This document shows, one piece after another, positions 1 to 43,724 of a DNA stretch of 43,724 nucleotides. A program made the position numbers and the translations under genes. Numbering within the stretch: the first letter of the stretch is position 1; each line of letters begins with the position of its first letter. The stretch lies in the NCBI GenBank assembly GCA_949300515.1, contig CASGEP010000013.1, positions 1-43,724 of the forward strand, in the 5' to 3' direction. The stretch is from an uncultured bacterium. GTDB taxonomy: Bacteria > Cyanobacteriota > Vampirovibrionia > Gastranaerophilales > Gastranaerophilaceae. The notes under the pieces are model-generated. The model made no database searches and was not told the DNA's origin. It saw only the letters and a program-made list of their open reading frames with translations.

Positions 1-16
1 TATTATAAGGTAAATT

Positions 17-637
17 ATGGATAACAAAGAAGAAAAAAATCTGGAAAATTTAGAAGAACAAGAACAAACGTTTCAAGAGGAAAAAGCTGAAACTCACAAA
101 ACCCAAAAAGCTCCCAAGAAACGTTGGTATGTTGTTCATACATACTCAGGACATGAAAACAAGGTAAAAGTCAACCTTGAAAAACGTATTGAATATATGA
201 ACATGTCTGAAAAGATTTTCAGAGTTGAAGTACCGCAAAAAACGATTACTCAGGTAAAGGGCGGTAAGAAATCCGAAAAAGAAGAAAAAATCTTCCCCGG
301 ATATGTACTTGTTGAGATGATAATGGATGATGACTCCTGGTATGTAGTTCGCCACACGGCAGGCGTTACCAAGTTTGTCGGCTCATCCAAAAAGCCTATT
401 CCCGCAAAAGATTCGGAAATCAAAAAAATCATTCACCGCGGACAGGCTCAAACGCCCAAAATCGAGCTTGATGTTAAAGTCGGCGATAAAGTCAGAATTA
501 TTTCAGGTCCGTTTGCAGAGTTTATCGGTGATATAACGGAAGTCTACCCCGATAAATCAAAACTTCGTGCAAATGTTTCCATATTCGGTCGTGAAACGCC
601 CGTAGAGCTTGAATATAAGCAAATTCAAAAAGTATAA
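17..637 (+). CDS. nusG: Transcription termination/antitermination factor NusG
   Basis: NusG binds RNA polymerase, modulates pausing and Rho termination, and couples transcription to translation. The NGN domain begins near residue 36 ([16 protein letters not shown]) and includes the FPGYVLVEM segment. A C-terminal KOW domain ([15 protein letters not shown]) runs from about residue 153. At 206 aa it is longer than the usual 175-185 aa because of a roughly 33-residue N-terminal extension rich in Glu, Gln and Lys. AAGG lies just upstream of the ATG. It is followed by rplK and rplA, the standard nusG-rplK-rplA order. The family is certain; the role of the acidic extension is unknown. Confidence 0.97.
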
Positions 638-677
638 TAATAAAATGTGGAAGAGCAGAAAAAAGCTGTTCGCTATT

Positions 678-691
678 ACCACGAAAGGAGA
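678..691 (+). promoter_or_regulatory. Strong ribosome-binding site of rplK, duplicated before rplA
   Basis: The 14-nt string ACCACGAAAGGAGA lies just before the rplK ATG and recurs exactly at 1165-1178 before rplA. It contains a near-perfect Shine-Dalgarno core (AAAGGAG). The identical flank suggests either a shared translational signal or a small duplication; the SD core itself is secure. Confidence 0.7.
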
Positions 692-696
692 AAATA

Positions 697-1134
697 ATGG
701 CACCAAAAACAAACAAAAAAGTTACAGGAAAAATTAAGCTTCAAATCGAAGCCGGAAAGGCTAATCCTTCACCTCCGGTTGGTCCTGCTCTGGGTCAAAA
801 AGGTGTTAACATCATGGATTTTTGCAAACAGTTTAACGAAAGAACGGCATCTCAAGCCGGCTTCATTATTCCTGTTGTGATTGATGTTTATGAGGACAGA
901 AGCTTTAGCTTTGTTACAAAATCACCTCCGGCAGCTGTTTTAATTAAAAAAGCACTTAACCTTCCGAAAGGTTCCGCCGCTCCGAACAAAACGAAAGTCG
1001 GTCAGATTACGCGCGCGCAATTGGAAGAAATTGCAAAAACAAAAATGGAAGACTTAAATGCCACAACTCTTGAAGCGGCAGTTAAGATGATTGAAGGTAC
1101 AGCTCGTGCAATGGGTGTAACTATTGCTGAATAA
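697..1134 (+). CDS. rplK: 50S ribosomal protein L11
   Basis: L11 is part of the GTPase-associated centre of the large subunit and binds 23S rRNA with L10. The N-terminal proline-rich motif ([19 protein letters not shown]) and the C-terminal rRNA-binding domain with [20 protein letters not shown] are both clear. Its length (145 aa) is close to the usual 141-142. The ATG follows a strong SD (AAAGGAG). It is the second gene of the nusG-rplK-rplA unit, 59 nt after nusG and 48 nt before rplA. Confidence 0.98.
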
Positions 1135-1143
1135 TTGTTGGGA

Positions 1144-1158
1144 GGCAGTTAAACTGCC
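1144..1158 (+). other. Short hairpin in the rplK-rplA spacer
   Basis: GGCAGT, loop TAA, ACTGCC forms a 6-bp perfect stem between rplK and the SD of rplA. L1 is known in other bacteria to repress its own operon by binding mRNA, but I cannot show that this hairpin is such a site. There is no U-tract, so it is not a terminator. Confidence 0.4.
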
Positions 1159-1182
1159 GTTAAAACCACGAAAGGAGATAAA

Positions 1183-1908
1183 ATGTCAAAATTAACAAAG
1201 AAAAAACAAAAAATAAAAGAAATGCTTGAAGGTTTTAATCAACCCGCAAGCGCAAGAGATGCTATTGAAATGCTGCAAAAAATATCTGCCGAAGTGGCAA
1301 AATTTGACGAAACCGTCGAAGCTCACATGAGGTTAGGTATTGATGTAAAACACGCTGACCAGCAAATCCGTTCGACCACGGTTCTTCCCGCGGGTCTTGG
1401 TAAAGAAGTGCGTGTTTGCGTTATTGCAAAGGCAGATAAAGCAGCTGCTGCAAAGGAGGCAGGCGCAGATGAAGCAGGTGCTGAAGAAGTGATTGAAAAA
1501 ATTGCAAACGGCTGGTTTGAATTTGACACTTTGATTGCAACACCTGATATGATGGCTCCTTTGGGTAAATTGGGTCGTGTTCTGGGCCCCAAAGGCTTAA
1601 TGCCTAACCCTAAAACAGGTACTGTTACTCCTGATGTAGCAAAAGCGGTAAAAGACGCTAAAGCAGGTAAGGTTGAATTCCGTGCCGACAAACAAGGTAT
1701 GATTCACGTGCCCATCGGCAAAATTAAATTTTCAACCGATGATTTAATGAAAAACTTTTCAACTTTGACGGATGCAATAATCAAGGCAAAGCCTTCCGCT
1801 GCGAAAGGTACTTACATTAAATCAATGTATTTGACAACAACAATGGGACCTTCAATCAAACTTGAACCCAAAGATGTTGTAGGCGAAATCAAGGAACATG
1901 TCAATTAA
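1183..1908 (+). CDS. rplA: 50S ribosomal protein L1
   Basis: L1 forms the mobile L1 stalk at the ribosomal E site and often acts as translational repressor of its own operon. The signature [19 protein letters not shown] is intact, and the protein covers the normal two-domain fold (241 aa against about 230). The ATG is preceded by AAAGGAG with ideal spacing. In most bacteria rplJ and rplL follow; here the next coding sequence is a broken gtrA whose open frame starts inside the last codons of rplA, so the usual ribosomal linkage ends here. Confidence 0.98.
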
Positions 1909-2372
1909 TCTGATAACAAAATTTAAGAACAGCACGGCGGGGAAAGCTTTTCTCTCCGTGCTTTCAAATAGTTTTAACTGGTTTCATCAAGAGGCATTTT
2001 TTGGAGTTTTTAGACGAGTAGACAGAAAGTTTATGAAATTTCTTTTTGTGGGCGCGCTAAATACTGCTTTCGGTTACAGCGTGTATGCCCTTTTTGTTAC
2101 TTTGCATGCTTCGCATAATATTGCACTTACAATACAGTATATTTTGGGAAAATCACGACAATTCAAGAATAGTGCGCTTTTTTATGTCTTATGTCGTAAC
2201 TTATTCGATAAATCTTGTATGTTTAAATATTCTTGTACATCTGGGGGCGGGTAAATACCTTTCTCAGGCGATAATGGTTCTGCCTATGGCGGTTTTATCT
2301 TTTATAATTTTTAAAACTTTTGTATTCAAAGAAAAAGATAAAGGGTTGGAAAATGTTGATAATGCGCTATAA
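1898..2372 (+). pseudogene. GtrA-family membrane protein, frame-broken by an internal deletion
   Basis: GtrA proteins are small four-helix membrane proteins linked to polyprenyl-phosphate sugar transfer across the inner membrane. The first frame gives the GtrA start (KFLFVGALNTAFGYSVYALF) and runs to YILG near 2147, then goes out of register. The family pattern resumes in the next frame from ENHDNSRIVRFFMSYVVTY and continues to FIIFKTFVF. About 14 residues normally found between these parts (a loop of the NFKTTG type, from family memory) are missing. The best reading is a deletion of about 40 nt that also shifted the frame near 2147-2150. A translation start at ATG 2033 is as likely as 1898. 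Sequencing error cannot explain the missing residues by itself. Confidence 0.7.
1931..1962 (+). terminator. Long hairpin just after rplA (terminator-like)
   Basis: AGCACGG at 1931-1937 pairs with CCGTGCT at 1956-1962. The inside continues to pair (GGGGAAAG with CTTTTCTC, using G-U pairs) to a nearly closed loop, about 15 pairs in all. The following bases (TTCAAATAGTTTT) are only moderately T-rich, so termination would be imperfect. It lies where an L10-type leader or the end of the rplA transcript would be expected. Its position inside the first codons of the 1898 frame argues against that frame starting at 1898. Confidence 0.5.
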
Positions 2373-3219
2373 TGGCGGTCTTGGCAATCAAATGTTTCAG
2401 TTTGCGGCGGCTGCAACTCTTGCGGATAAACTCGGTGTAGATTTTTATTTTGATTGTGATTTTTTTAATCACAAATACTCGCGCCCTTATCAAATTGATA
2501 TTTTTCAGGAGAACAAAAGGGAGATAAAAGGCTTTAAATACAGGGCATTATGGGCTTTTAGAAAACATATAAAAAACAGCTTTTTTTCTTTAAACGTATA
2601 TAGCGAAAAAGATTTTAACTATGAGCCAAGAATTAACGAAATAGCTGATAATACCTACATTTACGGCTTTTTTCAAAGTCATAAGTATATAAATGAAAAC
2701 CTGATAAAGAAATATTTTACATTCAGAGAGCAGCCCGATGCAAAAAATGCAAAAATAATCGAAAATATGCAGGGTGAGGACTCTGTTTCAATGCATATAA
2801 GGCGCGGGGACTACGTGAGCAAAAAGCGCTATGCAAGCGTGTATAATCATCTGGATTTTAACTATTACGAGTCCGCACTTGAACACATTGCCCAAAACGT
2901 CAAAAAGCCCGTTATCTATGTTTTTTCCGATGATATAAAATGGGTTGAGAAAAATTTTAATTTTGAAAATTGTAAAAACTGTATTGAAAAAGGTGCAAGA
3001 GTTGAGTTTATTTCGCACAATCAGGGCGAAAAATCTTGGGAAGATTTAAGACTTATGAGTATGTGCAAACATAACGTAATTGCAAATTCCAGCTTTTCCT
3101 GGTGGGGCGCCTATTTGAATAAAAATCCGTACAAAATCGTTGTTGCACCGAGAAAATGGTTTCAAATAATTCAAAACAACCCTGCCGATTTGTACCCTGA
3201 CTCGTGGATTTTAATGTAG
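2353..3219 (+). CDS. Glycosyltransferase family 11, alpha-1,2-fucosyltransferase
   Basis: GT11 enzymes transfer fucose from GDP-fucose in alpha-1,2 linkage, typically to galactose in LPS O-antigen or capsule. The N-terminus has the family start GGLGNQMFQFAAAATLA. The GDP-fucose motif HIRRGDYV is intact near residue 155, and the C-terminal SSFSWWGAYLN block is present. I chose ATG 2353 because AAGG lies about 9 nt upstream and the family begins here; an in-frame TTG lies at 2320. It overlaps the tail of the broken gtrA by 20 nt, so both were probably one surface-polysaccharide unit placed behind rplA. The acceptor sugar is unknown. It ends 3 nt from a converging lipoprotein gene. Confidence 0.92.
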   Translation: MLIMRYNGGLGNQMFQFAAAATLADKLGVDFYFDCDFFNHKYSRPYQIDIFQENKREIKGFKYRALWAFRKHIKNSFFSLNVYSEKDFNYEPRINEIADNTYIYGFFQSHKYINENLIKKYFTFREQPDAKNAKIIENMQGEDSVSMHIRRGDYVSKKRYASVYNHLDFNYYESALEHIAQNVKKPVIYVFSDDIKWVEKNFNFENCKNCIEKGARVEFISHNQGEKSWEDLRLMSMCKHNVIANSSFSWWGAYLNKNPYKIVVAPRKWFQIIQNNPADLYPDSWILM

Positions 3220-3222
3220 TTT

Positions 3223-3864
3223 TCAGGGCTTCATTGCCTTTATAAAGTCTAGAGTTATCTGCTGGTTGTATTTTTTGCAGTCGCGCATTGAAAGTACCAC
3301 TTTTGTCGTTTGCACTGCGGGTTTATTTTTCCTTGCCTGACTTATATTTGTGCTTCTGTACGCGCCCAGTGTGCCCTCTACAGACTTAAAGGGAACATTT
3401 TTTACATCGGCTTTAAAATTAACATAGGGAACTAATCTGCCGTTGGCATTTACCGTGCCTTTTCCCGTGATTTCAAGGTTTTCAAGCGTAATGAGCGAGT
3501 CTTTTAATAAATTCAGCGTATCCTGTATTTTTGTATTTATCGCCCCTGTTTTAAAGTCCTCTGGCGTAATTACTTCTTTTTTGTTTAAGTCAATTATGGT
3601 TATTTTTTGCCCGCTTGGCATATATTCCGAGTTAAATTTTCTGTATCCGAAAATATTCAGCGAGCGTGTCAGCCGATAATCGCTTGAAACGGCGGAAAAA
3701 TCCCCGTAATCTTTTGATTTTTGCAAAAGCTCCTCTCTCGGGGGGCAGGTGAACTCGTTATATTTGGTTAAAACAAAATCACATCCGCCAAAGAAGAAAA
3801 ACGCGAACAACAGCGCAAAAAAGATAATTTTTCTTATTATGCTCTTAAGACATCCCATAACCAC
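3223..3864 (-). CDS. Predicted lipoprotein, function unknown
   Basis: The N-terminus has a basic stretch (SIIRK), a strongly hydrophobic run and a lipobox ending FGGC (Cys 28), which predicts an envelope lipoprotein. The remaining 185 residues carry no motif that I recognise. They look like a soluble mixed alpha/beta domain with one Cys near the start and one near the end. The start is GTG 3864 (AAGG 5 nt upstream) or ATG 3858 two codons later. It is divergent from mutS across 51 bp and converges tightly on the fucosyltransferase gene. It could serve the same envelope, but nothing in the sequence shows this. Confidence 0.75.
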   Translation of the reverse strand: MVMGCLKSIIRKIIFFALLFAFFFFGGCDFVLTKYNEFTCPPREELLQKSKDYGDFSAVSSDYRLTRSLNIFGYRKFNSEYMPSGQKITIIDLNKKEVITPEDFKTGAINTKIQDTLNLLKDSLITLENLEITGKGTVNANGRLVPYVNFKADVKNVPFKSVEGTLGAYRSTNISQARKNKPAVQTTKVVLSMRDCKKYNQQITLDFIKAMKP

Positions 3865-3902
3865 ACTCGCCTTACTTTGTTTGAATTTTAATAATTTTAT
3901 TT

Positions 3903-3908
3903 TATCAT
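3903..3908 (+). promoter_or_regulatory. Candidate -10 box of mutS, leaderless spacing
   Basis: TATCAT lies 7 nt before the mutS ATG, with no Shine-Dalgarno sequence between. Transcription starting about 7 nt after the hexamer would begin at the start codon. No convincing -35 box is seen. It lies in the 51-bp spacer shared with the divergent lipoprotein gene. Confidence 0.4.
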
Positions 3909-3915
3909 ATAAAAA

Positions 3916-6264
3916 ATGAGTGATGAAATTATAACAAAAATAGAAGAAGTTGACATTAAAAAGGTCACAAGCTCGATGAAGGCATATATTGAGCTTAAAA
4001 AAACCTGCAGAGATTCAATTTTATTTTATCGTGTAGGCGATTTTTATGAAACTTTTTTTGAAGATGCGATTTTACTTTCAAAAAACTGCAGTGTTACCCT
4101 TACAAGCAGAAAATACGGTGCGATAGGGCGTGTTGCACTTGCGGGAATTCCGAAAAAATCCCTTGCCGTATATATAAAAAAGCTTCTGGATAATAATTTT
4201 AAAGTGGCGCGCGCCGAACAATTTTGCGACGATGCGGGCAATTATTACAGAAAAATAACAAGAGTGTACACAAGCGCAACCGTTTACGAAGGTGAGTTTT
4301 TGCAGGCGGATAAAAACAACTACCTTGCAGCGGTGTACAAAGAAGGCTCAAAATACGGTTTTTCATATGCAGATGTTTCGCAGGGCGGTTTTTACTTAAC
4401 GGCCGGTACAAAAGAAGAAATTAAATTTGAAATCACAAAACTTGCGCCCGATGAAATACTTTTTAATTCCCAAGAGCTGCTTTTTGAATTCAGAGAACTT
4501 ATAAAAGAGCGAAAAAACGCCCTAATTTGCCCCGATTACTTCAGAGAAAATAAAATTAAAATTCAAAAGGGCGCTTTTACTTTAGGGTATTATGCCGCAA
4601 ATGCGGTGCTTGAGTATATTTTTATAAACCAGAAAGACTTTGCCCCAAAGCTCGATGAGATTAAAAAATACAGTATTTCAAATTTTATGTCTATGGACTG
4701 TGAAACACGCCGCTCGCTTGAACTTATAAGAATGCAGGCGGATTTTAAAAAGCAGGGGAGCCTGTTTTGGTTTTTGGACAACACAAAAACACCCATGGGC
4801 AGAAGGCTTTTAAGAGAGTGGATGAGCGCCCCTTTAAATAATTCGGATATGATTTTAAAAAGACAGAAAATCATAGAGAAGCTCTGTCTGAACAGCCCGC
4901 TCAGGGGTGAAATAAGCAGTTTTCTGGATAGTTTTTGTGATATATTAAGATACAGTGCAAAAATTTCAAACAAAACAATAACGTATAAAGAACTCATAGA
5001 GATATCAAAAGTGCTGCTCAGGGCAAAAAAGCTGGAGAAAATCTTAAGCGAATTCGCAGAGGGATTTTTTAGCGCGGACAGCCAATCGATGGAGCTTTTG
5101 TACGACTTTTCGCAAATTATAGAAAAAACTTTTGATGAGAATATGGACAAAGAACGCTGCGAGCTTTATCCCGTAAAAAGCGGGGTTAATGAAAGGCTTG
5201 ATTTACTGAGACTTGAGGTTGGCGAAGTATACAAAAACCTTGAACTTTTGGAAAAAAATCAACAGAGTACCGTTCATAAAAACACTAAAATAAAATTTCT
5301 GCCAAACATCGGCTATTGTTACGAGGCTCCCGTGAGCGCGGCGCAAAATATTGACAACGGTTTTATAATCAAACAAAAACTGTCAGGGTCTATAAGATAC
5401 ACAGATAACGCGTTAATAAATTACGAAGAAAAAATTAATTCTCTTAAATACTCAATTTTGCAGCTTGAAAAAAATACTTTTGATAAGCTTTTAATATACT
5501 GCTGTGAACTGACACCGAAGATAAGAGAATTTGCAAGGCTTTGCGCTTATTTTGATGCTGCAAACTCTCTTGCGGGATGTGTTTTAGAGAATAATTTTGC
5601 AAAAGTGCAATACAACAACGACGGCATTTTTGAACTTGTTGAGGCAATGCACCCCTGTGTATACAAGTTAAAGGGCGATTTTGTAAGGAACGACACAAAA
5701 AATTCCGGGGAAAATATCTTAAATATCCTGACAGGCGCAAATATGTCGGGAAAATCCACATATTTAAAGCAAAACGCCATCGCCGTGCTCTTTTCGCAAA
5801 TGTGCGGCTTTACCTGTGCAAAGAGTGCCAAAATGCCCCTTTTTGACAGGATTTTTTTCTGCGGGGTTGCTTTTGATAACCTGCGTGACGGCGAGTCGAC
5901 ATTTTTTGCCGAAATGAAGCAGATAGCCTATGTTTTGAATAATTCAACCAAAGACACTCTTATAATTTTTGACGAGCCCGTTAAAGGCACAAATAAAGAG
6001 GAGTCAGAGGCGCTTATTTGCGCTGTTTTAGAGCATATTAAAAAAAATATCCGCTCAAAAACCTTTATTGCAACGCACTTTAGCGGTATTGCGAAACATT
6101 TTTTAAGTGATAAGTTTTCTAAAATAATTTTTGTTGACTTTGAAACAAAAATTATTAAACAGGGTATAGCGCCGCACTCAAGTGCACTTAATGTGGCGCG
6201 TGATGCAGGGTTGGCAGAAAGTATAATTGATGATGCAGAAAAATACATTTTGGGACAGTTATAA
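3916..6264 (+). CDS. mutS: DNA mismatch repair ATPase MutS (divergent)
   Basis: MutS recognises mispaired bases and recruits MutL. The N-terminal mismatch-binding domain is present with the Phe-X-Glu wedge (F43-Y44-E45 in GDFYETFF). The ATPase has Walker A TGANMSGKST near 607-616, the family block NLRDGESTFFAEM, and a Walker B region FDEPVKGTN near 684-693. The usual form is DEIGRGT, so this copy is divergent. At 782 aa it is shorter than the typical 850 or so: it ends just after the AGL(A/P)E segment and so lacks the C-terminal tetramer/clamp-binding tail. Start ATG 3916 has no SD; ATG 3976 (residue 21) is an alternative. The mismatch domain argues against MutS2. No mutL is in the window. 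Confidence 0.9.
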   Translation: MSDEIITKIEEVDIKKVTSSMKAYIELKKTCRDSILFYRVGDFYETFFEDAILLSKNCSVTLTSRKYGAIGRVALAGIPKKSLAVYIKKLLDNNFKVARAEQFCDDAGNYYRKITRVYTSATVYEGEFLQADKNNYLAAVYKEGSKYGFSYADVSQGGFYLTAGTKEEIKFEITKLAPDEILFNSQELLFEFRELIKERKNALICPDYFRENKIKIQKGAFTLGYYAANAVLEYIFINQKDFAPKLDEIKKYSISNFMSMDCETRRSLELIRMQADFKKQGSLFWFLDNTKTPMGRRLLREWMSAPLNNSDMILKRQKIIEKLCLNSPLRGEISSFLDSFCDILRYSAKISNKTITYKELIEISKVLLRAKKLEKILSEFAEGFFSADSQSMELLYDFSQIIEKTFDENMDKERCELYPVKSGVNERLDLLRLEVGEVYKNLELLEKNQQSTVHKNTKIKFLPNIGYCYEAPVSAAQNIDNGFIIKQKLSGSIRYTDNALINYEEKINSLKYSILQLEKNTFDKLLIYCCELTPKIREFARLCAYFDAANSLAGCVLENNFAKVQYNNDGIFELVEAMHPCVYKLKGDFVRNDTKNSGENILNILTGANMSGKSTYLKQNAIAVLFSQMCGFTCAKSAKMPLFDRIFFCGVAFDNLRDGESTFFAEMKQIAYVLNNSTKDTLIIFDEPVKGTNKEESEALICAVLEHIKKNIRSKTFIATHFSGIAKHFLSDKFSKIIFVDFETKIIKQGIAPHSSALNVARDAGLAESIIDDAEKYILGQL

Positions 6265-6432
6265 AATACTTTTTTTGATGGATAATAAAATGTTAAAACA
6301 CTGCAATAATATCTTTATGAACCAAAGAAATATAATTGCATACATATGGAATAATCTTCATCCCGTTACCCACTTTTGGATTATCATAAGTTCTGTAGGC
6401 ATTATGTGCCTTTGCACTCTCTTTAATATGGG

Positions 6433-7644
6433 CTAGATGAAGAACTGAGTCAGGAAGTAGATAGCGTTAGTGTTTGTGTTTGTTTTTTCATTATTTGAAA
6501 AAACGTAGTTGAGTGCGAATTTCAGCCTTTGTTTGAACACAAAGTAATTTATGCCGACGGAGTACTCGTGATTGATGTTGTTTGAGCTTGTTATATCGCT
6601 GTCAAAGTAGTCATATCTTGCAAGAAGCTGCAGCTTCGGGGTAAAGTTCCAGCCTACCGTTGTAAAAAAACCCTGACGCTTTCTCGGGTCGAAATAATCC
6701 CCGTTTGAGCCGTCAGCGTAAGCGTATTCAAAATTCATAAGAAATTTTTTATACTCATAGGTCATAGCGGCGCTGTACACTCCGTAGTTTTCGCCTCTGT
6801 GCCCGACATCTGCTCCGGCGTAGAGTTTCAGGTTATTTAAAAAACTTCCTTCCTGTTTGTAAAAAGGTCTTACCCCGACCCTGCCTATAAATTCCGCGCC
6901 GTCTTTAAAACCCTGAGTAAAACGTGTGCTCGTGTATCCGCCAAGGTTGTACTCAAGCGCGCCTTTGTGTCCGATAAATGAAATGCCCGTTGAAATCGCA
7001 TCTCCGAATTCTCTTGATATTTGCGCCCTTTGTGCAAAGGGAAGCGCAAAAGAACTCATTGAACCCTCAAGACCGATGGGAGAGCGCGAAACACCGATAC
7101 GCATTTTGTGATTTTCGCTGAAATTTCTCTCTATATGAAGGTTTGAAAACTTGCCGAAAAACGCATTGTCTAAATCATCAACATTTCTTGTAAAAGCATA
7201 TTCGGTAAAAAATCTGTACTTGTTGTCTAAAAATTTTGACTCTATAACGGCATTTATATCAAACGGATAAGTGGTGTTTAAATCGCCGCGCCTTTCTTCA
7301 AAACTTGCTACACCCTGAAAACGCAGCTCGCCCGATATTTCGTTTATGTATTTATTGTCAAATCTTACCATTTTTTTTCGGGCAAAAGCTTTTTCGCTAA
7401 AGAGTTTAAAGTCTAAATAATCATCATCTTCAAACTCGACATCCGTTGTCGTATCGCCGTCTATTGTTTCATCAAGCGTTATTATTTTATCCTTTAAAAC
7501 CTCTCCTTTTTTTATATATTTTTTCTCCCCTTTCTGCATATCCAAAAAATTCCCCGTATTTTCTTCAATTCCAAAGACGGGAGTAAGGGAAAACACAAAC
7601 ATAAAAAATAATGCCAGAAGATTTTTTAAAGAGAGATTTTTCAT
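6433..7644 (-). CDS. Outer-membrane beta-barrel porin (porin O/P-like)
   Basis: The protein starts with a classical signal peptide (MKNLSLKNLLALFFMFVFSL, cleavage near PVFG). After a polar linker with an acidic run (FEDDDYLDF), roughly 300 residues alternate hydrophobic and polar side chains with many aromatic girdle residues, typical of a 16-18 strand barrel. The last strand ends in phenylalanine-isoleucine (LTQFFI), a form accepted as a barrel-assembly signal. Features such as SRSPIGLEGSMS resemble phosphate-selective porin O/P, but the substrate is a guess. ATG 7644 starts the signal peptide; an in-frame GTG lies at 7668. No strong terminator is seen in the 168 bp between it and mutS. Confidence 0.8.
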   Translation of the reverse strand: MKNLSLKNLLALFFMFVFSLTPVFGIEENTGNFLDMQKGEKKYIKKGEVLKDKIITLDETIDGDTTTDVEFEDDDYLDFKLFSEKAFARKKMVRFDNKYINEISGELRFQGVASFEERRGDLNTTYPFDINAVIESKFLDNKYRFFTEYAFTRNVDDLDNAFFGKFSNLHIERNFSENHKMRIGVSRSPIGLEGSMSSFALPFAQRAQISREFGDAISTGISFIGHKGALEYNLGGYTSTRFTQGFKDGAEFIGRVGVRPFYKQEGSFLNNLKLYAGADVGHRGENYGVYSAAMTYEYKKFLMNFEYAYADGSNGDYFDPRKRQGFFTTVGWNFTPKLQLLARYDYFDSDITSSNNINHEYSVGINYFVFKQRLKFALNYVFSNNEKTNTNTNAIYFLTQFFI

Positions 7645-7681
7645 ACCGTTAGATAAATATTTTAACACAAATCTTAAAAAT

Positions 7682-7712
7682 TTGTGTGTTTTTACTTAGT
7701 TTGTGTTATACT
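7682..7712 (+). promoter_or_regulatory. Candidate promoter of rimP-nusA
   Basis: A TATACT -10 box at 7707-7712 is preceded by TTGTGT at 7682-7687 with a 19-bp spacer, slightly long. Transcription would start near 7719 and give a leader of about 97 nt before rimP. No gene upstream on this strand could supply read-through except mutS, 1.4 kb away. Confidence 0.55.
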
Positions 7713-7718
7713 TTATTT

Positions 7719-7738
7719 AGTGTTAAACGCTTAACACT
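7719..7738 (+). promoter_or_regulatory. Perfect palindrome at the predicted rimP transcription start
   Basis: AGTGTTAA, ACGC, TTAACACT forms an 8-bp perfect inverted repeat placed at about +1 to +20 of the rimP transcript. It may be a repressor operator or a 5' stem-loop. GTGTTA half-sites also occur at 7703-7708 (overlapping the -10 box) and, inverted, at 7662-7668 near the porin start, so one regulator could control both divergent genes. The binding protein is unknown. Confidence 0.5.
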
Positions 7739-7764
7739 GACGGATTATTTAGATGAAAATTCCG

Positions 7765-7797
7765 GAGCGGCTTTTTTAAAAAACCGTTCTTTTTTTT
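7765..7797 (+). terminator. Intrinsic terminator within the rimP leader (attenuator)
   Basis: GAGCGG at 7765-7770 pairs with CCGTTC at 7784-7789 (one G-U pair). The inner T6/A6 segments also pair, and eight T residues follow at 7790-7797. It lies between the predicted promoter and the rimP ATG at 7816. The T-tract exists only on the + strand, so it cannot serve the porin gene. Conditional termination of rimP-nusA is the natural reading; NusA is known to regulate termination. Confidence 0.65.
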
Positions 7798-7815
7798 CAA
7801 AAAAATAAGGGGCAT

Positions 7816-8334
7816 ATGAAAGAACACTTCAATAAAAAAGAAATAATCGAGAAACTGACACCCGTGGTTGAAAATACCGCAATGCGATATAACCTTATAC
7901 CGCTTGAGGTTTCTCTTGAAAAAGAAAACGGACACTGGTTTTTAAGGATTTTTATATACAGGGCGGACAGGGGCGTTTCTCATCAGGACTGTGAAAACGT
8001 TACGCGCTCTCTGGGTGATTTATTGGACGAGCTTATACCCTTTAAATACTATCTTGAAGTGTCATCTCCGGGGCTTGACAGAAAGCTGAAAAGCGCCAGA
8101 GAGTATATGATTTTTAAAGGTTTTGACGTAATTGTAAAAGTAAAAAATATGCTTGACGGCATTGAAACAAAAACAGTTAAAGCAATTTTAAAAGACTACA
8201 TTGAAAACAAAGCTGTTGTAATAGAAGCAAAGGAAAATAACCTTGAATATCAGGTCGGGCTTGAAAATATCTTTAGTGTAAGACTTGATGAAGATGAATT
8301 GATTAATAAAAATAAAGGAGAAAATAATGATTAA
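7816..8334 (+). CDS. rimP: Ribosome maturation factor RimP
   Basis: RimP assists late assembly of the 30S subunit. The N-terminal domain (PLEVSLEKENGHWFLRIFI) and the central block ending in LEVSSPGLDRKL are characteristic, followed by a small SH3-like C-terminal domain. The length (172 aa) is slightly above the usual 150-160 because of a lysine/asparagine-rich tail. ATAAGGGG lies upstream of the ATG. It overlaps nusA by 8 nt, the normal rimP-nusA coupling. Confidence 0.95.
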   Translation: MKEHFNKKEIIEKLTPVVENTAMRYNLIPLEVSLEKENGHWFLRIFIYRADRGVSHQDCENVTRSLGDLLDELIPFKYYLEVSSPGLDRKLKSAREYMIFKGFDVIVKVKNMLDGIETKTVKAILKDYIENKAVVIEAKENNLEYQVGLENIFSVRLDEDELINKNKGENND

Positions 8335-9619
8335 AATCGGAACGGCGCTTTTTGAAGCGGCAGAGCAGCTTGAACGTGAAAAAGGCATTTCAAAGGACGT
8401 TTTGGTCAGTTCGCTTTGCGATGCTCTTGTGGCTGCATACAAAAAACATATAAGAGATAAAGATGCGGAAAACGTTGAGGCAATTTTAGACGAAACAACG
8501 GGTGAAATCGGCGTATTTAGAACAAAAGTCGTAGTGAGCGAAGTTGAAAACGAAGATTTGGAGATATCTTTAGAAGATGCAAAAGAAATCGACGAAGAAG
8601 TTGAGCTTGATGATGAAGTTAAAATCGAGGTAACTCCCGAAAACTTCGGAAGGATTGCCGCACAGAGTGCAAAACAAGTTATAACGCAAAGAATAAGAGA
8701 AGCCGAGAGAAAACTTGTACTGGATGAATTTTTATCCAAAAAAGGCACCCTTATAACAGGTATAATCCAGCGTAAAGACGACAGAAACGTAATTGTAAAT
8801 ATAGGCAAAACGGATGCTATTATGCCGTCGCGCGAGCAAATCCCCGGAGAATACTACAAACCCGGAAACAGAATAAGAGTATTTGTATTGGATGTAAAAG
8901 AAACTTCCCGCCTGCCTCAGGTTATTGTTTCTCAGGCACACCCCGAAATTGTAAGAGAGCTTTTTGAGCTTGAAGTGCCTGAAATTGAGGACGGAATTGT
9001 AGAAATTAAATCAATCGCGCGTGAAGCAGGATTTAGGACAAAACTTGCCGTTTGGTCCAATGACCCCTCGGTTGACTCCGTCGGCGCCTGCATAGGACCC
9101 AGAGGCTCCAGAATTCAAACAATTGTCGGCGAATTGAAAAACGAAAAAATCGACATTGTAAGATATTCTCAAGATCCCGTAGAATACATTGTTAACGCTC
9201 TTTCTCCCGCGCGTATAATATCTGTTGATATTCTTGCGGATGATGAGAACAGAAAAGAAGTTTTTGTCATCGTTCCTGATGACCAACTCTCGCTTGCAAT
9301 AGGCAGAGAAGGTCAAAACGTAAGACTCGCGCACCGCTTGACAGGATGGAAAATTGATATTAAATCCGAAACTCAGGCGCGTGCTATGGAGGATGAGCGC
9401 GAGAAACAAATGCTTGAAGAAATGAAAGCCCAACAGGAAGAACAAAAAGCTGACGAAGATGAGGTTAGTGGAACGACCGACGAAGCCGTAAATGATGCAG
9501 TAGGCGAAGCAGCTGATGAAACGGTTGATGAAACCGCAGAAGAACTTCAACAGGTTGATACCGAGGAAAACGGCACTCAGGAGGAACAAAACGAGCAAGT
9601 TGAAGTAGAAAATGCTTAG
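8327..9619 (+). CDS. nusA: Transcription termination/antitermination protein NusA
   Basis: NusA binds RNA polymerase and nascent RNA, promoting pausing and modulating termination. The order is an N-terminal polymerase-binding domain (1-130), S1 domain (about 139-200), KH1 with GPRGSR near 255 and KH2 with GREGQN near 327. Residues from about 348 to 430 form a low-complexity tail very rich in Glu, Asp and Gln, with no extra acidic-repeat domain of the E. coli type recognisable. SD AAGGAG precedes ATG 8327. infB, the usual next gene, is absent; a formyltransferase gene overlaps its end by 8 nt. Confidence 0.97.
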   Translation: MIKIGTALFEAAEQLEREKGISKDVLVSSLCDALVAAYKKHIRDKDAENVEAILDETTGEIGVFRTKVVVSEVENEDLEISLEDAKEIDEEVELDDEVKIEVTPENFGRIAAQSAKQVITQRIREAERKLVLDEFLSKKGTLITGIIQRKDDRNVIVNIGKTDAIMPSREQIPGEYYKPGNRIRVFVLDVKETSRLPQVIVSQAHPEIVRELFELEVPEIEDGIVEIKSIAREAGFRTKLAVWSNDPSVDSVGACIGPRGSRIQTIVGELKNEKIDIVRYSQDPVEYIVNALSPARIISVDILADDENRKEVFVIVPDDQLSLAIGREGQNVRLAHRLTGWKIDIKSETQARAMEDEREKQMLEEMKAQQEEQKADEDEVSGTTDEAVNDAVGEAADETVDETAEELQQVDTEENGTQEEQNEQVEVENA

Positions 9620-10487
9620 AGTTCTTGTTATCGGATATGATAAAATGCTAAACGCCTTAATCTCGGGCAGTGTTTATGCCGGACACAGGGTTGTCGGCGC
9701 AATGAGAATTGACAGGGTAAATTATTCAAAATTTACCCTGTTTTTAAAAGACATTTTTGCTCCGAGCCACGATTTGGCAATCATAAAAGCATTCGGGGCA
9801 CGGGATATAAGGGCTAAATCCGTTAATTCAAACGAGTTTAAAAAAGAGTTCGAAAAATTAAAGCCGGATGTTATCCTTGTCGGTTCATGGGGAGAGAAGA
9901 TTTCCCCCGAAATATTCAACCTCCCGAAACTTGGAACAATTAACTGTCATCCGTCGCTTTTACCCCGTCATCGCGGCGCTAACCCTTACTTTTGGACGAT
10001 TTTTGCGGGAGAAGATTTAAGCGGGGTGTCTTTTCATTATGTGGATGAAAAGTTTGACTGCGGGGATATTCTTTTGCAGGAAGCCGTTATGATTGACCCC
10101 GATATGGACGCGGGAGAGCTTCGCGACAGGTGTTCAAAGTTTGCACAGGGTCTTGTGGGCGAGCTTTTAAACAAACTGGAGAAGGGTGAAATTACACCGC
10201 AAAAGCAAGATGAGAGCCGCTCTACATATGAATTTCAAATTCAGGAAAAAGATACGATTGTCGATATGACAAGAACAAAAAGAGAAATTCACAACCACAT
10301 AAGGGCGCTAAGACCTTGGTATATGCCGTCTTTCAGATTTGCTTCAAGAAGAATTTACTTTAAAAAATATAAATTTTTGGCATTGAGTGAAAAATATCGG
10401 GACAGAAAAATCGGCTCCATTGTCTTTGAAAACAGAAAGACAGCAATTGTGAGGGCTAAAGACTGTCTTGTTGAAATTTTTAAGTGA
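9612..10487 (+). CDS. Formyltransferase family protein (methionyl-tRNA formyltransferase-like)
   Basis: These enzymes move a formyl group from 10-formyl-tetrahydrofolate to an amine. The catalytic Asn-His pair is in INCHPSLLPRHRGANPYF (about residues 113-130), and the conserved Asp is in FDCGDI. A C-terminal part with EIHNHIRALRPW resembles the Fmt/ArnA C-terminal domain. The N-terminus (MLRVLVIGYDKMLNALI) does not match the normal Fmt start, and 291 aa is below the usual 310-315. It may be the cell's Fmt or a sugar N-formyltransferase. Its place behind nusA, with translational overlap, favours a translation role. It overlaps metF tail to tail by 8 nt. Confidence 0.75.
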   Translation: MLRVLVIGYDKMLNALISGSVYAGHRVVGAMRIDRVNYSKFTLFLKDIFAPSHDLAIIKAFGARDIRAKSVNSNEFKKEFEKLKPDVILVGSWGEKISPEIFNLPKLGTINCHPSLLPRHRGANPYFWTIFAGEDLSGVSFHYVDEKFDCGDILLQEAVMIDPDMDAGELRDRCSKFAQGLVGELLNKLEKGEITPQKQDESRSTYEFQIQEKDTIVDMTRTKREIHNHIRALRPWYMPSFRFASRRIYFKKYKFLALSEKYRDRKIGSIVFENRKTAIVRAKDCLVEIFK

Positions 10488-11343
10488 TATTTTTTATAAC
10501 CTCGGTTGAGCTTTTTGCCTTGTTCAGCGTGTAGAAATGTATACCGTAAGCGCCAAATTCCAGCAGTTTTTGAGCTTGTTTTGAGGCAAATTCAATTCCC
10601 GCTTTTATAGTGTCCTCTTTTGAGTTTTCATATTTTTCAAAGTATTCAAAAACTCCTCTTTCTATTTTTGTACCCGAAAGCTCCACGATTTTTTTCAGCT
10701 GTTTAAAGCTTGCGATGGGCATAATGCCGGGAATTATCGGGATTTCAATTCCTGCCGTGCCGCACTTGTCAAAAAATTTATAAAAATTTTCGTTGTCAAA
10801 AAATACCTGCGTATAGGCAACTTTTGCGCCGTGGCACTGTTTTTTATAAAGTACGTTAATGTCATCTTCAAGAGTCTTTGCCTCCGGGTGTTTTTCGGGA
10901 TATGCCGCAACCGCAAACTCAAGTTCGCTGTGCTTTCTTAAATACTCGATAAGTTCGAGCGCGCTTTTAAAATCGCTGTAGCAAACATCTATATCCTGCG
11001 GCTCATCCCCTCTGAGGGCTAAAATGTTTGTTATTCCGAGTTCTTCAATTTCGCTGATGTAGTTTTCAATGTATTCCCTGCTTGAGCACACGCATGTAAA
11101 ATGCGGCATTACCGGCTGTTTCAGGTGATTTTTAAGCTCTTTTACAATTTCAAGCGACGTGTTTTTGTTTGAGCCTCCTGCGCCGTACGTTACAGAGATG
11201 AGCGCGGGTTTTTGTTTGTTCATTTCGGCAAGTTCCAAAAACAGGTTTTCGACCTTTTTTTCTATATTTTCACCCCTGGGTGGGAAAACTTCAAAAGAAA
11301 ATACCGGAGTTTTCTTATTTTTGTATATTTCACTTAGTTTCAT
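10480..11343 (-). CDS. metF: 5,10-methylenetetrahydrofolate reductase
   Basis: MetF reduces 5,10-methylene- to 5-methyl-tetrahydrofolate with FAD, supplying the methyl group of methionine. FSFEVFPPRG contains the catalytic Glu (E18), and the conserved ISVTYGAGGS and LALRGDEP blocks are intact. At 287 aa it is the standard bacterial catalytic domain without a regulatory extension. It is the last gene of mlaE-mlaF-mlaD-lpxK-metF, starting 14 nt inside lpxK. Its stop overlaps that of the convergent formyltransferase gene, another folate enzyme, so no spacer is left for a terminator. Confidence 0.96.
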   Translation of the reverse strand: MKLSEIYKNKKTPVFSFEVFPPRGENIEKKVENLFLELAEMNKQKPALISVTYGAGGSNKNTSLEIVKELKNHLKQPVMPHFTCVCSSREYIENYISEIEELGITNILALRGDEPQDIDVCYSDFKSALELIEYLRKHSELEFAVAAYPEKHPEAKTLEDDINVLYKKQCHGAKVAYTQVFFDNENFYKFFDKCGTAGIEIPIIPGIMPIASFKQLKKIVELSGTKIERGVFEYFEKYENSKEDTIKAGIEFASKQAQKLLEFGAYGIHFYTLNKAKSSTEVIKNIT

Positions 11344-12442
11344 TTGCTACCCCTCTTTTAATCGCACCAAACAGACCGCCGCCGCCAAAGTCCGCACGCA
11401 GATACATGGCTAAAAAGCTTATTCCGTGCGTATTTTTGATGTATTGTTTTATTTTTGTTTCATCCTTTTGTGTGGTAATGACCGTATCAACATCAAGCTC
11501 GCGCGCTTTTTTTATTATTAATTCAATGTCTTTTTGACTGTAGGAGTAATGGTCGCAAAAAGTTATCGTATCCGTCAGATTAAACGAGTTTGCAATATAG
11601 TCGTAAAATTGCTGAGGCTGACCTATTGCGCAAAATGCAATTGCTTTTTTGTTTTGCGAAGGGTGCACCTCGAGATTATTTTTAATGTCGTAAAAGCCGC
11701 CCTGCAAAAAGCTGCACACGGCTGTTTTATCTGTTTTTATTTTTTTTGAAATTTCTTTTACATTTTCTGAAATATCTCTGTCATTTTTGTTTGAAATAAC
11801 GACAAAATCCGCTCTTTTAATCTCGCCAAGCGGCTCTCTCAGTGCACCAAGCGGGAGCAGAAAACCGTTTGAAAACTGTTTTTTTGAATCTACAACAAGG
11901 ATGGTGAAATCTTTTTTAATTTTTCTGTTTGAAAAACCGTCGTCTAAAACCACAACTTCGCAGCCGTAGTTCTTATATGCAAGCTCTGCGGCTTTTTGCC
12001 TGTTTCTTGAGGTTAGCACTATGCAGTTTTTTGTATTTTGTGCACACAAAAGCGCCTCATCCCCGCAGAGTGCGCCGTCGCTGTAATGTGTTTTTGAATA
12101 ATCTTTTATGATATTTACATTTTTATTGTCTAATTTTGCACCGTATCCGCGCGATATTATTGCGGTTTTTTTCTTAAGGGTGTTTGCACAGTAATTTGCA
12201 ATTTCGCACACAATGGGGGTTTTGCCCACTCCGCCCGTCGTCAGGTTGCCTGTGCATATGACATAGGGCTTAACTTTTTTTTCTTTTAATATTTTTATTT
12301 TATAGAGAAAATTTTTTGTGTTGATTGCAGCCGCATAAAACAGGCTCAAAATAAAAAGCGGCAAAAACAACAGCAAATTGAGCCAAAGCGGGGGCTTTTT
12401 CGTGTAATGATATTTGCTGATAAGTACTTTTAGATTTTCCAT
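11330..12442 (-). CDS. lpxK: Tetraacyldisaccharide 4'-kinase
   Basis: LpxK phosphorylates the 4' position of the lipid A disaccharide at the inner membrane. An N-terminal membrane helix (about 20-40) precedes the P-loop GNLTTGGVGKTP (65-76). The family blocks IISRGYGAK, VVVLDDGFSNRKI and LLPLGALREPL follow. Its length (370 aa) is slightly above average. It starts 3 nt after mlaD and overlaps metF. Its presence implies that the cell makes lipid A; the link to the Mla genes makes an outer-membrane lipid operon. Confidence 0.95.
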   Translation of the reverse strand: MENLKVLISKYHYTKKPPLWLNLLLFLPLFILSLFYAAAINTKNFLYKIKILKEKKVKPYVICTGNLTTGGVGKTPIVCEIANYCANTLKKKTAIISRGYGAKLDNKNVNIIKDYSKTHYSDGALCGDEALLCAQNTKNCIVLTSRNRQKAAELAYKNYGCEVVVLDDGFSNRKIKKDFTILVVDSKKQFSNGFLLPLGALREPLGEIKRADFVVISNKNDRDISENVKEISKKIKTDKTAVCSFLQGGFYDIKNNLEVHPSQNKKAIAFCAIGQPQQFYDYIANSFNLTDTITFCDHYSYSQKDIELIIKKARELDVDTVITTQKDETKIKQYIKNTHGISFLAMYLRADFGGGGLFGAIKRGVANETK

Positions 12443-12445
12443 GCC

Positions 12446-13807
12446 TTAAAACATAAGCCTAAAGAGGAGGAACCTCTTGTTCAGCTTTTCCGAAAATTGC
12501 CTTAAATTCCTTGATGTAACAACAGTATCTGATATAATGCTATCTACGCTTGCTTTCTGGCAAGGGTCGAGATTATTTAAGTTGTTGAGAGTTTTGTTTA
12601 TATTGGCAGAGATTTTATTGATATTTGACACAGTTCCCGAGATATCTTTTTTGAGTTTGTCATCCTGTGTAAATTCGTTCATATAAGAAGATATGTCGGC
12701 AAGGTTTTTTGAGATTTCATTTAAGTTAGTGATGATTTCTTTTGTCTTTTTATCTTCAAGCAGCTTGTTAACGTTGTCGGAAAGTTCTCCCACGGATTTT
12801 GTCGTTTTTGTAATCGAGTTTTTCAAGTCGTCATCCGTTGCGATTTCGTTCAGGCTGTCCGTCAGGACAATGAGTTTTGAGATAAGTTTGTTAGACTGAG
12901 AAAGCACATCCTCAAGTTCGTCTTTTGAGGAGTCTATGAGTATTTGCGCTTTATCAAGCGTTGTTGTGGCGCTTAGAGTCAATTCGTTGATGTTTTTAAT
13001 ACTTTCTCTCAGCTCTCCCACCATTTCGTCCGATAAAATTTCGGATATTTTTTCGTTTGTTTCGTTGAGCGATTTTGAAGCTTTGTAGTTTATCTCCATA
13101 AAGTCGCTTATTCTCATCGGCTCAATCACCGTATATTTTAAATTTTTGTCGGGCGCATAGAGTTTTTCACCGTCCAGTGTGTAGAAAATCAGTTCGTTGT
13201 TAACAATTTTTGCGCTGAGGGCATCATTATCAAGTACAAGCCCCGGCATGGTTATTGTGTATTTAATTCTGAGAGTGTTTTTTGTTTGGATTTTGCTTTT
13301 TAAATCAAAGGGTATCTGGCTTGTGGGCAAGACCATACATTCTTCAACATGACCTATTTTATGAAGTTCGTCGGAAAGCTCCATAAAAATATTCTGACCT
13401 TTTTTGATAGCCGTTGTATTTTTAATTGTTTCAACAAAAACAGTCTGCACCTCTGGAGGGGTTATCTCAAGGAACTGTTCTCCGATGAGCCCTGATTGTT
13501 GTATTGAAATCTTTGAAGCAGGCGGAATTTCAACCCCTTTTTCGGTAATTACAAAGCGAAGCTTTATGTGGCTGTCTTTGCCGTTGATTACAGGGGTAAT
13601 TTCTTCTACCTGACCTATTCTTAAGCCCATCATCTGTACGCCCGAACCCGCGCGCATGCCGTTTATGTCTTTAAATACGACATCTATTCTCTCACCCGAG
13701 GACAGGCTCCTGCCTTTTATCCACAAAACGGTGAATATGAGAATAAAAATGGCACTCAGTGTCAATATTCCTACTTTTAGCGATGATGATGTTTTTTTAG
13801 GTTCCAT
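12446..13807 (-). CDS. mlaD: MCE-domain lipid-transport protein MlaD
   Basis: MlaD-type proteins are anchored in the inner membrane and form hexameric rings that bind phospholipid for transfer across the periplasm. One N-terminal membrane helix (about residues 10-29) is followed by an MCE domain (VVFKDINGMRAGSGVQMMG through SGLIGEQFLEITPP). A long helical region with regular SxNxL patterns (about 220-445) could form a coiled tube. The length (453 aa) resembles cyanobacterial/plant TGD2-like or long MCE proteins more than E. coli MlaD (183 aa). It lies between mlaF and lpxK with short spacers. Confidence 0.9.
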   Translation of the reverse strand: MEPKKTSSSLKVGILTLSAIFILIFTVLWIKGRSLSSGERIDVVFKDINGMRAGSGVQMMGLRIGQVEEITPVINGKDSHIKLRFVITEKGVEIPPASKISIQQSGLIGEQFLEITPPEVQTVFVETIKNTTAIKKGQNIFMELSDELHKIGHVEECMVLPTSQIPFDLKSKIQTKNTLRIKYTITMPGLVLDNDALSAKIVNNELIFYTLDGEKLYAPDKNLKYTVIEPMRISDFMEINYKASKSLNETNEKISEILSDEMVGELRESIKNINELTLSATTTLDKAQILIDSSKDELEDVLSQSNKLISKLIVLTDSLNEIATDDDLKNSITKTTKSVGELSDNVNKLLEDKKTKEIITNLNEISKNLADISSYMNEFTQDDKLKKDISGTVSNINKISANINKTLNNLNNLDPCQKASVDSIISDTVVTSRNLRQFSEKLNKRFLLFRLMF

Positions 13808-13835
13808 AATACTTTCCTATTATACATTAAAAATG

Positions 13836-14564
13836 TTAAAGTGTCTTAATTTTCATAGGTCCTTTTATAGAGGCGCTGACAAATTGGCGGGTATAAGGAT
13901 TTGCACCCTCTAAAAGTTCTTTTGTCGAGCCTTTGTAGACTATTTCTCCCTCATAGAGCATAATAGCTTTGTCTGTTGCGCGTTTAATCGTTGAGAGCTG
14001 GTGAGTGACAACAAGACAGCTCGCATTCAGCTCTTTTTTAAGCTCTACAATATAATTTTCTATAAGAGTGGAGGAAACAGGGTCCAGTCCTGCCGTCGGC
14101 TCGTCATAGAGAATAATTTTCGGGTTTGTGACAATTGCACGCGCAAATCCGACGCGTTTTTGCATACCGCCTGAAAGCTCGGAGGGATACCTGTTTTCAA
14201 TACCTTCAAGTCCGACTATTTTAAGCTTTTGCGCAACGATTTCTTTTAATTCTTCGCGACTGTATTTGTTTCTAAACTCTTTCCTCTGGGTCAGGGGAAA
14301 AGCGATGTTGTCAAAAACCGTCAGAAAATCAAAAAGCGCGCTGTATTGAAAAGTCATTGCAATGTCGGCATCTTTGGGGCTTGTTATGATTTCGCCCGAG
14401 TTGGGATATAAAAGTCCGCAGATGATTTTTAAAAGAGTACTTTTGCCGCTTCCTGAAAAGCCTACTACTCCGAGCGTTTCGCCATCTTCGACTCTAAAGC
14501 TTATATTGTTTAAAACTTTTTTGCCGCTGAATTCTTTTGTTAAATTTTTTACTTCTATACCCAT
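13836..14564 (-). CDS. mlaF: ABC transporter ATPase of the Mla lipid-transport system
   Basis: It powers phospholipid movement together with the MlaE permease and MlaD. The Walker A (GFSGSGKST), the Q-loop region (MTFQYSALFD), the ABC signature (LSGGMQKRVGFARAI), Walker B (IILYDEPTAG) and the switch His (VVTHQ) are all intact. The start was set at ATG 14564, which has AAGG about 8 nt upstream and fits the family's N-terminus (MGIEVKNLTKEF). The frame is open further, into the permease gene, with a Cys-rich stretch that is not conserved. The spacer to mlaE is 8 nt. Confidence 0.95.
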   Translation of the reverse strand: MGIEVKNLTKEFSGKKVLNNISFRVEDGETLGVVGFSGSGKSTLLKIICGLLYPNSGEIITSPKDADIAMTFQYSALFDFLTVFDNIAFPLTQRKEFRNKYSREELKEIVAQKLKIVGLEGIENRYPSELSGGMQKRVGFARAIVTNPKIILYDEPTAGLDPVSSTLIENYIVELKKELNASCLVVTHQLSTIKRATDKAIMLYEGEIVYKGSTKELLEGANPYTRQFVSASIKGPMKIKTL

Positions 14565-14572
14565 TTTAGACC

Positions 14573-15370
14573 TTATAAATAAAATACCGATGCAAAAATG
14601 TAGTCCCAGACCGCAATTGCCACAAACGACCACACTACGGCTCTTGTTGTTGATGTACCGACCTCAAGCGCGCCGCCGCGGGTCGAGTAGCCGCAAGAGC
14701 AGCTTATAAGAGCAATTGTACCCCCAAAAAAGGAGGATTTTAACAGTGCTACAAAAATATCTTTTATAAACAGCCCATGCCACATGGAGCTTATAAAATT
14801 CAAATAGGTGATTTCGGCGGTTAAGTTTGAAATTATCGCCGCGCACAAAAGCCCGCAAAATGTTGACACAATGACCACAAAAGGCATCATTACAACGCCG
14901 GATAAGAACCTTGGTACAATAAGATATTCAATAGGGTCTACTTTTAAAACCCTCATGGCGCTTATTTGTTCAGTTACCGCCATAGAGGCTATTTCTGAGG
15001 CATAGGACGAGCCTATCATAGAAATTATCGCAAAGCCTGACATAATGGCTGAGAGTTCGCGCACCATAACAAGTGCGGATAATGAACCGACGTAGTTTCC
15101 CGCCCCTTGCTTTGCAAGCTCCGGCGCTATTTGCATGGCAATGATGATTGATGTCATTGCAACGATTGTAAGAGTTATAGGCAGCGAGTCTACTGAAAAC
15201 CTTGCACATTGTTCAATTAGCGCTTTTTTGTCAACCTTCAGGGTTGTTAATGTTTTTGCTACACACAAAAAATCCTTACCTATGTTGCCAAGGGTAATTA
15301 AAAAATCGTTTATCTCTGTCCACAGCAGGTTTATTGTGCGATAGAGCAGTGTTTTTTTAACGTTAATCAT
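14573..15370 (-). CDS. mlaE: ABC transporter permease of the Mla lipid-transport system
   Basis: MlaE is the inner-membrane permease of the phospholipid transporter. An amphipathic N-terminal helix is followed by five or so membrane segments. The family block LVMVRELSAIMSGF and the EIASMAVTEQISAMRVLKVDP coupling region are clear. At 265 aa it has normal length. It is the first gene of the five-gene unit mlaE-mlaF-mlaD-lpxK-metF. Upstream, a TATAAT lies only 9 nt from the ATG with no SD, so the mRNA may have almost no leader. Confidence 0.95.
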   Translation of the reverse strand: MINVKKTLLYRTINLLWTEINDFLITLGNIGKDFLCVAKTLTTLKVDKKALIEQCARFSVDSLPITLTIVAMTSIIIAMQIAPELAKQGAGNYVGSLSALVMVRELSAIMSGFAIISMIGSSYASEIASMAVTEQISAMRVLKVDPIEYLIVPRFLSGVVMMPFVVIVSTFCGLLCAAIISNLTAEITYLNFISSMWHGLFIKDIFVALLKSSFFGGTIALISCSCGYSTRGGALEVGTSTTRAVVWSFVAIAVWDYIFASVFYL

Positions 15371-15379
15371 TATGTATAT

Positions 15380-15385
15380 ATTATA
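15380..15385 (-). promoter_or_regulatory. Candidate -10 box of the mlaE operon
   Basis: Read on the minus strand, TATAAT lies 9 nt before the mlaE ATG with only AT-rich sequence between. A start 6-8 nt downstream would leave a leader of 1-3 nt. No -35 match is evident. Confidence 0.45.
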
Positions 15386-15418
15386 TTAAGCAAATTATTT
15401 TTGCAAAAGAATATACTA

Positions 15419-15447
15419 AAAAACCCTGCTTTTATAGCAGGGTTTTT
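15419..15447 (-). terminator. Terminator after the 15484 gene, active in either direction
   Basis: CCCTGC at 15424-15429 pairs with GCAGGG at 15437-15442 around a 7-nt AT loop. A-tract and T-tract flanks extend the stem and give a U-run on either strand. It lies 35 nt past the stop of the small protein gene on the minus strand and upstream of the mlaE promoter. Confidence 0.85.
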
Positions 15448-15483
15448 ATAAAAATTGCAAGTTTTTGTGCTTATTTGACAATT

Positions 15484-15984
15484 CTATACATTTGCAGCTG
15501 CTTCGCCGAGGTTTTCTACTGTTTTACCAGCTTCTTTTGCGGCTTCACCTGCTTCTTTTGTAGCTTCTTCGGCTTTTTTAGCAAGTTTTTCAGTTAAAGT
15601 TTTAATTTTTTCGCCAACTTTATCGATTTTTGCTTTTACGCCTTTAGCAGCATCTTCGCTAAGTGCTTCATATGTACCGTCTTTTAATTTTTTACCGTTA
15701 TCAAGTAAGTCTTGAAGTTTTGCTTGAACTTTTTCTAAATAATTTTTGCGACCTTCGCCTGCAAAAGTTTTGAAACCTTCTTTTACTTTTGTAAAGAATT
15801 TAGCGCCGTCATCAGTAACTAATTTGCCGCGGCTTGCTGCAACGGCTGTAGCACCAACTGCTGCTGCAGCTACAGCTGCGCCTGCACCTATCGCTGCTGC
15901 TGTCTTTTTGTCAATTGTTTTCTTGTCTTCCGTACCACGAAAAGCTTGTACGTTAGAGAAAGAATTGATACCGTTAACTTGCAT
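15484..15984 (-). CDS. Small membrane-anchored Ala/Lys-rich protein, paralogue of the 16172 gene product
   Basis: The 166-residue product has a short N-terminus (MQVNGINSF, AFRG), then a glycine/alanine hydrophobic segment of about 22 residues ending in RGK, and then a long, charged, mostly helical domain ending in an alanine/glutamate/lysine stretch. I recognise no known family. The order NGI, AF(R/Q)G, hydrophobic segment, RGK, TDD-AK, FKT and GRK-Y is shared with the next gene. The start was put at ATG 15984, where AAAGGGA precedes; an upstream in-frame start at 16014 is less likely. It has its own extended -10 promoter and a strong terminator, suggesting good expression. Confidence 0.75.
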   Translation of the reverse strand: MQVNGINSFSNVQAFRGTEDKKTIDKKTAAAIGAGAAVAAAAVGATAVAASRGKLVTDDGAKFFTKVKEGFKTFAGEGRKNYLEKVQAKLQDLLDNGKKLKDGTYEALSEDAAKGVKAKIDKVGEKIKTLTEKLAKKAEEATKEAGEAAKEAGKTVENLGEAAANV

Positions 15985-16122
15985 AATATTTTCCCTTTCT
16001 AAATTAATTGTCAACTTATTTTCTGCCTTTAAAAATCATGTGAATATTATTTATTGCTATCATGATTTAAAAATGGATGTATTTTGTTACATTTGTTTAC
16101 ACATATAACCTAACTCGCATTT

Positions 16123-16131
16123 ATTATAGCA
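16123..16131 (-). promoter_or_regulatory. Extended -10 promoter of the 15484 gene
   Basis: On the minus strand TGCTATAAT gives a perfect -10 with the extended TG. It begins directly after the T-tract of the preceding gene's terminator. The transcript would start near 16116 and carry a leader of about 130 nt. Confidence 0.65.
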
Positions 16132-16132
16132 T

Positions 16133-16170
16133 AAAAAAATCCCCCAAGGAAGTATTTGGGGGATTTTATT
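16133..16170 (-). terminator. Terminator after the 16172 gene
   Basis: CCCCCAA at 16141-16147 pairs with TTGGGGG at 16156-16162 around an 8-nt loop. A-rich and T-rich flanks add pairs and a U-run on the minus strand. It starts right at the stop codon of the gene. Confidence 0.88.
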
Positions 16171-16171
16171 T

Positions 16172-17026
16172 TTAGGCAATTTTTTCTAAAATAGTCTTTA
16201 ACGTTTCTGTATCCACTTTGTCGTCTTTTATGACTTTATCTAATATTTTTGTATTTTCGAAAAGTTCCTTCACATTATCCAGGCTTATTTCTGTACCTTT
16301 TCTGATGTCACCAAGCATGGATTTTGCTCCTCTGAGAAAGTTGAGTCTTGCGAAAGGTACTAATGCTTCGTTTATGCTTTCATTTACAACGTCTGCTTCT
16401 GTAATGACTTTCTTGGCATCTTCTACAGCTCTTGCAAATTCTTCTTTACGCACTTTCTTGGCATTTTCAAGCGCTTCGCCTGTTAATTTTTGCCCTGCAT
16501 CATCGGTGATTGAAGTAAGCTTTATCTCACCTTTTTTAATTTGTTCTACAACTTTGTCTTTTGCGGCATTTTGTGTTAACTCTTCTGTCATCTCTTGTGT
16601 TAATTTGTTTTCACGTGCTGCCTCTAGAACATTTGTTGCTTTTGTCAATTCGCTTGAGTATTTATATTCTTTTCTTCCAGCTTTCGTAAATATTGATTCC
16701 AGGCCTGTTTTAAAGTTATTCCATGCCCCTTTGATACCTTTTAAATTGTCTGCTTGTTTTGCTACATCGTCTGTAAGTCCAGCAAGATTAATTGTTTTGC
16801 CTCTCTTTATAGTATATGCAATTCCGCCAACTACTGCTATTGCTCCGCCGATTACCAAAAGCGGATTTATGCCATTATTTTTTTCTTGAGTTTCTTCCGC
16901 ACCTTGCATTGCAGATGTGTTGTACCCCTGAAAAGCTGTTGTGTTGGTATTTGCATAAGTACTGTTAAATGCGCATGGATTTGTGTAACCGTAATAATTG
17001 TAACCTGTAATTCCGTTCATTGACAT
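16172..17026 (-). CDS. Membrane-anchored helical protein of unknown function, paralogue of the 15484 gene product
   Basis: The 284-residue product begins with an unusual Tyr/Asn/Thr-rich stretch (MSMNGITGYNYYGYTN), then AFQG, a hydrophobic segment (LLVIGGAIAVVGGIAYTI) followed by RGK, and a long charged helical domain to the end. It shares motif order with the 15484 product, including TDD-AK, FKT and AGRKEY, so the two are probably an old duplication. No catalytic motif is visible. ATG 17026 was chosen because AGGAAGG lies 9 nt upstream; an in-frame TTG lies three codons earlier. A structural or surface role is possible but unproven. Confidence 0.75.
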   Translation of the reverse strand: MSMNGITGYNYYGYTNPCAFNSTYANTNTTAFQGYNTSAMQGAEETQEKNNGINPLLVIGGAIAVVGGIAYTIKRGKTINLAGLTDDVAKQADNLKGIKGAWNNFKTGLESIFTKAGRKEYKYSSELTKATNVLEAARENKLTQEMTEELTQNAAKDKVVEQIKKGEIKLTSITDDAGQKLTGEALENAKKVRKEEFARAVEDAKKVITEADVVNESINEALVPFARLNFLRGAKSMLGDIRKGTEISLDNVKELFENTKILDKVIKDDKVDTETLKTILEKIA

Positions 17027-17055
17027 AAAATTCAACCTTCCTAAATTCTAACCTA

Positions 17056-17061
17056 TGTATA
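17056..17061 (-). promoter_or_regulatory. Possible -10 box of the 16172 gene
   Basis: TATACA on the minus strand lies directly behind the serA terminator T-tract and about 30 nt before the ATG, leaving room for the SD (AGGAAGG). The arrangement mimics the promoter of the neighbouring paralogue. The -35 region would lie inside the terminator. Confidence 0.35.
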
Positions 17062-17064
17062 AAT

Positions 17065-17102
17065 AAAAAAATCCTGCCTAAAAAAATTGACAGGATTTTT
17101 TT
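17065..17102 (-). terminator. Terminator of the ribE-serA operon
   Basis: ATCCTG at 17071-17076 pairs with CAGGAT at 17091-17096, extended by A6/T6 flanks, with a 14-nt loop. It lies 20 nt after the serA stop on the minus strand and has U-runs on either strand. Confidence 0.85.
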
Positions 17103-17121
17103 ATTTATTAAGAATTATTAA

Positions 17122-18732
17122 CTATACATTTAATCTAATATAGCTAGACTCGTATATACCGTTAATTTTGGCTATTTTATCAAGTGTATTTTGTTCGACT
17201 TTGTCGTCGGTATTTATAATCATAATACTTTTTTCATCTTGCCTTATTTCGCCTTTTGCGTAGGACTTTTGGGCAACTTGCATACGCGATATGTTTATGC
17301 CGTCATCCCCTAAAACAGTTGCTACTGCTGCAATCATTCCGGGTTTATTTTCGTGAGGTACTAGCAGCATATGTTTTTCGGGTTTAATTGAAGTATTGTA
17401 ATCATTAATTTTGACAATTCTTTTTATATGTTTTGCAATTAGCGCGCCTGAAATACTTGTGCAGTCTTTATCTGTGACTAAGTTAACGGTAATTGAGCCT
17501 ATGTAGTCTGTTGTTTGTTGAGATTTTTTGGTTGAAATTTCAATTCCGCGTTTTTTAGCCAAAAGTGGCGCGTTAACATAGTTTACACCTGTTATATTAC
17601 TTGAGAGCACGCCTTTTAAAATTGCAGTTTCAAGAGGAGATGTGTCAACTTGGGCTAAAGTTCCCTTTACTTCAATTTCAATAGATTTTAAGCTGCCTTT
17701 TGAAATTTGCGCCGCCATTTGAGCAATGTTTTCGGCTATGGGCATGTAGTCTTTGACAGGTTCGAGTTTTTGCGGTTTTAGCGAGGGTATATTGACTGCG
17801 CTTGTTGCGTCCCCGCCTGATAGTACAGATACAACCTGATTTGCAACATCAAGTGCTACGTTAATTTGCGCTTCATCTGTGCTTGCGCCCAAGTGAGGTG
17901 TGAGAACAACATTTTTGCCAAAGCCTAAAAGCACGTTGTTTTGTATATTTTTTTCATCTTCATACACATCAAGCGCACACGCGGCTACCTGACCGGATTC
18001 AAGGGCTTCTTTCAGCGCTGTTTCATCGATAATACCTCCGCGGGCACAGTTTATAATTCTCACACCTTTTTTCATTCTGTTGATTGTATTTCTGTTAATC
18101 AAAGATGTCGTTTCTTTTGTTTTTGGTGTGTGGATTGTAATAAAGTCGCACTGCGCCCAAAAGTCGTCAAGGTGTTCGGCGTATTTTGCGCCAATGCCCT
18201 CAACTGCTTCGCGCGATGTGTACGGATCAAAAACAATAATTTTCATGCCAAGTGCAAGAGCAACTTGCGCAACATGGTGCCCGATTTTGCCAAGCCCTAT
18301 TATGCCTAAGGTTTTACCGTAAACTTCCACGCCTGTGAATTTTGAGCGTTCCCATTTACCTTCTTTTACCGATTTTACTGCCTCAGGGATGTTGCGTGCC
18401 ATAGAGAGCATCATAGCAACTGTGTGTTCTGCGGCGGCGTTTGTATTGCCGTCAGGCGAGTTTACAACGATTATACCTTTTGCCGTTGCCGCATCAAGGT
18501 CAATGTTATCTACCCCGACGCCCGCTCTGCCGATAATTTTAAGATTTTTGCCGGCTTCTATAATTTTTGCGGTGACTTTTGTTTGGCTTCTGACCAAAAG
18601 TGCATCGTAGTCACCTATAATTTTACATAATTCGTCTTCTTCCATTGTAGGAAGATTGTCTGCATGGGCTGCTTTTTCGACAATTTTTATTGCAGCTTCA
18701 TTTATTTTATCCGTAATTAAAACTTTTGCCAT
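17122..18732 (-). CDS. serA: D-3-phosphoglycerate dehydrogenase
   Basis: SerA oxidises 3-phosphoglycerate to 3-phosphohydroxypyruvate, the first step of serine synthesis. The N-terminal substrate domain carries GRAGVGVDNID, the NAD fold has GIIGLGKIGHHVAQ, and the catalytic region has INCARGGIID and PHLGAST. At 536 aa it is the long form, with an intervening ASB domain and a C-terminal ACT domain (LLVPHENKPGMIAAVATVLG), which in the family senses serine or another ligand. It is the last gene of its operon, 10 nt after the aminotransferase, which fits a serine pathway pair. A strong terminator follows. Confidence 0.97.
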   Translation of the reverse strand: MAKVLITDKINEAAIKIVEKAAHADNLPTMEEDELCKIIGDYDALLVRSQTKVTAKIIEAGKNLKIIGRAGVGVDNIDLDAATAKGIIVVNSPDGNTNAAAEHTVAMMLSMARNIPEAVKSVKEGKWERSKFTGVEVYGKTLGIIGLGKIGHHVAQVALALGMKIIVFDPYTSREAVEGIGAKYAEHLDDFWAQCDFITIHTPKTKETTSLINRNTINRMKKGVRIINCARGGIIDETALKEALESGQVAACALDVYEDEKNIQNNVLLGFGKNVVLTPHLGASTDEAQINVALDVANQVVSVLSGGDATSAVNIPSLKPQKLEPVKDYMPIAENIAQMAAQISKGSLKSIEIEVKGTLAQVDTSPLETAILKGVLSSNITGVNYVNAPLLAKKRGIEISTKKSQQTTDYIGSITVNLVTDKDCTSISGALIAKHIKRIVKINDYNTSIKPEKHMLLVPHENKPGMIAAVATVLGDDGINISRMQVAQKSYAKGEIRQDEKSIMIINTDDKVEQNTLDKIAKINGIYESSYIRLNV

Positions 18733-18742
18733 TTTTGCTTCC

Positions 18743-19843
18743 TTATTTTTTAAGTTTATCTATTGTTGCCTTTAAGCTTGCAAGTGCTGTAAGTACGTCG
18801 CGCTCGGATACAAAGCCTAATGTGCCCATTCTGAATATTTTGTCTTTTAAGTCATTTTGACCGTTTGCAACAACAATATTGTAGTCCTCTTTGAGAGTTT
18901 TCCTTATGTCAGGGACACTAACGCCTTCAGGCGGCAAAACAGAAGTTATTGCATAGCTTGCAATTGATTCGTCCTCAACAAAAAGTTTAAGCCCCATATC
19001 CTTGATACCTTGCCTTAAAAGCTTTGCATTGTGCTTGTGGCGTGCAAAGATATTATCAAGACCTTCTTCTCTCATCATTTCAATTGCCGCATCCAGCGCC
19101 ACAAAAAGGTTTACTGCGGGTGTCCAAGGTGTTGTGTCCTTGTCTAAATTCTTTTTGTAATCATCCCAATTGAAGTAGAAGCTCGGGTATTTGCATTGTT
19201 TGTGAAGTTCCCATGCTCTGTCGTTTGCAACTAAAAACGCAAGACCGGGGGGAATCATAAATCCTTTTTGTGAACCTGAAATAAGGACGTCAATGCCCCA
19301 TTTGTCCATTTTGCAATCTATTGCACCTATTGATGTAATACCGTCCACTATTGATATTGCACCGTGTTCGCGGATAATTTTTGCAAGTTCCCTAACAGGA
19401 TTTGTAACGCCCGTTGAAGTTTCGTTATGAGTGAGTGTCACAACTTTTATTTCTTTTTTTGTATCATTATCAAGTATTTTTTTAAGTTCATCAGGTTTAA
19501 TTGCTTGACCGTAAGGTACTTCAAGTTTTTGAACATTGGCACCTCGCATAGCGGCAATTTTTGCCCAGCGTGCGCCAAAGTTGCCGATAATAAGCGATAA
19601 AACCTTGTCGCCTTCGTTTACAAGGTTGGATATAGCTGATTCCATAGCACCTGTGCCTGATGAAGTGTAGATTTGTACATCATATTTTGTTTGAAAGACC
19701 CACTTTAGACCTTCTTCAACTCTTCTTACAATTTTTGAAAATTCGCTGCTTCTGTGACCGATGGGGTGTTTTGCCATAGCCAAAAGCACGCTCTCAGGTA
19801 CCGGTGTGGGTCCCGGAATCATTAAAAAATCTTTGTCTTTCAT
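18743..19843 (-). CDS. Class V aminotransferase (serine-glyoxylate/phosphoserine type)
   Basis: This is a PLP enzyme of fold type I. Family hallmarks are MIPGPTPVPE at the N-terminus, YTSSGTGAMESAI in the cofactor-binding part, and the Schiff-base lysine in SGSQKGF (about K190). It resembles cyanobacterial and archaeal proteins annotated as serine-glyoxylate or alanine-glyoxylate aminotransferase (also once called soluble hydrogenase small subunit). Since it lies 10 nt before serA and no serC is visible, I infer that it acts as the phosphoserine aminotransferase. Specificity cannot be read from sequence alone. Its length (366 aa) is normal for the family. Confidence 0.88.
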   Translation of the reverse strand: MKDKDFLMIPGPTPVPESVLLAMAKHPIGHRSSEFSKIVRRVEEGLKWVFQTKYDVQIYTSSGTGAMESAISNLVNEGDKVLSLIIGNFGARWAKIAAMRGANVQKLEVPYGQAIKPDELKKILDNDTKKEIKVVTLTHNETSTGVTNPVRELAKIIREHGAISIVDGITSIGAIDCKMDKWGIDVLISGSQKGFMIPPGLAFLVANDRAWELHKQCKYPSFYFNWDDYKKNLDKDTTPWTPAVNLFVALDAAIEMMREEGLDNIFARHKHNAKLLRQGIKDMGLKLFVEDESIASYAITSVLPPEGVSVPDIRKTLKEDYNIVVANGQNDLKDKIFRMGTLGFVSERDVLTALASLKATIDKLKK

Positions 19844-19854
19844 TTTTTCTTCCT

Positions 19855-20850
19855 TTATAAAGCTAAACTACTGTCCATACTTCTTGGTAAATATGCCTGC
19901 GGGTAGTTGTACGATCGGACAAAGCCCGAATCTTCGTACATTTTAACGGCATTTAAGTTGTCAAGATCGACGCTTGCATTTATCTCGCTCAAGTTAACAA
20001 GCCCTGATTGGTTCAGTTTGATAACGTCGCTTACAACTGATTTTAAAAGTAGTTTAGACAGCCCCATGCCACGATGTTCCTTTAAAATACCTACAAGCGG
20101 AATGTTGCCGATGTGTTCTCCTGTTACATTTGACAGGCAAAAGCCTATAAGTCTGTTTTCATGTAATAAAACTTTTGATGAGTGTGACAAAAATCTTCCG
20201 TAAACCGATTTTGTAATTTTGTCTACAATATCTCTACAACCTTCAATTGAGCCAAATCTGACATCAAAGTTAATATCAGAGGAGTCTGCAAAACTTTTTA
20301 ATATTACTCCTGCTAATTCATCTGCATAGATATCGCTATATGGAACAATTTTGTATCCTATGGGAATTGAATACAAATTTAACTGCTCAATCTCTTTTAT
20401 GAGTTTTTTGTCGTTTATGTCAAAAACCATTACGGCAAGCTCAATAAATTTAAACCCGAAAAATGATGCATTGTCTTTGTAATCTGTTTGTACCCCCAAC
20501 ATAGGGTAACTTACAAGAGCTTGTTTCCTTCTTTCACAAGTATCAAGCATGAATTTTTCCATAAGAGAATTACGTTTTTCGTTTATGTTTTCATTACCCA
20601 GAATATGTATTAAAAACAGTTCAATTACGTCTTTACTTGCATTGGAATATGCCAAAAACCCTGTCGGTATATCATCTTCCAGTAAAATTACACAGTTTAT
20701 AAGTTTTTTTTCAAAATATTCAATAAATTCTTCGTAAGTAAGAGGCTCTATTTCAAATTTGTAGTCTGTGGCGCATTTTAATCTAAAGTCGTTATACACG
20801 CCTGCAAAAATCTTAAAGTATTTTTGGCTCAAAACCTGCGTTTCGTACAT
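19855..20850 (-). CDS. GNAT-family N-acetyltransferase, probably two GNAT domains
   Basis: The C-terminal half has an acetyl-CoA site with PLVGILKEHRGMGLSKLLL (motif A) and the motif B block NLNAVKMYEDSGF. The N-terminal half (about 1-160) shows a weaker similar layout (VILLEDDIPTGFLAYSN, FFGFKFIEL), suggesting a degenerate first GNAT domain. The 331-residue length fits a tandem. The substrate is unknown. It sits inside ribE-ribBA-GNAT-aminotransferase-serA, starting 2 nt after ribBA, so it is co-expressed with riboflavin and serine synthesis, but a functional link is not shown. Confidence 0.82.
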   Translation of the reverse strand: MYETQVLSQKYFKIFAGVYNDFRLKCATDYKFEIEPLTYEEFIEYFEKKLINCVILLEDDIPTGFLAYSNASKDVIELFLIHILGNENINEKRNSLMEKFMLDTCERRKQALVSYPMLGVQTDYKDNASFFGFKFIELAVMVFDINDKKLIKEIEQLNLYSIPIGYKIVPYSDIYADELAGVILKSFADSSDINFDVRFGSIEGCRDIVDKITKSVYGRFLSHSSKVLLHENRLIGFCLSNVTGEHIGNIPLVGILKEHRGMGLSKLLLKSVVSDVIKLNQSGLVNLSEINASVDLDNLNAVKMYEDSGFVRSYNYPQAYLPRSMDSSLAL

Positions 20851-20852
20851 CC

Positions 20853-22109
20853 CTAGGCTTTCCTTAACTGATTTGTGGCTATTATATCACAGTGGCACTT
20901 TGTTATCAAATGGTGCATTTTTTCTTTTTTTGTCATAATGTAGCGTTCGTTAAATTTGTTTATATCAGGCTCAATTGATACTCTTTCTTCAATCTCTATT
21001 CCATAGCCTTTTAGTGCGACAATTTTTGTCGGGTTGTTTGTTATCAGTTTAATTTTCTTGTAACCTAAATCGTAAAGGATTTGTGCTCCGACGCCGTAGT
21101 TGCGCAGGTCGCTTTTAAAGCCGAGTGAAATGTTTGCTTCAATTGTGTCTTGCCCTTTATCTTGCAGGGCATACGCCTTGAGTTTATTTATCAGCCCTAT
21201 TCCGCGGCCTTCGTGGTCTAAAATATATACAAGCGCCCCTTTGCCGTATTCGTTAATCATAGTAAGCGACGAGTGCAGTTGCTGGTTGCAGTCGCATTTT
21301 AAACTGTGAAAAACATCGCCCGTCAGGCAGCATGAGTGGACTCTTACAAGCGGAATTTTGTCCGTACCGTCGTCTTTTACAAGTGCAACATGTTCTTTTT
21401 GGGTTAGTTCGTCAATATAGCCGTAAATTTCAAATTCTCCAAAAAGTGTCGGCAGAGATGTTTTTATCTCTCTTTTTACAAATCTTTCTTCTTTGAGTCT
21501 GTATTCAATTAACTGCGCAACCGTTATAAATTTTAAATTGTGTTCTTTTGCAAACTCTACAAGGTCATCACGACGAGCCATTGTGCCGTCCTCTTTCATT
21601 ATTTCGCACATAACGGACGCTTCATCAAGTCCTGCAAGGCGTGCCAAATCAACCCCTGCTTCTGTGTGTCCGGTGCGTTTTAAAACTCCGCCCTCCCTTG
21701 CTATTATCGGGAAAATATGCCCTGGGCGCCTTAAATCTTCAGGTTTTGAGTTTTTATCAAGTATTACTTTTATTGTTTTTGCTCTGTCAAAAGCGCTAAT
21801 TCCTGTTGTAACGCCATATTTAGGGTCGGCATCAACACTTTGGGTAAAATTTGTTCCTTTAACATCCGTATTGTGCTCCACCATTGGATTAATGCCGACT
21901 TTTTGTGCAAGTTTTTCTGTCAGAGCAAGGCAAATAAGCCCTCTGCATTTTTTTGCCATAAAATTTATTACGTCAGGAGTTACAAAAGATGCCGGAAAAA
22001 GCAGGTCGCCTTCGTTTTCTCTGCTCTCGTCATCTGCAACAATGACACCTTTGCCGTTTTTAAAATCTAAAATAGCTTCCTCAACAGTATTAAAAATTAT
22101 TTTATTCAT
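20853..22109 (-). CDS. ribBA: Bifunctional 3,4-DHBP synthase / GTP cyclohydrolase II
   Basis: The N-terminal half makes 3,4-dihydroxy-2-butanone 4-phosphate from ribulose 5-phosphate: DDESRENEGDL, the CRGLICLAL block and RTGHTEAGVDLARL are intact. The C-terminal half (from about 205) opens GTP for riboflavin synthesis: the zinc Cys motif is VHSCCLTGDVFHSLKCDC, followed by DHEGRGIGL. In most relatives the zinc motif reads HSECLTGD; here Glu is Cys, though the zinc cysteines remain. The length (418 aa) is normal for the fused form. The gene follows ribE by 11 nt; ribD and ribH are not in the window. Confidence 0.96.
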   Translation of the reverse strand: MNKIIFNTVEEAILDFKNGKGVIVADDESRENEGDLLFPASFVTPDVINFMAKKCRGLICLALTEKLAQKVGINPMVEHNTDVKGTNFTQSVDADPKYGVTTGISAFDRAKTIKVILDKNSKPEDLRRPGHIFPIIAREGGVLKRTGHTEAGVDLARLAGLDEASVMCEIMKEDGTMARRDDLVEFAKEHNLKFITVAQLIEYRLKEERFVKREIKTSLPTLFGEFEIYGYIDELTQKEHVALVKDDGTDKIPLVRVHSCCLTGDVFHSLKCDCNQQLHSSLTMINEYGKGALVYILDHEGRGIGLINKLKAYALQDKGQDTIEANISLGFKSDLRNYGVGAQILYDLGYKKIKLITNNPTKIVALKGYGIEIEERVSIEPDINKFNERYIMTKKEKMHHLITKCHCDIIATNQLRKA

Positions 22110-22120
22110 AAATATCCCTT

Positions 22121-22750
22121 TTAAAAGCCGTTTTCTCTCAGAAACTCTAAGCTTATTTTTTCCTTTTTATTATCCTTTGCTGACAAAAATTTTTCAACAT
22201 ATTTGGCAAACATATCATTTTCTATATTTACAAAATCCCCGCTTTTTAAAAACTTTAAATTTGTTTTTTCCAAAGTTTGCGGTATTATGCTTACACAAAA
22301 GGAATTTTTGCCGACTTTGCTTATGGTAAGGCTTATTCCGTTTAGTGCTACAGAGCCTTTTTCTATTATATATTTTGTGTCATATTCAATTTCAAATACT
22401 TTTGCTCCGCACTCCTCTTTTATCTCTTTTATTTTCCCAATACCGTCAATATGCCCCTGAACAATGTGCCCGTCAAGCCTTTGACCTAAAATCATTGCTC
22501 TTTCAAGGTTCACCTTATTGCCAATTTTTAAATAGTCTAAATTGGTTCTTCTCAGACTTTCTTTCATACAAAAAACGCTGAAAGTGTTTCTTGTGTTACT
22601 TATAACAGACTGGCATGCCCCGTTTACTGCAACAGATTCTCCTATTTTCAGCTCCCAAGAAAAGTTGGCACCTAAAGTAAAAACTTTTGCGCCGTTTTTT
22701 TGTTCTATATTTACAATTTCGCCAATTTCTTCAATCAATCCGGTGAACAT
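22121..22750 (-). CDS. ribE: Riboflavin synthase alpha chain
   Basis: This enzyme dismutates two 6,7-dimethyl-8-ribityllumazine molecules to riboflavin. It consists of two similar lumazine-binding halves: the first starts MFTGLIEEIGEI, the second near VQGHIDGIGKI. The length (209 aa) is typical. It heads the five-gene operon that ends with serA. A TGCTAAAAT box lies just 6 nt before the ATG with no SD, so translation may begin on a leaderless mRNA. I looked for an FMN riboswitch in the 84 bp upstream and found none. Confidence 0.96.
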   Translation of the reverse strand: MFTGLIEEIGEIVNIEQKNGAKVFTLGANFSWELKIGESVAVNGACQSVISNTRNTFSVFCMKESLRRTNLDYLKIGNKVNLERAMILGQRLDGHIVQGHIDGIGKIKEIKEECGAKVFEIEYDTKYIIEKGSVALNGISLTISKVGKNSFCVSIIPQTLEKTNLKFLKSGDFVNIENDMFAKYVEKFLSAKDNKKEKISLEFLRENGF

Positions 22751-22756
22751 GATTAA

Positions 22757-22765
22757 ATTTTAGCA
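22757..22765 (-). promoter_or_regulatory. Extended -10 of the ribE operon, leaderless spacing
   Basis: On the minus strand TGCTAAAAT ends 6 nt before the ribE ATG. It directly follows the T-tract of the terminator of the small gene upstream. Initiation 7 nt after the hexamer would fall on the start codon. Confidence 0.55.
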
Positions 22766-22773
22766 CAAAAAAA

Positions 22774-22810
22774 TAAAAACACAGAGAGGCCGAGTTTTCT
22801 CTCTGTGTTT
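22774..22810 (-). terminator. Terminator of the 60-residue protein gene
   Basis: AAACACAGAGAG at 22777-22788 pairs perfectly over 12 bp with CTCTCTGTGTTT at 22799-22810. Read on the minus strand it is followed by a T-rich run. It lies 25 nt beyond the stop codon at 22835. Confidence 0.88.
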
Positions 22811-22834
22811 GTTAGGGTGTTGTTAGTGCTTCAT

Positions 22835-23017
22835 TTAGGCCAATACATCAAGCTTTTGCCCGTTGACGCTTATTTCGCGTCCGCCGCAGCAATTAATGTT
22901 TAATTTTTCACCTTTTTCAAAGCGGTTCATGGCGCTTTGATATTTTTGACCTGCGCCGAATGTAACGGGTTTTGAGCATTGTGTTCTTGAGGCAATTGCC
23001 TGAATTGGTTTTATCAT
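22835..23017 (-). CDS. Small conserved-looking orphan protein, 60 residues
   Basis: I do not recognise a family. The product has two parts: a basic N-terminus (MIKPIQAIASR) with VTFGAGQKYQSA, then a compact C-terminus with a Cys-Cys-Gly-Gly motif (NINCCGGREISVNGQKLDVLA). It has three Cys and no signal peptide or membrane segment. The evidence that it is real is the strong SD (GGGAAGG), the consensus promoter TTGACA-17-TAAAAT and a 12-bp-stem terminator, all in the correct order and spacing. Such a monocistronic, well-signalled gene is probably highly expressed. The CCGG pair could bind metal or form a disulphide; that is speculation. Confidence 0.8.
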   Translation of the reverse strand: MIKPIQAIASRTQCSKPVTFGAGQKYQSAMNRFEKGEKLNINCCGGREISVNGQKLDVLA

Positions 23018-23073
23018 TTTGCCCTTCCCCAGCCTCGTTTAAAACTTCGGCTGTATTTCTTCAACGGAACTTC

Positions 23074-23102
23074 ATTTTATAACCCTGATAATTTTGTGTC
23101 AA
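23074..23102 (-). promoter_or_regulatory. Consensus sigma-70 promoter of the 60-residue protein gene
   Basis: On the minus strand TTGACA (23097-23102) and TAAAAT (23074-23079) are separated by exactly 17 bp. The start would be near 23067, giving a leader of about 50 nt with a strong SD. It is the best promoter in the window by consensus. Confidence 0.85.
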
Positions 23103-23144
23103 TACTAATTTTTAAATTTTAATATCATCTTTATATTTTTGTAT

Positions 23145-23150
23145 TATAAT
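23145..23150 (+). promoter_or_regulatory. -10 box of der, leaderless spacing
   Basis: TATAAT lies 7 nt before the der ATG at 23158 with TTTATTT between and no SD. Transcription would start at the start codon. It is divergent from the promoter at 23074-23102. Confidence 0.55.
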
Positions 23151-23157
23151 TTTATTT

Positions 23158-24474
23158 ATGAAAGACAAAACAGTAGCAATCGTAGGGCGCCCGAATGTCG
23201 GCAAGTCAACACTTGTGAATCGTATAATCGGCGCAAGAAAATCCATAGTCGACGATATGCCGGGTGTCACCCGCGACAGAATATATTTTGATGCAAGCTG
23301 GCAGGGGAAAGACTTTGTAATTGTTGATACGGGCGGCATTATAACAAATGACGACGATGAATTTGTGAATAATATTTTATCTCAGGCAAAACTCGCCGTT
23401 GATGAAGCTGATACAATTATTTTTCTTGTGGATGCGAAAACGGGTTTAAGCCCTTATGATTACGACATTGCAAATATTTTAAGAAAATCAAAAAAAGAAG
23501 TAATCCTTGTAGCCAATAAAGTGGATTCAAACTCTCAAAAGGACGACTTAACAGAGTTTTACGCTCTGGGGTTCGGTGAAGCTCATCCGCTGAGCGCGCT
23601 TCATGGTTGCTGCGGGGTCGGAGATTTGCTTGATATAATTGTAAAAGATATCGAGCCCGAAAAAACACTTGAAGATGCGCAGGCCGTTATAAAAATTGCA
23701 ATTGTCGGCAAGCCCAATGCAGGCAAAAGTTCGATTTTAAATAATCTTTTGAACGAGCAGCGTGCTATTGTGAGCGATGTTTCGGGCACCACGCGCGACA
23801 GTATAAACTCCCGTATTACATATCAAAATCAAGAGTATATCCTGATTGATACGGCGGGGATAAGAAAAAAATCAAAAGTTGACTACGGTGTGGAGGCTTT
23901 TGCGGTTGACAGGGCAATCCGCGCAATAAGAGAGGCGGATGTTGCACTTCTTGTGATAGATTGCATGGAGGGTTTGACCGATCAGGACAAGAAAATTGCC
24001 CAAATAGCGGAAGAAGCGGGCTGCGGCTTGATTTTGGCGTTTAATAAATGGGATTTGAAAAAGGGTGTTCAGACTCATTTGTACGAAAAAGAAGTCGATG
24101 TTGAGGCGCCTTTTTTAAACTATGCAAAAAAACTTTTTGTGAGTGCAAAAACAGGGCAAAGGCTTAACCAGATTTTTGATACCGCGCGCGAAGTGGCTTT
24201 TGAGCGCGCAAAAAGAATTTCGACGGGACTTTTAAATAAAGTTGTAAATGAAGCTTTTGCGCTTAATCCGCCGGTTGCAATTAAGGGAAAAATGCTCAGA
24301 GTCTATTATACCACCCAGCCCAAAACTAAACCGCCGACTTTTGTTTTGTTTATAAATAATAAAGAGCTGGTTAAAGACTCGTATAAAAGATATTTGCTGA
24401 AGAAACTGCGCGATGCGTTCGGTTTTTTCGGCACTCCGATAAGGATTTCTTTCAGGGAAAAGGGGGAGAAGTAG
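23158..24474 (+). CDS. der: Ribosome-assembly GTPase Der (EngA)
   Basis: Der is an essential double GTPase for 50S assembly. The first G domain has GRPNVGKST (8-16), DTGGI and NKVD. The second, from about residue 178, has GKPNAGKSS, DTAGIRKKSKV and NKWDL. The C-terminal KH-like domain ends near IRISFREKGEK. The length (438 aa) is typical. plsY follows with a 1-nt spacer, its SD lying in the last der codons. Confidence 0.97.
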   Translation: MKDKTVAIVGRPNVGKSTLVNRIIGARKSIVDDMPGVTRDRIYFDASWQGKDFVIVDTGGIITNDDDEFVNNILSQAKLAVDEADTIIFLVDAKTGLSPYDYDIANILRKSKKEVILVANKVDSNSQKDDLTEFYALGFGEAHPLSALHGCCGVGDLLDIIVKDIEPEKTLEDAQAVIKIAIVGKPNAGKSSILNNLLNEQRAIVSDVSGTTRDSINSRITYQNQEYILIDTAGIRKKSKVDYGVEAFAVDRAIRAIREADVALLVIDCMEGLTDQDKKIAQIAEEAGCGLILAFNKWDLKKGVQTHLYEKEVDVEAPFLNYAKKLFVSAKTGQRLNQIFDTAREVAFERAKRISTGLLNKVVNEAFALNPPVAIKGKMLRVYYTTQPKTKPPTFVLFINNKELVKDSYKRYLLKKLRDAFGFFGTPIRISFREKGEK

Positions 24475-24475
24475 G

Positions 24476-25129
24476 ATGGAATATTTATTAAATGCATTTT
24501 TGTCGTTTTATTCGGCAGAATCTCTTAAATTTTTGGCAGGATTTTGTATTATTGCCTATTTAATAGGTTCAATTCCGACAGGCTATATAATTGTAAAGTT
24601 AAAAACAGGCAAAGATATAAGACAGGTAGGCTCGGGCTCAACGGGTGCCACAAACGTTAAAAGGGTGCTCGGCAAGAAATGGTTTTTTATTGTTATGCTC
24701 TTGGATGCTCTAAAAGGCGCGCTACCCGTAATTTTAGCCAAGGTGTCGCTAAAGGCGGGCTTGCTTCTTGACCCTTACGGGATTTACGCCGTTGCATGCG
24801 CGATTTTTGTAATTGTGGGACACTCAAAGCCGCTGTTTCTCGGTTTTCGCGGAGGAAAGTCGGTTGCCTCGGGTGTCGGCACGATTTTGGCGTTATCTCC
24901 CCTTGCGGGGCTTGTAATTGCACTTATTTGGAGTCTTGTAACATACATCAGTAAATACGTTTCACTGGGTTCGATTGTTGCGCTTGTTCTCTCGCCGTTC
25001 GTAATGTATTTTTTAAGTGCTCCTTTGGCTTATGTTGCATATTGTGCAATAGCAGCCGTGTATATAGTTTATCTGCACAGAGAAAATATAAAAAGACTGG
25101 TTGCGGGAAATGAAAATAAGGTAAGGTAG
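24476..25129 (+). CDS. plsY: Acyl-phosphate glycerol-3-phosphate acyltransferase
   Basis: PlsY transfers an acyl group from acyl-phosphate to glycerol 3-phosphate, the first membrane step of phospholipid synthesis. The three conserved cytoplasmic motifs are visible: GSIPTGYIIVKL, VGSGSTGATNVKRVLG and GHSKPLFLGFRGGKSVASG. Several hydrophobic helices fill the rest. Its length (217 aa) is normal. It starts 1 nt after the der stop, with GGGGGAGAAG as the SD. The der-plsY pairing is found in several bacterial groups. Confidence 0.96.
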   Translation: MEYLLNAFLSFYSAESLKFLAGFCIIAYLIGSIPTGYIIVKLKTGKDIRQVGSGSTGATNVKRVLGKKWFFIVMLLDALKGALPVILAKVSLKAGLLLDPYGIYAVACAIFVIVGHSKPLFLGFRGGKSVASGVGTILALSPLAGLVIALIWSLVTYISKYVSLGSIVALVLSPFVMYFLSAPLAYVAYCAIAAVYIVYLHRENIKRLVAGNENKVR

Positions 25130-25260
25130 CTTGCAAAAAAAATATGAGCATGTATTATTATATATGTCAGAAAAATTCCCGACATCTCAATAGTGAAAAT
25201 ATTCCTTTAAAGAAGGTATGTTTTGCTGTTTTTATTTTTAAAAGGGAAAGTTAACAAAGG

Positions 25261-25266
25261 TATAAT
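25261..25266 (+). promoter_or_regulatory. Likely -10 box of the rpsE operon
   Basis: TATAAT lies 24 nt before the rpsE GTG, with an SD (GAAAGG at 25277-25282) between. No good -35 box is seen. The 161-bp gap 25130-25290 otherwise holds only AT-rich sequence and a weak ATGTC/GACAT pair without a U-tract. Confidence 0.5.
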
Positions 25267-25290
25267 AATACAATTTGAAAGGTATAAAAC

Positions 25291-25950
25291 GTGGAAGAAA
25301 AAGAAACAATCCAGAACGAAACAGTTGAAGAAGTTGTTGAAAGTGCGGACGTGCAAGTAGAAACAGAAGAAACTGTTGAGGAAGAAAAAGAAACAGAAGT
25401 TGAAGTTCAGCAGCTTAAACCGCAAAGACGTGCAGGAAGAAGAAGAAAAATTGAAACGGTTGAGCCTGTCGAGTCCGAATGGAAAGAACAGGTTGTTCAA
25501 ATCCGTCGTGTAACAAAAGTTGTTAAGGGCGGCAAAAAATTAAGCTTCAGGGCAATTGTTATCGTTGGCAATAAAAAAGGTCAGGTAGGCATGGGCGTTG
25601 CAAAGGCTGCAGAAGTTATTATTGCAATTCAAAAAGCCGTGGCTGATGCAAGAAAAAATCTTATCAGCGTACCTATCTTTAAAACTACAATACCGCATAT
25701 GGTAACGGGACGTTCCGGCGCGGGTTCCGTTGTTTTAAAACCCGCTTCACAAGGTACCGGTGTAATTGCAGGCGGTGCTGTTCGTGCAGTGCTTGAATTA
25801 TCGGGTATTGAAAACATTTTATCAAAATCACTCGGTTCCAAATCTCCGCTCAATGCGGCAAATGCAACTCTTGAAGCGCTTAAAAGCTTAAGAACATTCT
25901 CTGATGTTGCCCGCGCCCGCGGAATTGATATGAAAAAAATGTTAGGTTAG
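25291..25950 (+). CDS. rpsE: 30S ribosomal protein S5 with acidic N-terminal extension
   Basis: S5 lies at the mRNA entry and decoding-fidelity region of the 30S subunit. The double-stranded-RNA-binding-like fold starts near residue 62 ([20 protein letters not shown]), and the C-terminal domain carries [19 protein letters not shown]. The protein is 219 aa against about 166, because some 50 residues rich in Glu, Val and Thr precede the normal start. The start codon is GTG with SD GAAAGG 8 nt upstream. A -10 box and the absence of rplR show that the spc operon has been cut here. Confidence 0.96.
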
Positions 25951-25964
25951 GAAGCAGGTAACAA

Positions 25965-26153
25965 ATGGCTAAAAAAGAAGAAAAAGTAAAAATAAAATTG
26001 GTTAAAAGCACAATCGGTGCACCGGAAAAACATGTTAAAATCGTGCGTGCGCTCGGTTTGACAAAGACAAATCAAATTGTTGAACATTTACCTTCAGCTA
26101 CAATTATGGGCATGGTAAATAAAGTTCCTCACTTGGTACAGGTAGTAGAATAG
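25965..26153 (+). CDS. rpmD: 50S ribosomal protein L30
   Basis: L30 is a small protein of the large subunit. The family core IKLVKSTIGAPEKHVKIVRA and LGLTKTNQIVEH are intact, and the length (62 aa) is normal. It sits between rpsE and rplO, as in the standard spc operon. ATG 25965 follows GGAAGCAGG. Confidence 0.96.
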   Translation: MAKKEEKVKIKLVKSTIGAPEKHVKIVRALGLTKTNQIVEHLPSATIMGMVNKVPHLVQVVE

Positions 26154-26170
26154 AAAGTAAAGGTATATAA

Positions 26171-26614
26171 ATGATAACATTGGAAGATTTAAAACCGGCA
26201 GAAGGTTCGGTATCAAAATCTAAAAGAGTTGGCAGAGGTCGTTCTTCAGGTCATGGTAAAACTTCATGCCGCGGCCACAACGGTGAAGGTCAAAGGTCGG
26301 GAAGAAGTGCAAAACGCGGTTTTGAAGGCGGACAAATGCCCTCTTACCGTCAAATGCCCAAATTAAAAGGCTTTAAAAACAGATTTGCACTTAAGGCGGC
26401 TGAAATTAACGTAAGCGACCTAAACGAGCTTGGTGTTGACAGCGTTGATTTAACTTATTTAATTGAAAACAAAAAAGCTCACCCTTCTTGCGTTGTATTG
26501 CGCGTGCTGGGCAACGGCGAACTTAAAAAAGCGATAAGCGTAAAAGCTACTTACGTTACACCATCGGCAAAAGAAAAAATTGAAAAAGCAGGCGGAAAGG
26601 TTGAATTAGTTTAA
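26171..26614 (+). CDS. rplO: 50S ribosomal protein L15
   Basis: L15 binds 23S rRNA early in large-subunit assembly. The glycine/arginine-rich N-terminal extension (GRGRSSGHGKTSCRGHNGEG), the FEGGQMPSYRQMPKLKGFKN block and the C-terminal beta domain are typical. Its length (147 aa) is standard. SD AAAGG precedes the ATG. Its stop overlaps the secY ATG by one base (TAATG), so translation of SecY is coupled. Confidence 0.97.
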   Translation: MITLEDLKPAEGSVSKSKRVGRGRSSGHGKTSCRGHNGEGQRSGRSAKRGFEGGQMPSYRQMPKLKGFKNRFALKAAEINVSDLNELGVDSVDLTYLIENKKAHPSCVVLRVLGNGELKKAISVKATYVTPSAKEKIEKAGGKVELV

Positions 26615-27954
26615 TGCAGCAACAAGTAAACAGCCAGCAAATGCTGGAGAGTTTAATGTCAAACTTAAAAGCAAGCGGTTTAAAGCAAAAGTTGATTTTT
26701 ACTTTTGCAATAATCGCTCTGTTCAGGTTTGGCACACAGTTACCGATTTACGGAATTAATAACGAAGTTTTTCAGGCTATGGCAGCCGGAAATAATATGA
26801 TAGGATTTTTAGACCTGTTTTCGGGCGGGGCGCTTGGTAAGGTTTCAATCTTTGCGCTTGGTATCGGACCCTACATCACGGCATCAATCATCATGCAGCT
26901 TCTGGCGGTAATTATACCCTACCTTGAAAAACTTCAAAAAGAGGAAGGCGAAGCGGGAAGGCGCAAAATACAGCAGCTGACAAGGCAATTTACGGTTATA
27001 CTTGCCCTGTTTCAGTCTTTTGTATTTGTGATGATACTTACAAAACTTCCGAATTCGATAGTGCATACGGTGAGCACGCCGTTGTTTTTCATAGGCTCCA
27101 TGGCGGCGCTTACGGCAGGTTCTGTTTTTGTAATGTGGCTTGCCGAACTTATAACCGAAAAAGGTGTCGGAAACGGCGGTTCGCTTATTATCTTTATCGG
27201 TATTATATCCGGTATTCCTCTGTATGCTTCAAAAACGGCAACTCTTGTATCTCAGGATACGGCTCTGCAGATGGGGCTTGTCGGTTTGCTTGCGATTTTT
27301 ATTGCAACAATAATATTTATTATAGTTTTTCAGGATGCAGTCAGAAAAGTGCCGATTGTAAGTGCAAGACGTCAGGTCGGCAACAAGGTTTACGGCGGCG
27401 CCAATACCAATATTCCTTTTAAATTAAACCCCGGCGGCGTTATGCCCATTATCTTTGCGGTTGCAATTCTTTTGTTCCCCGCAACCATATTGAGCTTTGT
27501 TCAGCAAATGAAGCTGCCCGACGGTGTTGTAAAAAATGTGCTCGAGCAGATGAGCCTCTTTTTAAGCCCGTCATCAATAAGTTATTATGTGATTTATTTC
27601 CTTTTAATTGTGGCGCTTACTTTCTTTTACGCTTCAATTATTCCCTCCATGCAGCCGAAGGAAATTGCAAATAACCTTAAAAAATACGGTTCAGCTATCC
27701 CCGGGGTTAAACCCGGAAAACCGACTGCGGATAAGCTTGATGAGATTTTGAGCAGAACAATATTCATAGGCGCTATATCCCTCGGTATAATTGCACTTAT
27801 ACCGACGATTGCAAGTAAAATCACAAATATTACCACCCTGCAAGGTCTGGGTGCTACGTCTTTAATCATCATGGTCGGTGTTGCGCTTGATTTTATTAAT
27901 CAAATCAAAACGCACATGCTGGCAAAAAATTACGAGAGTTTTCTTAAGCAATAA
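26614..27954 (+). CDS. secY: Protein translocase subunit SecY
   Basis: SecY forms the protein-conducting channel of the inner membrane. Ten membrane segments are visible. The characteristic blocks are FRFGTQLPIYGIN (TM1/plug), SIFALGIGPYITASIIMQLL (TM2), NGGSLIIFIGIISGIP and the cytoplasmic loop PGKPTADKLDEILSR. Its length (446 aa) is normal. The gene sits in standard order between rplO and adk. Confidence 0.97.
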   Translation: MQQQVNSQQMLESLMSNLKASGLKQKLIFTFAIIALFRFGTQLPIYGINNEVFQAMAAGNNMIGFLDLFSGGALGKVSIFALGIGPYITASIIMQLLAVIIPYLEKLQKEEGEAGRRKIQQLTRQFTVILALFQSFVFVMILTKLPNSIVHTVSTPLFFIGSMAALTAGSVFVMWLAELITEKGVGNGGSLIIFIGIISGIPLYASKTATLVSQDTALQMGLVGLLAIFIATIIFIIVFQDAVRKVPIVSARRQVGNKVYGGANTNIPFKLNPGGVMPIIFAVAILLFPATILSFVQQMKLPDGVVKNVLEQMSLFLSPSSISYYVIYFLLIVALTFFYASIIPSMQPKEIANNLKKYGSAIPGVKPGKPTADKLDEILSRTIFIGAISLGIIALIPTIASKITNITTLQGLGATSLIIMVGVALDFINQIKTHMLAKNYESFLKQ

Positions 27955-27956
27955 GG

Positions 27957-28637
27957 ATGGATAAAATGAGAAAAAAGATATTTATTTTTTTGGGACCTCC
28001 CGGATGCGGCAAGGGCACACAAACTGCAAGATTAGCTCAAAAGCTTGATATTCCGCACATTGATACGGGGTCGCTTCTGAGAAAAAATATTCAGGATAAC
28101 ACACCCTTTGGTATAGAGGCAAAAAAATATATCGACAAAGGCGAGCTTGTGCCTATTGAAGTCGTTCAAAGCATTATACAAGACAGAATTCAAAAGGACG
28201 ACTGCAAGGAAGGCTTTATTCTGGACGGTTTTCCGCGCTCGGTTGAACAGGCTGATGCGCTTAAGGAAATGCTCTCCGAAGTTACAAACTTCAGCTTAAG
28301 GAATGATGCAGTTGCAATTTATTTTGATATTGCAAACGATGTGTTAATTCAAAGGCTTGTAAACAGGCGCTCTTGCCCCAAATGCGGTATGATTTATAAT
28401 CTTATAAGCTCTCCGCCGAAGATTATGAACTATTGCGATATCTGCGATACTCAGCTTGTACAGAGAAAAGACGACAACGAGGAAACGGCAAAAGCTCGCT
28501 TTGAAACGTACGAACGCGAAACAAAACCTCTGCTTGAGTACTTTGAAAACGAAGGCATTCTGGCGGAAATTAATGCGGATGCCACGATAAGCGATGTATG
28601 GCAAAGCCTTAAAGAAGTTATAATGGATGAAGAGTAG
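27957..28637 (+). CDS. adk: Adenylate kinase with zinc-type LID
   Basis: Adk interconverts AMP, ATP and ADP. P-loop GPPGCGKGTQ (about 13-22), the AMP-binding DTGSLLR and LDGFPRSVEQAD, and the LID are present. The LID carries four Cys (CPKCG and CDICD), which predicts a structural zinc. Its length is 226 aa. Start ATG 27957 lies 2 nt after the secY stop; ATG 27966, with AAGG at better spacing, is an equally good start and matches the family's N-terminus. It overlaps map by 11 nt. Confidence 0.96.
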   Translation: MDKMRKKIFIFLGPPGCGKGTQTARLAQKLDIPHIDTGSLLRKNIQDNTPFGIEAKKYIDKGELVPIEVVQSIIQDRIQKDDCKEGFILDGFPRSVEQADALKEMLSEVTNFSLRNDAVAIYFDIANDVLIQRLVNRRSCPKCGMIYNLISSPPKIMNYCDICDTQLVQRKDDNEETAKARFETYERETKPLLEYFENEGILAEINADATISDVWQSLKEVIMDEE

Positions 28638-29397
28638 GACAATTGAATTGATTACAAGAAAATCCCGTGAAGAATTAAAACTTATGCGTCATGCAGGCTC
28701 GATTGTGGCGCTTGTACATCAGGAGATGAAAAAAGCCGTCTGCGAAGGGATTTCGACCTATGAGCTTGATATGATTGCTTCAAAAATTATTAAGGATAAT
28801 AAGGCGATACCTACTTTCCTTAACTACCATGGCTACCCTGCTTCTATCTGCACATCGGTAAATGAGCAGGTGGTGCACGGTATACCGTCAAGAGACATTA
28901 TTCTTCATGCGGGCGATATAATATCAATTGACGTGGGCGCTACTTATCGCGGGCTTGTGGGCGACAGCGCGTGGACTTATCCTGTGGGCGAGATTTCAGA
29001 CGATAAAAAAATGCTGCTTGAAACAACTGAAAAAGCCCTGATGGCGGGGATTTCAAGGATGATTAACGGCAATTTGCTCGAGGAGGTTTCAGCTGCGGTT
29101 GAAGATGTCGCGCTTTCAAAAGGTCTTGGAATTGTCCGCCAGTACGGCGGTCACGGGGTCGGAAGAAATATGCATGAGGACCCGTTTGTGTTCAACTACC
29201 GCACGGGCAACAAGACTGTGCTTAAAACAGGCATGACAATTGCAATTGAGCCTATGTTAAATCTGGGCAAGGACGATGTATACGTGCTTGATGACGATTG
29301 GACGGTCGTAACCGCTGACGAGAAGGCTTCCGCGCACTTTGAACACACTGTTCATGTGGGCGAGGACGGACCCGAGATTTTAACAAAGCTAAGTTAG
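28627..29397 (+). CDS. map: Type I methionine aminopeptidase
   Basis: Map removes the initiator methionine from nascent proteins. Metal ligands are seen in SIDVGATYRGLVGDSAW (two Asp), GGHGVGRNMHEDP (His), IAIEPMLNLG (Glu) and HFEHTVHV (Glu). The length (256 aa) is normal. ATG 28627 overlaps adk; a TTG at 28648 is an alternative. The usual following genes infA-rpmJ-rpsM are missing; instead a nuclease gene converges and overlaps its last 9 nt. Confidence 0.96.
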   Translation: MKSRTIELITRKSREELKLMRHAGSIVALVHQEMKKAVCEGISTYELDMIASKIIKDNKAIPTFLNYHGYPASICTSVNEQVVHGIPSRDIILHAGDIISIDVGATYRGLVGDSAWTYPVGEISDDKKMLLETTEKALMAGISRMINGNLLEEVSAAVEDVALSKGLGIVRQYGGHGVGRNMHEDPFVFNYRTGNKTVLKTGMTIAIEPMLNLGKDDVYVLDDDWTVVTADEKASAHFEHTVHVGEDGPEILTKLS

Positions 29398-29976
29398 ATA
29401 TTTTTTGGGAAGTTTTTCTATTATTCCCAAAATGCGCTCGAAATAGCCTTTTTCGTCCAAAAAGTCTGCAGATGCCGACTCGAGATTTTCAAGCGATATA
29501 TAGCGTATCGATATGTTTTGGGTTTTAAAAATTTTTGAGGCGCAGTAAAGGTAAACTATGCTCTGCAGCCGGGTATCAGGGTTTTTGGGTATGTTTTTTG
29601 ATTTCCAATCGTATATTACATATTTGCCGCCGTCTTGAAAAATGGCGTCAAATCTGCCTGTCAGATAAAAATCAAACCCGCCCCCGCTGCATTTTACAAG
29701 GAAACTCTCCTCTGATTTTATAAATTTTTCTCTGTCTTTAAAAATTTCGCAATCAAGAACTCTGTCCAGCATTTCTTTTTCAATTTTTGGCATGTTGTTT
29801 TTAATTTTTGTTATATCAAAGCCCGAGAGGTAGTATGAAATCATTGCGTGGAGGCGTTCTCCGCGTTTTGCGCTTTCGTTTTGGTTTAGAAAATCAAGTT
29901 TTAAAATGTATTTGTTGATGTAATTTTCTACACTTTCATCAAGTATTTTGAGTGAATTTACGCTAAAAGTGTTCAT
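29389..29976 (-). CDS. RecB-family PD-(D/E)XK nuclease, stand-alone
   Basis: The 195-residue protein has the RecB nuclease pattern: H43 in GERLHAM, acidic E89/E90, D110 in GRFDAIF, D123 and K125 in YDWKSK, and Q138 with Y142 in LQSIVYLY. The spacings D110-D123-K125 equal those of E. coli RecB D1067, D1080 and K1082. The four-cysteine iron-sulphur cluster of AddB or Cas4 is absent. It overlaps the giant helicase gene by 4 nt and probably works with it as the nuclease of an AddAB/RecBCD-like enzyme. Cas4 is unlikely: no CRISPR or cas genes are nearby. Confidence 0.82.
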   Translation of the reverse strand: MNTFSVNSLKILDESVENYINKYILKLDFLNQNESAKRGERLHAMISYYLSGFDITKIKNNMPKIEKEMLDRVLDCEIFKDREKFIKSEESFLVKCSGGGFDFYLTGRFDAIFQDGGKYVIYDWKSKNIPKNPDTRLQSIVYLYCASKIFKTQNISIRYISLENLESASADFLDEKGYFERILGIIEKLPKKYLT

Positions 29977-32900
29977 TTTGCCTCCGGAGTGTCAAATATT
30001 TCAGACGGCTGCATATCTTTTTCCTTTTTAAACATTTTGTAAGATTTTGCGCAGCTCAGCACCAGCTTTGTTTTTGCCCTTGTAATGCCGACGTATAAAA
30101 GTCTGTAGTTTTCTTCAAGAATTTCTTGTTTGAGCGTGCCGCCGTCTTTGGGGTTTTGTTTCATTGACTCGATAATTTCGGTATTTTTCTTCAATTTTAT
30201 ATCATCAATTTTAAGCCCCATATTTTCGCTTGTAAGTTCAGGTATAAAAACAAAGTCAAATTCGTCGCCTTTTGCTTTGTGCAGTGTCATTATGCTTACT
30301 GTGCCCGTTTTTTCCTCATCTTTTGTGAAAAATTTTACGCTTTTGTTTATTCTGTTTGATATTTCATTCAGGCGCTCAACAAGTTCTTCAAATGTACTGC
30401 GGGTTTTGAGGATTTTTTGCGCAACGGAGTAAACCATTGATACGTTTGCAAATTCAAGAGTGTTTTTAAAGTAGTAGTCGCCGATTTCAAAAATAAGTTC
30501 AAGCGGGTTTGTTGTACTCTTTAGCAGGAAATACCTTAAATCCCACCAGAGGCTGTATTTTGAAAAATAATCCGAAACAAAGTCTTTTCCCTCGATTTCG
30601 GCTAAAATCTCTCTTTCACCCCGGTACTGTTCAATTTCAAGCATTGTTTCAAGGCTGTTTTTAATATTTTTTTTGTTTTTTGTATCGTTTATAAAATTAA
30701 AAATTGCAAGAGTGACCCTGAATACGATATTGTTATTGAGGGTGTCGGTTGTTTTTTCGGTTTTGATGTTTTGCCCTTCAAGAAATTCCGCCCAGCTTAA
30801 AACCTGCCAATTGCTGCGAAGGAGCAGAGCTATAGACTTATCGGGATAATTACTTTTTATTTTTCTGATTTCATTTACTATATAATTTTTCTCATCCGTA
30901 CTTTTATCAAAAAGTTTAAACTCCGCCCCGTCTGAATTTGCGGGATTTTTGCCCTCAACGGGCTGCATTTTTATGTTTAAAAACGCATCGGGTGCAAATT
31001 TTACAGCTTTATCAATCGTTTTATTTGCAAGTTCTATGATTTTTATTCCGCACCTTTGCGATCTGTTCATCTCGACGTTATAGTTTTCTTTTATAAATTT
31101 TTTAAATCCCTTAACATCCGAGTTTGAAAAAGTCGCCGTTATTGCCTGATTTACATCTCCGCAGCGTATTATATTGCCGTACTTTGCACCTAAAATGCTT
31201 ATCAGTTCCTGCTGGGCGGGAGAGGAGTCTTGCGCTTCGTCCTCTATAATTACCCTACAGGTGTTTTGATAGTGTAAACGCACGCCGGAGTTACTTTTCA
31301 GGAGTTTTAAGGCGTAAAATAGCAGGTCATCATAGTCAAGGAAATTATTTTCTTTCATCAGAGTGTTGTATGTGTGATAAATCCTTTTAAAGCTCGGGCT
31401 TTTGATTTTTTCAAATTGCGCTCCCGAGTTTTTAAAGTCGCTTATTGCTCTTTCGTAGAGTTCCGTTTTGTCATAATCAAGCCCCGAATTTACAACGGAT
31501 GTCGAGATTAGCTCGCGCCTTTTTATTTCGTCCGTTATTTCAAAGTCGTTATCAATATTTAAAAAAGTGTAGTTGTTGTTTTCTTTTAAAATCTTAAGCG
31601 CAAGCCCGTGAATGGTCGAGATTTGCGGAAGTTCAACCAAATTCGGAAAGTTTTGTTTTATCCTTTCTCTGAAATTTCTTGCCGCGGACTCCATAAAAGT
31701 GAGTACAAAAATATTTTCGCTCTTTAAATCTTTTATAATGCTCCCTTCGAGCAGTTTTAGAATAAGAGCAAGCATAATTGTCGTTTTGCCCGACCCTGCA
31801 ACGGCACTGACCGCCATTTTGCCGCCCCTGTAGTCAAGTACGGGTTTTTGATCGTCACGCGGGGTGATTTTATTTTTGGGGCTTGGTTTTGTATCCTGTT
31901 CAAGTTTAAAGAATTTGTCTATTGCGCCAAAGTTTTCAACACCGAGAGTGTCATAAATGCTTGAATATATGTATTTTTTCTCATCCGAGCAGAGAAAAAG
32001 CTTGTATAAAATTCTCGCTGTCCTGTCAAGAGTCAGCTCCAGATTGTCATTTGCTTCAAAAGTGCTCTTACTCCAGCTTTTCTGGAATACCCAGGAGTTG
32101 TAGAGCATACCGATGTCTTGCTTTATCCAGTCTGAATTTGAACAGTCCAGCAAAAACAGGTGTTTTACGTTTATTTCATTGTCAATTAGTTTTTGGGCGC
32201 TTGCAACAATTATTGAACTTTGCGGTATTTCATCCTCGCTTAGCGGGTTTTCCGAGATTATTGTATTTTGCAGCTGTTCAATGAGGTTTAATTTTTCAAA
32301 ACCGTTTTTAAAAACATCTTCAAAATCGTTAATTTGTTTTGCGAGTTTATTTATTTTCAGTATGGAGCTTTGGTTTTCGGCGCTTTTTTCCACATATTTG
32401 CAGCAGATTTCAAAAAGCTGTCCGCTCAGATTTTTTTCTTTTATTGTTTCGATAAAATCAAGAAAATCATGTATTTTTTGATTGTTTTGTTCTCTTAAAA
32501 ATTCTTTTATCCCTTTTTTGTATATATAATTCGCCTCGCGGTAAAGACCCGTAAGCTCTATTACCTCATCGGGAGCGAGTTTTAAAATCTCCGCCGCGAT
32601 TGACTTCAGGATAAAGGGGCTTATAACATCGTCGTGTATGTTTGCAAGTTTTAAAATTTCAATTACCGTTGCGACAAGCGGGTTTTGGTTGAGTTTTTCG
32701 CTGCCCGAGAGAAAAAATACATCCTGTTTTATTTTTTTAAAACAAAAGCGCAGATAATCATCGGTTACAGGTGTTACAACAGCAATATCAGAGGGTTTTA
32801 CACCATTTTTAATTAGAGTTTTTATTTCTTTTACGGTATCAAAAATCATTTCGTCGCGGCGGATGAAGCTTTTTATCAGTGTGTTTTCGGGGCAAACGGA

Positions 32901-33740
32901 TTTTTTATCTTTTATGCGGTTAAACACCTCTTTTGCGCATTGCAGTTTTTCGTTATTTTCCCTTAAATCAACAGGTTTTTGCCCGAGGAAGTTTTCAAAA
33001 TCAACTATTGCGGCGCTTAAATATCCAAGACGCGACGAGCCGAGCGGGTCTTGGGCAATAATAAATTCTTTTATGTCATTTTTTATTGTCTTTAAATATT
33101 CAAAAACAGCGGGGGTTATTTCGTCCGCATCGTCTAAAATTACGTAGCGGTAAGGGTTTTTGGTGTTTTTGTAAAGGAATTCAAAAATGCCTACCTGTCT
33201 TAAATAGTCAAAAGCTCTGTATTCAAGGGTTTTTAGTTTATACAGATTTATTGCCTCTCTTGCTTCGTTGGCGTAGGATTCGTTCAGAACTCTTTCGCGC
33301 TTTTCTATATCGGTTTTATTCAGGGCATTTTGAACAATGAGCGAATGGCGCCTGAAAAGCTGGTGAAGAAGGTTTACTTTTGAGTTGTAGCCCTTAAATT
33401 CTATCTCTTTTATGCAGTTTTTAAAAATGTACTGGGAAACTTCAAGCCCGCACAGGTGTGCAAAAACGCCCGCTCCGGGCTGTTTTATTTTATTCTCCAC
33501 AAGCACCCAGTTTTTCTCAAGGGTGTTTCTTGCAAGACCAAAAAAACTAAATACATTCAGGCTGCCTATGCTGCCCGTTTTTGAGTTGAGTTTTATTTTT
33601 TCAGTAAAATTTTTCTTTTTTCTTGCGTTTTGAACGAGGACGAGAATTTCTCCGGGGTCTGCTCCGGAGTTTATTAATCTGAAATAATTTTCAACAAGTA
33701 TATCTGTTTTATTTGAGTTTATGGTCGAGTAAAATATCAT
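29973..33740 (-). CDS. Tandem SF1 helicase: degenerate AddB/RecC-like half fused to UvrD/AddA-like half
   Basis: The 1255-residue protein has two helicase-like halves. The C-terminal half is complete: Walker A AVAGSGKTT (about 645-653), Walker B IIEDEAQDSSPAQQ (about 833), motif III GDVNQAI, motif IV NRSQRC, motif V TLHKAKGDEFDF (about 1153) and motif VI YVGITRAKT (about 1217). The N-terminal half looks like a decayed copy: STINSNKTDIL where Walker A should be, VILDDADEITPAVFEYL (about 201) as a Walker B relic, and SAQKLIDNEINVKHLFLLD as a motif V relic. This matches AddB or RecC roles in end recognition. No nuclease domain is attached; the next gene supplies one. It follows priA with 4-nt overlap. 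Fusion is inferred from motifs by eye. Confidence 0.85.
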   Translation of the reverse strand: MIFYSTINSNKTDILVENYFRLINSGADPGEILVLVQNARKKKNFTEKIKLNSKTGSIGSLNVFSFFGLARNTLEKNWVLVENKIKQPGAGVFAHLCGLEVSQYIFKNCIKEIEFKGYNSKVNLLHQLFRRHSLIVQNALNKTDIEKRERVLNESYANEAREAINLYKLKTLEYRAFDYLRQVGIFEFLYKNTKNPYRYVILDDADEITPAVFEYLKTIKNDIKEFIIAQDPLGSSRLGYLSAAIVDFENFLGQKPVDLRENNEKLQCAKEVFNRIKDKKSVCPENTLIKSFIRRDEMIFDTVKEIKTLIKNGVKPSDIAVVTPVTDDYLRFCFKKIKQDVFFLSGSEKLNQNPLVATVIEILKLANIHDDVISPFILKSIAAEILKLAPDEVIELTGLYREANYIYKKGIKEFLREQNNQKIHDFLDFIETIKEKNLSGQLFEICCKYVEKSAENQSSILKINKLAKQINDFEDVFKNGFEKLNLIEQLQNTIISENPLSEDEIPQSSIIVASAQKLIDNEINVKHLFLLDCSNSDWIKQDIGMLYNSWVFQKSWSKSTFEANDNLELTLDRTARILYKLFLCSDEKKYIYSSIYDTLGVENFGAIDKFFKLEQDTKPSPKNKITPRDDQKPVLDYRGGKMAVSAVAGSGKTTIMLALILKLLEGSIIKDLKSENIFVLTFMESAARNFRERIKQNFPNLVELPQISTIHGLALKILKENNNYTFLNIDNDFEITDEIKRRELISTSVVNSGLDYDKTELYERAISDFKNSGAQFEKIKSPSFKRIYHTYNTLMKENNFLDYDDLLFYALKLLKSNSGVRLHYQNTCRVIIEDEAQDSSPAQQELISILGAKYGNIIRCGDVNQAITATFSNSDVKGFKKFIKENYNVEMNRSQRCGIKIIELANKTIDKAVKFAPDAFLNIKMQPVEGKNPANSDGAEFKLFDKSTDEKNYIVNEIRKIKSNYPDKSIALLLRSNWQVLSWAEFLEGQNIKTEKTTDTLNNNIVFRVTLAIFNFINDTKNKKNIKNSLETMLEIEQYRGEREILAEIEGKDFVSDYFSKYSLWWDLRYFLLKSTTNPLELIFEIGDYYFKNTLEFANVSMVYSVAQKILKTRSTFEELVERLNEISNRINKSVKFFTKDEEKTGTVSIMTLHKAKGDEFDFVFIPELTSENMGLKIDDIKLKKNTEIIESMKQNPKDGGTLKQEILEENYRLLYVGITRAKTKLVLSCAKSYKMFKKEKDMQPSEIFDTPEAK

Positions 33741-35752
33741 AATATATCGCTTGGATCGACATCTACGGTCATTTTTATTTCTTTGTGCAGGCTTATCCGC
33801 CTGAGAAAACTAAGCACCGTGTCATGTCCTTTTTGTCCGAGTTTATTTTTTATAAGAATGTTATAACGGTATTCGCCCCTTATTTTTCCTATTACACAGG
33901 GAACGGGACCAAGCATAATTATTCTTTCATCAAGAGAGAGTTTTTTGATGTAGTTTTCAAGGTGAAGCGCAATTTCGACACAGGCATGCTCTGCCATGTA
34001 ATCTTCGCTTGAACTTATAATTATTCTTATTATTTTTGAATAAGGCGGATAGTCGTACTCTTGGCGCAGCTCTTTTTCTTTTTCAAAAAAGCTTAAATAA
34101 TCCTGTTCTTTTGCCTTCTGCAGAAATAAATTATCGGGGTTGTATGTTTGAAAAATAACTTTCCCCCTATGCTCGCCCCTGCCCGAGCGCCCCGCAACCT
34201 GTGTCAAAAGGGAAAAGCCGCGCTCGGAGCTTCTGTAGTCGGGAAGATTAAAACTCAAATCCGCATTAATTACCCCGACAAGAGTGACATTTGGGTTATC
34301 AAGCCCTTTTGCTATCATCTGGGTGCCAATAAGAATGTCTATTTGCCCCTGTTGAAATTTTTGCAGAATTTCTATATGTTCGTTTTTTTTGTTTAAACTG
34401 TCACTGTCAAGGCGCGCTATTCTTAAATCTTCAAATATTTTTTTTGCTATTTCTTCCACTCTTTGCGAACCTGTGCCGAAGTTTTCAAGTTCTTCGCTTC
34501 CGCATTTTTCACACTTTGCGATTTTAGTTTCATATCCGCAGTAGTGGCACTTGTAGGAGTGTGTTTGAGAGTGGTAAATTAAAGGAATTGCGCATTTTTT
34601 GCACTCGAGCACCTCGCCGCACTCCATACACTGTGTATAACTTGAAAAACCGCGCCTGTTGATTAAAAAAATAACCTGTTCGCCGCGCTCGACCGTTTGT
34701 TTTGTTTTTTCTATAAGCGTGCGCGAAAATATACCCAAATTTCCGTCCTGTCTTTCGCTTTTCATATCAATTATGCTGACATCGGGCAGTTGGGCGTTGT
34801 TGTATCTGTTTTTCAGTTCAAAAAGCGAGTTTGTATTTTGCGCCTCCCAGAAGCTTTCCACATCGGGCGTTGCACTGCCGGAGATTATTTTCGCTCCGTG
34901 GAGCTGTGCGAGTTTTTTTGCAACATTTTTTGCACAATATCTGGGGTTTGGCATGGTTTGTTTGTAGCTTGTGTCGTGTTCTTCATCGATTATTATAAGT
35001 CCCAGGTTTGAAATCGGCGCAAAAACAGCCGAGCGCGCACCAAATAGGATTTTTATTTCATTGTGTTTTAGTTTTTGCCATACACTGTATTTTTCCGCCT
35101 CTGATACGGAGGAGTGCCAGATGGCTACACTGTCCGCCCCGAAGCGCGATATTGTGCGCATTGTAAGCTGTGATACAAGCGCAATTTCAGGCGCCATAAA
35201 AAGCACGTTTTTACCGCTTTCTATTGTATCCTGTATTAATTTAAAATAAATCTCCGTTTTGCCCGAGCCTGTAATGCCGTACAGAAGCGAGTTTTGTGCA
35301 TTTACATGTTTTATTTCTTCATAGACTTTTTGCTGCTCGGGACTGAGTTTGTGTTCAATGTGATTGTTTTGTACGAGTGCCAGATTTTCTTTTTTTGGTT
35401 TTCTGTAGTTTTTTACGTTTTTTTCAAAAAACTTTTGCGGGAGCGCGGTTTTTAAAACCGTTGCAAGGTCGCAAAAATAATAGTTTGCCACCCATTCAAG
35501 AAGTTTTAAGTACTCTATGTCAAAAAGCGGCTCGCTTTCAAGGATTTCATCTATATACTTTGCCTTAATACTTTCATCAAGGTAATTTGAAAAGCCGACA
35601 AGATAACCTTTAATTTTTCTTTTCGGTCCGAAAGGCACGCTGAGTGCCTGTCCGATTTTAATTTTGTCCTTAAAATCGTCGGGAATTAAGTAGCTAAATG
35701 TTTTTGTGCCGAGTTTTGCGACATCAACAAGTACAAGTGCGTATTTATACAT
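33737..35752 (-). CDS. priA: Primosomal helicase PriA
   Basis: PriA restarts stalled replication forks by loading the replicative helicase at D-loops and forks. Residues 1-100 form the DNA-binding start (LVLVDVAKLGTKTFSYLIP). The helicase has Walker A GITGSGKTE (about 161) and DEEHD (about 255). A zinc region with four Cys pairs (CMEC, CKKC, CHYC, CEKC) lies around 374-418. The GRSGRGEHRGKV block is motif VI-like. Its length (671 aa) is somewhat below E. coli (732). It starts immediately after the preceding stop and overlaps the helicase gene by 4 nt. Confidence 0.96.
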   Translation of the reverse strand: MYKYALVLVDVAKLGTKTFSYLIPDDFKDKIKIGQALSVPFGPKRKIKGYLVGFSNYLDESIKAKYIDEILESEPLFDIEYLKLLEWVANYYFCDLATVLKTALPQKFFEKNVKNYRKPKKENLALVQNNHIEHKLSPEQQKVYEEIKHVNAQNSLLYGITGSGKTEIYFKLIQDTIESGKNVLFMAPEIALVSQLTMRTISRFGADSVAIWHSSVSEAEKYSVWQKLKHNEIKILFGARSAVFAPISNLGLIIIDEEHDTSYKQTMPNPRYCAKNVAKKLAQLHGAKIISGSATPDVESFWEAQNTNSLFELKNRYNNAQLPDVSIIDMKSERQDGNLGIFSRTLIEKTKQTVERGEQVIFLINRRGFSSYTQCMECGEVLECKKCAIPLIYHSQTHSYKCHYCGYETKIAKCEKCGSEELENFGTGSQRVEEIAKKIFEDLRIARLDSDSLNKKNEHIEILQKFQQGQIDILIGTQMIAKGLDNPNVTLVGVINADLSFNLPDYRSSERGFSLLTQVAGRSGRGEHRGKVIFQTYNPDNLFLQKAKEQDYLSFFEKEKELRQEYDYPPYSKIIRIIISSSEDYMAEHACVEIALHLENYIKKLSLDERIIMLGPVPCVIGKIRGEYRYNILIKNKLGQKGHDTVLSFLRRISLHKEIKMTVDVDPSDIL

Positions 35753-36133
35753 CTATAGCACCTTTTGCGGGATATTTTCGATATTTTGGTCAATTGTGTC
35801 AAAAATGGCTTTTTGTATTGCAGTTCCGGGGGCAAAATCGCTGTTTGCGGGTAAAATCTTTATACTCGAGCTGTTTGTACCTTCTTTTGAAATGGTTACA
35901 ATGTAGTTTTTATTTAGGGCTTTAAACATTATATAGCCGCTTTTTGACTGCATTTCCACTACTTCATACTGACCTGTGGAATTAAGCGCGCTGAGTGTCA
36001 GTAAATAAAGATTATCCGCACTTACGGAGTAGTTTTTGTTGCAGCTTGAAAGCATTGACTCGTTTGCGCTTACGTGTGTGCTTGTGATAAGTGTGAATAA
36101 AAATAAACCAAAAAGTACTAAAATCCTTTTCAT
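35753..36133 (-). CDS. Small secreted protein of unknown function in the polA-priA operon
   Basis: The N-terminus is a signal peptide (MKRILVLFGLFLFTLITSTH, cleavage near VSANES). The 100-residue mature part is soluble, with one Cys and blocks such as SAALNSTGQYEVVE-like strands (seen as SALNSTGQYEVVEMQSKSG) and FKALNKNYIVTIS, probably a mixed alpha/beta fold. I recognise no family. Its start codon overlaps the polA stop by one base (TAATG), and its stop abuts the priA ATG, so translation is coupled to two DNA-replication genes though it is exported. This odd location is not explained by anything in the sequence. Confidence 0.75.
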   Translation of the reverse strand: MKRILVLFGLFLFTLITSTHVSANESMLSSCNKNYSVSADNLYLLTLSALNSTGQYEVVEMQSKSGYIMFKALNKNYIVTISKEGTNSSSIKILPANSDFAPGTAIQKAIFDTIDQNIENIPQKVL

Positions 36134-38802
36134 TACTCTCCCTCCCTCCAGGTTTTTGCGTATTTTGAATCAACCTTGAGCGGAACTTTTAGCGGCTGAT
36201 TTAGCTCCATTGCTTTTATGGTAAGTTCTTTTACTTCCTCCAGTTCTTCTTTTGGCACTTCAAGTACAAGTTCGTCGTGCACCTGAAGAATAATTTTTGA
36301 TTTGTAGTTTTTCAAATCTTCGTGCAGTTTTACCATTGCCATTTTGATTAAATCCGCGCTTGTACCCTGCAGCGGCGCATTTACGGCGGCACGCTGGGCA
36401 AATTCTCTTATTTTTGCGTTCCTTGAGTTTAATTCTGCGCCAAGATAGCGTTTTCTGCCGTAGAGCGTTTCAACGTAACCTTCCTGATGCGCTTCTATCA
36501 GGGTGTTATTAATATAGGTGTTAATTTTCGGATATGTTGCAAAGTATTTGTCAATAAACTCCTGAGCTTCAAAAGGAGTTATCTGAAGCACGGAGGACAG
36601 CCCGTAGCGCGTTTGTCCGTAGATAAGTCCGAAGTTAACGGCTTTTGCCTTTCTTCTCATTTCTTTTGTGACGTCTTTTTTGTCGACTTCAAAAATTTTG
36701 GATGCGGTGATTAAGTGTATATCTTCATCGCTGCAAAAGGCACCTATGAGTACTTCATCTCCCGAAAAATGTGCAAGGAGCCGAAGTTCAATCTGGGAGT
36801 AATCGGCAGAGAAAATGTAGGAATTTTCCCTGTCTGAAGGTACAAAAGCCGCGCGAATGCGGTTTGAAAATTCCGTTCTCACGGGAATGCTCTGCAAATT
36901 CGGGTCTGAGCTTGAGAGTCTGCCCGTTGCCGTTACTATTTGATTAAAATGAGTGTGGATTTTGCCGTCCTCTTTTACAAGTTTTGGCAAGTTGTCAATG
37001 TATGTTGTTTTGAGCTTCATAAGCTGTCTGTGCTCTAAAATATCTCTTGCAATCTGATGCTCGAGGGCAAGCTCGTCAAGGATTTTTGCCGATGTTGAAA
37101 AGCCCGTCTTATTCTTTTTTGAGGGTTTAATTTTAAGAGTGTTGAACAAGATTTCGGAAACTTGTTTGGGCGAATTGATGTTGAATTTTGTACCGGATTG
37201 ATTATAGATTTTTTCTTCATAGCCGAGAATTTTTTCATTAACTTCCGCGCTTAAAGTTTTCAGATAGTCAACATCAAGGCTTACGCCCGTGTCCTCGATG
37301 TCTTTTAAAACGTAAGCAAGGGGAAGCTCGACATCATTTAGCAGGGTTTTTTCTTTTTCGCCGAGCGAGCTTTGGTAAAATTCATGTAATTTTAAAATGT
37401 ACCCTGTTAACTTATAACCGTCGTTTTCATCAGGCATGAAGTTTAAATAGTTTTGTATTTGTGAAATTAAGTCGTGTTTTCTGGAGGAGTCTTTAACGTA
37501 GCTTGAGAGCATAACATCCGCAACGACGCCTTTCGGGTTAATGTGGTTTAATTCGCCTTTAATATCACAGACAACTTTTTTGATATTCGGGTTTTCAAGG
37601 ATTTCTATTACTCTTTTATCGTCCTTTTTTACGAGAGCACAGGAAGTGCCGTCTGCAATATAGAGAGAATTTGGCATTTGGGGCAAAATTGCACTCAGGG
37701 AAATTATCTGTCCTTCTTTTATTTCATTTAGGAAATTGCGAATTTCATCTTCTGTTGTTACTTTTGTTATTTTACCGTCCTCTTTGTTGTTTTGTTCCCC
37801 AAAAAGTCCGAGCTGTATCTGTGTCTGCCCTTCTTCGTTTTTTATTGTAACAAAGCTCTGTTCTTTTGTTTCGCCGTCGTTTGTTTCAAAGGGCAGGAGC
37901 AGTTTATTGATATTTTTTACAAAGCTGTAGAATTGAACACTTTGGAAAAAGTCCAAAACGGCTTGTTTGTTTGGTATTTCAAGTCCCGTGCGCGAAAAAT
38001 CAAAGTCAATATCCACATCTTTTTTAATTGTTGCAAGAAATTGCGACAAATAAGCCGTTTCTTTTTGCTCTTTCAGTTTTTCTTTTATGGCTTTTTTGGT
38101 TATGTTTTCAATATTTTCATAAACACCGTCAAGAGTTTTGTATTCCCCTAATAGCCAGCAAGCGGTCTTTGCGCCTATTCCTTTAACTCCCGGGATATTA
38201 TCCGAGGTATCTCCGCAAAGAGCTTTGTAGTCAATAACCTGCGGGGGCTCCACTCCCATATTTTCAATAACTTCATCCCAGCCGTAGCAGTTTAGGACAC
38301 CTTTTTGCGGAATTAATACTTTTATTGCGCCTTCTTTGTCTATAAGCTGGAAGCTGTCTTTATCGCCCGTCAGGATATATGTGCTGTGTCCCAAGTCTTT
38401 TGCTTTTTTTGAAATCGTACCTATGATATCGTCGCCTTCAAAGCCTTCTTTTGTGTAAATCGGGATGTTTAGAGCCTTTAGTCCGTCCATAATCAGTGAA
38501 AGCTGGGAGCGAAGGGTGTCCGGCATGGTTTGTCTGTTTGCCTTGTAATCCTCGTATTTTTCAAGCCTGAAAGTGTGTCTTGAAACATCAAAAGCAACGG
38601 CTATCGAGTCGGGTTTTATATTTGCACAGCCTTTTGCAGAGGAGGAAAGCAAGTCGAAAACAGATTTAAAAAAGCCGTAAATTGCCCATGTGGGCTGGTG
38701 TTCGGTGGTTTGCATATTGGTGCGCTCAAGCGCGAAAAACATTCTAAATGCAAGCGCGTGCCCGTCTATCAGTATTAAAGTGTTTTTACCCTCGCTCCTC
38801 AT
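36133..38802 (-). CDS. polA: DNA polymerase I
   Basis: Pol I removes RNA primers and fills gaps. The 5'-3' flap nuclease domain (1 to about 290) begins with LILIDGHALAFRMFFAL and contains LTGDKDSFQL. The polymerase domain (about 490-889) has DYSQIELRLLAHFSGD (motif A), RRKAKAVNFGLIYGQTRYGL (motif B) and QVHDELVLEV (motif C). The middle 3'-5' exonuclease-like domain lacks the first DxE motif: the region reads IISLSAILPQM, so proofreading is probably lost, as in B. subtilis Pol I. SD GAGGTGGG precedes the ATG. It lies 25 nt after tadG. Confidence 0.97.
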   Translation of the reverse strand: MRSEGKNTLILIDGHALAFRMFFALERTNMQTTEHQPTWAIYGFFKSVFDLLSSSAKGCANIKPDSIAVAFDVSRHTFRLEKYEDYKANRQTMPDTLRSQLSLIMDGLKALNIPIYTKEGFEGDDIIGTISKKAKDLGHSTYILTGDKDSFQLIDKEGAIKVLIPQKGVLNCYGWDEVIENMGVEPPQVIDYKALCGDTSDNIPGVKGIGAKTACWLLGEYKTLDGVYENIENITKKAIKEKLKEQKETAYLSQFLATIKKDVDIDFDFSRTGLEIPNKQAVLDFFQSVQFYSFVKNINKLLLPFETNDGETKEQSFVTIKNEEGQTQIQLGLFGEQNNKEDGKITKVTTEDEIRNFLNEIKEGQIISLSAILPQMPNSLYIADGTSCALVKKDDKRVIEILENPNIKKVVCDIKGELNHINPKGVVADVMLSSYVKDSSRKHDLISQIQNYLNFMPDENDGYKLTGYILKLHEFYQSSLGEKEKTLLNDVELPLAYVLKDIEDTGVSLDVDYLKTLSAEVNEKILGYEEKIYNQSGTKFNINSPKQVSEILFNTLKIKPSKKNKTGFSTSAKILDELALEHQIARDILEHRQLMKLKTTYIDNLPKLVKEDGKIHTHFNQIVTATGRLSSSDPNLQSIPVRTEFSNRIRAAFVPSDRENSYIFSADYSQIELRLLAHFSGDEVLIGAFCSDEDIHLITASKIFEVDKKDVTKEMRRKAKAVNFGLIYGQTRYGLSSVLQITPFEAQEFIDKYFATYPKINTYINNTLIEAHQEGYVETLYGRKRYLGAELNSRNAKIREFAQRAAVNAPLQGTSADLIKMAMVKLHEDLKNYKSKIILQVHDELVLEVPKEELEEVKELTIKAMELNQPLKVPLKVDSKYAKTWREGE

Positions 38803-38827
38803 ATCCCACCTCTTATTTTATTTTACC

Positions 38828-39658
38828 TTAAAAATTGTTCTTTGTAATCAGTTTTGTGTTGTTTAATATTTTTACTTCAAATATTCCGCTGTTTATGCCG
38901 CTTTGCCATACGGGCGCGCCCTGCAGGCGGCACTCGCCGGTGTTTGCGGGGTATATTTTTATGTAGCTTGCTATATTTATCTCGCTGTTTTCGCCGCAAG
39001 TTTTTGAGAAGTCAAACCTCGCGTTATTTGAGCATATAAGATAAAACGAGCTTGTGCCGACTGTTGTTCGGTAGCTTTTAACATCTGCTTTGCAGCCGAT
39101 ATCCTGCCAGATGTATTCGTTGTTGTCATTTTTTATGCCGGCAAAAATAAAGTATCCGTCAGGGTTTGCATCCGTTCTGACTTCAAGTTCGTCCGAGTTT
39201 TTGTTTGTAATTATGCTGTCTGACTCGACAATTTCTTCGTAGTTTACGTTGTCTTGAATTTGTTCATATGTTTGGGCGTATGAATTTGCCTTGATTTTTA
39301 TGTTTTTGACCCCTGCAAACCTCAGAAAGTATGTTGGGAGTTCAATTTGCGCTTCGATTTTAACTTTTTTTTCGCCGCTGTCCTCGTTTTTGTATACCGC
39401 ATTTGTCAGCTGTGCATTTTTTAGGGTGTCAAATTCGGCTTTGTAGAGGTTAAAATACTTTTTGCTGTAGTCCTCGAAATTTTCCTTATATTTTGCAATT
39501 GATGCCAGTGCCGTTGTTTCAACAGCGCGCTGCAATTTTATCCTGTTCATTGTGACAAATGCCATATCAATTGCAAATGCACTGAAAACGATGAAAGAAA
39601 AACAAAAAACCGTTACCAGAATTGAAATATTTGCACGTTTTTTACTAAGCTTTTTCAT
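38828..39658 (-). CDS. TadG-like pilus/secretion minor protein
   Basis: The N-terminus is a basic stretch followed by one membrane helix (ISILVTVFCFSFIVFSAFAI) and then a DMAFVTMNRIKLQRAVETTA helix typical of TadE/TadG (Flp pilus-associated) proteins. The remaining 220 residues are predicted extracytoplasmic and beta-rich, with Cys near the C-terminus. No von Willebrand domain is evident, so it is a short TadG-like protein. It overlaps the tadE-like gene by 4 nt. The Tad ATPase, prepilin and secretin genes are not in the window. Assignment rests on N-terminal features and partner gene. Confidence 0.65.
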   Translation of the reverse strand: MKKLSKKRANISILVTVFCFSFIVFSAFAIDMAFVTMNRIKLQRAVETTALASIAKYKENFEDYSKKYFNLYKAEFDTLKNAQLTNAVYKNEDSGEKKVKIEAQIELPTYFLRFAGVKNIKIKANSYAQTYEQIQDNVNYEEIVESDSIITNKNSDELEVRTDANPDGYFIFAGIKNDNNEYIWQDIGCKADVKSYRTTVGTSSFYLICSNNARFDFSKTCGENSEINIASYIKIYPANTGECRLQGAPVWQSGINSGIFEVKILNNTKLITKNNF

Positions 39659-40218
39659 ATCTGCGGGATTTCCTGATATTGTTGGGCACTGTTTCTGTAG
39701 TCAATAAAATCATTTGTAAGGTTGGTGTTTGTGATATTATAAGAGTTTGGTAAAAATAGCGCTTTGTTTGAGATTACTATACTTTTAAAATAAAATTCGT
39801 CAGGAATTGCACCAAAGAAAGTGTTTACAAGGGTAAAAGCGTATGTATAGGTGTATGTTGCAACGCTTATGGTAAAATCCTCCACTTCAAAAGTCTGGAC
39901 TTCAACGGTATCCGAGTAGGGGACTTTCCTTGAAGCAAGAATTTTTTGCGTGTTGTCCTGTATTTCCCTTGAAATCTTTCTGTATGAAGAATTTTGAATA
40001 CTTCTGTATTGCGCGGAAGCGGAGCCCACGGCGCGATTTAGAGCATTGTTCAGCTCAATTCCCGCGTTTAAGCCGTAGCCGATTTCAAACAACAGTGCAA
40101 TAATCCCGACAAGAAAAGGAAAAAACAAGACAAATTCAACAAGATGCTGAGCCTTTGAGCGTTTTTGCCCAAAGGCTCTCTGACCTTGTAAATTTTTATT
40201 CGTCGTCTTCCTGAACAC
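39655..40218 (-). CDS. TadE-like pilus minor protein
   Basis: A basic N-terminus leads into the TadE-type segment QHLVEFVLFFPFLVGIIALL, whose Glu sits at the position conserved in TadE/pseudopilin N-termini. The ALNRAVGSASAQ helix follows. The rest is a soluble domain with no motif I recognise. The start is GTG 40218, with AAGGG placed a few bases upstream, inside the preceding lipoprotein gene. The overlap with that gene is 23 nt. It probably forms a minor complex with the TadG-like protein. Confidence 0.68.
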   Translation of the reverse strand: MFRKTTNKNLQGQRAFGQKRSKAQHLVEFVLFFPFLVGIIALLFEIGYGLNAGIELNNALNRAVGSASAQYRSIQNSSYRKISREIQDNTQKILASRKVPYSDTVEVQTFEVEDFTISVATYTYTYAFTLVNTFFGAIPDEFYFKSIVISNKALFLPNSYNITNTNLTNDFIDYRNSAQQYQEIPQI

Positions 40219-40915
40219 CGTTGCCCTTAACCATAAAGCTGTAAGATAAATCTTTATAGGTTACATTTATGGGGTACACCCCGGGATCTTTCAGAAACAG
40301 ATAAAAGAATTTATTTTCGCTCGGTTTGACAACTGCGGCAGTGTTAATGGTGTGCTGGCTTATGCCTTCGACAACCGTGCTTATTTGTTTGTAAGCCCCG
40401 TCGCTCGATGTCACGCTTGTTGTTTCGGCAATCGGGTTTGTTTGGTTCAGGCGCTGGTAAGTGTTTGCAATGTTTGCAATGTTGCTGAGCGTACCGGAGG
40501 CTTGCGACATAGAGGCAAGCGCGCCTGCTTGAGAACTTTGATAAGCGCCAAGGTAGCTTGATGAGCTTATTAAACTTATCGGAGTGTTGTTTGCACTCAG
40601 TTCAAAGTCTTTTGTATAAAATACATAATCGTTTGTTGCCGAGTTGTTGTTTATTTGAACATAAGCTGCAAGGATATCGGGCACGGGTGTTTTTGAAATG
40701 CCGACGCGCATTGAGATATCTTCGCTTGAGGATGTTTTATTGTATGTTGAAAAATAAAACATCTCGTCGGTTTGGATAAGGGCGGAATTTTTTGCATCAA
40801 AATCCTCCCCAACATACGACAGTGTTGAGCAACCGCCCAGTGCCAGCGCGGTAAATACCGCAGCACAAAGCATTAGAGCAGTTTTTTTAAATTTATTGGC
40901 AACTTGCTTTTTCAT
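40196..40915 (-). CDS. Predicted lipoprotein in the pnp-tadE operon
   Basis: The N-terminus is a signal sequence with lipobox (LALGGC). The mature region has a Ser/Ala-rich central segment (SQAGALASMSQASGTLSNIA, low complexity) and then a beta-rich C-terminal part with FYLFLKDPGVYPINVTYKDL. I recognise no family. It is placed between pnp (23-nt overlap; SD GGAG before ATG 40915) and the tadE-like gene (23-nt overlap). An accessory role in a Tad-like pilus, for example as pilotin, fits the neighbourhood but is inference. Confidence 0.72.
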   Translation of the reverse strand: MKKQVANKFKKTALMLCAAVFTALALGGCSTLSYVGEDFDAKNSALIQTDEMFYFSTYNKTSSSEDISMRVGISKTPVPDILAAYVQINNNSATNDYVFYTKDFELSANNTPISLISSSSYLGAYQSSQAGALASMSQASGTLSNIANIANTYQRLNQTNPIAETTSVTSSDGAYKQISTVVEGISQHTINTAAVVKPSENKFFYLFLKDPGVYPINVTYKDLSYSFMVKGNGVQEDDE

Positions 40916-43043
40916 CTTCGCTTACTCCTTTAATTGTAAGGTTAACTCTGCCTTTGTCATCAATTTTAATGACTTTGACAATTACTTCCTGTCCGATGGT
41001 TAAATGCGGCTCTATGGTTTCAATTCTTTCGCTGCATACTTGCGAAATGTGTACCATACCGTCTTTTCCGGGCGCGAGTTCAACAAAAGCCCCGATTGGT
41101 ATAATCCTTACCACTTTGCCTTTAGTTACCATGCCGACTTCGGGCTTAAAGGTGAGGTCTTTAATCATCTTAATTGCAATATCCGCACCTTCTTTGTCGT
41201 TAGATGTAACAGTTACCGTACCGTCATCTTGAATATCAATTTCAGCGCCTGACGCGTCAATTATGCTTCTAATCATTTTTCCGCCGGGTCCGATTACCGT
41301 TCCTATGTCATCTTGCGGGATGGTCAGCGTGTATAATCTTGGCGCAAACGGTGATAAATCGGCTCTTGGTGCGCTTATTGCTTCTTTCATGCATTCCATA
41401 ATGTGTAATCTGCCGTCTTTTGCCTGATATAGCGCACGTCTTAGCGTTTCGTTAGATATGCCTTTAATTTTCATATCCATTTGTAGAGCTGTAATACCTT
41501 CAGAGTTGCCTGTGACTTTAAAGTCCATATCGCCCAAGAAGTCTTCTATACCTTGAATATCCGTTAAAACAATATCTGTGTCGCCTTCTTTTATAAGTCC
41601 CATTGCAACGCCCGAAATCATACATTTAACGGGAACACCAGCGTCCATAAGTGCCATTGAGCTTGCACAAGTTGAACCCATTGAGGTTGAACCGTTTGAC
41701 TCAAGGACATCGGATGTTACGCGAATTGCATAAGGAAATTCTTTTTCATCGGGAAGTGCAGGAACATTAGCACGCTCTGCCAAGTTTCCATGACCTACTT
41801 CGCGGCGTCCGGGACCTCTCAGGGGTTTTACTTCACCGACAGAGAACCCGGGGAAAATATATTTATGCATATAAGATTTTTTAAGCTGCGGGTCAACTCC
41901 GTCAAGCTCTTGTGCCATATTCGGACCTGCAAGAGTTGCGCAGGACAATATTTGTGTTTGACCTCTTGTAAACACTGCCGAACCGTGAGCGCGCGGAATG
42001 ACTCCGACTTCACACCAAATGGGTCTTACGTCGGTTATTTTTCTGCCGTCTGCGCGTACACCTTCGTCTTTAATCATTGCACGCATTATTTTCTTTTCTA
42101 ATGCCTTGAATTCTTCTGCGACAAAGTCAATGCCCGTTTCTTCCATCATTTTTTTAATCGGGTGCTCATCATCAAGCGCTTCAATTTTTTCTTTTACGAT
42201 GTTTTTAGCTTCTTCAAGCTTGTTTTGTCTGTATTCTCTGTCAAAATTGTGATAAGCATCGACAATCATATCGTAAGTATTGTCTTTTATAATCTGTGCG
42301 ATTTCCGACGTATCATAAGGATTTACAAAGTTTTCCCTCTCAACGCCGCAGGCGCGTGCAAATTCAAGCTGTGCATCGCACTGTTTTCTTATTTCGACCT
42401 GTGCAAATTCAACAGCAGCCATAATGTCATCTTCCGTTACAAATTTGCAGCCAGCTTCAACCATAATGACACTGTCGTGCGTTCCTGCGATAACTATATC
42501 CATGTCGGATTTTTCGCACTCCTGATGTGTCGGGTTTGCAATCATTCTGCCGTCAATTCTGCCGACTCTTATCGCGCCGACGGGTCCTTCAAAAGGTGCG
42601 CCGGAGAGCATAAGTGCAGCAGATGCGCCGAGGATTGATAATACATCAGGCTGATTTTTTTGGTCATAGCTGAATAATTGCGAAACAATTTGTACGTCAT
42701 TTCTGTAACCTTTGGGCCACAAGGGTCTAATGGGTCTGTCGATAAGTCTTGAAACCAAAATTGCCTTTTCGCTGGAGCGCCCTTCCGTCCTTGTGTATCC
42801 GCCGGGGATTCTGCCTATTGCAGACATTCTTTCTTCATAATCTATTAATAACGGGAAAAAGTCTATGCCCACCCGCGGCTCTTTGCTTACTACCGCGTGG
42901 ATAAAAAGCATTGTATCTTCACATCTTACGGTTACGGAGGATGTTGCCTGTTTTGCGTATTTGCCCGTTTCAACAGTTACAACCTTGTCTCCGATTGTAA
43001 CTTCCATCTTTTTTACTTCCGGTTTTTCTGTCATCATTGTCAT
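40893..43043 (-). CDS. pnp: Polyribonucleotide nucleotidyltransferase (PNPase)
   Basis: PNPase degrades RNA 3'-5' phosphorolytically. Two RNase PH-like domains (about 10-220 and 320-550, including RPIRPLWPKGYRND and HGSAVFTRGQTQ), a KH domain (IGPGGKMIRSII) and a C-terminal S1 domain (GKVVRIIPIGAFVEL) are complete. Its length (716 aa) is normal. The start is one of three close ATGs: 43043, 43037 or 43034; an AGAAG SD favours the first. A TATAGA-type box lies about 70 nt upstream. Eight more genes follow on the same strand with little or no spacer. rpsO is not adjacent. Confidence 0.97.
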   Translation of the reverse strand: MTMMTEKPEVKKMEVTIGDKVVTVETGKYAKQATSSVTVRCEDTMLFIHAVVSKEPRVGIDFFPLLIDYEERMSAIGRIPGGYTRTEGRSSEKAILVSRLIDRPIRPLWPKGYRNDVQIVSQLFSYDQKNQPDVLSILGASAALMLSGAPFEGPVGAIRVGRIDGRMIANPTHQECEKSDMDIVIAGTHDSVIMVEAGCKFVTEDDIMAAVEFAQVEIRKQCDAQLEFARACGVERENFVNPYDTSEIAQIIKDNTYDMIVDAYHNFDREYRQNKLEEAKNIVKEKIEALDDEHPIKKMMEETGIDFVAEEFKALEKKIMRAMIKDEGVRADGRKITDVRPIWCEVGVIPRAHGSAVFTRGQTQILSCATLAGPNMAQELDGVDPQLKKSYMHKYIFPGFSVGEVKPLRGPGRREVGHGNLAERANVPALPDEKEFPYAIRVTSDVLESNGSTSMGSTCASSMALMDAGVPVKCMISGVAMGLIKEGDTDIVLTDIQGIEDFLGDMDFKVTGNSEGITALQMDMKIKGISNETLRRALYQAKDGRLHIMECMKEAISAPRADLSPFAPRLYTLTIPQDDIGTVIGPGGKMIRSIIDASGAEIDIQDDGTVTVTSNDKEGADIAIKMIKDLTFKPEVGMVTKGKVVRIIPIGAFVELAPGKDGMVHISQVCSERIETIEPHLTIGQEVIVKVIKIDDKGRVNLTIKGVSEDEKASCQ

Positions 43044-43143
43044 CTTCTTTTTTCTTTCTATGTTTTACACTTCTGTTTCCTAATTAAAATTCTATAACAA
43101 ACATGAGAAGTTGAAAAGAAAAAAGTAATTTTGTGCAAAAAAA

Positions 43144-43191
43144 CGGGGCGCCGCAATAGATTAAAAATCTACTTACCTGGAGTGCGCCCCG
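43144..43191 (-). terminator. Terminator overlapping the end of the glycine-rich gene
   Basis: CGGGGCGC at 43144-43151 pairs with GCGCCCCG at 43184-43191. An inner TAGATT/AATCTA pair closes a second stem. Read on the minus strand, seven T residues follow. The stop codon (43169-43171) lies inside the loop, so the last seven codons of the upstream gene are part of the structure. Confidence 0.75.
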
Positions 43192-43724
43192 ATAATAAGA
43201 TACGAAACGATAGTCTTAATTGGTAAACTTTATTTTCATTCTCCGCCATATCCCACCTTATTCTGAGATAGCCGCTTGAGCCGTTACCTCCGGAACCTAA
43301 TTCAAAGGAGTTATCGGTTACTCCTCCTCCTCCGCCTCCCGAGCCTCCGAATTCATTGTTAACGGGATCATGAGATAATCCGCTGTTACCTTTAACGTTA
43401 CCTGATGCACAGAGGTAGTTAATGTTGGTAACAAGTCCAAGACTTAAAGCTATATTATTAATACTTGATACGTTACCTCCTCCGCAGGTAAGAGCTGCAC
43501 CTAATTTAGCATCCGCTATTCCAAAAGGACTTGCTCCCATACCTCCGTTAAATCCGTATTCAAATATTGTATTATCAAGAGAGTATCCGCTTTGTATATC
43601 ATCACTTGACGGTGTACCTCCTCTCTTGCCGTCTTGACCTTTAAAGGAGTTATCGTTAGGTTTAAAGGTAAAAGATGTTGTTGATGTATTCTTTATCTTT
43701 ATTCCCGAGACAACGTTTTCATAC
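43169..43724 (-). CDS. Glycine-rich surface/secreted protein, C-terminal part
   Basis: The frame is open from the window edge to a TAG at 43169, so the N-terminus is missing. The 184 residues seen are rich in Gly, Asn and Ser. They include ALTCGGGNVSSINNIAL and YLCASGN (paired Cys), a GGSGGGGGG run, and GNGSSGYLRIRWD. Similar Gly-rich ends with an aromatic-Arg strand occur in phage-tail, pilin-like and other surface proteins, from general knowledge. The last 25 residues (ENENKVYQLRLSFRILLSGR and onward) look different from the Gly-rich part. I cannot assign a family. It is separate from pnp: a terminator and a 125-bp gap lie between. Confidence 0.65.
   Translation of the reverse strand, partial: YENVVSGIKIKNTSTTSFTFKPNDNSFKGQDGKRGGTPSSDDIQSGYSLDNTIFEYGFNGGMGASPFGIADAKLGAALTCGGGNVSSINNIALSLGLVTNINYLCASGNVKGNSGLSHDPVNNEFGGSGGGGGGVTDNSFELGSGGNGSSGYLRIRWDMAENENKVYQLRLSFRILLSGRTPGK

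Follow-up and report, generated by a model that had tools for sequence, protein, structure and literature searches.

We report that a pair of genes from an uncultured gut bacterium probably encodes an AddAB/AdnAB-like machine for processing double-strand DNA ends. To judge from motifs and predicted folds, the parts of this machine are divided differently, with two helicase modules in one chain and the nuclease on a chain of its own. The pair spans positions 29389-33740 on the minus strand of the 43,724-nucleotide stretch of DNA analysed here (the window), which comes from a member of the Gastranaerophilales in the phylum Cyanobacteriota. In many relatives without the RecC part of the textbook machine, the same three parts are separate genes. 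We call the homologues of the two helicase halves the N-module and the C-module; together with the nuclease they recur across the phylum, and their layout is a compact operon of three genes, three dispersed genes or a fusion. This recurrence goes beyond the observation made in the original prediction, which was drawn from the window alone.

Model cyanobacteria carry out efficient recombination and transformation. A repair-gene review finds that Synechocystis PCC 6803 and Nostoc PCC 7120 have neither recB nor recC of the E. coli type, and lists an E. coli-like recB for PCC 7942 and 7002 (PMC5101192). S. elongatus is stated to have AddAB (PMC10269773); some model cyanobacteria therefore have RecB-like proteins. 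Still-unknown presynaptic systems were proposed for bacteria in a 2005 survey (PMC1193525). Within the open-licence PubMed Central literature we found no paper on this pair or trio. The three modules are concrete candidates for a presynaptic machine, open to deletion and purification, and their natural operon, dispersed and fused layouts reveal which components of an AddAB-type machine can be separated.

The double helicase is a single open reading frame (29973-33740, minus strand) of 1255 amino acids. The original prediction had joined two helicase modules in one chain and split off the nuclease as a 195-residue gene overlapping the helicase by 4 nt. Fold prediction, Pfam and the relatives bear out this anatomy, and the reading-frame coordinates agree with the overlap. 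The features are as follows.

29389..29976, minus strand: gene for a stand-alone RecB/Cas4-type PD-(D/E)XK nuclease, 195 aa (PF12705, model, Foldseek)
29602..29610, minus strand: catalytic motif DWK of the nuclease, residues 123-125 (D123 and K125 the same in all 53 sequences aligned)
29973..29976, minus strand: stop of the helicase gene and start of the nuclease gene, overlapping by 4 nt (ORF coordinates)
29976..31868, minus strand: C-terminal half, residues 625-1255, intact SF1A helicase (Pfam; tree)
31227..31247, minus strand: motif II of the active helicase, IEDEAQD, residues 832-838 (sequence; conservation in 80 loci)
31782..31808, minus strand: motif I of the active helicase, SAVAGSGKT, residues 645-653 (sequence; conservation in 80 loci)
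31869..31904, minus strand: linker at the fusion point, residues about 613-624 (low pLDDT; near the gene boundary of operon lineages)
31905..33740, minus strand: N-terminal half, residues 1-612, predicted degenerate SF1A helicase module, AddB/AdnB-like (AlphaFold, Foldseek, profile)
33705..33728, minus strand: residues 5-12, STINSNKT, a P-loop relic (some relatives have GxxxSGKT in the alignment)
33737..35752, minus strand: priA, overlapping the helicase gene by 4 nt; context, outside the machine (Pfam PriA domains)
36133..38802, minus strand: polA; context (Pfam)

The C-terminal half was predicted to be an intact SF1A helicase, and it matches the Pfam domains UvrD-helicase (residues 631-884, E 8.8e-52) and UvrD_C (residues 1096-1232, E 1.4e-24). 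Motifs I ([AP]G[AS]GKT), II ([ILV]EDEAQD) and III (GD[IV]NQ[AS]) are each kept in all 80 related loci; on sequence grounds, this half carries the motif set of an SF1A translocating helicase. In the tree, it and the stand-alone helicase encoded elsewhere in the phylum form a single group (support 100/100). That group stands apart from PcrA and from UvrD-PDDEXK, ruling out an ordinary PcrA/UvrD paralogue.

The N-terminal half has no clear Pfam match of its own. AlphaFold nevertheless predicts that residues 1-632 form a complete SF1A-like core (pLDDT 87.4), and Foldseek, among the 50 matches listed, returns UvrD, AddB, AdnB and RecC. The nearest of these by TM-score are AdnB (0.71) and AddB (0.64-0.66), with RecC at 0.56-0.59 (TMq); by E-value UvrD ranks first, above AddB. 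Sequence profiles reach less far. One built with the separate homologues matches UvrD at 7.1e-7, one from Gastranaerophilales alone reaches only Rep at 0.0066, and one from the separate N-modules alone finds nothing in the PDB at E<=1. The relics picked out originally are recognizable here. STINSNKT aligns where some relatives have GxxxSGKT and is therefore a P-loop relic, as had been read from NKT; GK[ST] is kept in none of the 80 Gastranaerophilales loci, one of which is cut there. DDAD, placed near residue 201, lies at 203-206. The motif V relic is present (ASAQKLID), at residues 513-520 and not near 550. The N-terminal half is thus predicted to be a second, degenerate SF1A core. It is a separable module, because its homologue in other genomes of the phylum is a gene of its own, in some a member of the three-gene operon. 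The linker at the fusion point, with pLDDT values of 56 (block 611-620) and 66 (block 621-630) and below 50 at residues 615-619, falls close to the gene boundary of the operon lineages.

The small protein matches PF12705 above the cut-off (E 7.8e-11), and its model (pLDDT 94.4) matches ACE1/Cas4, AdnA, AddA and RecB in Foldseek, the closest being the stand-alone Cas4-family protein ACE1, with AdnA next. The RecB-family PD-(D/E)XK motifs H, D, D-x-K and Q..Y are all present and invariant in 53 aligned sequences, namely that of the window and 52 of the 79 found. Among the invariant columns are G39, H43, E89, G107, R108, D110, D123, K125, Q138 and Y142, which include the three residues (D110, D123 and K125) on which the nuclease had originally been recognized. 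By these motifs it is a RecB/Cas4-type enzyme with its catalytic residues. Fe-S cluster cysteines are absent from the window nuclease and from four other same-genus rows of the alignment; by a simple pattern, 31 of the order's 79 nucleases have the full set, 4 a part and 44 none.

The same gene pair is found in related genomes. The two helicases are fused in 80/80 Gastranaerophilales loci (one cut by a contig end) and the nuclease adjoins them in 79/80, so a chance arrangement or frame artefact is ruled out. What of the rest of the phylum? In the operon lineages, the N-module, helicase and nuclease form a tight operon: the helicase modules adjoin in eight of nine genomes fetched (one N-module match being weak), with the nuclease third in six and the contig ending inside the helicase gene in the other two. 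The P-loop of the N-module survives in 0/6 sampled operon lineages. The dispersed layout occurs in genomes taken to be cyanobacteria, nine of which were sampled and keep this P-loop. Each layout is one group in both the N-module and C-module trees. On sequence evidence, the three modules are inherited together. As side observations, the N-half profile gives matches no better than about 1e-6 in two genomes, G022 and G333, and the matching stretch in G333 holds an 826-aa PcrA-like protein matched only by the C-half profile. We also considered a phage origin: of 66 pattern matches in viral contigs, not one could be confirmed to be related to the separate N-module.

We scored 203 genomes from outside the class of the window for the separate helicase modules: 121 have both, 3 the N-module only, 10 the C-module only and 69 neither. 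The nuclease was found in 29 of 30 sampled genomes with both, and in none of 26 sampled RecC genomes of one family (f37). RecC (PF04257) occurs in 62 of the 386 genomes of the phylum, and in 62 of the 203 outside the window's class, but in only one of the 121 with both modules, an assembly with 9% contamination. Since 57 of the 62 RecC genomes belong to one family, the counts are not independent, and one or two replacement events may underlie the exclusion. Three RecC genomes (G060, G073 and G085) match the N-profile at about 1e-11, and G090 matches it without a RecC match; all four are without a C-module match at 1e-60.

Conventional recBCD or addAB genes elsewhere in the genome would also bear on the function of the pair. 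The window's assembly (94.6% complete) contains neither RecC (PF04257) nor a second PF12705 nuclease. A lone UvrD-PDDEXK protein, a possible backup, is present in 14/14 other genomes of the genus and was not found in this assembly, which may reflect an assembly gap only. The UvrD-PDDEXK proteins of the order form a separate group in the tree and coexist with the pair in the same genus. One near-complete genome of the same family (G164) and nine class members have no match to the N-half profile, so the machine is not indispensable.

From these data we infer that the pair processes DNA ends. The C-terminal half would be the ATP-driven motor. The N-terminal half would dock beside it as an AddB/RecC-type partner, splitting the duplex and holding or reading the other strand, and the small nuclease would bind the double helicase and cut the emerging strand or strands, leaving a 3' tail for RecA. 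Where priA and polA adjoin, in part of the order, PriA and PolA would assist in restoring the fork; cyanobacteria of the phylum would build this machine from the products of three genes that are not linked. The balance tips slightly toward a broader proposal: that a further RecBCD-type class, built of three modules (motor, inactive partner and nuclease), is the widespread end-processing machine of Cyanobacteriota. Certain lineages would encode it as an operon, and most cyanobacteria, perhaps among them models described as lacking RecBC, as dispersed genes; gut Gastranaerophilales would have the two helicases fused, and in one family with small genomes RecBCD would have taken its place.

The pair might instead be an anti-phage helicase-nuclease, like Gabija GajB with its nuclease or the restriction-linked UvrD-Cas4 proteins. 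The C-terminal half has hits to numerous GajB models (best 2.7e-43) and the nuclease has weak ones to Cas4 and Argonaute-associated Cas4-like models; section 8 of one study places UvrD-Cas4 fusions in defence contexts (PMC5704561). The GajB matches probably arise through the shared UvrD core, however, and no GajA-type nuclease is among the neighbours tested (by Pfam, priA, a 126-aa ORF, polA and an M24 peptidase). With layouts that form clean groups in both trees, viral contigs holding no confirmed relative of the separate N-module, and a distribution complementary to RecC, a defence role is unlikely.

Action mainly on stalled or reversed forks or flaps with PriA and PolA, not on break ends, is likewise improbable. 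It would fit the overlap with priA and the nearby polA. The predicted link to these genes holds within part of the order: of 73 loci with room upstream, 41 have priA immediately before the pair and in 32 it was not seen there, and of 59 loci with some 6 kb upstream, 36 have polA on the same strand. In the remaining N-module loci fetched from the phylum, PriA did not appear anywhere, so the priA link is clade-specific. RecBCD-type machines also feed PriA restart, and the priA context therefore does not discriminate. It is very improbable that the N-terminal half serves as a regulatory UvrD-like copy, making the chain a built-in UvrD dimer, while the nuclease acts alone elsewhere. UvrD does lead by E-value, and the separate N-module has its P-loop in the nine dispersed-gene genomes sampled; yet by TM-score and rmsd AdnB and AddB superpose better (0.71 and 0.66 at 6.9 A) than the top UvrD match (0.59 at 11.8 A), the nuclease adjoins in 79 of 80 loci, and the P-loop is lost in all six sampled operon lineages.

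An end-processing machine of this kind can be compared with several known systems. Unlike in Gabija, the flanking genes (the PD-(D/E)XK nuclease, M24 peptidase and priA) include no OLD-family nuclease of GajA type. UvrD-Cas4 fusions, and an unfused UvrD/Cas4-like operon known mostly from Clostridiales and suggested to act in repair, likewise combine an SF1 helicase with a Cas4-like nuclease; section 8 of that account describes no second helicase module (PMC5704561). RecBCD resembles the pair in its single nuclease and inactive partner fold, but the window's genome is without PF04257, the distribution of the modules nearly excludes RecC, and the nuclease is off the motor chain. In AdnAB, both AdnA and AdnB carry a C-terminal nuclease. 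AdnB gives the best TM-score for the N-terminal half among the matches listed, and the small nuclease matches the AdnA nuclease domain, but here neither helicase half bears a nuclease (the 1255-aa protein has no PF12705 match). The NCBIfam models confirm some distance from AddAB (RexAB): the C-terminal half scores 89 bits against addA_Gpos (cut-off 708), and no addB match is listed for the pair. AddAB has C-terminal nuclease domains on both chains; here the helicases are fused and a single nuclease forms a separate 195-aa chain. The likeness to AddAB lies in one helicase active by its motifs, a second helicase fold that is inactive by prediction and Foldseek, with a decayed P-loop in the window, a RecB-family nuclease and, in some relatives, its AddB/Cas4-type Fe-S cysteines.

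Two genes on the minus strand of the window, contig C13 of a 1.72-Mb assembly (57 contigs, 94.6% complete), encode the helicase and nuclease considered here:

29973-33740, minus strand: ORF of the double helicase, 1255 aa
29389-29976, minus strand: ORF of the nuclease, 195 aa, with a Pfam match to PF12705

The two frames share 4 nt, as the original prediction had it. The 3' end of priA likewise shares 4 nt with the helicase start; the same-strand genes upstream are priA, a 126-aa ORF and polA, the last two sharing 1 nt. The start of the intervening ORF (35753-36133, minus strand) resembles a signal peptide, and the ORF fits no clear family. The predicted linkage to priA and polA holds in the window, but priA is immediately upstream in only 41 of the 73 related loci with at least 1.5 kb of upstream sequence.

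How widely is the pair kept? Below, G, f and L numbers denote genomes of our phylum sample, families within it and fetched loci. A public-genome search gave 387 relatives, of which the best 80, most labelled Candidatus Gastranaerophilales, were kept as loci. The closest record with a name is that of Candidatus Galligastranaerophilus intestinavium, at 83% identity across the N-half. The proposed search for the same pair in related genomes bore the prediction out: among these 80, both helicase modules lie in one ORF in every case (one cut by a contig end), and the nuclease adjoins in all but L213, which lacks it. The genes overlap in 74 of the 79, by exactly 4 nt in 21, with the first possible start codon used. 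L232, recorded as Fusobacterium sp. CAG:439, carries the Gastranaerophilales pair; the record name is probably wrong. In the 58 genomes around the window, its own included, 53 gave a strong match and five (G022, G037, G049, G052 and G057) a PcrA-level match only. Searches with the N-half profile did not find the N-module in some near-complete relatives.

The C-terminal half is the SF1A helicase it was said to be, with Pfam UvrD-helicase (residues 631-884) and UvrD_C (1096-1232) and with motifs I, II and III in all of the best 80 of 387 relatives. It falls far below the NCBIfam equivalog cut-offs for PcrA (156 of 911 bits), AddA (89 of 708) and RecB (84 of 696), and is therefore none of these by name. 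A 42-row tree, computed with a long-branch warning, unites it with separate helicases of other phylum genomes in a single group (support 100/100) and sets this group off from PcrA (12 rows) and UvrD-PDDEXK proteins (6 rows).

For the N-terminal half itself Pfam gives no clear match, only one at chance level. AlphaFold modelled residues 1-632 from 71 sequences with pLDDT 87.4 and pTM 0.85. Among the best 50 of 451 Foldseek matches, UvrD ranks first by E-value (1.6e-19, TMq 0.59, rmsd 11.8), followed by AddB (5.3e-17, 0.66, 6.9) and AdnB (2.1e-16, 0.71, 6.9); TMq is 0.60-0.63 for AddA, 0.56-0.59 for RecC (E near 1e-11) and 0.53-0.57 for RecB. Because of this pattern of TMq and rmsd, the half is predicted to be a whole SF1A core arranged more like AddB and AdnB than like free UvrD, in keeping with the helicase fold originally proposed. 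A profile including separate homologues reached UvrD (7.1e-7, profile positions 3-283) and an order-only profile at best Rep (0.0066); a profile of the separate homologues alone had no PDB match at E<=1, and five separate N-module proteins stayed below every Pfam and NCBIfam cut-off. The NKT noted in place of a P-loop is there: the window has STINSNKT where some other members have SGKT. GK[ST] is kept in none of the 80 Gastranaerophilales loci (best 80 of 387 relatives, one cut at that point); in a chosen 24-row comparison, it is kept in 4/9 fused, 9/9 dispersed and 0/6 operon N-modules.

In the nuclease (model pLDDT 94.4) the RecB-type catalytic residues originally read from the sequence occupy columns invariant across 53 aligned sequences. 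Its best structural matches are ACE1, AdnA and SSO0001, with AddA and RecB lower. ACE1, the closest solved structure, is an Argonaute-associated Cas4-family protein of cyanobacteria; the likeness may reflect recruitment of this line of nucleases into Argonaute systems. The window nuclease and four other same-genus rows of the alignment lack the four Cas4/AddB-type Fe-S cysteines, which other genera keep. The nuclease of the window's genus appears to have lost the Fe-S cluster but kept its catalytic residues. By a simple pattern, 79 nucleases of the order, two cut by contig ends, have a full set (31), a partial set (4) or none found (44); of the 21 rows of an alignment, 11 have all of the last three aligned cysteines, 3 have two of them and 7 have none.

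Across the phylum, where kinship labels were assigned by tool, the N-half profile matches 300 of 386 genomes. Outside the window's class the N-module is mostly a separate protein (open frame about 660-810 aa), the closest relative of the C-half is another separate helicase (mostly about 740-870 aa), and the third part is a nuclease encoded on its own (about 260-300 aa), with Cas4-type cysteines in most. In fetched genomes of this kind the three lie at separate places. A divergent CemA-family gene stands beside the separate N-module in 6/6 loci tested (L109, L110, L111, L114, L115 and L116). The CemA family is found in chloroplasts and cyanobacteria; given this neighbour and their phylum, Cyanobacteriota, we take most such genomes to be cyanobacteria. 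The N-module homologue of G223 is split over two ORFs of 331 and 349 aa (L113:7017-9071, minus strand), either because the gene is broken or because of a sequencing error.

G382, a member of the window's class, has a fused double helicase of 1451 aa whose gene shares 10 nt with that of a 283-aa nuclease. Families f12, f18, f21 and f22 have the modules as an operon. Among nine genomes fetched (G101, G068, G075, G079, G093, G096, G071, G063 and, from f28, G104), the helicase modules adjoin in all but G104; the N-module match of G071 is weak, at 19 bits. Six of these eight have the nuclease next in line, and the remaining two have a contig end inside the helicase gene. The helicase genes overlap by exactly 4 nt in G068, G079, G096 and G063, and the gene boundary falls near a low-confidence linker of the window protein. 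Each layout forms a single group in separate N- and C-module trees, and their order differs between the two (midpoint rooting).

Are the modules inherited together? We sampled 203 phylum genomes that do not belong to the window's class: 127 match the N-profile and 76 do not, and 66 unlisted ones are assumed to lie outside the class. Both separate helicase modules occur in 121, N only in 3, C only in 10 and neither in 69. Adding the order's own N-profile matches 7 of the 10 C-only genomes, leaving G063, G071 and G253; in G063 and, weakly, G071 an N-module adjoins the helicase. In 80 chosen genomes, several of them sources of the nuclease profile and so matching by construction, that profile matches 29/30 with both modules (E<=1.4e-56; not G102), 3/3 N-only, 10/11 operon-lineage or C-only (not G063), 0/26 of f37 and, weakly (1e-11 to 1e-17), 4/4 of f14; of the last six, G088 (1.8e-24) and G058 (1.9e-8) match and four do not. 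RecC occurs in 62 of 386 genomes (57 in f37, a small-genome family, 4 in f14, 1 in f28), together with both modules only in G104 (9% contamination). With 57 of these 62 genomes in a single family, the complementarity represents few events, not many, and suggests that RecBCD replaced the trio once or twice; Fisher values for the co-occurrence take no account of kinship and are disregarded. Profile searches found neither trio modules nor RecC in 7/203 genomes.

A second helicase-nuclease, a lone UvrD protein, occurs in 14/14 other same-genus genomes and was not found in the window's own 94.6% complete assembly. Its open frames span 1009-1029 aa, and those checked carry a Cas4/AddB-like domain at the C-terminus:

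L034:4546-7617, minus strand: lone UvrD helicase
L033:4205-7240, plus strand: lone UvrD helicase
L052:3951-7022, plus strand: lone UvrD helicase

The ORFs listed for L034 and L052 include no neighbour of it recognisable as AddB-like.

Fusion, operon and co-inheritance support the view that the modules act together. By analogy with AddAB and RecBCD biology, and from a distribution complementary to that of RecC, we infer that they process DNA ends. Pair and trio most likely represent an AddAB/AdnAB-type machine, which would combine one motor, one inactive partner and one nuclease. The domain descriptions of AddAB, AdnAB and RecBCD compared here are general knowledge, except for structures matched by Foldseek.

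We found no paper on the pair or trio in the open-licence literature. Cyanobacterial recBCD is described as less conserved, with Synechocystis PCC 6803 and Nostoc PCC 7120 given as lacking E. coli-type recB and recC and an E. coli-like recB listed for PCC 7942 and PCC 7002 (PMC5101192); S. elongatus is stated to have AddAB (PMC10269773). Fusions of UvrD with Cas4 are reported, as is an operon, mostly of Clostridiales, in which UvrD and Cas4 are unfused (PMC5704561); section 8 of that paper describes no second helicase module with them.
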